A stretch of DNA of 40,978 nt from a virus. The notes beneath the pieces are model-generated. The model did no database searches and was not told where the DNA came from. It saw only the letters and a program-made list of their open reading frames with translations. Numbering within the stretch: position 1 is the first letter of the stretch; each line of letters starts with the position of its first letter. The position numbers and the translations under genes were made by a program. The DNA lies in the IMG/VR virus record IMGVR_UViG_3300032282_001898, positions 1 through 40,978 of that record; one strand, written 5' to 3'. Shown in pieces: positions 1 through 40,978 of the stretch.

Positions 1-52
1 CCCGTTTGGCCCAATCGGCCAGCGTTAAGTTTGTAGCGGTTAAAGTAGCCAT
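1..52 (-). CDS. Major capsid protein, N-terminal fragment (duplicate of right-end gene)
   Basis: This holds the first 17 codons of the capsid gene, whose complete copy lies at 39864-40907. It is present only because the circle was opened inside the gene. The start ATG at 52 has AGGAG about ten bases upstream. It should not be counted as a separate or truncated gene. Confidence 0.9.
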   Translation of the reverse strand, partial: MATLTATNLTLADWAKR

Positions 53-123
53 TTTTTAAAAACTCCTAATTAGATTGATTTGAATAGAGTGCGTTCGCTA
101 AATCGTTAAACCCCATAGACTTA
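1..123. repeat. Terminal direct repeat, left copy (circular-assembly overlap)
   Basis: These 123 bases are identical to 40856-40978. The repeat cuts through the major capsid start and the scaffold 3' end, and both genes read cleanly across the join. It is therefore best explained as the k-mer overlap of a circular contig rather than a biological terminal repeat. A circular or circularly permuted genome of about 40,855 bp follows. Confidence 0.95.
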
Positions 124-740
124 GGATTTACACTAGCCGTTGAAGTTTGACCGACATAACGATCCCCACTCATATTTTTGCCTACGTTGTAAAGTAACTT
201 GATCATTACGGGATGATTCCCTAGACCTGAGTCACTTAGCCACTTGCCAAATTCGGGTGGGCCAAAAGCAGTTACTGCTTTCTTGGCCACTTCTAAAGAA
301 GCGGATAACTTATCTCCACCGATCTCTTTGTCGGTAACCACAGCTTCAATCCAGGCTTGCTTAACTTGCTCCTGGAATTTAGCTTGCTTGGCTTCCATTA
401 GAGGCCCCATTTTGTCAAGTATCTTCTGAGCATCTTTAGGCGCGATCTTGGTTTCTTTAGCGATTTCCTCAAACCCTTTAATGGTGTCTGGGTCGTATTG
501 TTTGCCTTCTGGAGGCTTAAACTCATAAGCAGCTTCAGCGGTATCTTCACTTTGCTGCTCATCGCTTTTTGATTCCACATCAGTTGTTTTTTCTACAACA
601 TTCTGCTGATCATTGCTTTGGGCTTGCTCAGAATTGCCATACAAAACGTCATGCGCGAATGGCGCCTGGCCTTCTGCTGGCTGTGATGCATCGTTGCCTG
701 TATTGGTATTTGAGGCATCGCTAGGCATCTGATCTGTCAT
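66..740 (-). CDS. Head scaffolding protein (Bbp18-like)
   Basis: This 224-residue acidic protein lies directly upstream of the capsid gene, the usual place of a scaffold that guides procapsid assembly and leaves before packaging. The N-terminal third (to about residue 75) is rich in Gln, Asn, Asp and Glu and looks disordered. The rest is helical, with a conserved-looking segment around the motifs GGDKL, AFGPPEFGKWL and GLGNHP that is typical of podovirus scaffold proteins next to BPP-1-type capsids. The frame is open to an ATG at 746, but AAGGAGA abuts that codon and sits seven bases from the ATG at 740, so 740 is preferred. The start overlaps the upstream gene by 20 bases. Function rests on position and resemblance. 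Confidence 0.8.
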   Translation of the reverse strand: MTDQMPSDASNTNTGNDASQPAEGQAPFAHDVLYGNSEQAQSNDQQNVVEKTTDVESKSDEQQSEDTAEAAYEFKPPEGKQYDPDTIKGFEEIAKETKIAPKDAQKILDKMGPLMEAKQAKFQEQVKQAWIEAVVTDKEIGGDKLSASLEVAKKAVTAFGPPEFGKWLSDSGLGNHPVMIKLLYNVGKNMSGDRYVGQTSTASVNPKSMGFNDLANALYSNQSN

Positions 741-1047
741 TTGCATTCTCCTTCACCATGGTTGGATATTGCTCTGGGCATAACGTGTGAATCAAAGAAA
801 GGGTACGATTCCCGTAATTCCTATTACCTTCAGCGAATGCCATTTGCATCGCATTGGTGTTGAACGACAGGCGAAATACACCGCTTTGATCCAGAAGACG
901 CCAGACAACCCGGCGCCCCCGTTCACTGCTCATTAGCCATTTGAGATCGGATTCTTCGCTCTTACGCACAAACCTATCCTGAAGCTTTCTTTCTGCTTCA
1001 GCTTTGGCCAGTGCTTTCAGATCTACTGGATCAAATTCCTCTCTCAT
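721..1047 (-). CDS. Bbp19-family phage protein
   Basis: This 108-residue basic protein has a central block DLKWLMSSERGRRVVWRLL followed by SGVFRLSFNTNAMQMAF and a NYGNRTLSLIHTLCP stretch. That pattern recurs in the small protein preceding the scaffold in BPP-1-like podoviruses (Bbp19 family, from memory of the family). The role is unknown; the constant position suggests head assembly. It lies between a small structural-type gene and the scaffold and overlaps the scaffold start. No good ribosome-binding site is visible before the ATG at 1047. A weak hairpin and a T-run lie just upstream. Confidence 0.75.
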   Translation of the reverse strand: MREEFDPVDLKALAKAEAERKLQDRFVRKSEESDLKWLMSSERGRRVVWRLLDQSGVFRLSFNTNAMQMAFAEGNRNYGNRTLSLIHTLCPEQYPTMVKENANDRSDA

Positions 1048-1065
1048 AGTTGGAATTTATCAGTT

Positions 1066-1092
1066 AAAAAAACAATCACGGGCACCACCCGT
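1066..1092 (-). terminator. Weak hairpin plus T7 run between small head genes
   Basis: On the minus strand a five-pair stem (ACGGG/CCCGT, 1078-1092) with a five-base loop is followed, after five bases, by seven T residues (1066-1072). The stem is short and the gap to the T-run long, so it may attenuate rather than stop transcription. It contains the GTGCCCGTG form of the junction motif described at 7289, 23006 and 35522. Confidence 0.35.
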
Positions 1093-1463
1093 TATGTAGG
1101 ATTAGATGATGGATTTGGAGCAAGCCAAGGTGGCATCATCGGAATTTCTTTAGGCGCAACTTCATTAGTTAACTGGATCTGAATTTCAGACTCGATTACT
1201 TCTTTCATTTGCTGATTATTAATTTTCTGACTCCATACCCAACCTAAAATAATAGATTCAGTTAGTTGACTAAACTCAATAAATTGGTTGGCTTCGTCAT
1301 AAGTTACATATGCAGTAGCACTTCTAGAAATTTGATAGTCATTACCACCAATATTCTCAGTTCCCGTACAAATCCAGAATATTTTTCTAACCACATTAGT
1401 TAGATTATTCAAAGCAGGAACTGCCTGCAATTCCATAATGTGCCATTCAAATGTTGCGCTCAT
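1092..1463 (-). CDS. Small structural-type phage protein, function unknown
   Basis: This is a 123-residue protein starting MSATFEWHIMELQAVPAL. The first 95 residues are beta-rich, with a region ISRSATAYVTYDEAN and then LTESIILGWVWSQ. That layout recalls small beta-sandwich proteins often found beside fibre or tail genes in short-tailed phages, but no function can be assigned. The C-terminal 25 residues are Pro-rich. It follows the collagen-like fibre gene after nine bases and may be a partner or chaperone of the fibre; that is inference from position only. Confidence 0.6.
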   Translation of the reverse strand: MSATFEWHIMELQAVPALNNLTNVVRKIFWICTGTENIGGNDYQISRSATAYVTYDEANQFIEFSQLTESIILGWVWSQKINNQQMKEVIESEIQIQLTNEVAPKEIPMMPPWLAPNPSSNPT

Positions 1464-1472
1464 AAATACCCC

Positions 1473-3791
1473 TTAATACCAACTTTGACCGTTAGGATTG
1501 GAATTAGCATTTCTATTTCCAAGTGGCCACATTTTTACCCATGCACCAGCAGCAATAGTAGAAGTTCCACCTGGAGCTGCTGAAAATTGTATTCCAGGTG
1601 TTGTATATCCATAAGTGTTTGTAAAATCAAAATGACCTTTAATTCTATAAACAACTGCTTGTGTAGTTGTAATTGCTCCAGTTACAGTGGTTAATCCACC
1701 ACCAGAACCATGAGCAGTTATTACTGTAGATCCTGTAGTTGATATTGTTGTTCTATTAATAATCCAAGATTTATTTGCAATTGTAATTGATACTGAATTA
1801 GAACTGTTTAATCCAAATGATTCAGTATGAGAAGTTGTTCCAGTTGTATCTAATCTAAATTCACACTCTATTTCCCATAAATTAGCCATTGCTGAATCAA
1901 GCAGGGTTCCAGTATTTAATCCAAATATTGATTGAAACGATGCGCTATTTGCTAATGTTGTAGAAGCTTCTTTTCTAAAGTAAATGCAGTTGGCAGCAAC
2001 CCATCCCCATTTAGTTACTCCAGCAGCATTTTCTGAAACTAAAGAATATCCTGGAGCGCCTGGAGCATATAAAGGAAAGTAAAGATCATAATAATTAAAA
2101 CTAATCCTTCTTTCTCCAGTAAGTTTGATACCACCATCAAATGCGAATGGAGTGCTGTACCAACCGTCTAGTGCTGCATCATAAACTGAAGCATTTAATG
2201 CTCCCTGACCAGATGAATTTATATAAAGAGATGCTGCGCTTATATTCCCTGTATCTATATTTCTAAATACAGTTCCTATATTAGATTCAGATAAAATATT
2301 TGAATCAGCAGATATTCTTCCATTGTTAACAGTTAATTGGCCATCAACTGATAAGGGGCCTCTTATTTTTGATTTAGCTGTATGTGTTGTTGGGAAACTA
2401 CTATCTGCAGTTAATTGTGATGCTGAACTAAGTATTATTGTATTTGAAGTTGTTTGCACATAACTGACAGGCAGCCCAAAATCATCAGTAATATAAACTC
2501 TATAATATGCCGCTCCAGGCAATAAGTTCCAGTTAAATGTTATTGTAATATTTGTATCAAATTCACCAGTGTAGTAGGATTTCCAATAATAAGTATCTAC
2601 ATACAGATCTGTATGATTTCCATATGAATCATAAGCAACAATATCGAAATAATAAGAATCATTTTCTCCAGTTAAAGTACCAGTTGTTCCAGAAGTAAAT
2701 GTTGCGCTAAATTTTAAGTCAAGATAACTTAAACCATAAACATCTAACTTACTTGCAGTTAATTGGTTTACTGTTGGGCTAGATGTGTTTTTCCATAGCC
2801 CAGAAGAAGACTCATAAGAAATCAATTGATTGTTTGTTGGCGAATTCAATTGAACATCATGGATCTCATCTAGCTCATATCCATTTTGAACTTTAACAAA
2901 TAGCTTTCCATGTATTCGATGCGCATACTCAACTACTGCGATATAAACTAAATGGCCTGGAGCCTTTGGCTTTGTGGTCTGAAATTCTCCATAGGTAGTA
3001 GTGCTTAGGTATAACTGCTGGCCGTCTGTGTACGCAGAAGTATCTAAATCTTCTACGAACCCAATAATAGTTACATATCCGTTTGAATTATTAGCCAGAT
3101 CTGCAGTCATTACACCCAGCGTCTGAGCACTATGCGCATCAGAATCTGCTTTTGCCATAGTGACTGTAGGCAATTGGCCAATGGCGCCATTGATATAAAC
3201 TGGAGTGCCTTTCAGTAGCGTGCTGCCTGTTGCATTACGCACTTCACATACTAAATGCTGGGCATTTAAATTAGTGGTATTTACTGACAGGGTTACGTTA
3301 GTAGAACCACTTACATTGATACTTCCATCATTAGAAGTTATCGAACTGACACCGCCACTTGTGCCGGATGTTCCACCGCCTCCAAATGATTGGCTGGTAG
3401 GAATTCTTATATGCTTTTCCTTACCGTCAGTAAGTTTGAATAGCATATCTTGGCCATGAACTTTTACGTCTTCTAAGCCAATTGCATCTTTACCATCTTT
3501 ACCAGGCTTACCGGGTTTACCGTCTTTACCTTGTGCACCGTCTTTACCAGGCAATCCATCTTTGCCATCTTTACCAGCAGGCCCTTGTGGGCCAGTATCT
3601 CCTTTAGGGCCTTGGATTCCAGGCTCGCCTTGAGGCCCTTGAGGCCCAATAGGCCCAGGCTCACCCTGTGGGCCAGCAGGCCCTTGCTCTCCATCCTTTG
3701 GCGGCTCAGGAGGAGCTATCTCACGAATGAATCCAGGGAATCCAGGAATCGACTCCCATCCCTCTGGTGGTTTACCAGTGTGAAACTTCAT
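1473..3791 (-). CDS. Collagen-like tail fibre / receptor-binding protein
   Basis: This is a 772-residue fibre. Residues 34-102 form 23 uninterrupted Gly-X-Y triplets, first QGP/PGP-type, then KDG-type, which should fold as a trimeric collagen-like helix. The preceding residues 1-33 (GWESIPGFPGF) are a plausible virion attachment tip. Next come a Gly/Ser linker (135-150), beta-rich repeats, a fibronectin-like segment near 360-470 and a beta-sandwich-like tip over the last 170 residues. The start codon overlaps the upstream stop as TAATG, implying translational coupling. The gene sits in the head cluster between the staple-like protein and the scaffold, far from the other two adhesins at 18942-22961. 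An alternative role is a capsid surface fibre. Confidence 0.8.
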   Translation of the reverse strand: MKFHTGKPPEGWESIPGFPGFIREIAPPEPPKDGEQGPAGPQGEPGPIGPQGPQGEPGIQGPKGDTGPQGPAGKDGKDGLPGKDGAQGKDGKPGKPGKDGKDAIGLEDVKVHGQDMLFKLTDGKEKHIRIPTSQSFGGGGTSGTSGGVSSITSNDGSINVSGSTNVTLSVNTTNLNAQHLVCEVRNATGSTLLKGTPVYINGAIGQLPTVTMAKADSDAHSAQTLGVMTADLANNSNGYVTIIGFVEDLDTSAYTDGQQLYLSTTTYGEFQTTKPKAPGHLVYIAVVEYAHRIHGKLFVKVQNGYELDEIHDVQLNSPTNNQLISYESSSGLWKNTSSPTVNQLTASKLDVYGLSYLDLKFSATFTSGTTGTLTGENDSYYFDIVAYDSYGNHTDLYVDTYYWKSYYTGEFDTNITITFNWNLLPGAAYYRVYITDDFGLPVSYVQTTSNTIILSSASQLTADSSFPTTHTAKSKIRGPLSVDGQLTVNNGRISADSNILSESNIGTVFRNIDTGNISAASLYINSSGQGALNASVYDAALDGWYSTPFAFDGGIKLTGERRISFNYYDLYFPLYAPGAPGYSLVSENAAGVTKWGWVAANCIYFRKEASTTLANSASFQSIFGLNTGTLLDSAMANLWEIECEFRLDTTGTTSHTESFGLNSSNSVSITIANKSWIINRTTISTTGSTVITAHGSGGGLTTVTGAITTTQAVVYRIKGHFDFTNTYGYTTPGIQFSAAPGGTSTIAAGAWVKMWPLGNRNANSNPNGQSWY

Positions 3792-3943
3792 TACTTCTTT
3801 TTGCCGTGGCTTGGATAAAGTTTAGCAGCGTGTGATGAGAACTCTTTACCAACAGACTGAGGCACGCCTACTTTCTTAGCGAAAGACTTTGAGTGTGCTA
3901 CTGCCTGCATAAAGCGTAATTGCTTTTTAGACTTAGCAGGCAT
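3791..3943 (-). CDS. Small basic phage protein (MPAKSKKQ family), 50 aa
   Basis: This is an intact 50-codon gene starting MPAKSKKQLRFMQAVAH and ending in a Lys-rich tail. The pattern MPAKSxxQ-RFM-AVAH-K...V-KEF is common in very small proteins near portal or capsid genes of podoviruses. Function is unknown; it is basic and could bind DNA or the capsid interior. It begins three bases after the staple-like gene ends, and its stop overlaps the fibre start (TAATG), so it sits inside a tightly coupled string. Confidence 0.75.
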   Translation of the reverse strand: MPAKSKKQLRFMQAVAHSKSFAKKVGVPQSVGKEFSSHAAKLYPSHGKKK

Positions 3944-3946
3944 AAA

Positions 3947-4258
3947 TCACCCGTACAGCATAGTGGCTGCAGACTTAGTCGCTTCAGACTGTTTATCAAG
4001 ACCCATGTCTGTGATTTGGAATTCAACTTCCATTTCAGAGCCATTACCCTGAGTTTCAGTTGAGCTAATTCCTACCACCATAGCCTTGGCTGTGAACGTA
4101 ATTTCAGTTCCCATGCGTGGCATTGAATTGATGCCAATCTTTTCTAGATCATCCTTACAAAGGCAGATCTTTAAACCTTCTGGATACAGCTCTTCGTCTG
4201 GATCTGGTTGGCCAGCTTGCTCAATTTCTGGAGCGCTTTTCATATTCACTAATGCCAT
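3947..4258 (-). CDS. Capsid staple / decoration-like protein
   Basis: This 103-residue protein begins MALVNMKS, with an acidic segment, then YPEGLKICLCKDDLEKIGI and a beta-rich core (MGTEITFTAKAMVVGIS). Short proteins with a MALV-M start followed by YP-GL-I-L-LEKLG are found just after portal genes and are often annotated as capsid staple or stabilising proteins. I assign it on that resemblance and on position, five bases after the portal. It would act in mature head stabilisation. It could instead be an unrelated small head protein. Confidence 0.6.
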   Translation of the reverse strand: MALVNMKSAPEIEQAGQPDPDEELYPEGLKICLCKDDLEKIGINSMPRMGTEITFTAKAMVVGISSTETQGNGSEMEVEFQITDMGLDKQSEATKSAATMLYG

Positions 4259-4263
4259 TTACT

Positions 4264-5967
4264 TTAGCCTACCTGTAATGGAGTCGGAGAGTTGTAACCA
4301 CTGTACTGACCCATGATATCCATGAGTGCATTCTTTTCTCCGCCAGTTTTAGCTTCAGACAGTGTCTTAGCTGTATCTGCTTGCTGCTGTGCTACAGCTA
4401 CTTGTTCCTTGGCAGCCATGGCCCGTTCTCTAGCGGAGCGGATGATTGCGACCTTGTCATTAGCAATGATCAATTTAGGATCTACTCCTAGCATATCGCT
4501 ATAGCTTTCGACCCATTGGTCAGCATCAAATTTATCCAGCACATCAGCTTTGAACTGGGCCACGGCCCCAAGATTCCCCACAAACCGATCGATAGAATTA
4601 GTACCAATGGCACGCTGTGCTTGAGCCAACATCGAAATAAATTCGACATTCAGCTCCAAGCCTTGCAGCTCTTCTGGAGGTGGCGGCAATATATTTGCCG
4701 TAACCATGTGCTCAAAGGTAGTTTCGATCAGGGGGTCTAGTAGCTCATTGTGCAGGCGCTCTAACACCGGCCCAAGCATAAGCAATTTCTCTTCATGGCG
4801 TTCTGCCACTTCAGTTGCTGTCATGCGCGTATCTGTCGCATTGGCCAGCATCAAGAACAAATCTGCATAAAATGATGATCTGATTCGGTCACGGCAGTCT
4901 TGAATATCAGCAAGTAAATGAGATAAATCTAGTCTCACATCGAATGCCGTTCTAATCCCTGTACCTGCAGAATCAACAAATGTAATTCCACCAGGCAAAG
5001 TCTCAACATCACGATTCTTCATTGATGTCGGAACCTGCAATGGTGGTTTTGTTTGGTAATCGATACCTTGTGCTTTACGCAGTTGCTCATGTTGCAATTG
5101 CTTGATATCACCAAGCGCCTCCATTCCTGGAGAGTTACCATAGATATCACCGCCAGCAATTGACCAACGGGGCGCCAACACAGGGAAATGATTGAATCCA
5201 GATTCGCTTAGGTACTGCTCTTTATCGCCGCTCAATTCAAAGTAAACGCTTTTCCATGGCATATTTTTATTGTCTTTCTTGCGGATATCACGATCTTCTC
5301 TTGGCTCAATAGCATGGATAATTGTAACCCATTTATCTAAGCTGCCACGGTCATATAGATTCTTTACAGTATGGCTAACATTATCCATACCGAATTCTTT
5401 TACTAATTCACCAACTGTCTTTTCAAATTCACGGTATAGCGTACAGACATTGCCCTGGTAATCAGTGGCAATAGCATATTCACCTACTGTAGATGGATAG
5501 TGATGAACTACATTTTTATGATCAGGTAAAACAATAGAAACTGCTGTACCAAATGCGCCAAGTTCTTCATACATACCATGCAATGCACGATAGGTATTAG
5601 ATTTATTGAATATGATCTGCATTCTGCGAGTTACGTCATCCAGCCATAATTTAACTGGTGCATACATATTCAAATCAGGATCAGCAGTTCCTAATCTAAA
5701 CCATGGTCTAGCCGGAGATGTAGCTCCTGCCATCATCCCAGCGCCTAGTACACGCAATGCGCGTGTGCCAGTGTTGTCATATATGTTGTTGTGTCTACGA
5801 TCGCCACGGTTTCTATCTTGCACAAAATACCGGCCAGAGCGAGGTAAGAGATATTGAGTTATCTCTTGCCAATGCGCCCACCATGTGGCTCGCTCATTCT
5901 TGAGCTGCCCCCATCGCGTGAATAAACGATCACGCGAGACAATGTTGCCGGTATTTGGCTTCATCAT
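4264..5967 (-). CDS. Portal (head-tail connector) protein
   Basis: This 567-residue protein is of the T7/BPP-1-type head-tail connector family: twelve copies form the DNA channel at one capsid vertex and dock the terminase. Recognisable stretches are LKNERATWWAHWQEITQYLLPRSG at the N-terminus, ALRVLGAGMMAGATSPARPWF near residue 70, TRALHGMYEELGAFG-type wing sequence around 125-150, and YGNSPGMEALGDIKQLQ near 275. The C-terminal helical barrel region is Ala/Gln-rich. Length fits the family (about 500-570). Translation is coupled to the upstream gene by TAATG at 5967. No truncation is seen. Confidence 0.95.
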   Translation of the reverse strand: MMKPNTGNIVSRDRLFTRWGQLKNERATWWAHWQEITQYLLPRSGRYFVQDRNRGDRRHNNIYDNTGTRALRVLGAGMMAGATSPARPWFRLGTADPDLNMYAPVKLWLDDVTRRMQIIFNKSNTYRALHGMYEELGAFGTAVSIVLPDHKNVVHHYPSTVGEYAIATDYQGNVCTLYREFEKTVGELVKEFGMDNVSHTVKNLYDRGSLDKWVTIIHAIEPREDRDIRKKDNKNMPWKSVYFELSGDKEQYLSESGFNHFPVLAPRWSIAGGDIYGNSPGMEALGDIKQLQHEQLRKAQGIDYQTKPPLQVPTSMKNRDVETLPGGITFVDSAGTGIRTAFDVRLDLSHLLADIQDCRDRIRSSFYADLFLMLANATDTRMTATEVAERHEEKLLMLGPVLERLHNELLDPLIETTFEHMVTANILPPPPEELQGLELNVEFISMLAQAQRAIGTNSIDRFVGNLGAVAQFKADVLDKFDADQWVESYSDMLGVDPKLIIANDKVAIIRSARERAMAAKEQVAVAQQQADTAKTLSEAKTGGEKNALMDIMGQYSGYNSPTPLQVG

Positions 5968-6368
5968 TAGCTACCAAGCAGAGAATTAGAACCTAGTGAT
6001 TTACCGCCGCCGCCACCGCCGCCGCCACCGCCACCACCAGCAGCTCCACCAGTTAGCATGGTAGAAGCAGCGCCACCACCAGAACTACCAGCGGCTCGCA
6101 GAATGCTAGAAACATCTGGTGATTTTTGATTTTGCCTATTGCGAGCAGCATTAGCTTCAGCATCAGCTTTTTTCTGCTGTGTCAGCGCATCAGCTTGAGC
6201 CTGTGCCTGTTGAGCATTAGCTTCCTTCTGCAAGTTCACTTGCTGCCTACCAGTTTCGTATTGCGTATACAAAGCACCAGCAGCTAAACCACCAATCACA
6301 GCTACGGCAGTAGTAGCACCAGCTAAAGCCAACCCACCACCTACCGCAACAGCTACGAATGCAGACAT
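5967..6368 (-). CDS. Membrane-anchored Gly-rich small protein before the portal
   Basis: This 133-residue protein has three parts. Residues 1-35 are strongly hydrophobic and Ala/Gly-rich (one or two membrane or glycine-zipper segments). Residues 40-85 are an Ala/Gln/Lys helix likely to form a coiled coil. The C-terminus holds about a dozen consecutive Gly residues. Proteins of this shape often precede portal genes in podoviruses; their role is unclear, possibly a minor ejected or internal virion component. GGAG precedes the ATG at 6368, two bases after the SET gene ends, and its stop overlaps the portal start. The Gly run is coded by repeated GGC/GGT-type codons. Confidence 0.7.
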   Translation of the reverse strand: MSAFVAVAVGGGLALAGATTAVAVIGGLAAGALYTQYETGRQQVNLQKEANAQQAQAQADALTQQKKADAEANAARNRQNQKSPDVSSILRAAGSSGGGAASTMLTGGAAGGGGGGGGGGGGKSLGSNSLLGS

Positions 6369-6369
6369 T

Positions 6370-7263
6370 TTATTTCTCCAATTGAATTGCTAATTTATAA
6401 CTTTCACGATAATCGATGGTTATCTCATCTCCATCGTGACCACCTAAACATCCATCAATTTTGGTGATGGCTTCTAAATAAATAGTTTCATCTGCACCTA
6501 ATACTGGTTTTGCATTAGGTATTGCAGAATGATTTGTGTACCTACCAAGAGCAGTTCTATTTTTACCTTCTCTTGCTACACCAATTTGTTCGCCAGGCTG
6601 AAAATCTGCAGTAGCAAATATTCCTTTGCCTTCAATGTTTGATTGGCCAACCTTGAACTTGTAGGTGCCAAATGACATTGGAATTACATTATCTGTTCGC
6701 TCTGTTGCAGCTCTAGCCTGTTCTTCTGTAAGGCCAAACTCTTCTAGAAACTTGTTGTAGTCAGCCACATCAGATTGTCTTGGCAATAACTTCTGTCGAT
6801 AGTTGTCGATATGCTCTATCCACATTTCGCTTTTCTGTTTATCTAGAAACATTTCTTCAAGCTTTTCGATATCCGTTTCGTCAGTTGAATATACATTTTG
6901 CCAAACCATATCTTCTTCAATGTACGCAACTTTTCTACCTGGCTTACACACAAACATTGATGGAGCAGTAAGCGTCACTGTATTGCCATCGTCATTGAGT
7001 AAAACAACTTTACCCACCATCAGAATATTCAAATGCTCTTGCTTATGGTGATGGCCAACAACAATGGCGCCAGCAGGCGCGGTAGCCTCACGAATATAAA
7101 TGCCAGGCGCGAATCGATGAAACACTTCAGCCTTCAATTGAGGCTGATCCAATAACGCTTTGGTTAGGTTGTCTACTTTTTCAGGCAAAGTATTCCCTTT
7201 CATTTTCTCGGCAATTTCGGCCAAGACATGATTGGGCGTGGTTAAAGAATTTTCTATTGGCAT
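6370..7263 (-). CDS. Cupin-SET fusion, putative protein-lysine methyltransferase
   Basis: This 297-residue protein has two modules. Residues about 45-130 resemble a cupin, with the metal-binding string GHHHKQEHLNIL followed by a V-GKV turn. Residues about 198-290 carry the hallmarks of a SET methyltransferase: GKGIFA (212-217), GRYTNHSAIPN (about 240-250) and DEITIDY (279-285), with the Asn-His and catalytic-type Tyr present. The linker (130-197) is helical and acidic. SET proteins methylate lysines using S-adenosylmethionine, and here the cofactor pocket looks intact. The gene lies between terminase and portal with AGGAG before its ATG, so a virion or packaging protein is a plausible substrate, but that is inference. 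A 12-base junction motif lies just upstream. Confidence 0.82.
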   Translation of the reverse strand: MPIENSLTTPNHVLAEIAEKMKGNTLPEKVDNLTKALLDQPQLKAEVFHRFAPGIYIREATAPAGAIVVGHHHKQEHLNILMVGKVVLLNDDGNTVTLTAPSMFVCKPGRKVAYIEEDMVWQNVYSTDETDIEKLEEMFLDKQKSEMWIEHIDNYRQKLLPRQSDVADYNKFLEEFGLTEEQARAATERTDNVIPMSFGTYKFKVGQSNIEGKGIFATADFQPGEQIGVAREGKNRTALGRYTNHSAIPNAKPVLGADETIYLEAITKIDGCLGGHDGDEITIDYRESYKLAIQLEK

Positions 7264-7288
7264 AACTAACTATAACTCCTGACCTTTT

Positions 7289-7300
7289 ATTCATGGGCAC
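7289..7300 (-). promoter_or_regulatory. Junction motif copy 1 (GTGCCCATGAAT on minus strand)
   Basis: This 12-mer directly follows the stop of the large terminase gene and lies 37 bases before the cupin-SET start. An identical 12-mer follows the giant gene (23006-23017) and a shorter match follows the nozzle gene (35522-35530). Its role is unknown; position suggests a transcript-level signal. Confidence 0.35.
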
Positions 7301-8830
7301 TCAAAGAATCTTGTACGGATCGTATTCTTTGCGTTGTGTCTTAATACCCATGTCGGCAAGTATCGAACGCTTAGGTGAATCGATAAGGGCCAACACATAG
7401 GCAGATGCAAAGTCTGGTGATCTGCCGATCTTTTCGATGATCTCTTCACGGCTGGCCACCATCAAAGTCTGGCCCGAAAGCTTCCATGTTGGTGCACATA
7501 GATCTGCCAGCAACCGACTGTCTGGCGGCAAAGCGATACCATGATTATTAGCCGGGTCAAGCGCCTCACGCATACGCCACCACAATTCTGAACGTAGATT
7601 CTTGAACCGTAGCCGGCCAGATTTATCCAGACCGAGAGCAGCTTCAGCCACGTTGATGCCGATTACTTGCTGGTTATTTTCATTCAAGAAGTCATACGGG
7701 CTTGAGCCTACGCCGATAACGTCAATATGGATCACGGCCCGGTCACGCATTGCTGCAATAACTAGCCCGGCCACTGTCGGCCCATCAGGAGTTATGTTGC
7801 CAGGATAAACAAGCGGCTCATCGAACCAATTGCCATGGCGCCTAGCGATAATGGTCTGATCCTTACCACCTCGCGCTACGTCTACACCTAATGAATCCAT
7901 CGGATCTAGCTTGTTAGGCTTGACCCATCGAGCCTGAGCTGCCTCCACCCATGCAGTCGGAATCACCTGCCAAGGATCGTCTTCCATGCCGGCAGTGAAA
8001 TCACCATTAAGCATTTGCGACCGTAAAGGCTCAGGAAGCGATTGAAGCTGTGCCATATAGCCAGTACCCATGAGATACGGGTTATCGCTGATCCTAGACG
8101 GTATAAACGTGCGAGACAGTGGTTTGATCTTCTCACCGTTGTGTATGAATTCCTCGCCAGTCTCTACCTCAACGTCTTTCCCATCCACGGTAGCAAACCA
8201 TCGCAGCTCACCAGGTCGTGCCGGGTTAGGGTGTTTTTTGTCAAGCCAAGGCCCAAAGAATGGGATGATCCAGCGGCCATCCGATGTGGTCGGTGGGTTG
8301 AAAGTAAGCAGCGCCTGACACCGCTGGCCAGGCACGGTAGTACGCAACCAGCCCATCAGGAAGCGAACTTGAGACTCGCGCATATTGGCAGCCTCATCGA
8401 ATATCAGTAGGTCGTGTGGCCGGCCTTGGTATTTCTTTTCGTCACCCAGGTTAGGGAACGATCCAAACTCAATTTGCACAGGCACGTTATCTGTTCTGAC
8501 TGTGCGCCAGATATTGTTCTGGCCATTGTACCCAGTGCGTGTGCCAAGCAGTTCAGTGAATCGATCAATCACGCCGGTTAGCTCGGTTCCGTTCAGACGG
8601 AAAATGCCCACCTTACGATGCTGTGTAAGCGATTTACCGCAGGCCAGGTCGGTCTTCCCACCACCGGCTGCACCACCGTAGCCAATGATGTCTGCTTTCG
8701 ATTCATAGGCCATGCTCTGCGGCCCTGGAAGTGGGCGCCAGATCTTTGAGTCAGTGGCCAATAGTGCATCCAATTCCTGCAGCTCAACTGGGGTCAGATA
8801 CTTGAGAAACGATTGATCAAAGGCTTTCAT
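7301..8830 (-). CDS. terL: Terminase large subunit (DNA packaging ATPase/nuclease)
   Basis: This 509-residue packaging motor subunit has both domains. In the ATPase domain, Walker A is GAAGGGKT (53-60), Walker B is LLIFDE (141-146), and the coupling motif is LTFNPP (175-180). The C-terminal nuclease domain begins near 312 with GVDVARGGKD, where D317 is the expected first metal ligand, followed by VIHIDVIGVG near 375. It cuts concatemeric DNA and drives it through the portal. The start overlaps the preceding 68-codon gene as TAATG. All motifs are intact and the length is normal. Confidence 0.96.
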   Translation of the reverse strand: MKAFDQSFLKYLTPVELQELDALLATDSKIWRPLPGPQSMAYESKADIIGYGGAAGGGKTDLACGKSLTQHRKVGIFRLNGTELTGVIDRFTELLGTRTGYNGQNNIWRTVRTDNVPVQIEFGSFPNLGDEKKYQGRPHDLLIFDEAANMRESQVRFLMGWLRTTVPGQRCQALLTFNPPTTSDGRWIIPFFGPWLDKKHPNPARPGELRWFATVDGKDVEVETGEEFIHNGEKIKPLSRTFIPSRISDNPYLMGTGYMAQLQSLPEPLRSQMLNGDFTAGMEDDPWQVIPTAWVEAAQARWVKPNKLDPMDSLGVDVARGGKDQTIIARRHGNWFDEPLVYPGNITPDGPTVAGLVIAAMRDRAVIHIDVIGVGSSPYDFLNENNQQVIGINVAEAALGLDKSGRLRFKNLRSELWWRMREALDPANNHGIALPPDSRLLADLCAPTWKLSGQTLMVASREEIIEKIGRSPDFASAYVLALIDSPKRSILADMGIKTQRKEYDPYKIL

Positions 8831-9036
8831 TAGTGCAGATTGTTTGGGTCGTATCCAATCATTCTAAGCAGCCTTTCGCATTCCAATGTAGATGCGATCC
8901 AGATCAACCGCTCCATCTCGCTGTAAGTACAAGTAGCAAAATCACCAGGCCCAGATATGTCAATGCCAGCCATGGTAAGCATTTGCTGAATTTTGCTAAT
9001 GTGTTCAGCTTCCGTTTCCATCTTCAGTTTCATCAT
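8830..9036 (-). CDS. Small protein between terminase genes, unknown
   Basis: This 68-residue protein starts MMKLKMETEAEHISKIQQML. It is mostly helical, with an acidic N-terminus and a C-terminal IWIASTLECERLLRMIG helix. I do not recognise it. It overlaps the small terminase gene by 32 bases and the large terminase gene by one base (TAATG), so all three are probably coupled. GAGGAAAGAG precedes the start, which could be either of two adjacent ATGs. A role in terminase assembly is only suggested by location. Confidence 0.6.
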   Translation of the reverse strand: MMKLKMETEAEHISKIQQMLTMAGIDISGPGDFATCTYSEMERLIWIASTLECERLLRMIGYDPNNLH

Positions 9037-9517
9037 TCTCTTTCCTCACCATAGCCGTTGTGAGCAGGTTTTGAATCTTGGCTGTACGTTCGGCCTCAGA
9101 TAATTGGATGATTGGATATTCAGCGTCACCAGCGATTGTGGTGCGATCACCGTATTTCTGTGGAAACCATTTGGCTAGCAACTTCAGTCGCATCTCGGCC
9201 CGGTTCCTGAGAGTGTTAACGCTACCAGGATCTATGCGCTTGGCATCTTCAGCCCCAATTCGTTCAGGGTCCGTATCAATAATTTCAAGGATTTCACAGG
9301 CAATAACTTCAGCACCAGTCTGCCTAGCGTGCGCGAAGCGTGCGGCAAATTCCTTATCTTTAGCCAACCAATCATACACTGTACGAAAAGCAGGCTTGCC
9401 GTTTTGCCTGCAAAAGTCTCGTAAAGTCTTACCGTTAGAGATCCAATCGATAATTTCTTCAGATGTTTCATGTGGAACAGGCTCAGTAGGTCGGCCAACT
9501 GGTTTAGATTCACTCAT
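9005..9517 (-). CDS. terS: Terminase small subunit (Sf6-type)
   Basis: This 170-residue protein recognises phage DNA and recruits the large subunit. The N-terminal part (SKPVGRPTE, then ISNGKTLRDFCRQNGKPAFRTVYDWLA) is a helix-turn-helix of the kind seen in Sf6-like small terminases. The middle (ARQTGAEVIACEILEIIDT) is the oligomerisation helix, and KLLAKWFPQKYGDR is a frequent family signature. The C-terminus is acidic. It lies just upstream of the large subunit gene and overlaps the preceding HTH gene by eight bases. Confidence 0.92.
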   Translation of the reverse strand: MSESKPVGRPTEPVPHETSEEIIDWISNGKTLRDFCRQNGKPAFRTVYDWLAKDKEFAARFAHARQTGAEVIACEILEIIDTDPERIGAEDAKRIDPGSVNTLRNRAEMRLKLLAKWFPQKYGDRTTIAGDAEYPIIQLSEAERTAKIQNLLTTAMVRKENDETEDGNGS

Positions 9518-9755
9518 CGATAGTTACTCGTTTCCATCTCACAGGTATCTGCTCTCGCCTTTGAAAGTACAGAATCTTTTTTACAGTATAGATGGATAGA
9601 TTATAAATTTCAGAAAGACGTTTAGGCCCGACATTGGCCTCGTGCATATTTCTGAGCGTTTCTACTAGATCTTGGGATATTTTGGTATTTTGGTGGTATT
9701 CGCCGACACGATTCCCACGAAAGTTTGTGCCGATAAGGATTACACGTTTGGCCAT
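9510..9755 (-). CDS. Small HTH protein before terminase
   Basis: This 81-residue protein has KISQDLVETLRNMHEANVGPKRLSEIYNLSIYTVKKIL, which reads as two helices plus a recognition helix of a resolvase-like or sigma-like helix-turn-helix. Phages often carry such a protein near terminase genes. It may bind DNA at the packaging site or regulate late genes; no evidence separates these. GGAAG lies nine bases before the ATG. It overlaps both neighbours (16 bases upstream, eight downstream). Confidence 0.7.
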   Translation of the reverse strand: MAKRVILIGTNFRGNRVGEYHQNTKISQDLVETLRNMHEANVGPKRLSEIYNLSIYTVKKILYFQRREQIPVRWKRVTIDE

Positions 9756-9958
9756 GATTGTTGCGCTTCCAACCTCCGATGGTCATGGATTGATTTCATA
9801 AATTCTTTCAATCTCAGAACCGAAGTTAATCCACGTTTTAATTCGCGGATCTTTAAAGCTTCACGCCTTGCTTTCAGTGGCATGGCCAATAAATATTTGG
9901 CCTCGCATTCGATCAAGTACTCACGGGAAAATGAACCTACTGTCTGGCCCGTGTGCAA
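9740..9958 (-). CDS. Small helical phage protein (DUF7696-like), start uncertain
   Basis: The frame is open from 10060 but contains no ATG before an internal Met. The recognisable part is GQTVGSFSREYLIECEAKYLLAMP followed by a basic helix (KARREALKIRELKRG), which matches a small-protein pattern seen in proteobacterial phages (DUF7696, from memory). The proposed start is TTG at 9958 (72 residues), just after the upstream membrane-protein gene ends at 9966; TTG at 10060 is the alternative but would read through another gene in a different frame. Function is unknown. Confidence 0.55.
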   Translation of the reverse strand: MHTGQTVGSFSREYLIECEAKYLLAMPLKARREALKIRELKRGLTSVLRLKEFMKSIHDHRRLEAQQSWPNV

Positions 9959-9965
9959 GATGACA

Positions 9966-10106
9966 TCAATCTCGCCTTTTTCCCTTGTTCTCTGGTGGAT
10001 CGTAATTGTCACTGGAAACAATACACAAACACATAACGAAGACGCCGACTGCGGCGCCAACCATAATCAGACCAAGTGCGTTCACAAAACTATAAGCTGT
10101 TTCCAT
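9966..10106 (-). CDS. 46-residue single-span membrane protein
   Basis: ATG at 10106 opens a 46-codon frame, METAYSFVNALGLIMVGAAV followed by more hydrophobic residues to about residue 31, then a short charged tail (DNYDPPENKGKRRD). One membrane span is clear. It lies 13 bases past the T-run of the strong terminator at 10119-10149, and its end nearly touches the next gene. No good ribosome-binding site is visible. The function is unknown; small single-span phage proteins may act in lysis control, exclusion or membrane attachment. Confidence 0.5.
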   Translation of the reverse strand: METAYSFVNALGLIMVGAAVGVFVMCLCIVSSDNYDPPENKGKRRD

Positions 10107-10118
10107 AAAGCACCAGCT

Positions 10119-10149
10119 AAAAAAAAGGCACTACCCGGAGAATAGTGCC
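10119..10149 (-). terminator. Strong intrinsic terminator between replication and late genes
   Basis: On the minus strand a perfect seven-pair stem (GGCACTA/TAGTGCC, 10127-10149) with a nine-base loop is followed immediately by eight T residues (10126-10119). It ends the transcript of the replication genes and lies 13 bases before the next ATG. No promoter fits between it and the late genes. Confidence 0.85.
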
Positions 10150-10173
10150 AGAGAGCATCGCACACACCCAAAA

Positions 10174-10332
10174 TCAAAAACAGTGCCTGGAGGGATCTTT
10201 TGGCCACAACTTTAGTTTGACCATTTCGCAGTACTGGCGCTGCTCAATATCCTCGGCTTGGGTATCCATATAGCTGACAATAACCAGGAACGTCAATAGG
10301 GTAAGCAATAAAAATGCAGTTTTTTTATCCAT
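10174..10332 (-). CDS. 52-residue membrane protein, YCEMV type
   Basis: The gene begins MDKKTAFLLLTLLTFLVIVS, giving one membrane span or uncleaved signal at residues 5-21, followed by an acidic stretch and RQYCEMVKLKLW. The pattern QRxYCEMVxLW occurs in small phage proteins next to replication genes. GGGAGAAATTTAC precedes the ATG at 10332. It overlaps the upstream gene by eight bases. Two Cys residues (35 and 51) would lie outside the membrane if the N-terminus is inside. Function unknown. Confidence 0.65.
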   Translation of the reverse strand: MDKKTAFLLLTLLTFLVIVSYMDTQAEDIEQRQYCEMVKLKLWPKDPSRHCF

Positions 10333-10714
10333 GTAAATTTCTCCCAATCATCTCTCTCAATTTAGCAATGTTTTCTTGTGCCACCTTGCGTCTAGCCTCT
10401 TGTTCTTCTGCGCTCAAAATGACAGGTAATTGCGGTTTTGGCGATTTGATGTAATTTCGAACGCTTTCGAAGAATTGAGGCAAAGTAGGTGGATCAATGG
10501 GTAGATTATCTAAAGCCCTGCCAATCGCGTCACCGTGCTCTGCAAAAGGCCCAAGTTTAGCGGCCCATATGGCAAGAGCATTAGTCAGCCCGGTGTCATG
10601 GCCATCTGCGTTGATACCTGATTGCCACATCCGTAGGAACTTATTCCCGTAATGACCTTGCATGGTTGCAAATATCTTTTGAACCCAGTGTTCAGGTAAC
10701 GGTTTTGAGTGCAT
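10325..10714 (-). CDS. Putative replication protein P-like (helicase-loader position)
   Basis: This 129-residue protein starts at the ATG at 10714, preceded by GGGAGG at the right spacing; the open frame extends to 10762 but that start lacks a site. The core, WVQKIFATMQGHYGNKFLRMW, then a region ending DNLPIDPPTLPQFFESVRNY, matches small proteins that follow the O-like gene in proteobacterial phages and take the place of lambda P, which brings the host DnaB helicase to the origin. The C-terminal third is charged and helical. It overlaps the replication-organizer gene by 23 bases. The loader role is inference from family and context. Confidence 0.65.
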   Translation of the reverse strand: MHSKPLPEHWVQKIFATMQGHYGNKFLRMWQSGINADGHDTGLTNALAIWAAKLGPFAEHGDAIGRALDNLPIDPPTLPQFFESVRNYIKSPKPQLPVILSAEEQEARRKVAQENIAKLREMIGRNLHG

Positions 10715-11444
10715 GACTACCTCCCAAAAATGCTCTTGATGCTGCAGCATTAGAATGCTCAAACGTGGTCACTCCTGGCCGCTGTACAGGATTAGTAAAC
10801 CACTCAGCCTTAAAGCCTGCCCAACCACGCTCACAGCACACCACAATGGCTTCCTGCAGGTTTAATCCTGCCTTGCCTGCTTCACGAACAATGCCGTTCA
10901 ATGCAGAGTCGGTCAGAGGTAGCTTCTTTGCCCGTCTCAAAACCAAAAAATCATTCCATACTTTTTCATCAATATCTTTAGGGCGTAGTGCTGTAGTCTT
11001 ATTCTTACTCTTAGGTATGGATAGATTGGTTTGGTTTGGATTGGATTGGTTTGGATGGCCTAGCAAATTTTGTTGATTTGCTTCAGATGATTCAAGCAAA
11101 CCTTTATATTTTGCTTGAGCAACCTTACCACCATTTGCTCCAGCAGCAGCCCTTTTACTGCTGATCTCTGCAGCTTTACTCCTGTGGGCCTCTAATCTCA
11201 AATTGATTAGCCGGCCATCGATCTCCACAAACTTGGTGGATACCGTCTTCCAAAGGTTAATGAAGCTATCCTTGTCATAGCTGACCAGTTTGTAGAGCTT
11301 TACAGGCTCTATGGGAAGACTTCCAATAGACCATTGGTGACATAGCAACAGGATGTACAAACCCTTTTCCTCGCCTTCCCATTCAGAAGTAGAGGCTAAA
11401 AAGTCTCCAAAGAATATTGGGATAAATGGCTGTTTATTTTTCAT
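10692..11444 (-). CDS. DUF1376 replication-organizer (O-like) protein
   Basis: This 250-residue protein begins with a DUF1376 domain (about 5-95: PFIPIFFGDFLASTSEWEGEEKGLYILLLCHQW), a winged-helix-like module of phage replication initiators. A basic Ala/Gly patch (SKRAAAGANGGKVAQAKYKG) follows, then an Asn/Gln linker (about 120-145) coded by a pentamer DNA repeat, then a C-terminal domain with VWNDFLVLRRAKKLPLT and GLNLQEAIVVCCERGWAGF. By analogy to lambda O it should bind the origin and recruit the partner encoded next. It overlaps the zinc protein upstream by 11 bases and the P-like gene downstream. Confidence 0.8.
   Translation of the reverse strand: MKNKQPFIPIFFGDFLASTSEWEGEEKGLYILLLCHQWSIGSLPIEPVKLYKLVSYDKDSFINLWKTVSTKFVEIDGRLINLRLEAHRSKAAEISSKRAAAGANGGKVAQAKYKGLLESSEANQQNLLGHPNQSNPNQTNLSIPKSKNKTTALRPKDIDEKVWNDFLVLRRAKKLPLTDSALNGIVREAGKAGLNLQEAIVVCCERGWAGFKAEWFTNPVQRPGVTTFEHSNAAASRAFLGGSHALKTVT
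11025..11054. repeat. Six tandem (A/T)TTGG pentamers inside the O-like gene
   Basis: On the plus strand six five-base units follow without a break: ATTGG, TTTGG, TTTGG, ATTGG, ATTGG, TTTGG, then a partial unit. They code for the Pro-Asn-Gln-rich linker of the DUF1376 protein. Since lambda-type origins are iterons inside the O gene, this is a candidate origin or iteron array. Simple repeat drift in a disordered linker is the other explanation. Confidence 0.6.
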
Positions 11445-11661
11445 TCGCGTCTCCTACGGTAACAATTTCCAATCGACCAGCGGCCCTGGCCAGTTCCAAA
11501 ATTTCCTTGTTTTGTAATCGATAACTTTTACTTTTCAGTCTGCTGCAGTGTGTGCAGGCACCATTGCTGGTGTATCGCTCTTCTGAACCACACTTACGGC
11601 ACGGGTAACTTGAGTAAGTTATTTCCCGGTTGATTGCTGCGTTAAGTCTTTCTTGTTCCAC
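11434..11661 (-). CDS. C4 zinc-ribbon protein at head of replication operon
   Basis: This 75-residue protein has CRKCGSEERYTSNGACTHC at about residues 21-39, two CxxC pairs forming a compact zinc ribbon. A basic segment (SRLKSKSYRLQNK) follows, and the C-terminal part is helical. It probably binds nucleic acid. The start is GTG at 11661 with GGAG six bases before it. It is the first gene after a sigma70-like promoter (11695-11723) and overlaps the O-like gene start. The exact role is unknown. Confidence 0.7.
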   Translation of the reverse strand: MEQERLNAAINREITYSSYPCRKCGSEERYTSNGACTHCSRLKSKSYRLQNKEILELARAAGRLEIVTVGDANEK

Positions 11662-11694
11662 GATGCTCTCCAGGTTTAGAAAATCACAACTCCA

Positions 11695-11723
11695 ACTCTA
11701 TTCCTAGATTTAACACAAGTCAA
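11695..11723 (-). promoter_or_regulatory. Sigma70-like promoter for the replication genes
   Basis: On the minus strand TTGACT (11723-11718) is followed after exactly 17 bases by TAGAGT (11700-11695). The -35 box matches five of six and the -10 four of six consensus positions. It lies about 35 bases upstream of the GTG start at 11661. Confidence 0.55.
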
Positions 11724-11810
11724 CACTAAACCATGGATCGGATATTCTGCCTAATTATCGATCAAAATTATGACCAGAAAAATGCCCTTATTTTTCCGGC
11801 CATACTTTTA

Positions 11811-11824
11811 ACCACAAATGTGGT
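11811..11824. other. 14-base palindrome, possible operator
   Basis: ACCACA and TGTGGT flank a two-base centre. It lies in the 267-base gap between the nuclease-like gene and the zinc-ribbon gene (11662-11928), about 90 bases upstream of the promoter at 11695-11723. No partner copy was seen elsewhere, so an operator role is a guess. Confidence 0.3.
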
Positions 11825-11857
11825 AATGGGCCGCCATAACACATCTGGCAAAAGGAA

Positions 11858-11893
11858 AACGGCAAATGCGGTTTTTTTTACGCAATTGCCGTT
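11858..11893 (-). terminator. Long imperfect hairpin after the nuclease-like gene
   Basis: AACGGCAA (11858-11865) pairs with TTGCCGTT (11886-11893), and an inner TGCG/CGCA pair extends the stem across one A-A mismatch, leaving a ten-base loop. On the minus strand the stem is followed by TTCCTTTT, so it probably ends the 13394-11929 transcript. The T-rich loop makes a structured RNA or regulatory role possible too. Confidence 0.55.
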
Positions 11894-11928
11894 GGTGTAG
11901 GATCAGGCCATAAAATTTCACGTTATCC

Positions 11929-12426
11929 TTACTTGTTGAAATCACCTAATCTGTTTAGGAATTCAACGTAATCCATCTGGCCCATTGTTTTAACTGGAGA
12001 TAACCAGTCAACCAAGGTAGGCACGATTTCACGGGGTTCTTTGGGCCAAACATCTGGAATGTTTACTTTAACCACATAGAACGTAGCAGTGTGGTAATCA
12101 GCTACCAAAGGATCAGGATCAGATATAGCAATAATGAAAGCAGGAATACCCATGCCTTTGCTAAATGTAGCAAGCATTTCTAATTCCAATCCTTCCTGAT
12201 ATTTCCATACGCTGGCAATCACATCCATTGGATTGCGGCCATTCAGTACCCGTTTAGTTTCAAATAACGCTACTGGCCGGCCACGGCGCCATTCAATCCA
12301 ATCTAGATCTAAAGCGAAGTGATAATAATAATTGGCAAGTTTAGGATAGAACTCTCTACGCCAAATTGAATACTTAGAATCAGTACCATATCCAGCGTTC
12401 GGATTAATCTTAGAACGGGATGTCAT
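11929..12426 (-). CDS. Putative PD-(D/E)XK-type nuclease-like phage protein
   Basis: This 165-residue protein starts at the ATG at 12426, which overlaps the end of the SSB-like gene; an in-frame ATG at 12513 would translate that gene's linker in another frame and is less likely. The central region ALDLDWIEWRRGRPVALFETK has an acidic residue, a short spacer and an ExK-type end (FETK). That fits the restriction-endonuclease fold and matches phage proteins of the pattern D-DxIEWR-GRPVA-xExK. A Lys/Arg helix and beta strands (GIPAFIIAIS) follow. It is the last gene of the RusA operon. A nuclease or resolvase-accessory role is inferred; the catalytic set is not certain. Confidence 0.55.
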   Translation of the reverse strand: MTSRSKINPNAGYGTDSKYSIWRREFYPKLANYYYHFALDLDWIEWRRGRPVALFETKRVLNGRNPMDVIASVWKYQEGLELEMLATFSKGMGIPAFIIAISDPDPLVADYHTATFYVVKVNIPDVWPKEPREIVPTLVDWLSPVKTMGQMDYVEFLNRLGDFNK

Positions 12427-12724
12427 CGTTGAAGTCTGAGTCTTGTTTAGGCTCAGGGTTGGCTTTGACTGTGGTTGGTTGTTCTGTTGAGAGTTGCCTG
12501 GGAGCATAGCCATTTGCTTTAGCCTCGTGGTGTGGCGATTGTTGTTTAGGTGTAAATGAGTGACTCAGAAATTCAGTACCGTTTTGACTTATCTTTATCC
12601 AGGTAGAGACCCAGTACTCAACTCCATTAATTTTTGCAGACCCTTTGTAATCTGGATGACTTTGCTTCTGCTTATTGTCATTTTTAAAAGTAGATCCAGA
12701 ATTATCGCGCTGTTCGTATTTCAT
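12410..12724 (-). CDS. SSB-like single-strand DNA-binding protein
   Basis: This 104-residue protein starts MKYEQRDNSGSTFKND. The pattern DNSGxxFKND...HPDYxGS-INGVEYWVSTWIK is a small OB-fold-like phage protein, and the C-terminus ends in DSDFNDDIPF, the acidic tip that host and phage SSBs use to recruit partners. Residues 60-95 are a Pro/Gln linker. It has GAGG upstream and lies between RusA and the nuclease-like gene. It would protect ssDNA during replication and RecT-mediated annealing. It is shorter than host SSB (about 175 residues). Confidence 0.72.
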   Translation of the reverse strand: MKYEQRDNSGSTFKNDNKQKQSHPDYKGSAKINGVEYWVSTWIKISQNGTEFLSHSFTPKQQSPHHEAKANGYAPRQLSTEQPTTVKANPEPKQDSDFNDDIPF

Positions 12725-12733
12725 TTCACATCC

Positions 12734-13186
12734 TCATAATATTGTACGGGTTACTTGTTTAAGAGCTAAATCAAAAGTGTAAGTGATTTGTGCAGGCCAG
12801 TAAGTGTTCATTTCTATATAAACAATTCCATCTTTTACTTTCATACCTCTATGTACAGTCAAAGATATAATTTGATTATCATCAAGAAATAATCCTGAAT
12901 GCTCTAATGAATCTAATAAAGATTTTAAAATATTATCTAAATCTCTTCTTCTGTTGTCTGGGGGGAAAGCATAAATTTCTACAACAATGTCGTTTTCAAT
13001 AGGCTCATGTAATTGCCATTCTGTTTGAAATTTTTCCATTTCATTAATAACTTGCTTTCTATACAACCGGCCTTTTTCGCTAATGAGATGTTTGCCAGCT
13101 AAAGGGCCTCTAGTCGGGTGGCGCCAATAAGTATTTACTGATGGTGGCCACGGCAACCAGAATTGAAACAATCCTTCAACTAACAT
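12734..13186 (-). CDS. rusA: RusA-like Holliday junction resolvase
   Basis: This 150-residue endonuclease resolves four-way junctions. PPDNRRRDLDNILKSLLDSL places D82, D84 and K88, and LFLDDNQI places D103; this equals the spacing of D70, D72, K76 and D91 in E. coli RusA, so the catalytic set is complete. The N-terminus PWPPSVNTYWRH is also typical. GGGAGG precedes the ATG. It probably trims branched replication DNA before packaging. Neighbours are the HTH gene, which ends two bases upstream of the start, and the SSB-like gene. Confidence 0.92.
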   Translation of the reverse strand: MLVEGLFQFWLPWPPSVNTYWRHPTRGPLAGKHLISEKGRLYRKQVINEMEKFQTEWQLHEPIENDIVVEIYAFPPDNRRRDLDNILKSLLDSLEHSGLFLDDNQIISLTVHRGMKVKDGIVYIEMNTYWPAQITYTFDLALKQVTRTIL

Positions 13187-13187
13187 A

Positions 13188-13394
13188 TTACCTCCCTAAA
13201 ACAATTTCACTAGCTGACAGTTTAATTTTTAGGGCCTTAGCCGCATCCAGCACACGTTTCTGTGAGCTGGTAGGGATAACTCCATGCTTACGCCAACGGC
13301 AGACTGCAGCCGGGTCACGGTCTACCGCTCTGGCCAGGGGTCTAACTCCACCAAATAAATGAATAGCAAGCTCTGCAGGGTTTAAGTGTTTCAT
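13188..13394 (-). CDS. Cro/YdaS-like HTH regulator
   Basis: This 67-residue protein starts at the ATG at 13394 (MKHLNPAELAIHLFGGVRPL). The sequence GGVRPLARAVDRDPAAVCRWRKHGVIP is the YdaS/Cro-type helix-turn-helix, and the following helix (QKRVLDAAKALKI) fits. The frame is open to 13448 but that upstream part runs into the divergent promoter region. As the first leftward gene, opposite the rightward early operon, it is placed to act as a Cro-type repressor of one or both promoters. No CI-type partner was found in the window. Confidence 0.8.
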   Translation of the reverse strand: MKHLNPAELAIHLFGGVRPLARAVDRDPAAVCRWRKHGVIPTSSQKRVLDAAKALKIKLSASEIVLGR

Positions 13395-13463
13395 AGTGCG
13401 GCCAAGCGTAGACAAGAGCGCAACGGAATTCCACAACTTAATTTCCAACTTTTACCCACACTG

Positions 13464-13492
13464 TTGCATTCTAGTTTACGTTGATCTAGAAT
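13464..13492 (+). promoter_or_regulatory. Sigma70-like promoter of the rightward early operon
   Basis: TTGCAT (13464-13469) and TAGAAT (13487-13492) are separated by exactly 17 bases; the -10 box matches five of six consensus positions, the -35 three of six. It lies about 33 bases upstream of the first ATG at 13525. Two inverted repeats overlap it. Confidence 0.5.
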
Positions 13493-13496
13493 CAAC
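13468..13496. promoter_or_regulatory. Two nested inverted repeats over the early promoter (putative operator)
   Basis: ATTCTAG (13468-13474) mirrors CTAGAAT (13486-13492) across 11 bases, and GTTGAT (13480-13485) mirrors ATCAAC (13491-13496) across five bases. They interlock over the spacer and -10 box, the expected position for a repressor site of the adjacent Cro-like protein. Binding is not shown. Confidence 0.45.
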
Positions 13497-13524
13497 ACAT
13501 CAACAACACCAACAGGAGACGGCA

Positions 13525-13713
13525 ATGAACCCCTTTGAAATTAAACCTATTGATGTACAAGTTGGCCGATGGATTGCTCTGGTCAACGAAAATAATGATT
13601 TTGAGCATTTGGTGGAAGTCATCGATTACGACAGAGAAAAAGTTTTATTGGCTGATGAAGACGGTGAAACCGAATGGGTAAAGTATCCGTTTTATGGCGT
13701 ATTTCAGAGATAA
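13525..13713 (+). CDS. Early protein 1, 62 aa, possible small beta-barrel
   Basis: The start ATG at 13525 follows AGGAG at ideal spacing. The product (MNPFEIKPIDVQVGRWIALV) is acidic and predicted mainly beta, with VGRWIALVNENN, VEVIDYDREKVLL and TEWVKYPFYGVF strands that resemble an SH3-like barrel. It is the first gene of the rightward operon, so among the first made after infection. The next gene has a similar VGDEI/GKV layout and may be distantly related. No function is recognised; small early proteins of this kind can be host-takeover or counter-defence factors. Confidence 0.65.
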   Translation: MNPFEIKPIDVQVGRWIALVNENNDFEHLVEVIDYDREKVLLADEDGETEWVKYPFYGVFQR

Positions 13714-13725
13714 TAGGAGACAATC

Positions 13726-13932
13726 ATGAACACTCGAAATATACAAGTCGGCGATGAAATTTCTGGATGGGTATATAACATTAATGAGCGTGGCAGTGAA
13801 TTAGTTACAGGTAAAGTCATTGAAATCAAACCTTATGATGATGATTGGTCATACATTGTTCGTGATAATAAAACTGGTTATACAGAATCAATTGATGAAC
13901 GTAAGATAGTTAAACACATTGCACAAATATAA
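13726..13932 (+). CDS. Early protein 2, 68 aa, possible small beta-barrel
   Basis: AGGAG precedes the ATG at 13726. The protein (MNTRNIQVGDEISGWVYNIN) continues with VTGKVIEIKPYDDDWSYIVRD and TGYTESIDERKIV, a strand-rich pattern of VGD-I-G-V, GKV-I and IVRDxxTG that looks like a small SH3/Tudor-type barrel. It is acidic. It comes 12 bases after early protein 1 and 12 bases before early protein 3. Function unknown. Confidence 0.62.
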   Translation: MNTRNIQVGDEISGWVYNINERGSELVTGKVIEIKPYDDDWSYIVRDNKTGYTESIDERKIVKHIAQI

Positions 13933-13944
13933 GAGGATATTGGA

Positions 13945-14127
13945 ATGTTTACTAAAGATGAATTAAGAGTGTTGGTTTTATTTACTTACTCGGCATACTT
14001 GCTAAAAGGTATTGATCCAACTGTAGAGCAAATAACTGCAGTGATCAAAAGAGCTGAAAAAGAAATAAAGTCAAACCCTGAATATGCACTAAAAAATATT
14101 TTCCCGGAGCATCACTATGAGCACTGA
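13945..14127 (+). CDS. Early protein 3, 60 aa, helical, unknown
   Basis: This is a helical protein (MFTKDELRVLVLFTYSAYLL) with a hydrophobic N-terminal helix and a charged second half (IKRAEKEIKSNPEYALKN). GAGG lies eight bases before the ATG. Its end overlaps the next gene by 11 bases, implying coupling. Not recognised. Confidence 0.6.
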   Translation: MFTKDELRVLVLFTYSAYLLKGIDPTVEQITAVIKRAEKEIKSNPEYALKNIFPEHHYEH

Positions 14128-14356
14128 AAAAATTATTGCTGAATTAATTGACCAGGCTAGCGGCCTTATGGCCGCTTCAGACGGCGTACAATCACCGTTC
14201 CTTAGAGTGCGTATGCTCAAGGCTGCAGAGACTATGATGAAAGCTGCTAGACGGTTAGAGAAAGGCCAGGATAATTTTATTCCTGAGTTTATTAAAAAGG
14301 AAAAAGATTTAGAAGTATATGTTGAAATCCCAAAACAGACTCTATCAGATCAATAG
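14117..14356 (+). CDS. Early protein 4, 79 aa, helical, unknown
   Basis: This protein (MSTEKIIAELIDQASGLMAA) is mainly helical and basic in the middle (RVRMLKAAETMMKAARRLEKG). The last 25 residues are charged. The gene overlaps early protein 3 by 11 bases at its start and the zinc-ribbon gene by 38 bases at its end. I do not recognise a family. Confidence 0.58.
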   Translation: MSTEKIIAELIDQASGLMAASDGVQSPFLRVRMLKAAETMMKAARRLEKGQDNFIPEFIKKEKDLEVYVEIPKQTLSDQ

Positions 14357-14480
14357 GATCTGCTCTAAATGCAAAGAGCGCAAACCGATAGCTGGCAGTA
14401 CGTCTAGCAATCAAATGCGACTTTTTATTTGTAAAGATTGTAAAGATGCTAAACAAGCAAAGGCAAAAATAAATGAGTAA
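14319..14480 (+). CDS. Early C4 zinc-ribbon protein, 53 aa
   Basis: A frame within the apparent gap 14357-14472 starts at the ATG at 14319 and runs 53 codons to TAA at 14480. It holds two CxxC pairs, C15/C18 (ICSKCKERKP) and C38/C41 (FICKDCKDAKQ), so it should fold round one zinc ion. It is strongly basic (Lys/Arg-rich) and probably binds nucleic acid or a host protein. It overlaps the genes on both sides and fills the only hole in the operon, which supports its reality. The upstream ribosome-binding site (AGAAG) is weak, and an alternative start is the TTG codon directly after the ATG. Confidence 0.6.
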   Translation: MLKSQNRLYQINRICSKCKERKPIAGSTSSNQMRLFICKDCKDAKQAKAKINE

Positions 14481-14694
14481 ATCGACTATAGATATTTATG
14501 AACAAGGGTATGACTCTGGCTATATCGAATGCGCAAATACAATTATTAATTTGTGCACAGAAACTATCCAGGGTATTGAGGCATTTTATTTTGACAATCC
14601 AAGCAAGATCAGTGAGCCAGACAAGGCCAAGATAGAGTTATTGAAAACGCTTATTGAGAATGTCGAAGAGTACAAAGCAGCTTATTTAGGATAA
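14473..14694 (+). CDS. Early protein 6, 73 aa, unknown
   Basis: This acidic, helical protein (MSKSTIDIYEQGYDSGYIEC) continues with ANTIINLCTETIQGIEAFYF and a second helix, AKIELLKTLIENVEEYK. Two Cys residues (20 and 28) do not form a zinc motif. It overlaps the zinc-ribbon gene by eight bases. The 64 bases after it (14695-14758) hold only a leader with AGAGG for the next gene. Function unknown. Confidence 0.58.
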   Translation: MSKSTIDIYEQGYDSGYIECANTIINLCTETIQGIEAFYFDNPSKISEPDKAKIELLKTLIENVEEYKAAYLG

Positions 14695-14758
14695 AGATGT
14701 TGATATTAGATCAACGTGGGTATATTATTAATCCATCAACAACAACAGAGGATTATAT

Positions 14759-15022
14759 ATGTCACATTACATCATCGAAATTGAAACAAGAGTGGCCGGC
14801 ATTCCGGCCATTATTGGAGTATCGGATTACAAGTATTACCGGCCCGACAGGTCATATCGATCCCCAAGTTCAGAAGACTTCTATGGCGGTTACGTTTTCG
14901 AATACGACATACTCGACAAGCGTGGCCGTAAAGCTGAATGGCTTGAACGTAAGTTAACTAACAACTGCCGTGATGAAATCGATGAATTGATTTTGTCTGA
15001 GCTTGATTCCTTGGAGGGTTAA
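14759..15022 (+). CDS. Early protein 7, 87 aa, conserved phage type
   Basis: The start at 14759 has AGAGG seven bases upstream. The product begins MSHYIIEIETRVAGIPAIIG and continues through EDFYGGYVFEYDILDKRGRKAEWLERKL to an acidic tail. The pattern I-xExxVxGIPAxI, then GGYxExxILDRRGRxAxWLERKL, recurs in small early proteins of proteobacterial phages that I recall without a known function. A longer overlapping frame (from 14697) in another phase is rejected because it lacks a site and a family resemblance. Confidence 0.68.
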   Translation: MSHYIIEIETRVAGIPAIIGVSDYKYYRPDRSYRSPSSEDFYGGYVFEYDILDKRGRKAEWLERKLTNNCRDEIDELILSELDSLEG

Positions 15023-15024
15023 TC

Positions 15025-15237
15025 ATGTTGTCATACTGCGATTATATTTCTGCAGCTATAAAAATAGCTTTACTAGACGATCAACATTCAAAGTTGATAG
15101 AAAAAGTAGGCCCAATACAATGGGATCTGGCGCCTGCTGGATATTTGGTTTCTACAAAGAAAACGATTGAGCTGCAAGATCGGTTTGGAAAGAAATACAC
15201 AATTGTAATTACAGACGAAGACCAGGAGAAAGCATGA
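15025..15237 (+). CDS. Early protein 8, 70 aa, unknown
   Basis: The protein (MLSYCDYISAAIKIALLDDQ) begins helical and ends beta-rich with DRFGKKYTIVITDEDQEKA. GGAGGG precedes the ATG, which follows the previous stop by two bases. Its end overlaps the exonuclease start (ATGA), so it is translated together with the recombination genes. Not recognised. Confidence 0.6.
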   Translation: MLSYCDYISAAIKIALLDDQHSKLIEKVGPIQWDLAPAGYLVSTKKTIELQDRFGKKYTIVITDEDQEKA

Positions 15238-16184
15238 GTCGCGAAGTTATTAAAGTACAGGATAGAGAAACCTGGCTTGCAGAGCGTGTAAAAGACGTTA
15301 CTAGCACTGAGATTTCTGCATTGTATGGCCTTAATCCATACAAAACAGAATTTGAACTATTCCATGAAAAGCAGGCTGGGAAGTCTGCCAACATTGCACC
15401 TAATGAGCGTATGGTTTGGGGTAACAGACTTGAGTCTGCTATTGCGCATGGCGCTGCAGAAGACCATGGCTGGAACATAGAAAAGCTTGATGTTTATATT
15501 CGCGTGCCAGAATTTAAAATTGGCAGCTCATTCGATTTTGAAATTAAATCGTCAGCCAATGGCCCAGGCATATTGGAAGTTAAAAATGTAGATGGCCTGC
15601 AGTACAAAAATACCTGGATTGATGATGGCGCAGGGAATATTGAAGCACCTGAACATATCGAGCTGCAGATTCAGCATCAGCTAGAAGTCAGTGGTTATTC
15701 CTGGTGCGCACTGGTGGCTTTAGTTGGCGGTAACCAGACCAAGATTATTTTGCGTAATCGAGATGAGTCTATTGGCAAAGATATCCGGGCCAAGGTGTCT
15801 GCATTTTGGGATCGCGTGAATAACAACATACGCCCTAGTGCTGATTACACCAAAGATGCGGATTTTATTATTAATCAATTGCAGTCTGCAGCTAACAGCG
15901 AAGAATTTAAATTGGCAGATGGAATATTGGAAACTCTTATTACAGATTACAACTTCCTAAAGCGCGAACTGGATAGCCTGGAAGAGCTGGCCAAATCCCG
16001 TAAGGCAGAGATACTTGAAAAGATTGGCACAGCGTCAAAAGTGTTTACAAGATTTGGAACACTGAACTGCAGCAGAACTAAGGATACGGCTCCCGTAGTG
16101 ATAACTGCAGACATGATTGGGAAAACATATGGTGGCCGCTCTGGCTATCGCAACTTTAGATTTACACCTAAGAAAGGAGATTGA
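15234..16184 (+). CDS. YqaJ-type phage recombination exonuclease
   Basis: This 316-residue lambda-exonuclease-fold enzyme should resect one strand of dsDNA ends so that the annealing protein can act. YqaJ features: RETWLAERVKDVTSTEISALYG at the N-terminus, WGNRLESAI (62-70, E67), FDFEIK with D101, the catalytic GILEVK with E115 and K117, and HIELQIQHQLEVSGY (141-155). The C-terminal third is a helical segment with a basic end. It forms an operon with RecT (ATG two bases after the stop), the usual exonuclease-annealase pair. All active-site residues are present. Confidence 0.9.
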   Translation: MSREVIKVQDRETWLAERVKDVTSTEISALYGLNPYKTEFELFHEKQAGKSANIAPNERMVWGNRLESAIAHGAAEDHGWNIEKLDVYIRVPEFKIGSSFDFEIKSSANGPGILEVKNVDGLQYKNTWIDDGAGNIEAPEHIELQIQHQLEVSGYSWCALVALVGGNQTKIILRNRDESIGKDIRAKVSAFWDRVNNNIRPSADYTKDADFIINQLQSAANSEEFKLADGILETLITDYNFLKRELDSLEELAKSRKAEILEKIGTASKVFTRFGTLNCSRTKDTAPVVITADMIGKTYGGRSGYRNFRFTPKKGD

Positions 16185-16185
16185 T

Positions 16186-17001
16186 ATGAGCACGCAAATT
16201 AGCCCAGTAGAAGAGATCCGTGGAACCCTGCGCGTCATGGCGCCTGAGTTTCAGGCAGCATTGCCGGCGCAAATCCCGGTAGACAAGTTTATCCGCACCA
16301 CACTGACTGCAGTGCAGATGAATCCTGAGTTGCTGCAGGCAGATCGCAGAAGCCTGCTTGGTGCAGCCATGAAAGCTGCCCAGGATGGATTGCTGCTAGA
16401 TGGTCGCGAAGCAGCGCCAGTAATATTCCGCACAAAGGATGGCCCTAAAGTTCAGTATATGCCAATGGTCGGTGGCATCTTGAAGAAGCTACGCAACAGC
16501 GGAGAGCTGGCCAGCATTAGCGCCCATGTGGTCTACGAAAAAGACCATTTTGAATATGAGCTTGGCGATAATGAAAACATCGTTCACAAGCCTTACCTGG
16601 GCGAAGAGCGTGGCAGGCCAATTGCCTGCTATGCCATAGCTAAAACAAAAGATGGCGCCATCTACCGTGAGGTGATGTCAGTGTCTGATGTTGAAAAGGT
16701 GCGGGCATCTAGCCGGGCAGCTAATGCAGGCCCATGGGTGCAATGGTGGGATGAGATGGCCAGAAAGACGGTGCTACGCAGAATTGCCAAGCGCCTGCCA
16801 TCTAGCGCAGATCTTGATCAGGTATTGGAAAATGACAACGAAGTTGTAGGCTTTGTGCAGCAGGAACGTAAAGAGCCTGTGAATGTAACTCCACCACCTA
16901 GCGAACAGACTGCACCATTGAGCAGGCTTAAAGCATCTATGGAAATAACCCCGGATGAAGTGCCGGTGGAAAGCGAGGCGCCAAATGTTGCTGAAGCCTA
17001 G
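16186..17001 (+). CDS. recT: RecT-family single-strand annealing protein
   Basis: This 271-residue protein starts at ATG 16186, with AAAGGAG seven bases before it; the open frame reaches back into the exonuclease gene. RecT pairs complementary ssDNA. Family signatures are TLTAVQMNPELLQADRRSLLGAA, then AQDGLLLDGREAAPVIFRTKDG and QYMPMVGGILKKLRNSG, with GPWVQWWDEMARKTVLRRIAKRLP near residue 185. The C-terminal 50 residues are Pro/Glu-rich and probably disordered. It acts with the YqaJ exonuclease and probably the SSB-like protein at 12410. Confidence 0.93.
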   Translation: MSTQISPVEEIRGTLRVMAPEFQAALPAQIPVDKFIRTTLTAVQMNPELLQADRRSLLGAAMKAAQDGLLLDGREAAPVIFRTKDGPKVQYMPMVGGILKKLRNSGELASISAHVVYEKDHFEYELGDNENIVHKPYLGEERGRPIACYAIAKTKDGAIYREVMSVSDVEKVRASSRAANAGPWVQWWDEMARKTVLRRIAKRLPSSADLDQVLENDNEVVGFVQQERKEPVNVTPPPSEQTAPLSRLKASMEITPDEVPVESEAPNVAEA

Positions 17002-17173
17002 AGACCTAAGCGCCCGTTGGAATATTACGGTAGCAACCTTGAAGCTTTGGAGAAAGTTTGGCTCTGGCCCAGAATACTTAAAGCTGGGCACTGCTAAAAA
17101 TTCCCCGGTTCGATATCAAATTAAAGATGTCGAAGAGTTTGAAAAAAATTTCAAGGAATTTGCAGATAGATAA
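16985..17173 (+). CDS. Excisionase/MerR-like HTH protein, 62 aa
   Basis: The ATG at 16985 has GAGG seven bases upstream; an alternative at 16955 would extend it by ten residues. The product, starting MLLKPRDLSARWNITVATLK, continues LWRKFGSGPEYLKLGT and VRYQIKDVEEFEKN. This is the winged-helix HTH_17 layout (recognition helix TVATLKLWR, wing, then RYxxxDVEEFE) of excisionases and AlpA-type regulators. It overlaps the RecT gene by 17 bases and is the last rightward gene. With no integrase in the window, a regulator is likelier than an excisionase. Confidence 0.75.
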   Translation: MLLKPRDLSARWNITVATLKLWRKFGSGPEYLKLGTAKNSPVRYQIKDVEEFEKNFKEFADR

Positions 17174-17176
17174 CAG

Positions 17177-17203
17177 CAGGGGGGAAACCCCCTGTTTTAT
17201 TTT
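17177..17203 (+). terminator. GAAA-loop intrinsic terminator of the rightward operon
   Basis: A seven-pair stem (CAGGGGG/CCCCCTG) closed by a GAAA tetraloop is followed by TTTTATTTT. It starts three bases after the last rightward stop and lies between two convergent operons, running into the end of the endolysin gene. On the minus strand no T-run follows, so it acts mainly rightward. Confidence 0.9.
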
Positions 17204-17682
17204 GCACCAAGGAAAACAGCACGCTCATTCTGGCGTCTTTTAAGCAGGCCATTTATAACCTTGCCACCTACCTTAGCCCACTTTAAGAACTCTTCTCCAG
17301 CGGCTTCATATTCAGCCCTATTGTATTTCATGCGCAGGGTTGACTTCTGCAGGCTGCCAAGCCCTACGTTGAAGCTAAAGCTGACCAGAGCGTCAAAGTG
17401 ATTTTGATTGCTAACAGACCCAGGGCACAGTCTAGCCACACCCCGTTCAAACCTAACAAGATCTTTGACCAGTAGGGAATCGACTTCCTCACCTGACCAA
17501 AACCTATTGTCTTCTGGTTTAAGCTCATACGCCATTCTATCATCGATTTTAAGCTTGGCCTGGTCAGGATACATGACATGGCCAACACCGATTGTGAATA
17601 GTTTAGCCGGGCACCTATACGGCCTGAACCGCACCCCTTCATGGTCCGTAATCATCGCCTTGGCCCGGTCGCTAATTCTCAT
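17197..17682 (-). CDS. Endolysin, GH24 lysozyme (E-C-T active site)
   Basis: This 161-residue T4-lysozyme-type muramidase cleaves peptidoglycan. EGVRFRPYRC and FTIGVGH give E15, C24 and T30 at the spacing of the T4 triad E11-D20-T26, but with Cys in place of Asp, as in P1 Lyz. FDALVSFSFNVGLGSL (near 94-109) and the GLLKRRQNERAVFL end are also typical. There is no N-terminal membrane or signal segment, so it needs a holin to reach the wall. Only two Cys occur (C24 and C86). The ATG overlaps the upstream stop as ATGA. Confidence 0.93.
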   Translation of the reverse strand: MRISDRAKAMITDHEGVRFRPYRCPAKLFTIGVGHVMYPDQAKLKIDDRMAYELKPEDNRFWSGEEVDSLLVKDLVRFERGVARLCPGSVSNQNHFDALVSFSFNVGLGSLQKSTLRMKYNRAEYEAAGEEFLKWAKVGGKVINGLLKRRQNERAVFLGAK

Positions 17683-18194
17683 TTGCCGAAAGCCCGGCCA
17701 CCGAAGTGGAAAGCAATGATGCTGGCGAACAGCGCCTGAGTTTCGTCATCCCAAAGCATATTGGCTAGGGTCGGGAAATCTGTGCCTTTATCCCAGCCAT
17801 ACCAGAATAAACCAACATCGACAAAAACCAGCAACCCAAAAAAACCAAAAGTAATGAGAGGGCGAACCAAAGCGCGGAGGTTCTTAACCCATGTACTAGT
17901 GCCTTCATTAAGGCTTTTATCGTGGTCATAAATTGCCTGCATCTCAGCTTGCTGTGCTTGAACTGTAGTTTGTTTTAGATCTGCATCAGACTGATACTTA
18001 ATCTGATCAAATTTAATTTCTTCTACACGCTGCTGGGCTTCATATCCCTGCTTGCGTAATTCCAGCTCATGGGCAGTCTGAAGCCTGGCCAGTTCAAGCT
18101 CCTGCTTTTTGTCTGCTCGATCCTGGAAAAAGTCTAGGATCTTTGGAATACCGCCAGCAAGGAAAGAAATCAAAGTTGAAAATAAAGTAATCAT
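17679..18194 (-). CDS. Three-span holin-like membrane protein (GTA-holin type)
   Basis: This 171-residue protein has a hydrophobic N-terminus (MITLFSTLISFLAGG), a long charged coiled-coil-like helix (about 25-95, rich in Gln, Glu and Lys), then WVKNLRALVRPLITFGFFGLLVF and a C-terminal SIIAFHFGGRAF span. The W-L-A-VRP-T and final FHFGGR pattern matches the three-TM holins of gene transfer agents and podoviruses. It should form the membrane lesion that frees the endolysin. Coupled by ATGA to both neighbours. Confidence 0.75.
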   Translation of the reverse strand: MITLFSTLISFLAGGIPKILDFFQDRADKKQELELARLQTAHELELRKQGYEAQQRVEEIKFDQIKYQSDADLKQTTVQAQQAEMQAIYDHDKSLNEGTSTWVKNLRALVRPLITFGFFGLLVFVDVGLFWYGWDKGTDFPTLANMLWDDETQALFASIIAFHFGGRAFGK

Positions 18195-18547
18195 TTTACA
18201 GCCCTCTTAGCGCGAGTCTTAATCTTAGGTTCAATCTTTTTAGCTGGCTCTTTTTTATCAAACCAATGCTTTTTAATTCCAAGATACAAATAATTGTAAG
18301 CAATTATGGCAATGCCTAAATCTTTCATAATCCATAAAGGTTTATCTGCATCGCTTGGAGAATGGCCAGTGAATACAAATTGCAGGTTTCTAAATGCTTG
18401 AGCAACTAACCCAAGAACTGCAACCATTAATCCTACTTTATGCCATACCGGGTATAACCGCATACGCTCTGATAGAGCGCCAGCAAATATGATTGCTGCT
18501 GCAGTGATATCAATAAAAGTAATTAAGATAAATAGTTCAACGCCCAT
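18191..18547 (-). CDS. Membrane protein of lysis cassette, three spans
   Basis: This 118-residue protein has hydrophobic segments at about 4-25, 38-60 and 74-92 and a strongly basic Lys-rich tail (KKEPAKKIEPKIKTRAKRAVK), expected in the cytoplasm. It sits between two other membrane genes and overlaps both. It may be a holin, an antiholin or a pinholin-type partner; the sequence does not decide. No convincing Shine-Dalgarno site precedes the ATG, so translation may be coupled to the upstream gene. Confidence 0.65.
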   Translation of the reverse strand: MGVELFILITFIDITAAAIIFAGALSERMRLYPVWHKVGLMVAVLGLVAQAFRNLQFVFTGHSPSDADKPLWIMKDLGIAIIAYNYLYLGIKKHWFDKKEPAKKIEPKIKTRAKRAVK

Positions 18548-18935
18548 TTTTATTTTTCACAGTTTTCTTTTTGGCCGGCTTCTTTTTATTGCCTCTAAGT
18601 TCACTGGCAACTTCTAGAATGTCATGGCCATCTCGTTTATCAAAATAGTTAGCAAGAAAAGAAATAATTCCAACGCTAACTATACCAATCAAATACCCCA
18701 TTCCTAATGCGGTATCAGCATCATTCATATCCAATTTTAATTTACTCGCAACTATTCCACCTAACGCAATAGCTGCAGTCACGCTGATGCCACCGATGAT
18801 CGCGCCTGCAGCCAACCTTCCATATTCATGCAATTTCTTTGGTTGCCAAAAAAAAGAAACAGATAGGCCACCAAAAAACCCTGCGACTCCGCTAAGGATT
18901 TTTCCCATTGCAAATCCTGATACTGGTTCGCTCAT
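18537..18935 (-). CDS. Membrane protein of lysis cassette (MSEPVSG type), holin candidate
   Basis: This 132-residue protein begins MSEPVSGFAMGKILSGVAGF. Spans are likely at about 8-30, 40-63 and 76-97, and the C-terminus is charged and Lys-rich (ELRGNKKKPAKKKTVKNKNG). A MSEPVSG start followed by Gly-rich spans is common in short-tailed phages near endolysin genes, which makes it a holin candidate. It is followed in the same direction by two more membrane genes, an unusual number for one lysis module. Confidence 0.62.
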   Translation of the reverse strand: MSEPVSGFAMGKILSGVAGFFGGLSVSFFWQPKKLHEYGRLAAGAIIGGISVTAAIALGGIVASKLKLDMNDADTALGMGYLIGIVSVGIISFLANYFDKRDGHDILEVASELRGNKKKPAKKKTVKNKNGR

Positions 18936-18941
18936 TTTTGT

Positions 18942-20216
18942 TTACCAATAAGAAACATTAATTTCTCCACCATCCCAGTAAAACCAGTTTCCACTCCCCT
19001 GGGAATTTGCAAACCTTATACCTGTTAAGGCTCCAGATAGTGATTTATATCCTGCAGTCACATAAATTTCTGTTGCAACAGAGTTCCAAGCTAAACCGTT
19101 TGCCATCCAAGTATTTGTAGCAGATTCATGCAAAGATAAAGTTATTACTCCATGAATTGAGTCTGTAGCCAATACACCATAAATATTGAATCCAGAAGAA
19201 GCAGATCCACCTGCAATTGCTGTAGCTGATTTTAATGAAGAACATCCACCAACATATCCAGTAGATTCAACTCCAGATGCTGTTCTTAATTGAACTCGTA
19301 ATGAATCTGTTCCAGATGTAGATAAACTCTTGAATGTTGCTCTTACTGTAGTTGCCCAAGATGGTATTCCAGATATATCTATATATGCAGAAAGCCACCC
19401 TGCAGTAGCGGCGCCAAATGTACCTGCAGTAGTAGCAACTGCAGTACCGCCACGGGTCAATGATAATGTTGCGCCAGTTGTATTTGGTGCAGTTCCAGTA
19501 ATTGCTGTAACAAAATAAGTTGTTGGAGATGTATAACCAGTAATAACTCCAGTTCCTAAAGTACCAGAAATCTGTATCTGATCATTGACTACTACGTTTG
19601 CAGCACTGAATGAAATACCAGTAGCTGTAACCGCGAGGCCACTTAAATAAGTTATTGAGTAGGCTACTTTATTTGATAAAGAAACAGGTTGAGCTAATTG
19701 AGTTGCAGCAATTGCACCTGATCCAATATTGGCAGCAGCAGCGCCAGTAGCAAGCTTTGCAGAAGTTACATTGGCATCTGTAATTTTTATTGTTGTTACA
19801 GCTCCATCTGCTAATTTAGCAGTAGTGATAGATCCATCTGCAGGAGAACCACCAACACCTGAAGCAAGTTTTGCTGATGTGATTGCTCCGTCAGCTATTT
19901 TTATTGTAGTGACTGCACTATCTGCAATTTTTGCAGTTGTTACAGAACCATCAGTTGGAGTTCCACCTACACCTGATGCTAACTTGGCAGAAGTAATAGC
20001 GCCATCAGCAATATAAGTTGCAGTTACTCCACCAGTTCCAATATTGGATAATGCTGCACCAGTAGCTAGTTTTGCTGCAGTTATAGAAGAGCTTGCAATA
20101 TTAGATAAAGCTGCGCCAGCATCTAACTTAGTGCCAGTAATTGCACCATCAGAAACCTTGGCTGCAGTTATAGCGCCGTCTGTAATTAAATCTCCAGATA
20201 CTGTTTGTCTAGTCAT
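18942..20216 (-). CDS. Tail fibre with tandem DGAIT-AKLA repeats
   Basis: This is a 424-residue fibre protein. Residues 8-160 are built from about a dozen degenerate repeats of the kind DGAITSAKLA, GSVTTAKIAD and DGAVTTIKI, alternating with Gly/Ala linkers, which should give a trimeric fibrous shaft. The remaining 260 residues are beta-rich (SATGISFSAANVVVNDQIQI, SGIPSWATTVRATF) and would form the receptor-binding tip. It lies just after the beta-helix spike, so it may attach to it or to the tail hub. The repetitive region makes assembly errors possible, but the frame is intact. Confidence 0.75.
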   Translation of the reverse strand: MTRQTVSGDLITDGAITAAKVSDGAITGTKLDAGAALSNIASSSITAAKLATGAALSNIGTGGVTATYIADGAITSAKLASGVGGTPTDGSVTTAKIADSAVTTIKIADGAITSAKLASGVGGSPADGSITTAKLADGAVTTIKITDANVTSAKLATGAAAANIGSGAIAATQLAQPVSLSNKVAYSITYLSGLAVTATGISFSAANVVVNDQIQISGTLGTGVITGYTSPTTYFVTAITGTAPNTTGATLSLTRGGTAVATTAGTFGAATAGWLSAYIDISGIPSWATTVRATFKSLSTSGTDSLRVQLRTASGVESTGYVGGCSSLKSATAIAGGSASSGFNIYGVLATDSIHGVITLSLHESATNTWMANGLAWNSVATEIYVTAGYKSLSGALTGIRFANSQGSGNWFYWDGGEINVSYW

Positions 20217-20225
20217 TTAATTATC

Positions 20226-22961
20226 CTAAGAGTTGGTCAAAGTTAATACGCCACTGTTGGAGTAAACTCTGCCGCCAGTAGTTACAGATGCGCTTGTTAG
20301 AGGTAGAACCGTAGAAGAGTTAGCAATATTTTGTACCTTCATACCCCAGTAAACTTGTTGGTAAGTATAGTCTCCAGAAATTGACTGGATTACTGAACCT
20401 GATGGCGCACCATTAAGATCCCAGTTATAACCTCGATAAATTCCAACTGTGATTGTTACATTCGATCCCATGGCATGAGATTTATCCACTGTGTAGGTGC
20501 CTGTTAATCCAGACCCTGTGCCAAGACCAGTAATCTTTGTACCTGTAGTGATACCACTTCCAGAGATTACCATTCCAGTTTCAATAAAACCTATTCCAAC
20601 TGAAGCAACAGTTAACGTGTATCCGCTAATGTATCCTGAGAATTGAGCCATCACTAACTGACTACCAGAATATCCAGCATATTCAAATATTTCACATACT
20701 GTGGTTTCACCAGATCCTGTCTGAATAATACCTTTTGCTCTATCGAACTTCAGTGTATTACCAACTGCCATTGTTGAAGTAAAGTAACCTCTAGACAATG
20801 TAATTTGAGTTTTCCCACCAGTAGTAGTTACTGCTTTTACATGAGTATCATTTCCGTAAGGATTGATCCCTGTTCCTTTAACTCGATGACCAACTTTGAC
20901 TGCATTGTTTAATGTATTTAATACAACAATATCTGGGCTTGTAAAACTATAAACAGTATCTTGAGTAGTATTAGGTATAAAACTAGAAGTACTTAATACT
21001 GTCAAATATGTGGTTGGAACACTAAACGTATCAAATCCTAATGTACTTGTAGATGTAGTAGATCCCATATTAACTTGCTTTGATGTCATTGTTCTGACAC
21101 CAATATAACTCCATGGGCCTTTCATATGGCCAGCTTCATGTACTGAAGTAGCTAGTGCAACAGTAGAATTTGAATAGTTTTCAGACATTGCGGAATCTCT
21201 TCCGTAACAACTATACAAAGTATTACACGCAGTATTTGTTCTATAAGAATAACCAGGATAATTTGTATCTACTCGTGCTCTAGATATAGACGCTTCGCAA
21301 CCGCATCCAATTAATGCAATTGCGCTTGAATCATAAAGATCATATGCGCAGCCATTAACTTCTGATGCGCATCCTACAATTGCACAATACACCATTGTTT
21401 CAAGATATATTCCTGCCTGTAATCCTGTAATTGTGTAACACTCATACAAGTTAGTAGAAGTTCCTTCTCTTAGGTGTATTCCATGCACGCCAAAATATCT
21501 AACTTTTACGTTTTGAATTGTGCACAAAATAGGAGTATCAATTCTAAGGCCAGTTCCACCATGGTCATTGATAAAACAATTTCTAATTGTTATATGACCA
21601 GTATTGTCATTATTAAGAAGATCAAAATATATACCAAATGAGTTTGCACCATCGATTGAAACACCACGAACACATAAATTTTCTACAGTACAATTATCAC
21701 AATCAGTTCCATAAATCATATATGGAGTAAGACCATCTCCAAATACTGCACCGCCTCCATAATTTTTAGCTCTGATTACTGTTGTTTCTCTTCCTTCACC
21801 GCTTAATATAATGTTTGGCTTCATGCGAATTGATGAATCAATCATATATATTCCGCTTGGAACAAATACCATGCCGCCACCCTTGGCGTAAGCTGCAGTG
21901 ATAGCCATATTAAAATATGCAGAGCTATCAAAAGTTGTATTCATATTTCTTGATTGAACTTCTGCAATTTGAGATGCAGACATAAAATCAAATACAGATA
22001 TAACGTCTCTTAATTTAGATTGAACAGATCTTGTTGCTGCTCCAGTTCCACTTTGCGTAAATCTTGTTGTAGTTGATTGAGCAGCTTCTGCCAATGCACC
22101 TTCAACAGAAAATGAAGAATAATAATTTGCAGTATCTTCAATAGAGATATCACCGGCGCTTCCAGATCCACCGCTACCAACCACAGCTTGCATATATCTG
22201 ACAAGGATATTATTAGCGCCAACTGGTGGAGCAGTAGTAAATCTAATTATTTTTTCTGATGGCCAAATATAATCAGCAGTAGGTCTCTGAGTTACGCCAT
22301 TTATTGATACGTCTAAATTGTTTACGCTTGCTGGATTTTCAGTTAAATTGAAATCAGTTGTGGTTCCATTTCCACTAAATAAGTCTGCATTGGCATAACC
22401 ATAAGCAGCAACATTGGCAATTGTTCCGGGATCGTAATTAATTAAATTAGTTCCATTAATATCCCACCCAATTAATTTATATCCTGATGGCGGTGGAAGA
22501 ATTCCACTAACGCCTGCTGGCGTAGACAAAGACAATTGAAGCGTATTATTTACACGCTGTTGAATTTGCTGAATCTGAATAGTTGCCTTATCTAAACTGC
22601 CTTCAATAATATCAGGGTAAAACCCACCCTGATTAATGATGTCTGTGGTTTGTAGCAATGGCACCTGGGAACTAATTAATAATTGATAACCTTCAGCAAG
22701 GTATCCATTAACTATTCCATTAGAAGCAGTAGACTCTTCCAGCAGGGTTATTGATCCACCTGGATAATTATCCTGCTCTTCAGACAACAGAACAGTGTAG
22801 TCAGCATTTAAAGTTAAAGTTACTTCATTTCCTGTAGTTGCATTAATTACAAACACAAGAACATCAGAATTTTGAAATACTTTAAAAGTAAATGGGAATA
22901 CCCGATTTATCCCAGATCCTATGTAGGGGCCAGCCTTACGAACTGTAGATAATACGGTCAT
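20226..22961 (-). CDS. Tail spike: T7-fibre N-terminal domain plus beta-helix, possible depolymerase
   Basis: This is a 911-residue spike. Residues 1-150 match the T7 tail-fibre attachment domain: RKAGPYIGSGINRVFPFTFKVF, LTLNADYTVLL and YPGGSITL. From about residue 310 (VISVFDFMSASQIAEVQ) a pectate-lyase-like right-handed beta-helix begins, with KGGGMVFVPSGIYMIDSSI and short repeating coils of Asn/Cys/Gly (GCGCEASISRARVD). The tail ends in a beta-rich tip. It attaches to the short tail and probably binds or cleaves surface polysaccharide; the enzyme residues cannot be assigned by eye. GGAG precedes the ATG. Confidence 0.88.
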   Translation of the reverse strand: MTVLSTVRKAGPYIGSGINRVFPFTFKVFQNSDVLVFVINATTGNEVTLTLNADYTVLLSEEQDNYPGGSITLLEESTASNGIVNGYLAEGYQLLISSQVPLLQTTDIINQGGFYPDIIEGSLDKATIQIQQIQQRVNNTLQLSLSTPAGVSGILPPPSGYKLIGWDINGTNLINYDPGTIANVAAYGYANADLFSGNGTTTDFNLTENPASVNNLDVSINGVTQRPTADYIWPSEKIIRFTTAPPVGANNILVRYMQAVVGSGGSGSAGDISIEDTANYYSSFSVEGALAEAAQSTTTRFTQSGTGAATRSVQSKLRDVISVFDFMSASQIAEVQSRNMNTTFDSSAYFNMAITAAYAKGGGMVFVPSGIYMIDSSIRMKPNIILSGEGRETTVIRAKNYGGGAVFGDGLTPYMIYGTDCDNCTVENLCVRGVSIDGANSFGIYFDLLNNDNTGHITIRNCFINDHGGTGLRIDTPILCTIQNVKVRYFGVHGIHLREGTSTNLYECYTITGLQAGIYLETMVYCAIVGCASEVNGCAYDLYDSSAIALIGCGCEASISRARVDTNYPGYSYRTNTACNTLYSCYGRDSAMSENYSNSTVALATSVHEAGHMKGPWSYIGVRTMTSKQVNMGSTTSTSTLGFDTFSVPTTYLTVLSTSSFIPNTTQDTVYSFTSPDIVVLNTLNNAVKVGHRVKGTGINPYGNDTHVKAVTTTGGKTQITLSRGYFTSTMAVGNTLKFDRAKGIIQTGSGETTVCEIFEYAGYSGSQLVMAQFSGYISGYTLTVASVGIGFIETGMVISGSGITTGTKITGLGTGSGLTGTYTVDKSHAMGSNVTITVGIYRGYNWDLNGAPSGSVIQSISGDYTYQQVYWGMKVQNIANSSTVLPLTSASVTTGGRVYSNSGVLTLTNS

Positions 22962-23005
22962 TTAATGCTCCATAAACTACTTAATATCGTATATAAATTA
23001 AGCCG

Positions 23006-23017
23006 ATTCATGGGCAC
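23006..23017 (-). promoter_or_regulatory. Junction motif copy 2 (GTGCCCATGAAT on minus strand)
   Basis: Identical 12-mer to 7289-7300, one base after the giant gene stop and 56 bases before the spike start. A short inverted repeat (CTTAAT/ATTAAG, 22980-23002) lies between it and the spike. No ribosome-binding site precedes the ATG within the motif, so it is not thought to be translated. Confidence 0.35.
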
Positions 23018-23018
23018 C

Positions 23019-26000
23019 TTACCTGTACCCAGTAAGCAATGCGGCAGGGTTTTCAGTTTTGCCTTCAGCTAATGCCTCAACACCAGAAATAGTTCTGTTG
23101 ATTTGGGCAGACGGCAGGCCAGTAAAATCCCCAAGTACATTTATACCAGTTCTAATAAAGGCACTATCAAATTCTCCCTGGTGAGCTTGAACAGCAAATG
23201 CACCAACGTCAGCAAATGGTCGCACCCCGGCTGGGCCTTGGTAATCTCGGTTGCCGCCTTCTGCGCCAAGTACAGTCTTGAATGCAAAAGACAATTCACG
23301 CAGAACGATAAACATCCCCATCATGTAAGACAGAGTTTCAGAGGTTAGATTTTTAGCAATCTGACCCCAATCCCATTCATCGTCATCTCCAGCTCCACCA
23401 CCGCCAGGAACTAGGGCAGCCTTCAATGCATAGTTGAGAATCACAGGCGCCATGAATAACATCAAATATTGAGCTGTTAATTTAGCTTTACCTTTTGTTG
23501 TCATGCCAACTGAGACAGCCAAATTCAACTGGGTATTCATGTAGGAATAGAACACAGTGAACAACTTCTGCCAGGCGCCGCCACGCTCAACTTTAGCTAG
23601 ATCTTTGAGTAGACCGCTTCCCTGAGAGTCTGTAACTGCCTGGTCCGCCAAGGCAATAGCGCGTGACTCATCAATTGCTCCATCTTCATTGACAGAGATA
23701 TTTCCTTCAGAAACCGCTTTCTCATAAGCGCCAATCCAGGTTGGAATATCTACAACTCTCTGAACCTGCATCATTAAGAAATAGGTTCCCAACTGTATAG
23801 TCTTTTTGGTTTTAGATTCACCACGAACTTTATTTCTAAGTTCGTTCAATTCTCTAAATTGAGTTTTGCTACGGGCCGCCATGAAACTAGATTTTTCATT
23901 GACCATTTTCACAGCGCCACGGAGATCACCCAGAGTTTTAGAAATGCCTTTACCAGCCCACTTAGGCCCAAGACGAACAATAGAGCTGGCATAGCCTGTA
24001 GCATTCAGGATTGCGGATAGAACATTGAATCCCAAACCTGCAGCAGATACGCCCTGACGAACAAATCCAATTGCTTTGTCACCAAATTCCATACCTGGGC
24101 GTTCACCAATGGCCACATCCTTGACCCACTCCCTCAATTGTTTATGAGCTTCAGGCCCATAAGTTGTAGCAATGGCATCGTACAATGAACCAGATCTAAG
24201 GATCTTATTAGCGTCAATAAGGAACTCATGCCAAGACAAGTCATGTATAACTTCATTTATACCGCGATATAAGCCAGTTAGGCTGTACATCAGTGGCCGG
24301 CCTTTCACTTCCTTGACACGCTGTTTAGTAAAGCTCCTACGAGTTGTGGCGCTGGTAAATGCACTTTGCATTTGGCGCTTGGCTTCCTCTGCAGCTTCAA
24401 ACTGACCAGCAGCCTGGCTGGCTTTTGGATCGAATACTACTGGATAGTATCCACCATCAAGGTTAATTGATTCGCCATCAGCGGTCATAATGCTGAAAGG
24501 TGCAGGATCAATCCAAGTTGGCTCTTTGCCATAAACCCTGCGTTCTTTTGCAGCAATCAGTGGCCGATAAGTTTCAAAGTATTTCCAGATCTGTTGAACA
24601 GCAAACCATTCTGCTTTAGTCAAAGATTGCAATAATGGGATAACCTGTTCTGGTGACCAGTTCTCCCCGCCAAGCAAACGCTGTCTATTAGATTCATTAC
24701 CCCAGTTAAGGGCGATAGTAAGCAATGATTCACGGTTAAAGTGACGGCCAACAGAATCAAAATAAATGCCCTTGCCGCCCATATTTCCTAAAGATAAAAC
24801 AGGCGCCAATATTTCAGTCAGATCCTCAGTAGCCTTTGCTCTCATATCTGTTTCTAAATTAGCCCGTTCATTAGCAGGTCTAATCAGATATTCCCAAACC
24901 GGGCCACCATCCTTACCGCCATCAAAAATTCTGGCAATGATTGCAGCTTTAATATGCTCAGAGAAAAACCCTCTGACATCTTGAATGAACTCGCCCATTT
25001 TAGTGGTCGCAGTTCTAGCAGTATGTTTGCGATTTCCGGCGTTATCTTTAATGCTTTGAACCATCTCATCCCTAGCTTGCTTATATGCAATAAGCTTTGC
25101 ATTAGTGATTAATGTTTGAGCATTTCTACCGACTGCTTCAATCTGCTTAATAGAATCAACTAAATCTTTAAACTGATTTACAGTCAAATTCATGTAATTA
25201 GTTCTTAGCGCAGCATTCTGAATATCTTCAGGAATCTCAAGCTCAAGACCAGAATTTTGTTGTGCTTCAAGCCAAGCCTTTAAATCTAACTGACGCTTCA
25301 GATCTTTCTTGGTTGCATCATGTAAATCAAACCTTTCTAAAATAGAATCGATTTGATCTGCAGCATCAGCGCCAATTTTCTTTCTATTGTTGTCATTGGT
25401 AACGCGCCTTAAATAAGTCACGTTCTTTTTAACTTCATCTAATATATCAATAGATTCAGTTGCAAGTTGATGCTGTAGTAATTGGCTTTGTTTAGCAGCA
25501 ATTGCTTTTTCAGATTCACCTTTTTTCAAATGAGTGAATACCATAGCTGCAGCCTTTGATTCAGCTACAGAGAATTTTCTGGTATTGATATCAGAAAGTC
25601 TTACATTAGACAGAAGTTGTTGAGCTGCAAGTTTGGCGGCCTGGAGCATAACCCTTACAGGCTGTGTTGCTTTATTTAAGAAGCGCAGCTCTGCAGCTAC
25701 AAACCTAGCCCTGGCTTCATTGTGAAGCGCACGTTCTACGTCAGCCTCAATTTGCTTATGATCTAAAAGGTTTCCATATTCAGAAGCCATTCTGATATCA
25801 GTACCTTGTTGAACGGCTTCTTTTAATGTTGGAGTTGAAATCAATTCCTGAATCAGTTGATCTCCAGAAGAGTACCCAAGCATTTCTGCAACAACATCTG
25901 GATGTAATCCTTCATCAGAAGTCATGCCACGGAGTTTAGACAAGTCTGGTCTAGCCAACATTGTTTCTGGATACATTTCCTTAATAGCGTCAGAATTTAA

Positions 26001-29000
26001 TTTATGACCTTTAAGTACTTTAATTTCCTCTCCAGTTTCTGGATCAGTCATTTCGCCATTTTTAATCCAGCGAATTGCCTTATAAATTGGTTTATCCTTT
26101 ATCTGCTTTTCTACTTCTGCAGCAACTTGTTTACGGGTTTCTTTAACCTGAGCCTGAAGCTTTTTGAGATATCTACTTCTAGCATTCTGTACCCACTTCA
26201 ATTGACTAATACTAGATTTAGTCAGATTAGCAATAGATGTTTCACGGGCATCTGCAATGAGCTTTTGATACTCATTCCAACGATCGTCATCCATGCCAGA
26301 TTCTTCTTGAGTCATAAACATAGGCATCATGTTTCTGACAACTTCTGCCTGACTAATTGATTCCTCTGAAGCAATCATTCGATCCATTACCTGGCGAACT
26401 TCTCCAGTTAGAATTGGCAGGTCTTTACCAAATTGCTTTTTATAGACTTCATTCAATTCATTTTTAATCGATAGATAAGCTCTGCGAATCCATCGAGAAA
26501 AGTCATCGAATAGCTTTTGCATTCCAACGCTTGGAGCTTTCCCTTCTGAAATATAGATTTCATAGTTGTAAGCAAATTGCTCATGGTATGGCCGCTGGTC
26601 ATCAAGTGACATTGAGTTCCAGGTTTCCACGTTTGGAATGCCAAACCAATCTAGAACTGTCTGAAAATCTTTTTTAATTTCTTCTGGTGAATTTACATCA
26701 GATGCCATATCAGCATATGCGGCAAGGAAGAAGTGCCCAGTCTCATGGAAGAAAGTAGACGAATCTGCTTCTTGCGTCAGAAGCGTAGTAAATGTAGCAG
26801 GATCAAACCCACCTCTTGGGCCGCCAGTCTTTTGGAATAATGGCTGTGGCTTTTTAAGCTCATCCATCATTTCCGGCGTAAGGTCTACTATCATTTGCTG
26901 CTGTGGGCCAGCATTCAAATGTCTCATTTTTGTTTCTGTAGAAACATGGTTATTATACTTTTGTGGATGCAATGGCAAACCAATATCTGCTAAATATGGC
27001 TTAGTTCCAAATTTACCAACAAGCTTCTTAACCACAATTGGCAGTATATTGTTGTAGTAGCCAAGCATCCCTTCACCACCAACTTCAAGCTGCTCTCCAT
27101 CTAAATTGTATTGCTTCCCAAGTACAGGTTCTGTTGCCAATAATCGAGCTGCAACTTCTTTACCAAAGATACCTGGAATGTCATCTTTACTAACATCTTT
27201 CTGGTACAAGACTTCAAATCTTCCAGAGTTCCAAGCACGCACAACGTGAGTTTCAGAATTGTACGAAATGTACTCAACTGATTGACGCAGATTAAACCGT
27301 TCTGCAGCCTGCTTTCCGTTAATGAAAGCAATCTTCTGGAACCCGTGGTCAGCCGCATACCGCATAATTCTTTTAACGGCAAGTGCGGACCATGATTGTG
27401 TGTCAGTAACAAATGGTCCGTGTGGAACTGGAGCCTTTGCAGAATTTGCTTTTGGATTTCTTAACAGCCATTTTTTATCAAGCTCATTAATCTGATGCTT
27501 TACTTGAACGATCTGATTATGAATTTTTGTTAAGTACTCTCCATCTTGAGCCAACACAGGATCATTAACAGCTTCATCATATTGCTTAACTAATTGATAT
27601 CTGCGAGATCTGAGTAACGCATATTCTGCAGCAAAATCTACTGGCGCACGGAATCCTACATCTCTACCTTCTTGACCCCAGTCGCTTTGAACTTCAGTAA
27701 CTACAAGTGTTTTAGATCCATCTTCATTAGCTTTGGTTTCTAAACGAACATGACACAGTACGTTGTACATATCGACCCAATGGTCGTGCGAATATGCCAA
27801 TTCTTTGCTGGTTCCAAAATTCCTATATTGATCTGATTGCATGGCCTGCTCTATTGTTGAATAGACCATTGTTGTATCAGTAATAGGATCTAGTACATTT
27901 GCACCATTGTCATAGACAAGTTCATATGATCCAGGGAAACGATCAGACTCAATAATCTGTGGTTTATTAACAGGCAAGTGCATTATTAATTCTTTGTATT
28001 CAGGCAGGCCAAAAGACCAGTTTTTGAACACAGAACTTTTCAATGACTGAATTGCTTGATGATCTTCAGGCGTCAATTGAAGATCCATAAAGTCTACAAA
28101 TTCATCATTTGTTTTATCAGTGAATGCCCACTCACCATGCTCTAAAGCAGCCTCAATGCCATAAGGCTCTAGGATGTTATTTACTGCTAATTCAATATCA
28201 TCAGTAGTTAGAGTTTCTAGAATCTGAACGCCATTAGAATCTAGATAATTGACAATCTCTTCTTTTGTGATTCCTTTACGATCTCCAAGGAATTCTACTA
28301 AGTCGCTGGCTTCTATTTCTTCTTGCTTAACTTTCCCTTTAAGCATATTCAACCAGTCTTGGGCAGACTGTTTCGCAACTTTTGAATTGGAAACAGTCTC
28401 CTTTAAGACAGAATAAAATAACGGAGCTTGCTCTAAGATTCCTGTTCCGGGGCCGGATTCTGGGATTGATTCTGCTGCTGCTCTTTCTGTAGCCTTTTGT
28501 ACTTCTCTATCCACTCTTTCGGTACTTTGTTCCCGAAACTTATTGAGGATCCTCGACTCAGGGGATGCCACTCCGGCCACGGGTCTCCCGGCTTGATTGA
28601 CCTTCTGTTCATAGTTGTAATCCTCTTGAGATGGGAATGCTGAATATGCCACACCATCGATAACTTCAATTGATGTGTCATTAATAGTCTGAGCTATAAG
28701 ATCTGCCAAGTCAACAGTTGCCACTCCTGTTTCTTCTGGATCATGCAATATATTCATTACTCCATCAGTCACAGTAAATCCAACAACAAGCTTTTTACCG
28801 TTGTTTTCAAGCGGCCAAAGTTTATCGTAAAGTGCTGATATTTCTTGTAATCCATATCCTTCTGGCAATTTAAGAGATACCAGACCATTCTCAAAAGAAT
28901 TGGCTACCTTGTCTTTCATAAGGGCAACCATTCCCTTCTGGCGTAAAACAAATCCTAAAGCCTTAGCAATTGGAATTGCCAACTCTTGCTTATCTATTTG

Positions 29001-32000
29001 GAGGGTCATTGATGGGTTTGTTTTTCCTTCATACCCACCTATTTGCATCACAAAATCGCCAGTAGTTGAAAACTCTTTTAGAATTTTAGGGATTACTTCT
29101 CTGGCTTCTGCAAGACTAATATTTAATTTATCTTCTTCAGAAAGAGCATCCCATTTTGCAGACCTAACTACATCATCTGGATTTGGTGCAACTTCAAAAA
29201 TAATATTTGCAGCTTTGTCAGCAACCTTACCTTTTGGTTTTTGCTGATCAATAGTAGCTTGCGCCAACCCTTTATAGGTACGACCAACATTTTTATTTGT
29301 TTTAACCTTAGACCAACTAGGATCAGTAATGCCTCCGGCTAATGCAAATATTTGGCTCAGTGCATCTGCCTGAGTTGCAATAGCTCCAGATTGCCATTGT
29401 TCCCAGATAGCTTTTACTTGAGGCTTCAATGCCTGCTTCTGAGGGCCTTCAAATAATCCTCTAACAGCTTCCCATGTAATAGATTGCATTTCACGAGGAA
29501 GAATTTTTCTTTTTGCAGCCGCCCGTCTATAAGCTTCTAGGTATATTGGATATGTTCCCCTTAATCCAGTAACTCCAGAAGATGCAGCACCGGCACCACC
29601 AAATGCACGGGTAACTGGCTCATCTCCACCAGCGAATGGTTGCATAAGAGCTGCAGCTACTGCATGGGTATCGATAGTAGCAAATCCTAATTTAGACTTA
29701 GGATCATAAATATTGTTGTAAAAGTTTCTTACTTTATGCTCTGAACCTATTTGATAAAAGACATTTTCTGCGCGGCCATCAAGAAGTACAGAAATAGCTT
29801 TAGCCATAACTCCGAATGTTTTCCATGCGTTCTTAGCAGGAACACCAGCATCGGTTAATGCAACACCTGCGGCTCCACCTTCTGGAGTAAGGATGTTGTA
29901 ATCACGAATATTATGTGTTTCATCAAATACTCGAACCCAGCGAGCAACTACTTCTGGATCTAAATTAATTATGTCTCCAAGTCTTTTATTTCTGACCTGA
30001 TCCATAACAGCCCTATCGGCTGAATTTTTATTAATCTGGTCTTCAATTTTCTTTGCAAGAATTTCTTTTTCAGCTTCATTCTTAGGCTTTTGAGATTGTA
30101 ATTTTTGAAGATTTCTTTCCCCAACTGATAGGATAGTTTCTGCAGTTTTATCCATATCTGCATCCCACATAAAATCCCTCATTCCAAAAATAATATCTGC
30201 TACACGTTCAGCAGAACTTACATTTTGGAACCAATCGTTTTGTGGGGATAGAACTGCAATAGCTGCAGCAGCTTGCATTTCAGATATACCATATCTTTCT
30301 GCCCAAGCCTCGGCCATTCTACGGCCACCGTCATACCATTGCTTTGCTCTCTTCCTTTGAGCTGGCTGCATTTGGTCATGCAAGAACAATAGGTTTTCTA
30401 CTACATGATCAATGAATAAATTCACATCAGTAGTTGGGTTCCCAGTATTTGCACTTGGTGGGAAATTAGGTAGATTCCTCAAAGCATTTACATTTTTTTC
30501 TAATGTTTTTAAATCGGATAATGTAGTAGCAAAATCAATAGTTAATATATTTTCAATTGCATATTCTGGGGCAATTGATTTAATTGTTGGGATGCGGGTA
30601 CTTAATGATTGGTATAGGTAATTAGACTTCTCACCATATTTTGGATTTTTTACCAAAACCAATGGTCCGATTTGCAGCATTTCATCGCCGCCAATAACTG
30701 GCTCCAATGATTTTCTATTGTAGAAATATGAATGGCGCTCAGGATCAAACCCAACTTGAATCCAGTCTGGATCGTTCAAATACTGCTGGGCCAGATTAAA
30801 TGCGTCTTCAGTTGGTGTTTTTAGCAAGTTACCATGAATAACAGCATACGGTGTTTTTGGCCCACCTTGAGCTATCTTGATACCTTTAGTATCTGATGTG
30901 CCAAAAGTGATTGGCCCTGTTAAATGAACCGTAGATTCATGTGCGATAGTTCTATTGTTTTCATCATGGATAGTTGGCGCCCATACATTATGGTTTGTAT
31001 AAGCATTGATATCTAACCTTGAAGATACTGGAGTTCCATTTTCATAATTTACAATTTTGCCAACCTTATCTACCTGAGTGCCTTTTAATGCACCTTTCAT
31101 TTCTTCATGGGTAGCAGGGGTTGGTATAGATTCATATGGCAATACAGGCTTAACTTTATTTACCAGAGTCTCATATTCTTCTCTGGTAATTTCACCATTT
31201 TGCAGCTTTACAGCAGCAGCTTTTAACTGCTCATTTCTTTGAGCTACATTTCGTTTAACAAATTCTTGCTGATTAAATTGACCGCCTCTGTTTTGCAGAG
31301 AGCCAGTCATAATTTTATATTCGTATCGATTGTAGAATTCTTCAGGCATCTGTTTAAATTTTGAAGCATTTTGAGCTACAAATAATTTAACTAAATTAGC
31401 CTGACCTTTAGCTTCTTCACTGGTGTATTTACCAGTACTCATAAGCTGGTCGTAAAATCTAGTTTCTACGGCATTTGCAGAATCATAGAAAGCTTTATCA
31501 GTTGCGCGTTTTTCTTCAAGATTAGTAGCTGCTTCAGTCAGCAATTTATTTTTAATTGCATCTACCTGAACACTTTCTGCAGTAGATGGAAGATCTGAAT
31601 CAATTCTAATGTGTGGCGCCAGTGCATTGCCTAAATCTGTACCGGCAATTCTTGCCATGTATGCAGAAGTATTAAATGTGATATCGCTGCCAGGGGTAGA
31701 GTTATCTAACTGGCTAACTACTTCTGGAAGCATTTGGCCAAGTTCTTCCCTGGTCACTCCCATTTGATTCAATACATTTACGAATTGATCTGACTCAACA
31801 TACATTGTTTCTACATTAGTATCTTGAGTAATGTTCTGAACGTGATCCTCATAACCTTTTGGATCTAATTTTTTAGTTTCAGATTCAGAAGCAGCATTAG
31901 TTATGTTCTGAATAAACTCAGCCTGGCGCCTAGCTCCTTTACTTTGGCTCTCAAGTCTAGATCCAATGTAACTCAAAGTGCCTGCTGCACTGCCCATGAC

Positions 32001-33092
32001 TCCACCAGAAACAGTTCCCATAAGCATGGCGTCATCAACGTCAGTCATTAATGGTTTATCTAGTGCCCAGTTCTGCCACATTTGTTCTTGTACAGATTGT
32101 GGGAATTCTTCTAGTAAACCTTCTGAAATACCTGATCCAACAACTGATTTAATAAATCCTTGTTTCATTCCAGAAGCAACTGCAGCTTCAGTACCACCTC
32201 TGGCAATCATGGTATCGATATCTGCCAAGCCAAATGCCTCAGCAAATTTACCACCATAAACACTAAGGCCCCCAGTAAATATACCTGCAGTTAGTGCAGC
32301 TGCACCTTGGCCTAAAGTAGTTGTTTTATCTGGAGTCTGATATCTAATGCTTTCTTCAGTTTGACCAGCAGTAAGAGCTCCTTCACCTATCGCTCCACCA
32401 ATTACAGCAGATAATGCAGGAAATTTAGTTATGAGCGCTTTAGCTACACCACCTCCAGCAAACATTGCAGGAAGAGATTCGCCAATTGTAGTTACAGCAA
32501 TACTAGGATTTTTAACTACTGTTGCAGCTTTTTCACCTATACCTTTTGATTCTTGATATTTTTGTTGAGCTTCTTGTGTCTTTGTAGAATATTGAGTTCC
32601 TAAAAAATTTTGCAATTTTTGTAAATCTAATCCGTGCTCTTCAAGCCATTTACCTGGTCTTCCTCCAGTTGGGATGTCAACCAATCCAACTACAGCCTGT
32701 GGTATTCCAAGCATACCCTTAACAAACATAGTTGATGAATCATCTACAAATCTAGTAAATCCAGTTTCTGTTTTATGTAGATTTTTAATATCATTCTGAG
32801 ATATTGCTGCAGATGTTGGATCTTGTAATCTGTTTGCTAATACTGGAGCTTCTTTAACTATTTTGTCTGCATCAATAGATGATGCAGCAGCTTGCTGCTT
32901 AATATCATCCCTATACTCGCGTACCGCATCTGTGGGCACACTCATCATTCTAGATAGAGTCTGATCCTCTGCTGCCTGAGCAGGATTTACAGTTGCAGCA
33001 GAAGAATAGTTCTGTCTAATTAAAGCCGACTTTCTTCTTCCAGTTTCTAGAAATAACTGTACTTCTGGATCGTTTTCAAAATTATCGGCCAT
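23019..33092 (-). CDS. Giant multi-domain virion-associated (polyvalent-type) protein, 3357 aa
   Basis: The start is ATG 33092, overlapping the previous gene by 11 bases; an upstream start at 33149 lies wholly inside that gene. Seen in order (rough residues): Ala/Gly-rich hydrophobic segments (200-390); a TPYAVIHGN...DPERHSYFY module (710-820); a region with WYDGGRRMAEAWAERYG, LSPQNDW and IDTHAVAAAL (900-1215, DUF7178-like); VTEVQSDWGQEGRDVGF, IAFINGKQAAERF and GYYNNILP (1770-2010); a HETGH metallopeptidase-type site (about 2115-2119); long helices (2180-2700); a GKGIYFDSVGRHF-to-RLGPKWAG region (2770-3040, LPD38-like); and two hydrophobic spans (about 3215 and 3254). Such proteins are carried in podovirus heads and thought to enter the host with DNA. 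A role in ejection, host conflict and early takeover is inferred. Confidence 0.85.
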   Translation of the reverse strand: MADNFENDPEVQLFLETGRRKSALIRQNYSSAATVNPAQAAEDQTLSRMMSVPTDAVREYRDDIKQQAAASSIDADKIVKEAPVLANRLQDPTSAAISQNDIKNLHKTETGFTRFVDDSSTMFVKGMLGIPQAVVGLVDIPTGGRPGKWLEEHGLDLQKLQNFLGTQYSTKTQEAQQKYQESKGIGEKAATVVKNPSIAVTTIGESLPAMFAGGGVAKALITKFPALSAVIGGAIGEGALTAGQTEESIRYQTPDKTTTLGQGAAALTAGIFTGGLSVYGGKFAEAFGLADIDTMIARGGTEAAVASGMKQGFIKSVVGSGISEGLLEEFPQSVQEQMWQNWALDKPLMTDVDDAMLMGTVSGGVMGSAAGTLSYIGSRLESQSKGARRQAEFIQNITNAASESETKKLDPKGYEDHVQNITQDTNVETMYVESDQFVNVLNQMGVTREELGQMLPEVVSQLDNSTPGSDITFNTSAYMARIAGTDLGNALAPHIRIDSDLPSTAESVQVDAIKNKLLTEAATNLEEKRATDKAFYDSANAVETRFYDQLMSTGKYTSEEAKGQANLVKLFVAQNASKFKQMPEEFYNRYEYKIMTGSLQNRGGQFNQQEFVKRNVAQRNEQLKAAAVKLQNGEITREEYETLVNKVKPVLPYESIPTPATHEEMKGALKGTQVDKVGKIVNYENGTPVSSRLDINAYTNHNVWAPTIHDENNRTIAHESTVHLTGPITFGTSDTKGIKIAQGGPKTPYAVIHGNLLKTPTEDAFNLAQQYLNDPDWIQVGFDPERHSYFYNRKSLEPVIGGDEMLQIGPLVLVKNPKYGEKSNYLYQSLSTRIPTIKSIAPEYAIENILTIDFATTLSDLKTLEKNVNALRNLPNFPPSANTGNPTTDVNLFIDHVVENLLFLHDQMQPAQRKRAKQWYDGGRRMAEAWAERYGISEMQAAAAIAVLSPQNDWFQNVSSAERVADIIFGMRDFMWDADMDKTAETILSVGERNLQKLQSQKPKNEAEKEILAKKIEDQINKNSADRAVMDQVRNKRLGDIINLDPEVVARWVRVFDETHNIRDYNILTPEGGAAGVALTDAGVPAKNAWKTFGVMAKAISVLLDGRAENVFYQIGSEHKVRNFYNNIYDPKSKLGFATIDTHAVAAALMQPFAGGDEPVTRAFGGAGAASSGVTGLRGTYPIYLEAYRRAAAKRKILPREMQSITWEAVRGLFEGPQKQALKPQVKAIWEQWQSGAIATQADALSQIFALAGGITDPSWSKVKTNKNVGRTYKGLAQATIDQQKPKGKVADKAANIIFEVAPNPDDVVRSAKWDALSEEDKLNISLAEAREVIPKILKEFSTTGDFVMQIGGYEGKTNPSMTLQIDKQELAIPIAKALGFVLRQKGMVALMKDKVANSFENGLVSLKLPEGYGLQEISALYDKLWPLENNGKKLVVGFTVTDGVMNILHDPEETGVATVDLADLIAQTINDTSIEVIDGVAYSAFPSQEDYNYEQKVNQAGRPVAGVASPESRILNKFREQSTERVDREVQKATERAAAESIPESGPGTGILEQAPLFYSVLKETVSNSKVAKQSAQDWLNMLKGKVKQEEIEASDLVEFLGDRKGITKEEIVNYLDSNGVQILETLTTDDIELAVNNILEPYGIEAALEHGEWAFTDKTNDEFVDFMDLQLTPEDHQAIQSLKSSVFKNWSFGLPEYKELIMHLPVNKPQIIESDRFPGSYELVYDNGANVLDPITDTTMVYSTIEQAMQSDQYRNFGTSKELAYSHDHWVDMYNVLCHVRLETKANEDGSKTLVVTEVQSDWGQEGRDVGFRAPVDFAAEYALLRSRRYQLVKQYDEAVNDPVLAQDGEYLTKIHNQIVQVKHQINELDKKWLLRNPKANSAKAPVPHGPFVTDTQSWSALAVKRIMRYAADHGFQKIAFINGKQAAERFNLRQSVEYISYNSETHVVRAWNSGRFEVLYQKDVSKDDIPGIFGKEVAARLLATEPVLGKQYNLDGEQLEVGGEGMLGYYNNILPIVVKKLVGKFGTKPYLADIGLPLHPQKYNNHVSTETKMRHLNAGPQQQMIVDLTPEMMDELKKPQPLFQKTGGPRGGFDPATFTTLLTQEADSSTFFHETGHFFLAAYADMASDVNSPEEIKKDFQTVLDWFGIPNVETWNSMSLDDQRPYHEQFAYNYEIYISEGKAPSVGMQKLFDDFSRWIRRAYLSIKNELNEVYKKQFGKDLPILTGEVRQVMDRMIASEESISQAEVVRNMMPMFMTQEESGMDDDRWNEYQKLIADARETSIANLTKSSISQLKWVQNARSRYLKKLQAQVKETRKQVAAEVEKQIKDKPIYKAIRWIKNGEMTDPETGEEIKVLKGHKLNSDAIKEMYPETMLARPDLSKLRGMTSDEGLHPDVVAEMLGYSSGDQLIQELISTPTLKEAVQQGTDIRMASEYGNLLDHKQIEADVERALHNEARARFVAAELRFLNKATQPVRVMLQAAKLAAQQLLSNVRLSDINTRKFSVAESKAAAMVFTHLKKGESEKAIAAKQSQLLQHQLATESIDILDEVKKNVTYLRRVTNDNNRKKIGADAADQIDSILERFDLHDATKKDLKRQLDLKAWLEAQQNSGLELEIPEDIQNAALRTNYMNLTVNQFKDLVDSIKQIEAVGRNAQTLITNAKLIAYKQARDEMVQSIKDNAGNRKHTARTATTKMGEFIQDVRGFFSEHIKAAIIARIFDGGKDGGPVWEYLIRPANERANLETDMRAKATEDLTEILAPVLSLGNMGGKGIYFDSVGRHFNRESLLTIALNWGNESNRQRLLGGENWSPEQVIPLLQSLTKAEWFAVQQIWKYFETYRPLIAAKERRVYGKEPTWIDPAPFSIMTADGESINLDGGYYPVVFDPKASQAAGQFEAAEEAKRQMQSAFTSATTRRSFTKQRVKEVKGRPLMYSLTGLYRGINEVIHDLSWHEFLIDANKILRSGSLYDAIATTYGPEAHKQLREWVKDVAIGERPGMEFGDKAIGFVRQGVSAAGLGFNVLSAILNATGYASSIVRLGPKWAGKGISKTLGDLRGAVKMVNEKSSFMAARSKTQFRELNELRNKVRGESKTKKTIQLGTYFLMMQVQRVVDIPTWIGAYEKAVSEGNISVNEDGAIDESRAIALADQAVTDSQGSGLLKDLAKVERGGAWQKLFTVFYSYMNTQLNLAVSVGMTTKGKAKLTAQYLMLFMAPVILNYALKAALVPGGGGAGDDDEWDWGQIAKNLTSETLSYMMGMFIVLRELSFAFKTVLGAEGGNRDYQGPAGVRPFADVGAFAVQAHQGEFDSAFIRTGINVLGDFTGLPSAQINRTISGVEALAEGKTENPAALLTGYR

Positions 33093-34803
33093 AGGTATCC
33101 CAATAACGGAATTGAATGTCTCTTTCAGTTGGATTCGGATTGCCTTCAATAATTAAGGCTTGCTTAATCTTTTCACGCATATCCGAGGAAACTTGTGTCT
33201 TCAACATTGGAACTGTAGAAGTTGATGATGTTTCGATGCCAAATATGGTATTTCTAAATTTTACATTTTTAGTAAATAGTTCATTTAACTTTGATGACAG
33301 TTCTTCATTATTAAATGGCTTACCATTAACTTGTTGCTGTTCAAGAATATATCTCTGAGCATATTCAACAACAGTATTATAATTTTCTTTCTCATTAGTT
33401 GTTGAATTATCTCTCACACTAATACCAACTTGCGTAAGTTTGTTATTTAACAATGAAGCAAATTGTTTTGGAATATTTCCGGGGTCATTAATCTTTTTTC
33501 TTCCTTGCATTACTTGACCCATCATCCAATCTCGATCTTTCATGTCAAGCTTAGAGCTTAATTTATAAAGCTGTACGTCTGACATTTTCAATACATCCAT
33601 GTCACTATTATCGCCATAATGAGCATAAATATTGAACTTAACATTTTGGTCAGTAACACCAGGATTATTGAATATTGCACCTAGTGAGTCATTATGGCCA
33701 GTATTAGACAATGCTTGATAAGCAATAGGATTAGATTTTTTCCAATCTAAAACAGTCATACCAGGATTTTTGTATGCATCATCTTGTGCTTGACCAAGTA
33801 TTGATGCAATATTTTTATTTTGATTTTCATCTCTAACACTTTTGTCATGCTCTAAAGATTGTTTAACAGACTTATAAAATTCAGATACATTTTTTATACC
33901 AGCAATTGATTTTCCATTATCTACAGCATCATTTAATGCTTTTAGTTGAGCAGAATATCCACCAGGCAATTGAGAAAGCTGTCTATATATTTTTACTTCG
34001 TCTGTAGTTTTTGAATGACTTTCAACCAGATTTTTTACTTGGTCAATCATATCTGGCCGGCCTTTCATTATTTCTTCTTCGTGAGAATCTAAAAAGCTCT
34101 TGGCTCTAGCATTATTATCATCAGAAACAAATCTCTGAATAACCATAGCATCTGCTTCTGCCAGATTCTTGGCAACCAATTGTTGTGCCATTTCTTTGTC
34201 ATAGCCTTTCAATTGAGCATAACTTAATGATTCTGCAATAACAGTATTCCTTGCTTCATTATATGGGCCAGTAGGTTTGCCATCCTGGTCTTTAGCATCA
34301 AAATATGGAGCGTTCAAAACCATTGACCCGGCAGCTTTATCTTTTCTTAGCTGTGAAGACCCCTCATGCCATACTTGAGCCTGAGCCAAAGAATGACCTT
34401 TAATTTGATCGAACTGTGTAATTAATCTTCTCTTTGCCAATTCAGAGAACATTTGACGCTGAACTGGATTTTGTAATTTTTCACTAGATTTCTTAATTGC
34501 ATCTTCGGAATTTTTTAGTGCATATCCTTCTGCATTAACTGCAGTTTCTCCAACCTGCGATTGATAGTCTCTAGAGATTTGAGTAAGAGCATCCAATGCA
34601 TCTGCATCAGCAGATTTTACTGCTGCATCATCTACGTTATTTTGATAATGCATTAATCCCTGTGCAAAATCATTCATCCCCTTAGCAAAATCTTGTATTT
34701 GCTTTGGAGCATAATTTTCCATTGGCCTGACTTGTGGAGCTGTATATGCGCCTGGAGAAGTTACATTTTCCTCAACTTGCGGTGTCATTAATGGAACTTG
34801 CAT
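33082..34803 (-). CDS. Internal virion protein (T7 gp15-like position)
   Basis: This 573-residue protein is mostly helical and charged, without spans or signal. It starts MQVPLMTPQVEENVTSPGAY; the region ENYAPKQIQDFAKGMNDFAQ is followed by repeated Ala/Lys/Asp helices, and TDEVKIYRQLSQLPGG lies mid-way. It sits between the smaller internal virion protein and the giant protein, where T7-like phages place their ejected core proteins, so it is likely part of the channel across the cell envelope. AGGA precedes the ATG. The end overlaps the giant gene start. Assignment is by length, composition and order. Confidence 0.72.
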   Translation of the reverse strand: MQVPLMTPQVEENVTSPGAYTAPQVRPMENYAPKQIQDFAKGMNDFAQGLMHYQNNVDDAAVKSADADALDALTQISRDYQSQVGETAVNAEGYALKNSEDAIKKSSEKLQNPVQRQMFSELAKRRLITQFDQIKGHSLAQAQVWHEGSSQLRKDKAAGSMVLNAPYFDAKDQDGKPTGPYNEARNTVIAESLSYAQLKGYDKEMAQQLVAKNLAEADAMVIQRFVSDDNNARAKSFLDSHEEEIMKGRPDMIDQVKNLVESHSKTTDEVKIYRQLSQLPGGYSAQLKALNDAVDNGKSIAGIKNVSEFYKSVKQSLEHDKSVRDENQNKNIASILGQAQDDAYKNPGMTVLDWKKSNPIAYQALSNTGHNDSLGAIFNNPGVTDQNVKFNIYAHYGDNSDMDVLKMSDVQLYKLSSKLDMKDRDWMMGQVMQGRKKINDPGNIPKQFASLLNNKLTQVGISVRDNSTTNEKENYNTVVEYAQRYILEQQQVNGKPFNNEELSSKLNELFTKNVKFRNTIFGIETSSTSTVPMLKTQVSSDMREKIKQALIIEGNPNPTERDIQFRYWDTYGR

Positions 34804-34811
34804 TTTTTATC

Positions 34812-35474
34812 CTACTTTAAATAGCTCATATACGGGCCTGCGCCAGATAATAAATTTGCACCAACTGCCATTCCTGGAGATATAGATCTGGCACTAGCCA
34901 TGGCATTTTGAGCACTTACGCCAAGCAATGTAGATTCAGTTTGATAGTTTGTGCTTTGAGTTCTAGCTGCATATGCTGCTCTGACAGTATTTGATTCAAT
35001 AGTCAATTTATCAATTTCTGAAATGATATCTTGTGATGCTCTAATTTCCATATTAGATCCCACATTTAAAGCGCCTCCACGGGCAGCCATAGCAGCTCTG
35101 GTCGCTCCTTTTTGTTGGCCGGCTCTAAGGGTGTATTTTCCAATTTCCTTTTCCCCTGCCCTTAAAATGTCTTGAGCAGTGAGTTCAGCTCTATTTCTAT
35201 TCAGTTCAGCAATTGCTTGCTGGAACTTTAAAGTCATAGCCTGAGATTCATATTGCAATTGTGATGATCTTGCAGAATAGTAAGCTCCTATTGCGCTACT
35301 AATGATGCTAAATCCAAGCATCATGACGCCAGGAGTTAACCCAGAAGCAGGCCCTTCAGCGGCAGGAGGAGAACCGCTACCTGCGTCAACTGGCGGTTCA
35401 GCGGCAGGAAGATAACCTCTACCTACGTCAACTGGCGCTACAGTGCTTAGATCGTTGATCATGTATCCAGGCAT
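34812..35474 (-). CDS. Internal virion protein (T7 gp14-like)
   Basis: This 220-residue protein starts at ATG 35474 with GGAG seven bases ahead; a TTG at 35486 lies in that site and is rejected. A Pro/Ala/Gly-rich head (about 10-40) contains a near-duplicate VDVGRGYLPAAEPP / VDAGSGSPPAAEGP. A hydrophobic span follows (about 46-65, MMLGFSIISSAIGAYY), then a long helix with TLRAGQQKGATRAAMAARGGAL and IRASQDIISEIDKLTIESNTVRAAY, a string common in gp14-type ejection proteins. It would be the first ejected protein in the outer membrane. A hairpin lies in its leader. Confidence 0.8.
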   Translation of the reverse strand: MPGYMINDLSTVAPVDVGRGYLPAAEPPVDAGSGSPPAAEGPASGLTPGVMMLGFSIISSAIGAYYSARSSQLQYESQAMTLKFQQAIAELNRNRAELTAQDILRAGEKEIGKYTLRAGQQKGATRAAMAARGGALNVGSNMEIRASQDIISEIDKLTIESNTVRAAYAARTQSTNYQTESTLLGVSAQNAMASARSISPGMAVGANLLSGAGPYMSYLK

Positions 35475-35486
35475 TGATTTCTCCAA

Positions 35487-35512
35487 AAATACATTGAAAT
35501 TATAATGTATTT
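35487..35512. other. Nine-pair AT-rich inverted repeat in leader of internal virion gene
   Basis: AAATACATT (35487-35495) mirrors AATGTATTT (35504-35512) across eight bases, and GGAG of the next gene lies a few bases after it on the minus strand. It may modulate translation or stabilise the transcript; it lacks the GC stem of an intrinsic terminator. Confidence 0.45.
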
Positions 35513-35521
35513 AATAATTCC

Positions 35522-35530
35522 CATGGGCAC
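35522..35530 (-). promoter_or_regulatory. Junction motif copy 3 (GTGCCCATG on minus strand)
   Basis: This nine-base match to the motif at 7289 and 23006 begins at the stop codon of the nozzle gene and lies 56 bases before the internal virion gene ATG, the same spacing as at 23006. Role unknown. Confidence 0.3.
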
Positions 35531-38500
35531 TAGCCGCCTATGGTAACTTCTTCTGTTATGGCCAAAATTGTCAAAGGAAGAGGGTCAACTTGCCTTACAT
35601 ATATTTTCCCAGTTTCTTGCCAGGATGGATTCAAGACTAATTGCACTACTTCAGATTTTAACTCTGTTGGAGATCCATAGGCTTCAGTAGTTCGTAGCTT
35701 TGCCTCTACCAAATTATCTTCACTTGGGCCGACAAACATTGCTGATGATCTATAAATCCGCAACCAAGCCTTATTTATATTTTTGCTTCTTCCCTGGCCA
35801 AATCCGTCTGTATTTTGAATTACAAGAGGAAGTGTTTCTAGATTGGATTGATATGGCAATCCTATATGTACTTTTGCATATGGCCTTACTAGTGTAACAG
35901 TTCCATTTGAAACTACTTGTTGGCTTAATACAGCTCCATCTGCAAGTATAGAAACTGTTTTGCCATTTAAATGACTAAGACCACTCATGGTATCTCTTGC
36001 CCAAGCCCAATTAGCAGTCAATGCATTTCTCAAATCTTCAGCTAATGCAAGGTCGCTTAAAACATTTACAGTAGTTCCATTCACATATGACTGTATAGTC
36101 AATCTATATTTTGTTCCATTTGCACTAGTAAGAATTATTGCATCACCAACATCTGTAGAAGCAAATGTTCCAGATGCACTAGATATTAAAGTTAATGGAG
36201 TTGACGGTAAATATTCTGCTGGTGGAACTATTGGAGTAGTTGCATATGCACGCATTAATGTAGCAGTGTAATTTGTTCCATCAAATGACTTACCTGAATC
36301 TACAAAAAACTGATCTTCAATATCTGTATATGCTCTAGATTCAAGCCTTTCAACAAACCTTTTTGTTACGCCACCTATTGTTCTATTTACAATTACATAC
36401 AAACCATCTTCATTTCCTTCAGATATAGCTGCACAAGACTCAAATGAACCATCTGTTGTATGCTGATGCCAAGCTCCAATTTGCTCTTCTGGAACATAGG
36501 TAAACCCTAATAATTTTCCAGTAGATGATATAAACCAAATAATTGGTAATGGTGATTTTTGATAGCACATATCATTCAATTGATATCCATCAAATAAATG
36601 AATTGCTCTTAAAGATAAATCTCCAGTGATAAATCCATTAGCCTGCCATGAATAACCAAGCTCACGAGCATGGCCACCGCGAGATGCGCAATACACCATT
36701 GTATTATTAATTACAGCAGGCTGTACTGCATTAGATCCAACGTATGATTGCGGCCTAACTGAAATAGTTGATGGAGTTAAATAATCAGAACTTACTGAAC
36801 TTATTTTCCATTCTGCAGAACTTGTCAGCAAAACCAATTGGTTCAATGGAACAATATGCTGAACTGTACTTGCCTCTCTAGCTGCAATTTGGAATTTAAT
36901 TCTATCGTCATCTCTGGTTGGCAAAGAATAGCTCATATCTCCTTCTGTGCCAGATTTTGTAAACCATAATGTCTGAGGATTTGCTTTTGTTGCTGCAAAT
37001 ATTCTTCTTTGCTCAAAATAACTTACAGAATGAAATCCTACTTGGCCACCAAGAACTGGAGTACCAAATGCTGCTCCAGTACCACCATATGCATTAACTA
37101 CAGATACAACTGGGTTAACATATCCAGACCCAGATTTATCAACTCTAATACCAGTAATTACACCAGTGGAAGAAACATAAGGTGTCAATACTGCTCCACT
37201 GCCACCTCCTGAATCTGTTACTTGTAAAGTTACTTCACCAAGAGTAGGTGGAGTGTATATAACTCCAAATGTATCACTAGGAACAAAGTCTCCATGAGTT
37301 CCCCATACTATATGCAATGTTGGATTTGTATAATTTGAACCTCTAGTTGTAACATTTATTGATGAGATGCTTACTTTGTAATTACCAAAAAATAAAGTTG
37401 CAGACCAATTTACATATAATGTACATCCAGATCCTGTAGGATCTGTTAGGTATGCAGTTACTGGATGATATGTACTATCTAAAGCATTCCTGGTGTAAGT
37501 TGCAAATTGTCTTATTGAAGTTATTTCACCACCAACTGCAGTTAACCCATATCCAGTTCCACCATTAGTTATAGGAACGGAAGTAATACCAGTAGAATTA
37601 AATGTTGAATCATATGTTGGTGGTGTAATGCTTAAATCTGGTGCGATATTATCATCAACCAATGATAAGCTGTCTGTTCTTCCTAAGAATCCAAAAATAC
37701 CAGCTTGCTGTTTATATACATTATAATAAGTTGCTCCAGTTACAGCGCTCCAAGAAATTGTATTTTTTGCCCCACCAATATATATATTACAGTTAACTTG
37801 AGCAGTTGATGATTGCTCAGATTCGCTTACTTCATCTGCAGCAATAGCAGTTACACAATAACTTACATATTGATATGTATCAACATTAGTTACAGTATCT
37901 GATGGTGGCCTATAAAAAGTAACACTAACTGATGTAGGTGCAGATATCTTTTGATCAAACAATACAGTATTGAAATTCCATTTATAATCATCATAATGAA
38001 GCAATTCATATGTTGTATAGTCAGGATGCACAAATGTAATAACATCATTTGATTGAACATAGTGAACATCAAAAATGTCTTCTTCAATCCATGGAGACGG
38101 TATTTCTAAAATGGCATAGGTGCTACCATTTATATCTATAGTATCAAGAGAATACCAATAATCAGGATTTGTAGCAGGCGGTTTATTTAATGAAGATTTT
38201 CTAGCCCAAAATCTATTACCGCCATCACGAACAATGCGGCCAGCTTCATAAGTAGATGTATTTACCCAAATTGCTTGATATGCAAATGGAACAAGCAATG
38301 GAGATCCATTTTTATGAAATCGTGTATATTGATGGCCAATTTCTAAAACAAGAGTTTCTTCAGATGAAGAAGCAAAAGGTATTAGCCTGCATTTTCTAGT
38401 TGAGTATTTTGTTTCTGAAACATATTTAAAACCAGGTCTATTTTTTAGTGCGCCTTGTGGAGTGGTAATAAAGTTTTCCACAAGAGCAGCGCCAGCCTGA

Positions 38501-38586
38501 TAGTTTCCGCTATCAATTCTTCCGTACATTTCTGGAGATAATTCTCCACTTCCAAATGAACGTGTATAAACTCTAGTTGTAGGCAT
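35530..38586 (-). CDS. Tail nozzle / tubular-B-like tail protein, 1018 aa
   Basis: The N-terminus MPTTRVYTRSFGSGELSPEM, then GALVENFITTPQGALKNRPGFKYV with Ala for Gly at the start, and RLIPFASSSEETLVLEIGHQYTRF is characteristic of the large tail-tip protein in BPP-1-type and related podoviruses, the counterpart of T7 gp12 that closes the short tail. The rest is beta-rich, with Gly/Ser/Thr repeats of the kind TNGGTGYGLTAVGG, SGSGYVNPVVSVV and GGTGAAFG (about 340-510), resembling fibre-type repeats inserted into the nozzle. RPQSYVGSNAVQPAVINNTMVYC (near 620) and WQANGFITGDLS are also conserved-looking. Spacing to the adaptor gene is two bases. Confidence 0.85.
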   Translation of the reverse strand: MPTTRVYTRSFGSGELSPEMYGRIDSGNYQAGAALVENFITTPQGALKNRPGFKYVSETKYSTRKCRLIPFASSSEETLVLEIGHQYTRFHKNGSPLLVPFAYQAIWVNTSTYEAGRIVRDGGNRFWARKSSLNKPPATNPDYWYSLDTIDINGSTYAILEIPSPWIEEDIFDVHYVQSNDVITFVHPDYTTYELLHYDDYKWNFNTVLFDQKISAPTSVSVTFYRPPSDTVTNVDTYQYVSYCVTAIAADEVSESEQSSTAQVNCNIYIGGAKNTISWSAVTGATYYNVYKQQAGIFGFLGRTDSLSLVDDNIAPDLSITPPTYDSTFNSTGITSVPITNGGTGYGLTAVGGEITSIRQFATYTRNALDSTYHPVTAYLTDPTGSGCTLYVNWSATLFFGNYKVSISSINVTTRGSNYTNPTLHIVWGTHGDFVPSDTFGVIYTPPTLGEVTLQVTDSGGGSGAVLTPYVSSTGVITGIRVDKSGSGYVNPVVSVVNAYGGTGAAFGTPVLGGQVGFHSVSYFEQRRIFAATKANPQTLWFTKSGTEGDMSYSLPTRDDDRIKFQIAAREASTVQHIVPLNQLVLLTSSAEWKISSVSSDYLTPSTISVRPQSYVGSNAVQPAVINNTMVYCASRGGHARELGYSWQANGFITGDLSLRAIHLFDGYQLNDMCYQKSPLPIIWFISSTGKLLGFTYVPEEQIGAWHQHTTDGSFESCAAISEGNEDGLYVIVNRTIGGVTKRFVERLESRAYTDIEDQFFVDSGKSFDGTNYTATLMRAYATTPIVPPAEYLPSTPLTLISSASGTFASTDVGDAIILTSANGTKYRLTIQSYVNGTTVNVLSDLALAEDLRNALTANWAWARDTMSGLSHLNGKTVSILADGAVLSQQVVSNGTVTLVRPYAKVHIGLPYQSNLETLPLVIQNTDGFGQGRSKNINKAWLRIYRSSAMFVGPSEDNLVEAKLRTTEAYGSPTELKSEVVQLVLNPSWQETGKIYVRQVDPLPLTILAITEEVTIGG

Positions 38587-38588
38587 TA

Positions 38589-39269
38589 TTATCTACCTGC
38601 TGACCATGGAACAATATGGCTTATAACATTTTTGCCGTGGCCAGAATCGTCTTCTCTAGCCTTTGATACATATCCCATTGCAATTTTTAATTGTTCTGTA
38701 GATACCTTAATTCCAACATCTCCCTTAATTACTGGCCCGGCTAAATATGATGCAAGTAAATGACTTAGAGCAACAGTAAAATTAGGTGAGAATTTAGAAG
38801 TATCTGTGGTGTATTTAGTATATTTAATCATTGCATCAGCCTGATTTGTATACAGAACATCATTACCAACTGAGTCTATTTCTAAAGCATAAGCCTGTGG
38901 TGTGTACCCAGTTACTGCATTACCTGGTGATGAATTAATATTCCATAGGATATTATCCGCTGGGGAAAATGCCATCGAATAGTCACTTGTTGCGTCTGAT
39001 GGAAGTATTGAAATAATTGACATCAAATCGCTTGGTAATGAATAAGCATAATTCCATTGGCTGTATGGATTTTCCACTTGAACTAATAAAGCCCTTTTAG
39101 TGGCAAATGACCAGCAATGCATGGAAAGCAAAGAGTCTCTAGCAATTGGATAAAACTTAGCACAATGATCTGCTTGAGCGGATCCTTCTGGTGGGCTAAT
39201 GCTAGATACATCTGCCGTATCTCCAATGTGAGATAAAGCTAAATTACAAATATCTACGGCTGATGCCAT
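38589..39269 (-). CDS. Tail tubular-A-like adaptor protein
   Basis: This 226-residue protein begins MASAVDICNLALSHIGDTADVSSISPPEGS, continuing SAQADHCAKFYPIARDSLLSMHCWSFATKRALL. That is the T7 gp11-type adaptor pattern (CNLAL-x-IG, then CAxxYPxARDxLLxxHxWxFAxxRA). It connects portal to nozzle. The helical C-terminal half (KFSPNFTVALSHLLASYLAGPVI) is typical. GGAG precedes the ATG. An intrinsic terminator lies upstream (39286-39321), so it either needs its own promoter or is reached by read-through. Confidence 0.88.
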   Translation of the reverse strand: MASAVDICNLALSHIGDTADVSSISPPEGSAQADHCAKFYPIARDSLLSMHCWSFATKRALLVQVENPYSQWNYAYSLPSDLMSIISILPSDATSDYSMAFSPADNILWNINSSPGNAVTGYTPQAYALEIDSVGNDVLYTNQADAMIKYTKYTTDTSKFSPNFTVALSHLLASYLAGPVIKGDVGIKVSTEQLKIAMGYVSKAREDDSGHGKNVISHIVPWSAGR

Positions 39270-39285
39270 ATCTGTCTCCGACTAT

Positions 39286-39321
39286 AAGCAAAAGGGAGCC
39301 ACCAGTTTCCCGATGGCCCCC
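39286..39321 (-). terminator. Intrinsic terminator after capsid-cement genes
   Basis: On the minus strand a ten-pair stem with two G-T pairs (39294-39321, arms GGGGGCCATC and GGTGGCTCCC) closes an eight-base loop and is followed by TTTTGC. It separates capsid and cement from the tail genes and would limit their transcript ratio. Confidence 0.8.
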
Positions 39322-39351
39322 ATGTTACTGCAAATCTAAATTAATAGATTA

Positions 39352-39831
39352 TTAGGTTACAGAGAAGCCAGAGCTGTAGAACTTCTTACCATCTTGGATA
39401 TCCAAGGTTAAGTAAGCACATACAGCACCAGCGCCTGGAGTAGTACCAGAGGTGCTGTAACGAGCACCAAGGTAACGAATGCCTTTCACGCCAATTTGTG
39501 GTTGAACGCGAACTGCAAACCAAGCACCAGCAGTCAAGCTTGCTAATGGAACAGTCAATGAACCAAGGCTTACTATACCAGTAGACAATGCCGTATCTGT
39601 TGCACCAATAATTTCCAACGTTAGTGACGTTAGCAAGGTGTAAGCAGTCACGATGTTAAACACCATGTATACTTCTTCACCTTCACCAAGGTCAAAAGAA
39701 TTGGCACTGCCAGTGTCAATAGTATTGGTAGAAACAACTGGAGTACCAGAAACAGGCAAAGCTGCCTGACCTGTAGCATTACCAGTAGCTGGAATTGTTC
39801 CAGAAACAACTGAAAAATTTTCAATAAACAT
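39352..39831 (-). CDS. Capsid cement protein (Bbp16-like)
   Basis: This 159-residue, almost all-beta protein begins MFIENFSVVSGTIPATGNAT. It lies just downstream of the capsid gene, in the position of the BPP-1 cement protein (Bbp16) that decorates and locks the shell. Features: NTIDTGSANSFDLGEGEEVYMVFNI, a TSLTLEIIGATDTAL strand, and ARYSTSGTTPGAGAVCAYLTLD near the end. AGGAG precedes the ATG. Made from the same strong transcript as capsid. Not all decoration proteins are alike, but this order makes the call likely. Confidence 0.8.
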   Translation of the reverse strand: MFIENFSVVSGTIPATGNATGQAALPVSGTPVVSTNTIDTGSANSFDLGEGEEVYMVFNIVTAYTLLTSLTLEIIGATDTALSTGIVSLGSLTVPLASLTAGAWFAVRVQPQIGVKGIRYLGARYSTSGTTPGAGAVCAYLTLDIQDGKKFYSSGFSVT

Positions 39832-39863
39832 TTAAAAAACTCCTATAAATTAATTGGTACCGA

Positions 39864-40907
39864 TTAGCTTACTGCGGTTTCGCTATTATCTAATTGATCA
39901 CAGCGGCGTAGAGGAACACCAAGGAAAGATACCCAGCTACTTGGCGTACCAAATTGGGTTAGACCTTCGTTGATTTTCAATACGTTTGCAGACTTGTTCA
40001 TTGCACGAACAGACAGGCCAGAATGCACTGTACGATTCATGTAGAACGCTGGTCGGCCCATAGCTAAATTAGGAATACGATAGATAGCGCGAGCCATCAA
40101 TGAAACCAATTCAGTAGAAGCACCAGAAGCTTGAGTACCAGTACCAGCCATTAATGCTGAAGTATCGATGTTTGCAATACGAACAACATAACGCCAGTCT
40201 TTAACAACCAGACCATTTTTCCACTGATAGCGAGTTACCAGAGCCTGCATACGGTTAGCTGAAGAAGCAGTACCTGCACCTGCAGAACTTTCCATATAAA
40301 CAGTTTGTTCGCCAAGATCTTCATGCATCAAGCCAGCTTTGCTGCCCTTTGGGAAAGTGCAATAAACTGTTTGATCGCCCCATACAACAAGATATATAGA
40401 AGTAAGGTTACTAGAACCACCTGCACTTAATACGTTTGTACCATTACCAGCAGTAGTAGAGCTATAACGAGATTGCAAGCCTAAGAACTGTTTAGGATCG
40501 ACACCAGGATCGCCCTTGAACAAAGTCTTAACTTGAGTCTGATTCATTGCTTCCAAGAAAGCAGTATCTTCAGATAGACGGAAAGAAGCCGAATTGCCGT
40601 TAAGCATGGCCAGATCTTTGTCAACTTCTGAGCGAGCTTCCAGGATACCGCAAGCCTCATCCACTTGAGCAGTGGTTGATTTGCTTGATGGGATACCTTG
40701 GTTAAGAGCACGCCAGTAAACTGACGGAAGACCAGTACGAATTACTACACGTTCGCCAGTAGGAAGATTACCTTCCTTGAACACGGCATCGTCTAGAACT
40801 TCGTTGGTTTGGTTCAATAGTTCAGCAACAACAGGTGTACGACCTTGTGGATCTACCCGTTTGGCCCAATCGGCCAGCGTTAAGTTTGTAGCGGTTAAAG
40901 TAGCCAT
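39864..40907 (-). CDS. Major capsid protein (Bbp17-like)
   Basis: This 347-residue shell protein begins MATLTATNLTLADWAKRVDP. Helical N-arm, then NEVLDDAVFKEGNLPTGERVVIRTGLPSVYWRALNQGIP, a pattern shared with BPP-1-type capsids of the HK97 fold, and EARSEVDKDLAMLNG and FLEAMNQTQVKTLFKGDP. The C-terminal part (YRIPNLAMGRPAFYMNRTVHSGLSV) is also conserved-looking. It follows the scaffold gene, with AGGAG about ten bases before the ATG. The order Bbp19-like, scaffold, capsid, cement agrees with BPP-1. The gene spans the join of the circular sequence. Confidence 0.92.
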   Translation of the reverse strand: MATLTATNLTLADWAKRVDPQGRTPVVAELLNQTNEVLDDAVFKEGNLPTGERVVIRTGLPSVYWRALNQGIPSSKSTTAQVDEACGILEARSEVDKDLAMLNGNSASFRLSEDTAFLEAMNQTQVKTLFKGDPGVDPKQFLGLQSRYSSTTAGNGTNVLSAGGSSNLTSIYLVVWGDQTVYCTFPKGSKAGLMHEDLGEQTVYMESSAGAGTASSANRMQALVTRYQWKNGLVVKDWRYVVRIANIDTSALMAGTGTQASGASTELVSLMARAIYRIPNLAMGRPAFYMNRTVHSGLSVRAMNKSANVLKINEGLTQFGTPSSWVSFLGVPLRRCDQLDNSETAVS

Positions 40908-40978
40908 TTTTTAAAAACTCCTAATTAGATTGATTTGAATAGAGTGCGTTCGCTAAATCGTTAAACCCCATAGACTTA
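40856..40978. repeat. Terminal direct repeat, right copy (circular-assembly overlap)
   Basis: Exact copy of 1-123. See the left copy; it joins the end of the window to its start and supports a closed circle. Confidence 0.95.
40921..40978 (-). CDS. Scaffolding protein C-terminal fragment (duplicate of left-end gene)
   Basis: These last 19 codons equal 66-123 and belong to the scaffold gene, whose complete copy lies at 66-740. The cut is an artefact of the linearised circle, not a truncated gene. Confidence 0.9.
   Translation of the reverse strand, partial: KSMGFNDLANALYSNQSN

Follow-up and report, generated by a model that had tools for sequence, protein, structure and literature searches.

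The cupin-SET gene and its product

The window analysed here is the whole stretch of 40,978 nucleotides of the IMG/VR virus record IMGVR_UViG_3300032282_001898. Positions 6370-7263 of its minus strand hold an ATG-started open reading frame without internal stops, encoding a protein of 297 amino acids in which a cupin domain is joined to a SET domain. The initial annotation described a single intact fusion gene lying between the genes for the large terminase subunit and the portal. Gene and fusion are as described, and so is the terminase side, but a 133-amino-acid ORF separates the fusion gene from the portal gene, giving the order TerL, cupin-SET, 133-aa ORF and portal. The features of the locus are as follows.

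4264-5967, minus strand: portal (Head-tail_con, PF12236; Pfam), context
5967-6368, minus strand: partner gene, 133 aa, starting MSAFVAVAVGGG, with a hydrophobic Gly/Ala leader and a Gly-rich C-terminus STMLTG...KSLGSNSLLG (ORF and sequence)
6370-7263, minus strand: cupin-SET fusion protein, 297 aa (ORF, Pfam, PHROG, AlphaFold2, Foldseek)
6376-6379, minus strand: GGAG, a Shine-Dalgarno-like stretch within the final cupin-SET codons, at a position suited to the partner start at 6368 (sequence)
6394-6669, minus strand: minimal SET domain, residues about 199-290, with GxG, GRYxNH, P-N and E-x-T-x-D-Y conserved and without a SET-I insert (Pfam, conservation, Foldseek, profile search)
6703-6870, minus strand: helical linker, residues about 132-187, joining cupin and SET (AlphaFold2 secondary structure)
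6886-7128, minus strand: cupin domain, residues about 46-126, with GHHHKQEH at residues 70-77 (AlphaFold2 strands, Foldseek to TM1459 and other cupins, phrog_12032, phrog_24280)
7301-8830, minus strand: terminase large subunit (PHROG), context

Elsewhere in the window, positions 1473-3791 encode a 772-aa protein with collagen-like GPxG repeats close to its N-terminus, probably a tail fibre, and the late region contains a very large ORF (23019-33149, 3376 aa, TTG start) with a HETGHF metallopeptidase-like motif.

The match of the 297-aa protein to Pfam SET (5.5e-5) exceeds the gathering cut-off and that to Cupin_2 (0.049) is below it; 45 of 49 aligned relatives match Pfam SET at E<=1e-3, the best at 1.8e-10. 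PHROG 34170 matches across residues 32-290 (2e-67), and the N-terminal half matches the cupin families phrog_12032 and phrog_24280, which carry tail-fibre labels. A search of NCBIfam gave nothing informative. With the single protein as query, phmmer against the PDB found weak cupin matches only; the SET half was found by profile search, in which it aligned with the PDB sequences of MLL, EZH2, SETD8 and vSET. The AlphaFold2 model, built with the 49-sequence alignment as input, has a mean pLDDT of 92.7 and a pTM of 0.89, with pLDDT below 50 for residues 1-7 only. Foldseek matched it both to solved cupins (TM1459 and others) and to vSET (3kma), so the SET fold that the initial annotation proposed to look for by structure prediction is seen in the model.

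The SET signature is near-invariant. Among 80 distinct fusions G212, G214, R236, T237, G240, R241, N244, E280 and Y285 are conserved in 100%, and H245, N250 and T282 in 99%. These residues make up the N-terminal GxG motif of the SAM site (G212 and G214 in 80/80), the RxxNHxxxPN motif, which aligns with MLL and vSET and here reads GRY.NH...PN (N244 in 80/80, H245 and N250 in 79/80 each), and the C-terminal E-x-T-x-D-Y, with E280 and the catalytic tyrosine Y285 in 80/80. All the strings quoted in the initial annotation are found, GKGIFA at residues 212-217, GRYTNHSAIPN at 240-250 and DEITIDY at 279-285 besides the cupin motif, and the tyrosine whose loss it had named as counter-evidence is retained in every one of these fusions. 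The SET-I or middle region comprises about 10 profile positions in the profile search, compared with about 45 residues in MLL. Since SET enzymes differ in the length of this region and the family is not defined by it, membership of PF00856 stands. As the signature has changed so little across the 80 fusions, the SET half looks catalytic from its sequence. Most known SET enzymes are lysine methyltransferases.

The N-terminal domain has the double-stranded beta-helix fold of cupins (AlphaFold2, Foldseek). It had been called metal-binding, and the motif-1 histidines H71, H73 and H77 are indeed all there in the phmmer alignment to TM1459. However, no motif-2 histidine was seen by eye in the window protein, which thus falls short of the four-ligand pattern HxH(x)3H/E plus motif-2 histidine, and H73 is replaced by glutamine in 55% of relatives (80 distinct fusions). 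Because the metal motif varies, the cupin looks more like a binding module. A role as ligand sensor or coupled oxidase finds no support; cupin homologs without a SET domain keep the same downstream partner, and recognition or docking therefore fits better.

Among phage records 56 match the cupin-SET protein, eight of them with one place spanning at least 80% of the query; in the other 48 the matched stretch is the cupin part only. An IMG/VR scan with the single protein gave only two relatives, while a pattern scan with the fusion alignment as query, followed by confirmation with tblastn, gave 543 loci. All of the best 80 among these 543 are fusions, and the others may include cupin-only relatives. 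The view that SET domains are uncommon in phage structural regions is hard to keep with such numbers. The open-access literature searched contained no account of such a fusion protein in phages. Two cultured phages that carry the fusion are Rhodoferax phage P26218 and Pseudoalteromonas phage PH1. At one locus, in Paraburkholderia ferrariae (L101:6665-8112), cupin and SET are encoded by two separate neighbouring genes.

The gene directly downstream

In the window the partner gene starts 1 nt past the cupin-SET stop. Its product contains five lysines and has no significant match to named ejection families in Pfam, PHROG or NCBIfam; the shared leader and the gene position suggest that it is probably ejected. 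The same arrangement recurs elsewhere. In nearly all of the 102 loci first examined the next gene on the same strand starts a few nucleotides from the cupin(-SET) stop and encodes a protein whose N-terminus is a hydrophobic leader rich in Gly and Ala, MSGVATAIVGSAVIGG being typical. The partner start lies between -27 and +5 relative to this stop in all scored loci but two, and cupin-SET genes usually overlap their partner or are separated from it by 1-5 nt. The leader of the fusion partners follows the pattern MS(G/A/S)-(V/I)-A-x-A, with starts of the type MS[GAS] or MTG; the L082 partner, which has a GTG start, begins MSA. Residue 2 is serine in 100 of 103 fusion loci and threonine in two.

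The leader is common to partner bodies (residues 41 onward) that form 19 clusters with no BLAST similarity between them. The partners comprise P22 gp7-like ejection proteins, small portal-side proteins and J-like tail-tip proteins, with matches to phrog_598 ('DNA ejection', 1.6e-23), phrog_21132 ('DNA ejection', 3e-60) and the J tail fibre phrog_31; those of the window type are short (110-133 aa). In the P22-like gene order the cupin(-SET) gene follows the tail adaptor genes and stands right before the 'DNA ejection' gene or its positional equivalent. At L041, L045, L074, L075, L077 and L090 a J-like central tail fibre protein with an MSG-type hydrophobic leader follows cupin-SET, and the pairing is thus not confined to short-tailed phages but extends to apparently long-tailed ones. 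At L003 (7199-7982) cupin-SET and its partner are followed by a GNAT gene and a second small Gly-rich protein, a gene order repeated at L004. The two small proteins share the C-terminal motif GGSTMLTG...LGK.xLLG, and the one such protein of the window, at 5967-6368, resembles this motif.

Portal, terminase and capsid types vary between loci. The initial annotation had suggested searching for the fusion beside terL and portal in other phages; what is found there as the constant neighbour is the downstream ejection/pilot-type gene, neither terminase nor portal nor capsid, and this holds across podoviral and J-type tail contexts.

The partners contain on average 2.4 lysines per 100 aa. Many of them have lysines, often at positions 21-28, but no lysine is conserved among the scored partners, and the 300-aa partner at L080, where the SET gene is intact, has none at all. 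An internal partner lysine can therefore not be the general target. If the partner is the substrate at L080, its N-terminus is the sole primary amine left.

Residue 3 of the partner

Cupin homologs for comparison, most of them without SET, were collected by two further IMG/VR scans. Residue 3 of the partner is G, A or S in 76/76 unique fusion pairs compared with 1/88 cupin-only pairs, where it is nearly always W, F, V or Y; Fisher p-values for this split ignore the relatedness of the phages and cannot be trusted as they stand. The split is not forced by overlapping codons, since it persists when only non-overlapping starts are counted, with a small residue 3 in 32 fusion pairs and no exception (32/0) and in none of the 25 cupin-only pairs (0/25). 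Two loci, L229 and L209, break the rule. L293, at first taken as another exception, is itself a fusion (GCYTNHS). At a Comamonadaceae locus (L102:6854-7420) SET stands alone; next come a 95-aa ORF and then a pilot-like protein starting MSLGISAAGW, which is off the residue-3 rule.

On the cupin tree two changes of SET state are supported (four on the best tree), and residue 3 shifts in the same way; with so few changes, physical linkage between the leader and the gene upstream could explain part of the correlation. On a tree of the partner bodies, with the first 40 residues removed, 7/7 supported independent contrasts agree (sign test p 0.016), and each trait changes 13 times on the best tree. 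Clearly similar partner bodies are for instance found at L069, with SET and the start MSGIATAIVGG, and at L153, without SET and with MSWVAAAVAGA.

As a control, partner bodies were searched without their leader, using four closer bodies as query; this gave 80 loci, some on contigs shared with the earlier sets. Residue 3 is small in 23/23 loci with a fusion upstream and bulky in 26/27 with a cupin-only gene upstream, and either signature is seen in 0/30 without an upstream cupin. Fourteen no-cupin loci were inspected individually, and the slot is usually filled by another enzyme-like gene. Pfam identifies a GNAT at L236, L238, L254, L271 and L285 (of ten slot genes tested; L236 partly under the cut-offs), and at L258 (1285-1875) an Asp/Asn beta-hydroxylase-like gene (PF05118, 1.3e-8) stands right before an ejection-type gene starting MPLGWVAGA. 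The slot genes of L231, L267, L283 and L303, among the ten tested, have no informative Pfam match.

The L238 gene matches both GNAT (3e-7) and DUF2824 of P22 gp14 (4e-5, just under the cut-off), and in cobaviruses a GNAT adjoining internal virion proteins has been equated with T7 gp13 (PMC6775973). Comparison of T7 gp13, P22 gp14 and T7 gp7 with the slot GNATs by hhalign and blastp gave no significant match; the link of these GNATs to gp13 and gp14 is therefore drawn from PMC6775973 and L238 only, and a wider rule for the slot is a lead and not a result. Tentatively, and with less than even probability, the N-terminal leaders of ejection proteins might be tags, each matched by a co-translated upstream enzyme (cupin, cupin-SET, GNAT or Asp/Asn hydroxylase), with leader and enzyme swapped together among phages. 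This would amount to an N-terminal modification code for membrane-piercing virion proteins, of which cupin-SET would be the methyl version.

Proposed function and known systems

The fusion, its SET residues, the adjacency, the leader and the residue-3 pattern are observed with high confidence, and the link between cupin-SET and the leader downstream is a new one. That SET acts on a virion protein, as first suggested, is plausible, and the candidate is the downstream ejection/pilot-type protein, which we regard with moderate confidence as substrate or client; confidence is lower for alpha-methylation of its N-terminus. Taken as a whole, the reading that cupin-SET is an enzyme dedicated to modifying this protein at its N-terminus, most simply an alpha-N-methyltransferase, is given about an even chance of being right. 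Serine at residue 2 would let methionine aminopeptidase remove Met1, and together Ser2, the lysine-free L080 partner and the residue-3 switch make alpha-N-methylation of Ser2, with the leader held by the cupin, the simplest model. Translational coupling would then yield cupin-SET and partner together, the cupin would recognise the hydrophobic leader (MS-G/A-V/I-A-x-A...), and removal of the initiator methionine would expose Ser2. The SET domain would move methyl groups from SAM onto the partner N-terminus, most simply the Ser2 alpha-amine, before the partner is packed into the virion. Once modified, the membrane-active leader may be ready to be packaged or, later on, to insert into the host envelope.

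Some points weigh against this reading. Known SET enzymes mostly act on lysine, and the window's own partner is short, offers five lysines and matches no named ejection family. A SET enzyme acting on an N-terminal amine by alpha-N-methylation would be the Rubisco small subunit methyltransferase. According to a paper of 2014, however, the enzyme for the small subunit was at that time still unidentified (PMC3991674). In P22 the host cleaves off the first 20 residues of gp7 (PMC4992974), and without these residues the burst is still about 60% (PMC8402733); in some phages, then, the leader may be dispensable.

Appreciably less probable, and in our view doubtful, is that cupin(-SET) is mainly an assembly chaperone shielding the ejection-protein leader from the cell's own membranes, with SET either doing no more than aiding binding or methylating lysines that lie in the partner body or in a third virion protein. 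Retention of the partner by cupin-only homologs, conservation of SET residues and leader, and the lysines of many partners all agree with this. However, the near-invariant catalytic residues favour catalysis, the L080 partner excludes an internal partner lysine at that locus, and the residue-3 switch points to the N-terminus. The lysine of a capsid, portal or terminase protein that the initial annotation proposed as target is unlikely, although the gene sits in the morphogenesis region and mass spectrometry has found methyl-lysine on capsid and portal proteins of Cellulophaga phages (PMC13288928): these protein types differ among the loci, and the J-type loci of the L041 group likewise keep the downstream neighbour only.

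It is just as improbable that the leader is simply linked to the upstream gene, its first codons being transferred with cupin or cupin-SET by recombination within the partner gene and without functional coupling. The few SET gains and losses on the cupin tree and the mosaic partner bodies are in line with such linkage, but it does not account for one position splitting by residue size, and the leader persists although the sequences are diverse and the bodies attached to it differ widely. Within the BA3 group, L131 (SET, MSGVATA) and BA3 (no SET, MSVVAAA) resemble each other in cupin and partner, yet differ at residue 3. A host protein as target during takeover, with a precedent in the phiKMV-like acetyltransferase Rac and its modification of RNA polymerase (PMC7552054), is very unlikely, as neither the tight coupling with a late structural gene nor the covariation of the leader is explained by it.

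Closest to the window protein are PHROG 34170, which is the same cupin-SET family, and database entries of uncultured phages named 'SET domain containing protein', for example A0A6J5PTS6 with a structure match over 115 columns; these are without assigned function or partner. The proteins of PHROG 12032/24280 ('short tail fiber'/'tail fiber adhesin'; Thalassomonas BA3, Vibrio VPMS1, VvAW1) have a cupin homologous to that of the window and occupy the same slot before the ejection gene, but they lack SET and residue 3 of their partner is V, W, F or Y. Their tail-fibre label is annotation only. For ORF43 of Ralstonia phiAP1, a cupin-type protein with the same kind of label, a paper states that the fibre role was not validated (PMC8703784).

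The small viral SET protein vSET (PBCV-1 A612L; PDB 1n3j, 3kma) shares the motifs of the window protein, with a TM-score of 0.63 over the target, 24% identity and a profile match to the SET half at E 1.4e-5. It differs in that it acts on Lys27 of histone H3, comes from an algal virus and has no cupin, and we know of no gene coupling of vSET to a substrate.

T7 gp13 and P22 gp14 stand in the same slot as cupin-SET, directly before gp14 and gp7, but are acetyltransferase-like and neither SET nor cupin, and their partners begin MCW or MLY and not MSG. For the gene that precedes the ejection gene in short-tailed phages, be it T7 gp13, P22 gp14 or the cupin 'tail fibres', no settled function was found. 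If the slot holds a modifying enzyme with a matching leader on its substrate, this question could be addressed directly by N-terminal mass spectrometry on virions already available and on gene-13 or gene-14 mutants. With cupin-SET there would then be a protein methyltransferase of viral origin whose substrate and site are predicted; the reading would also account for the many environmental phages that bear a SET domain in their structural region.
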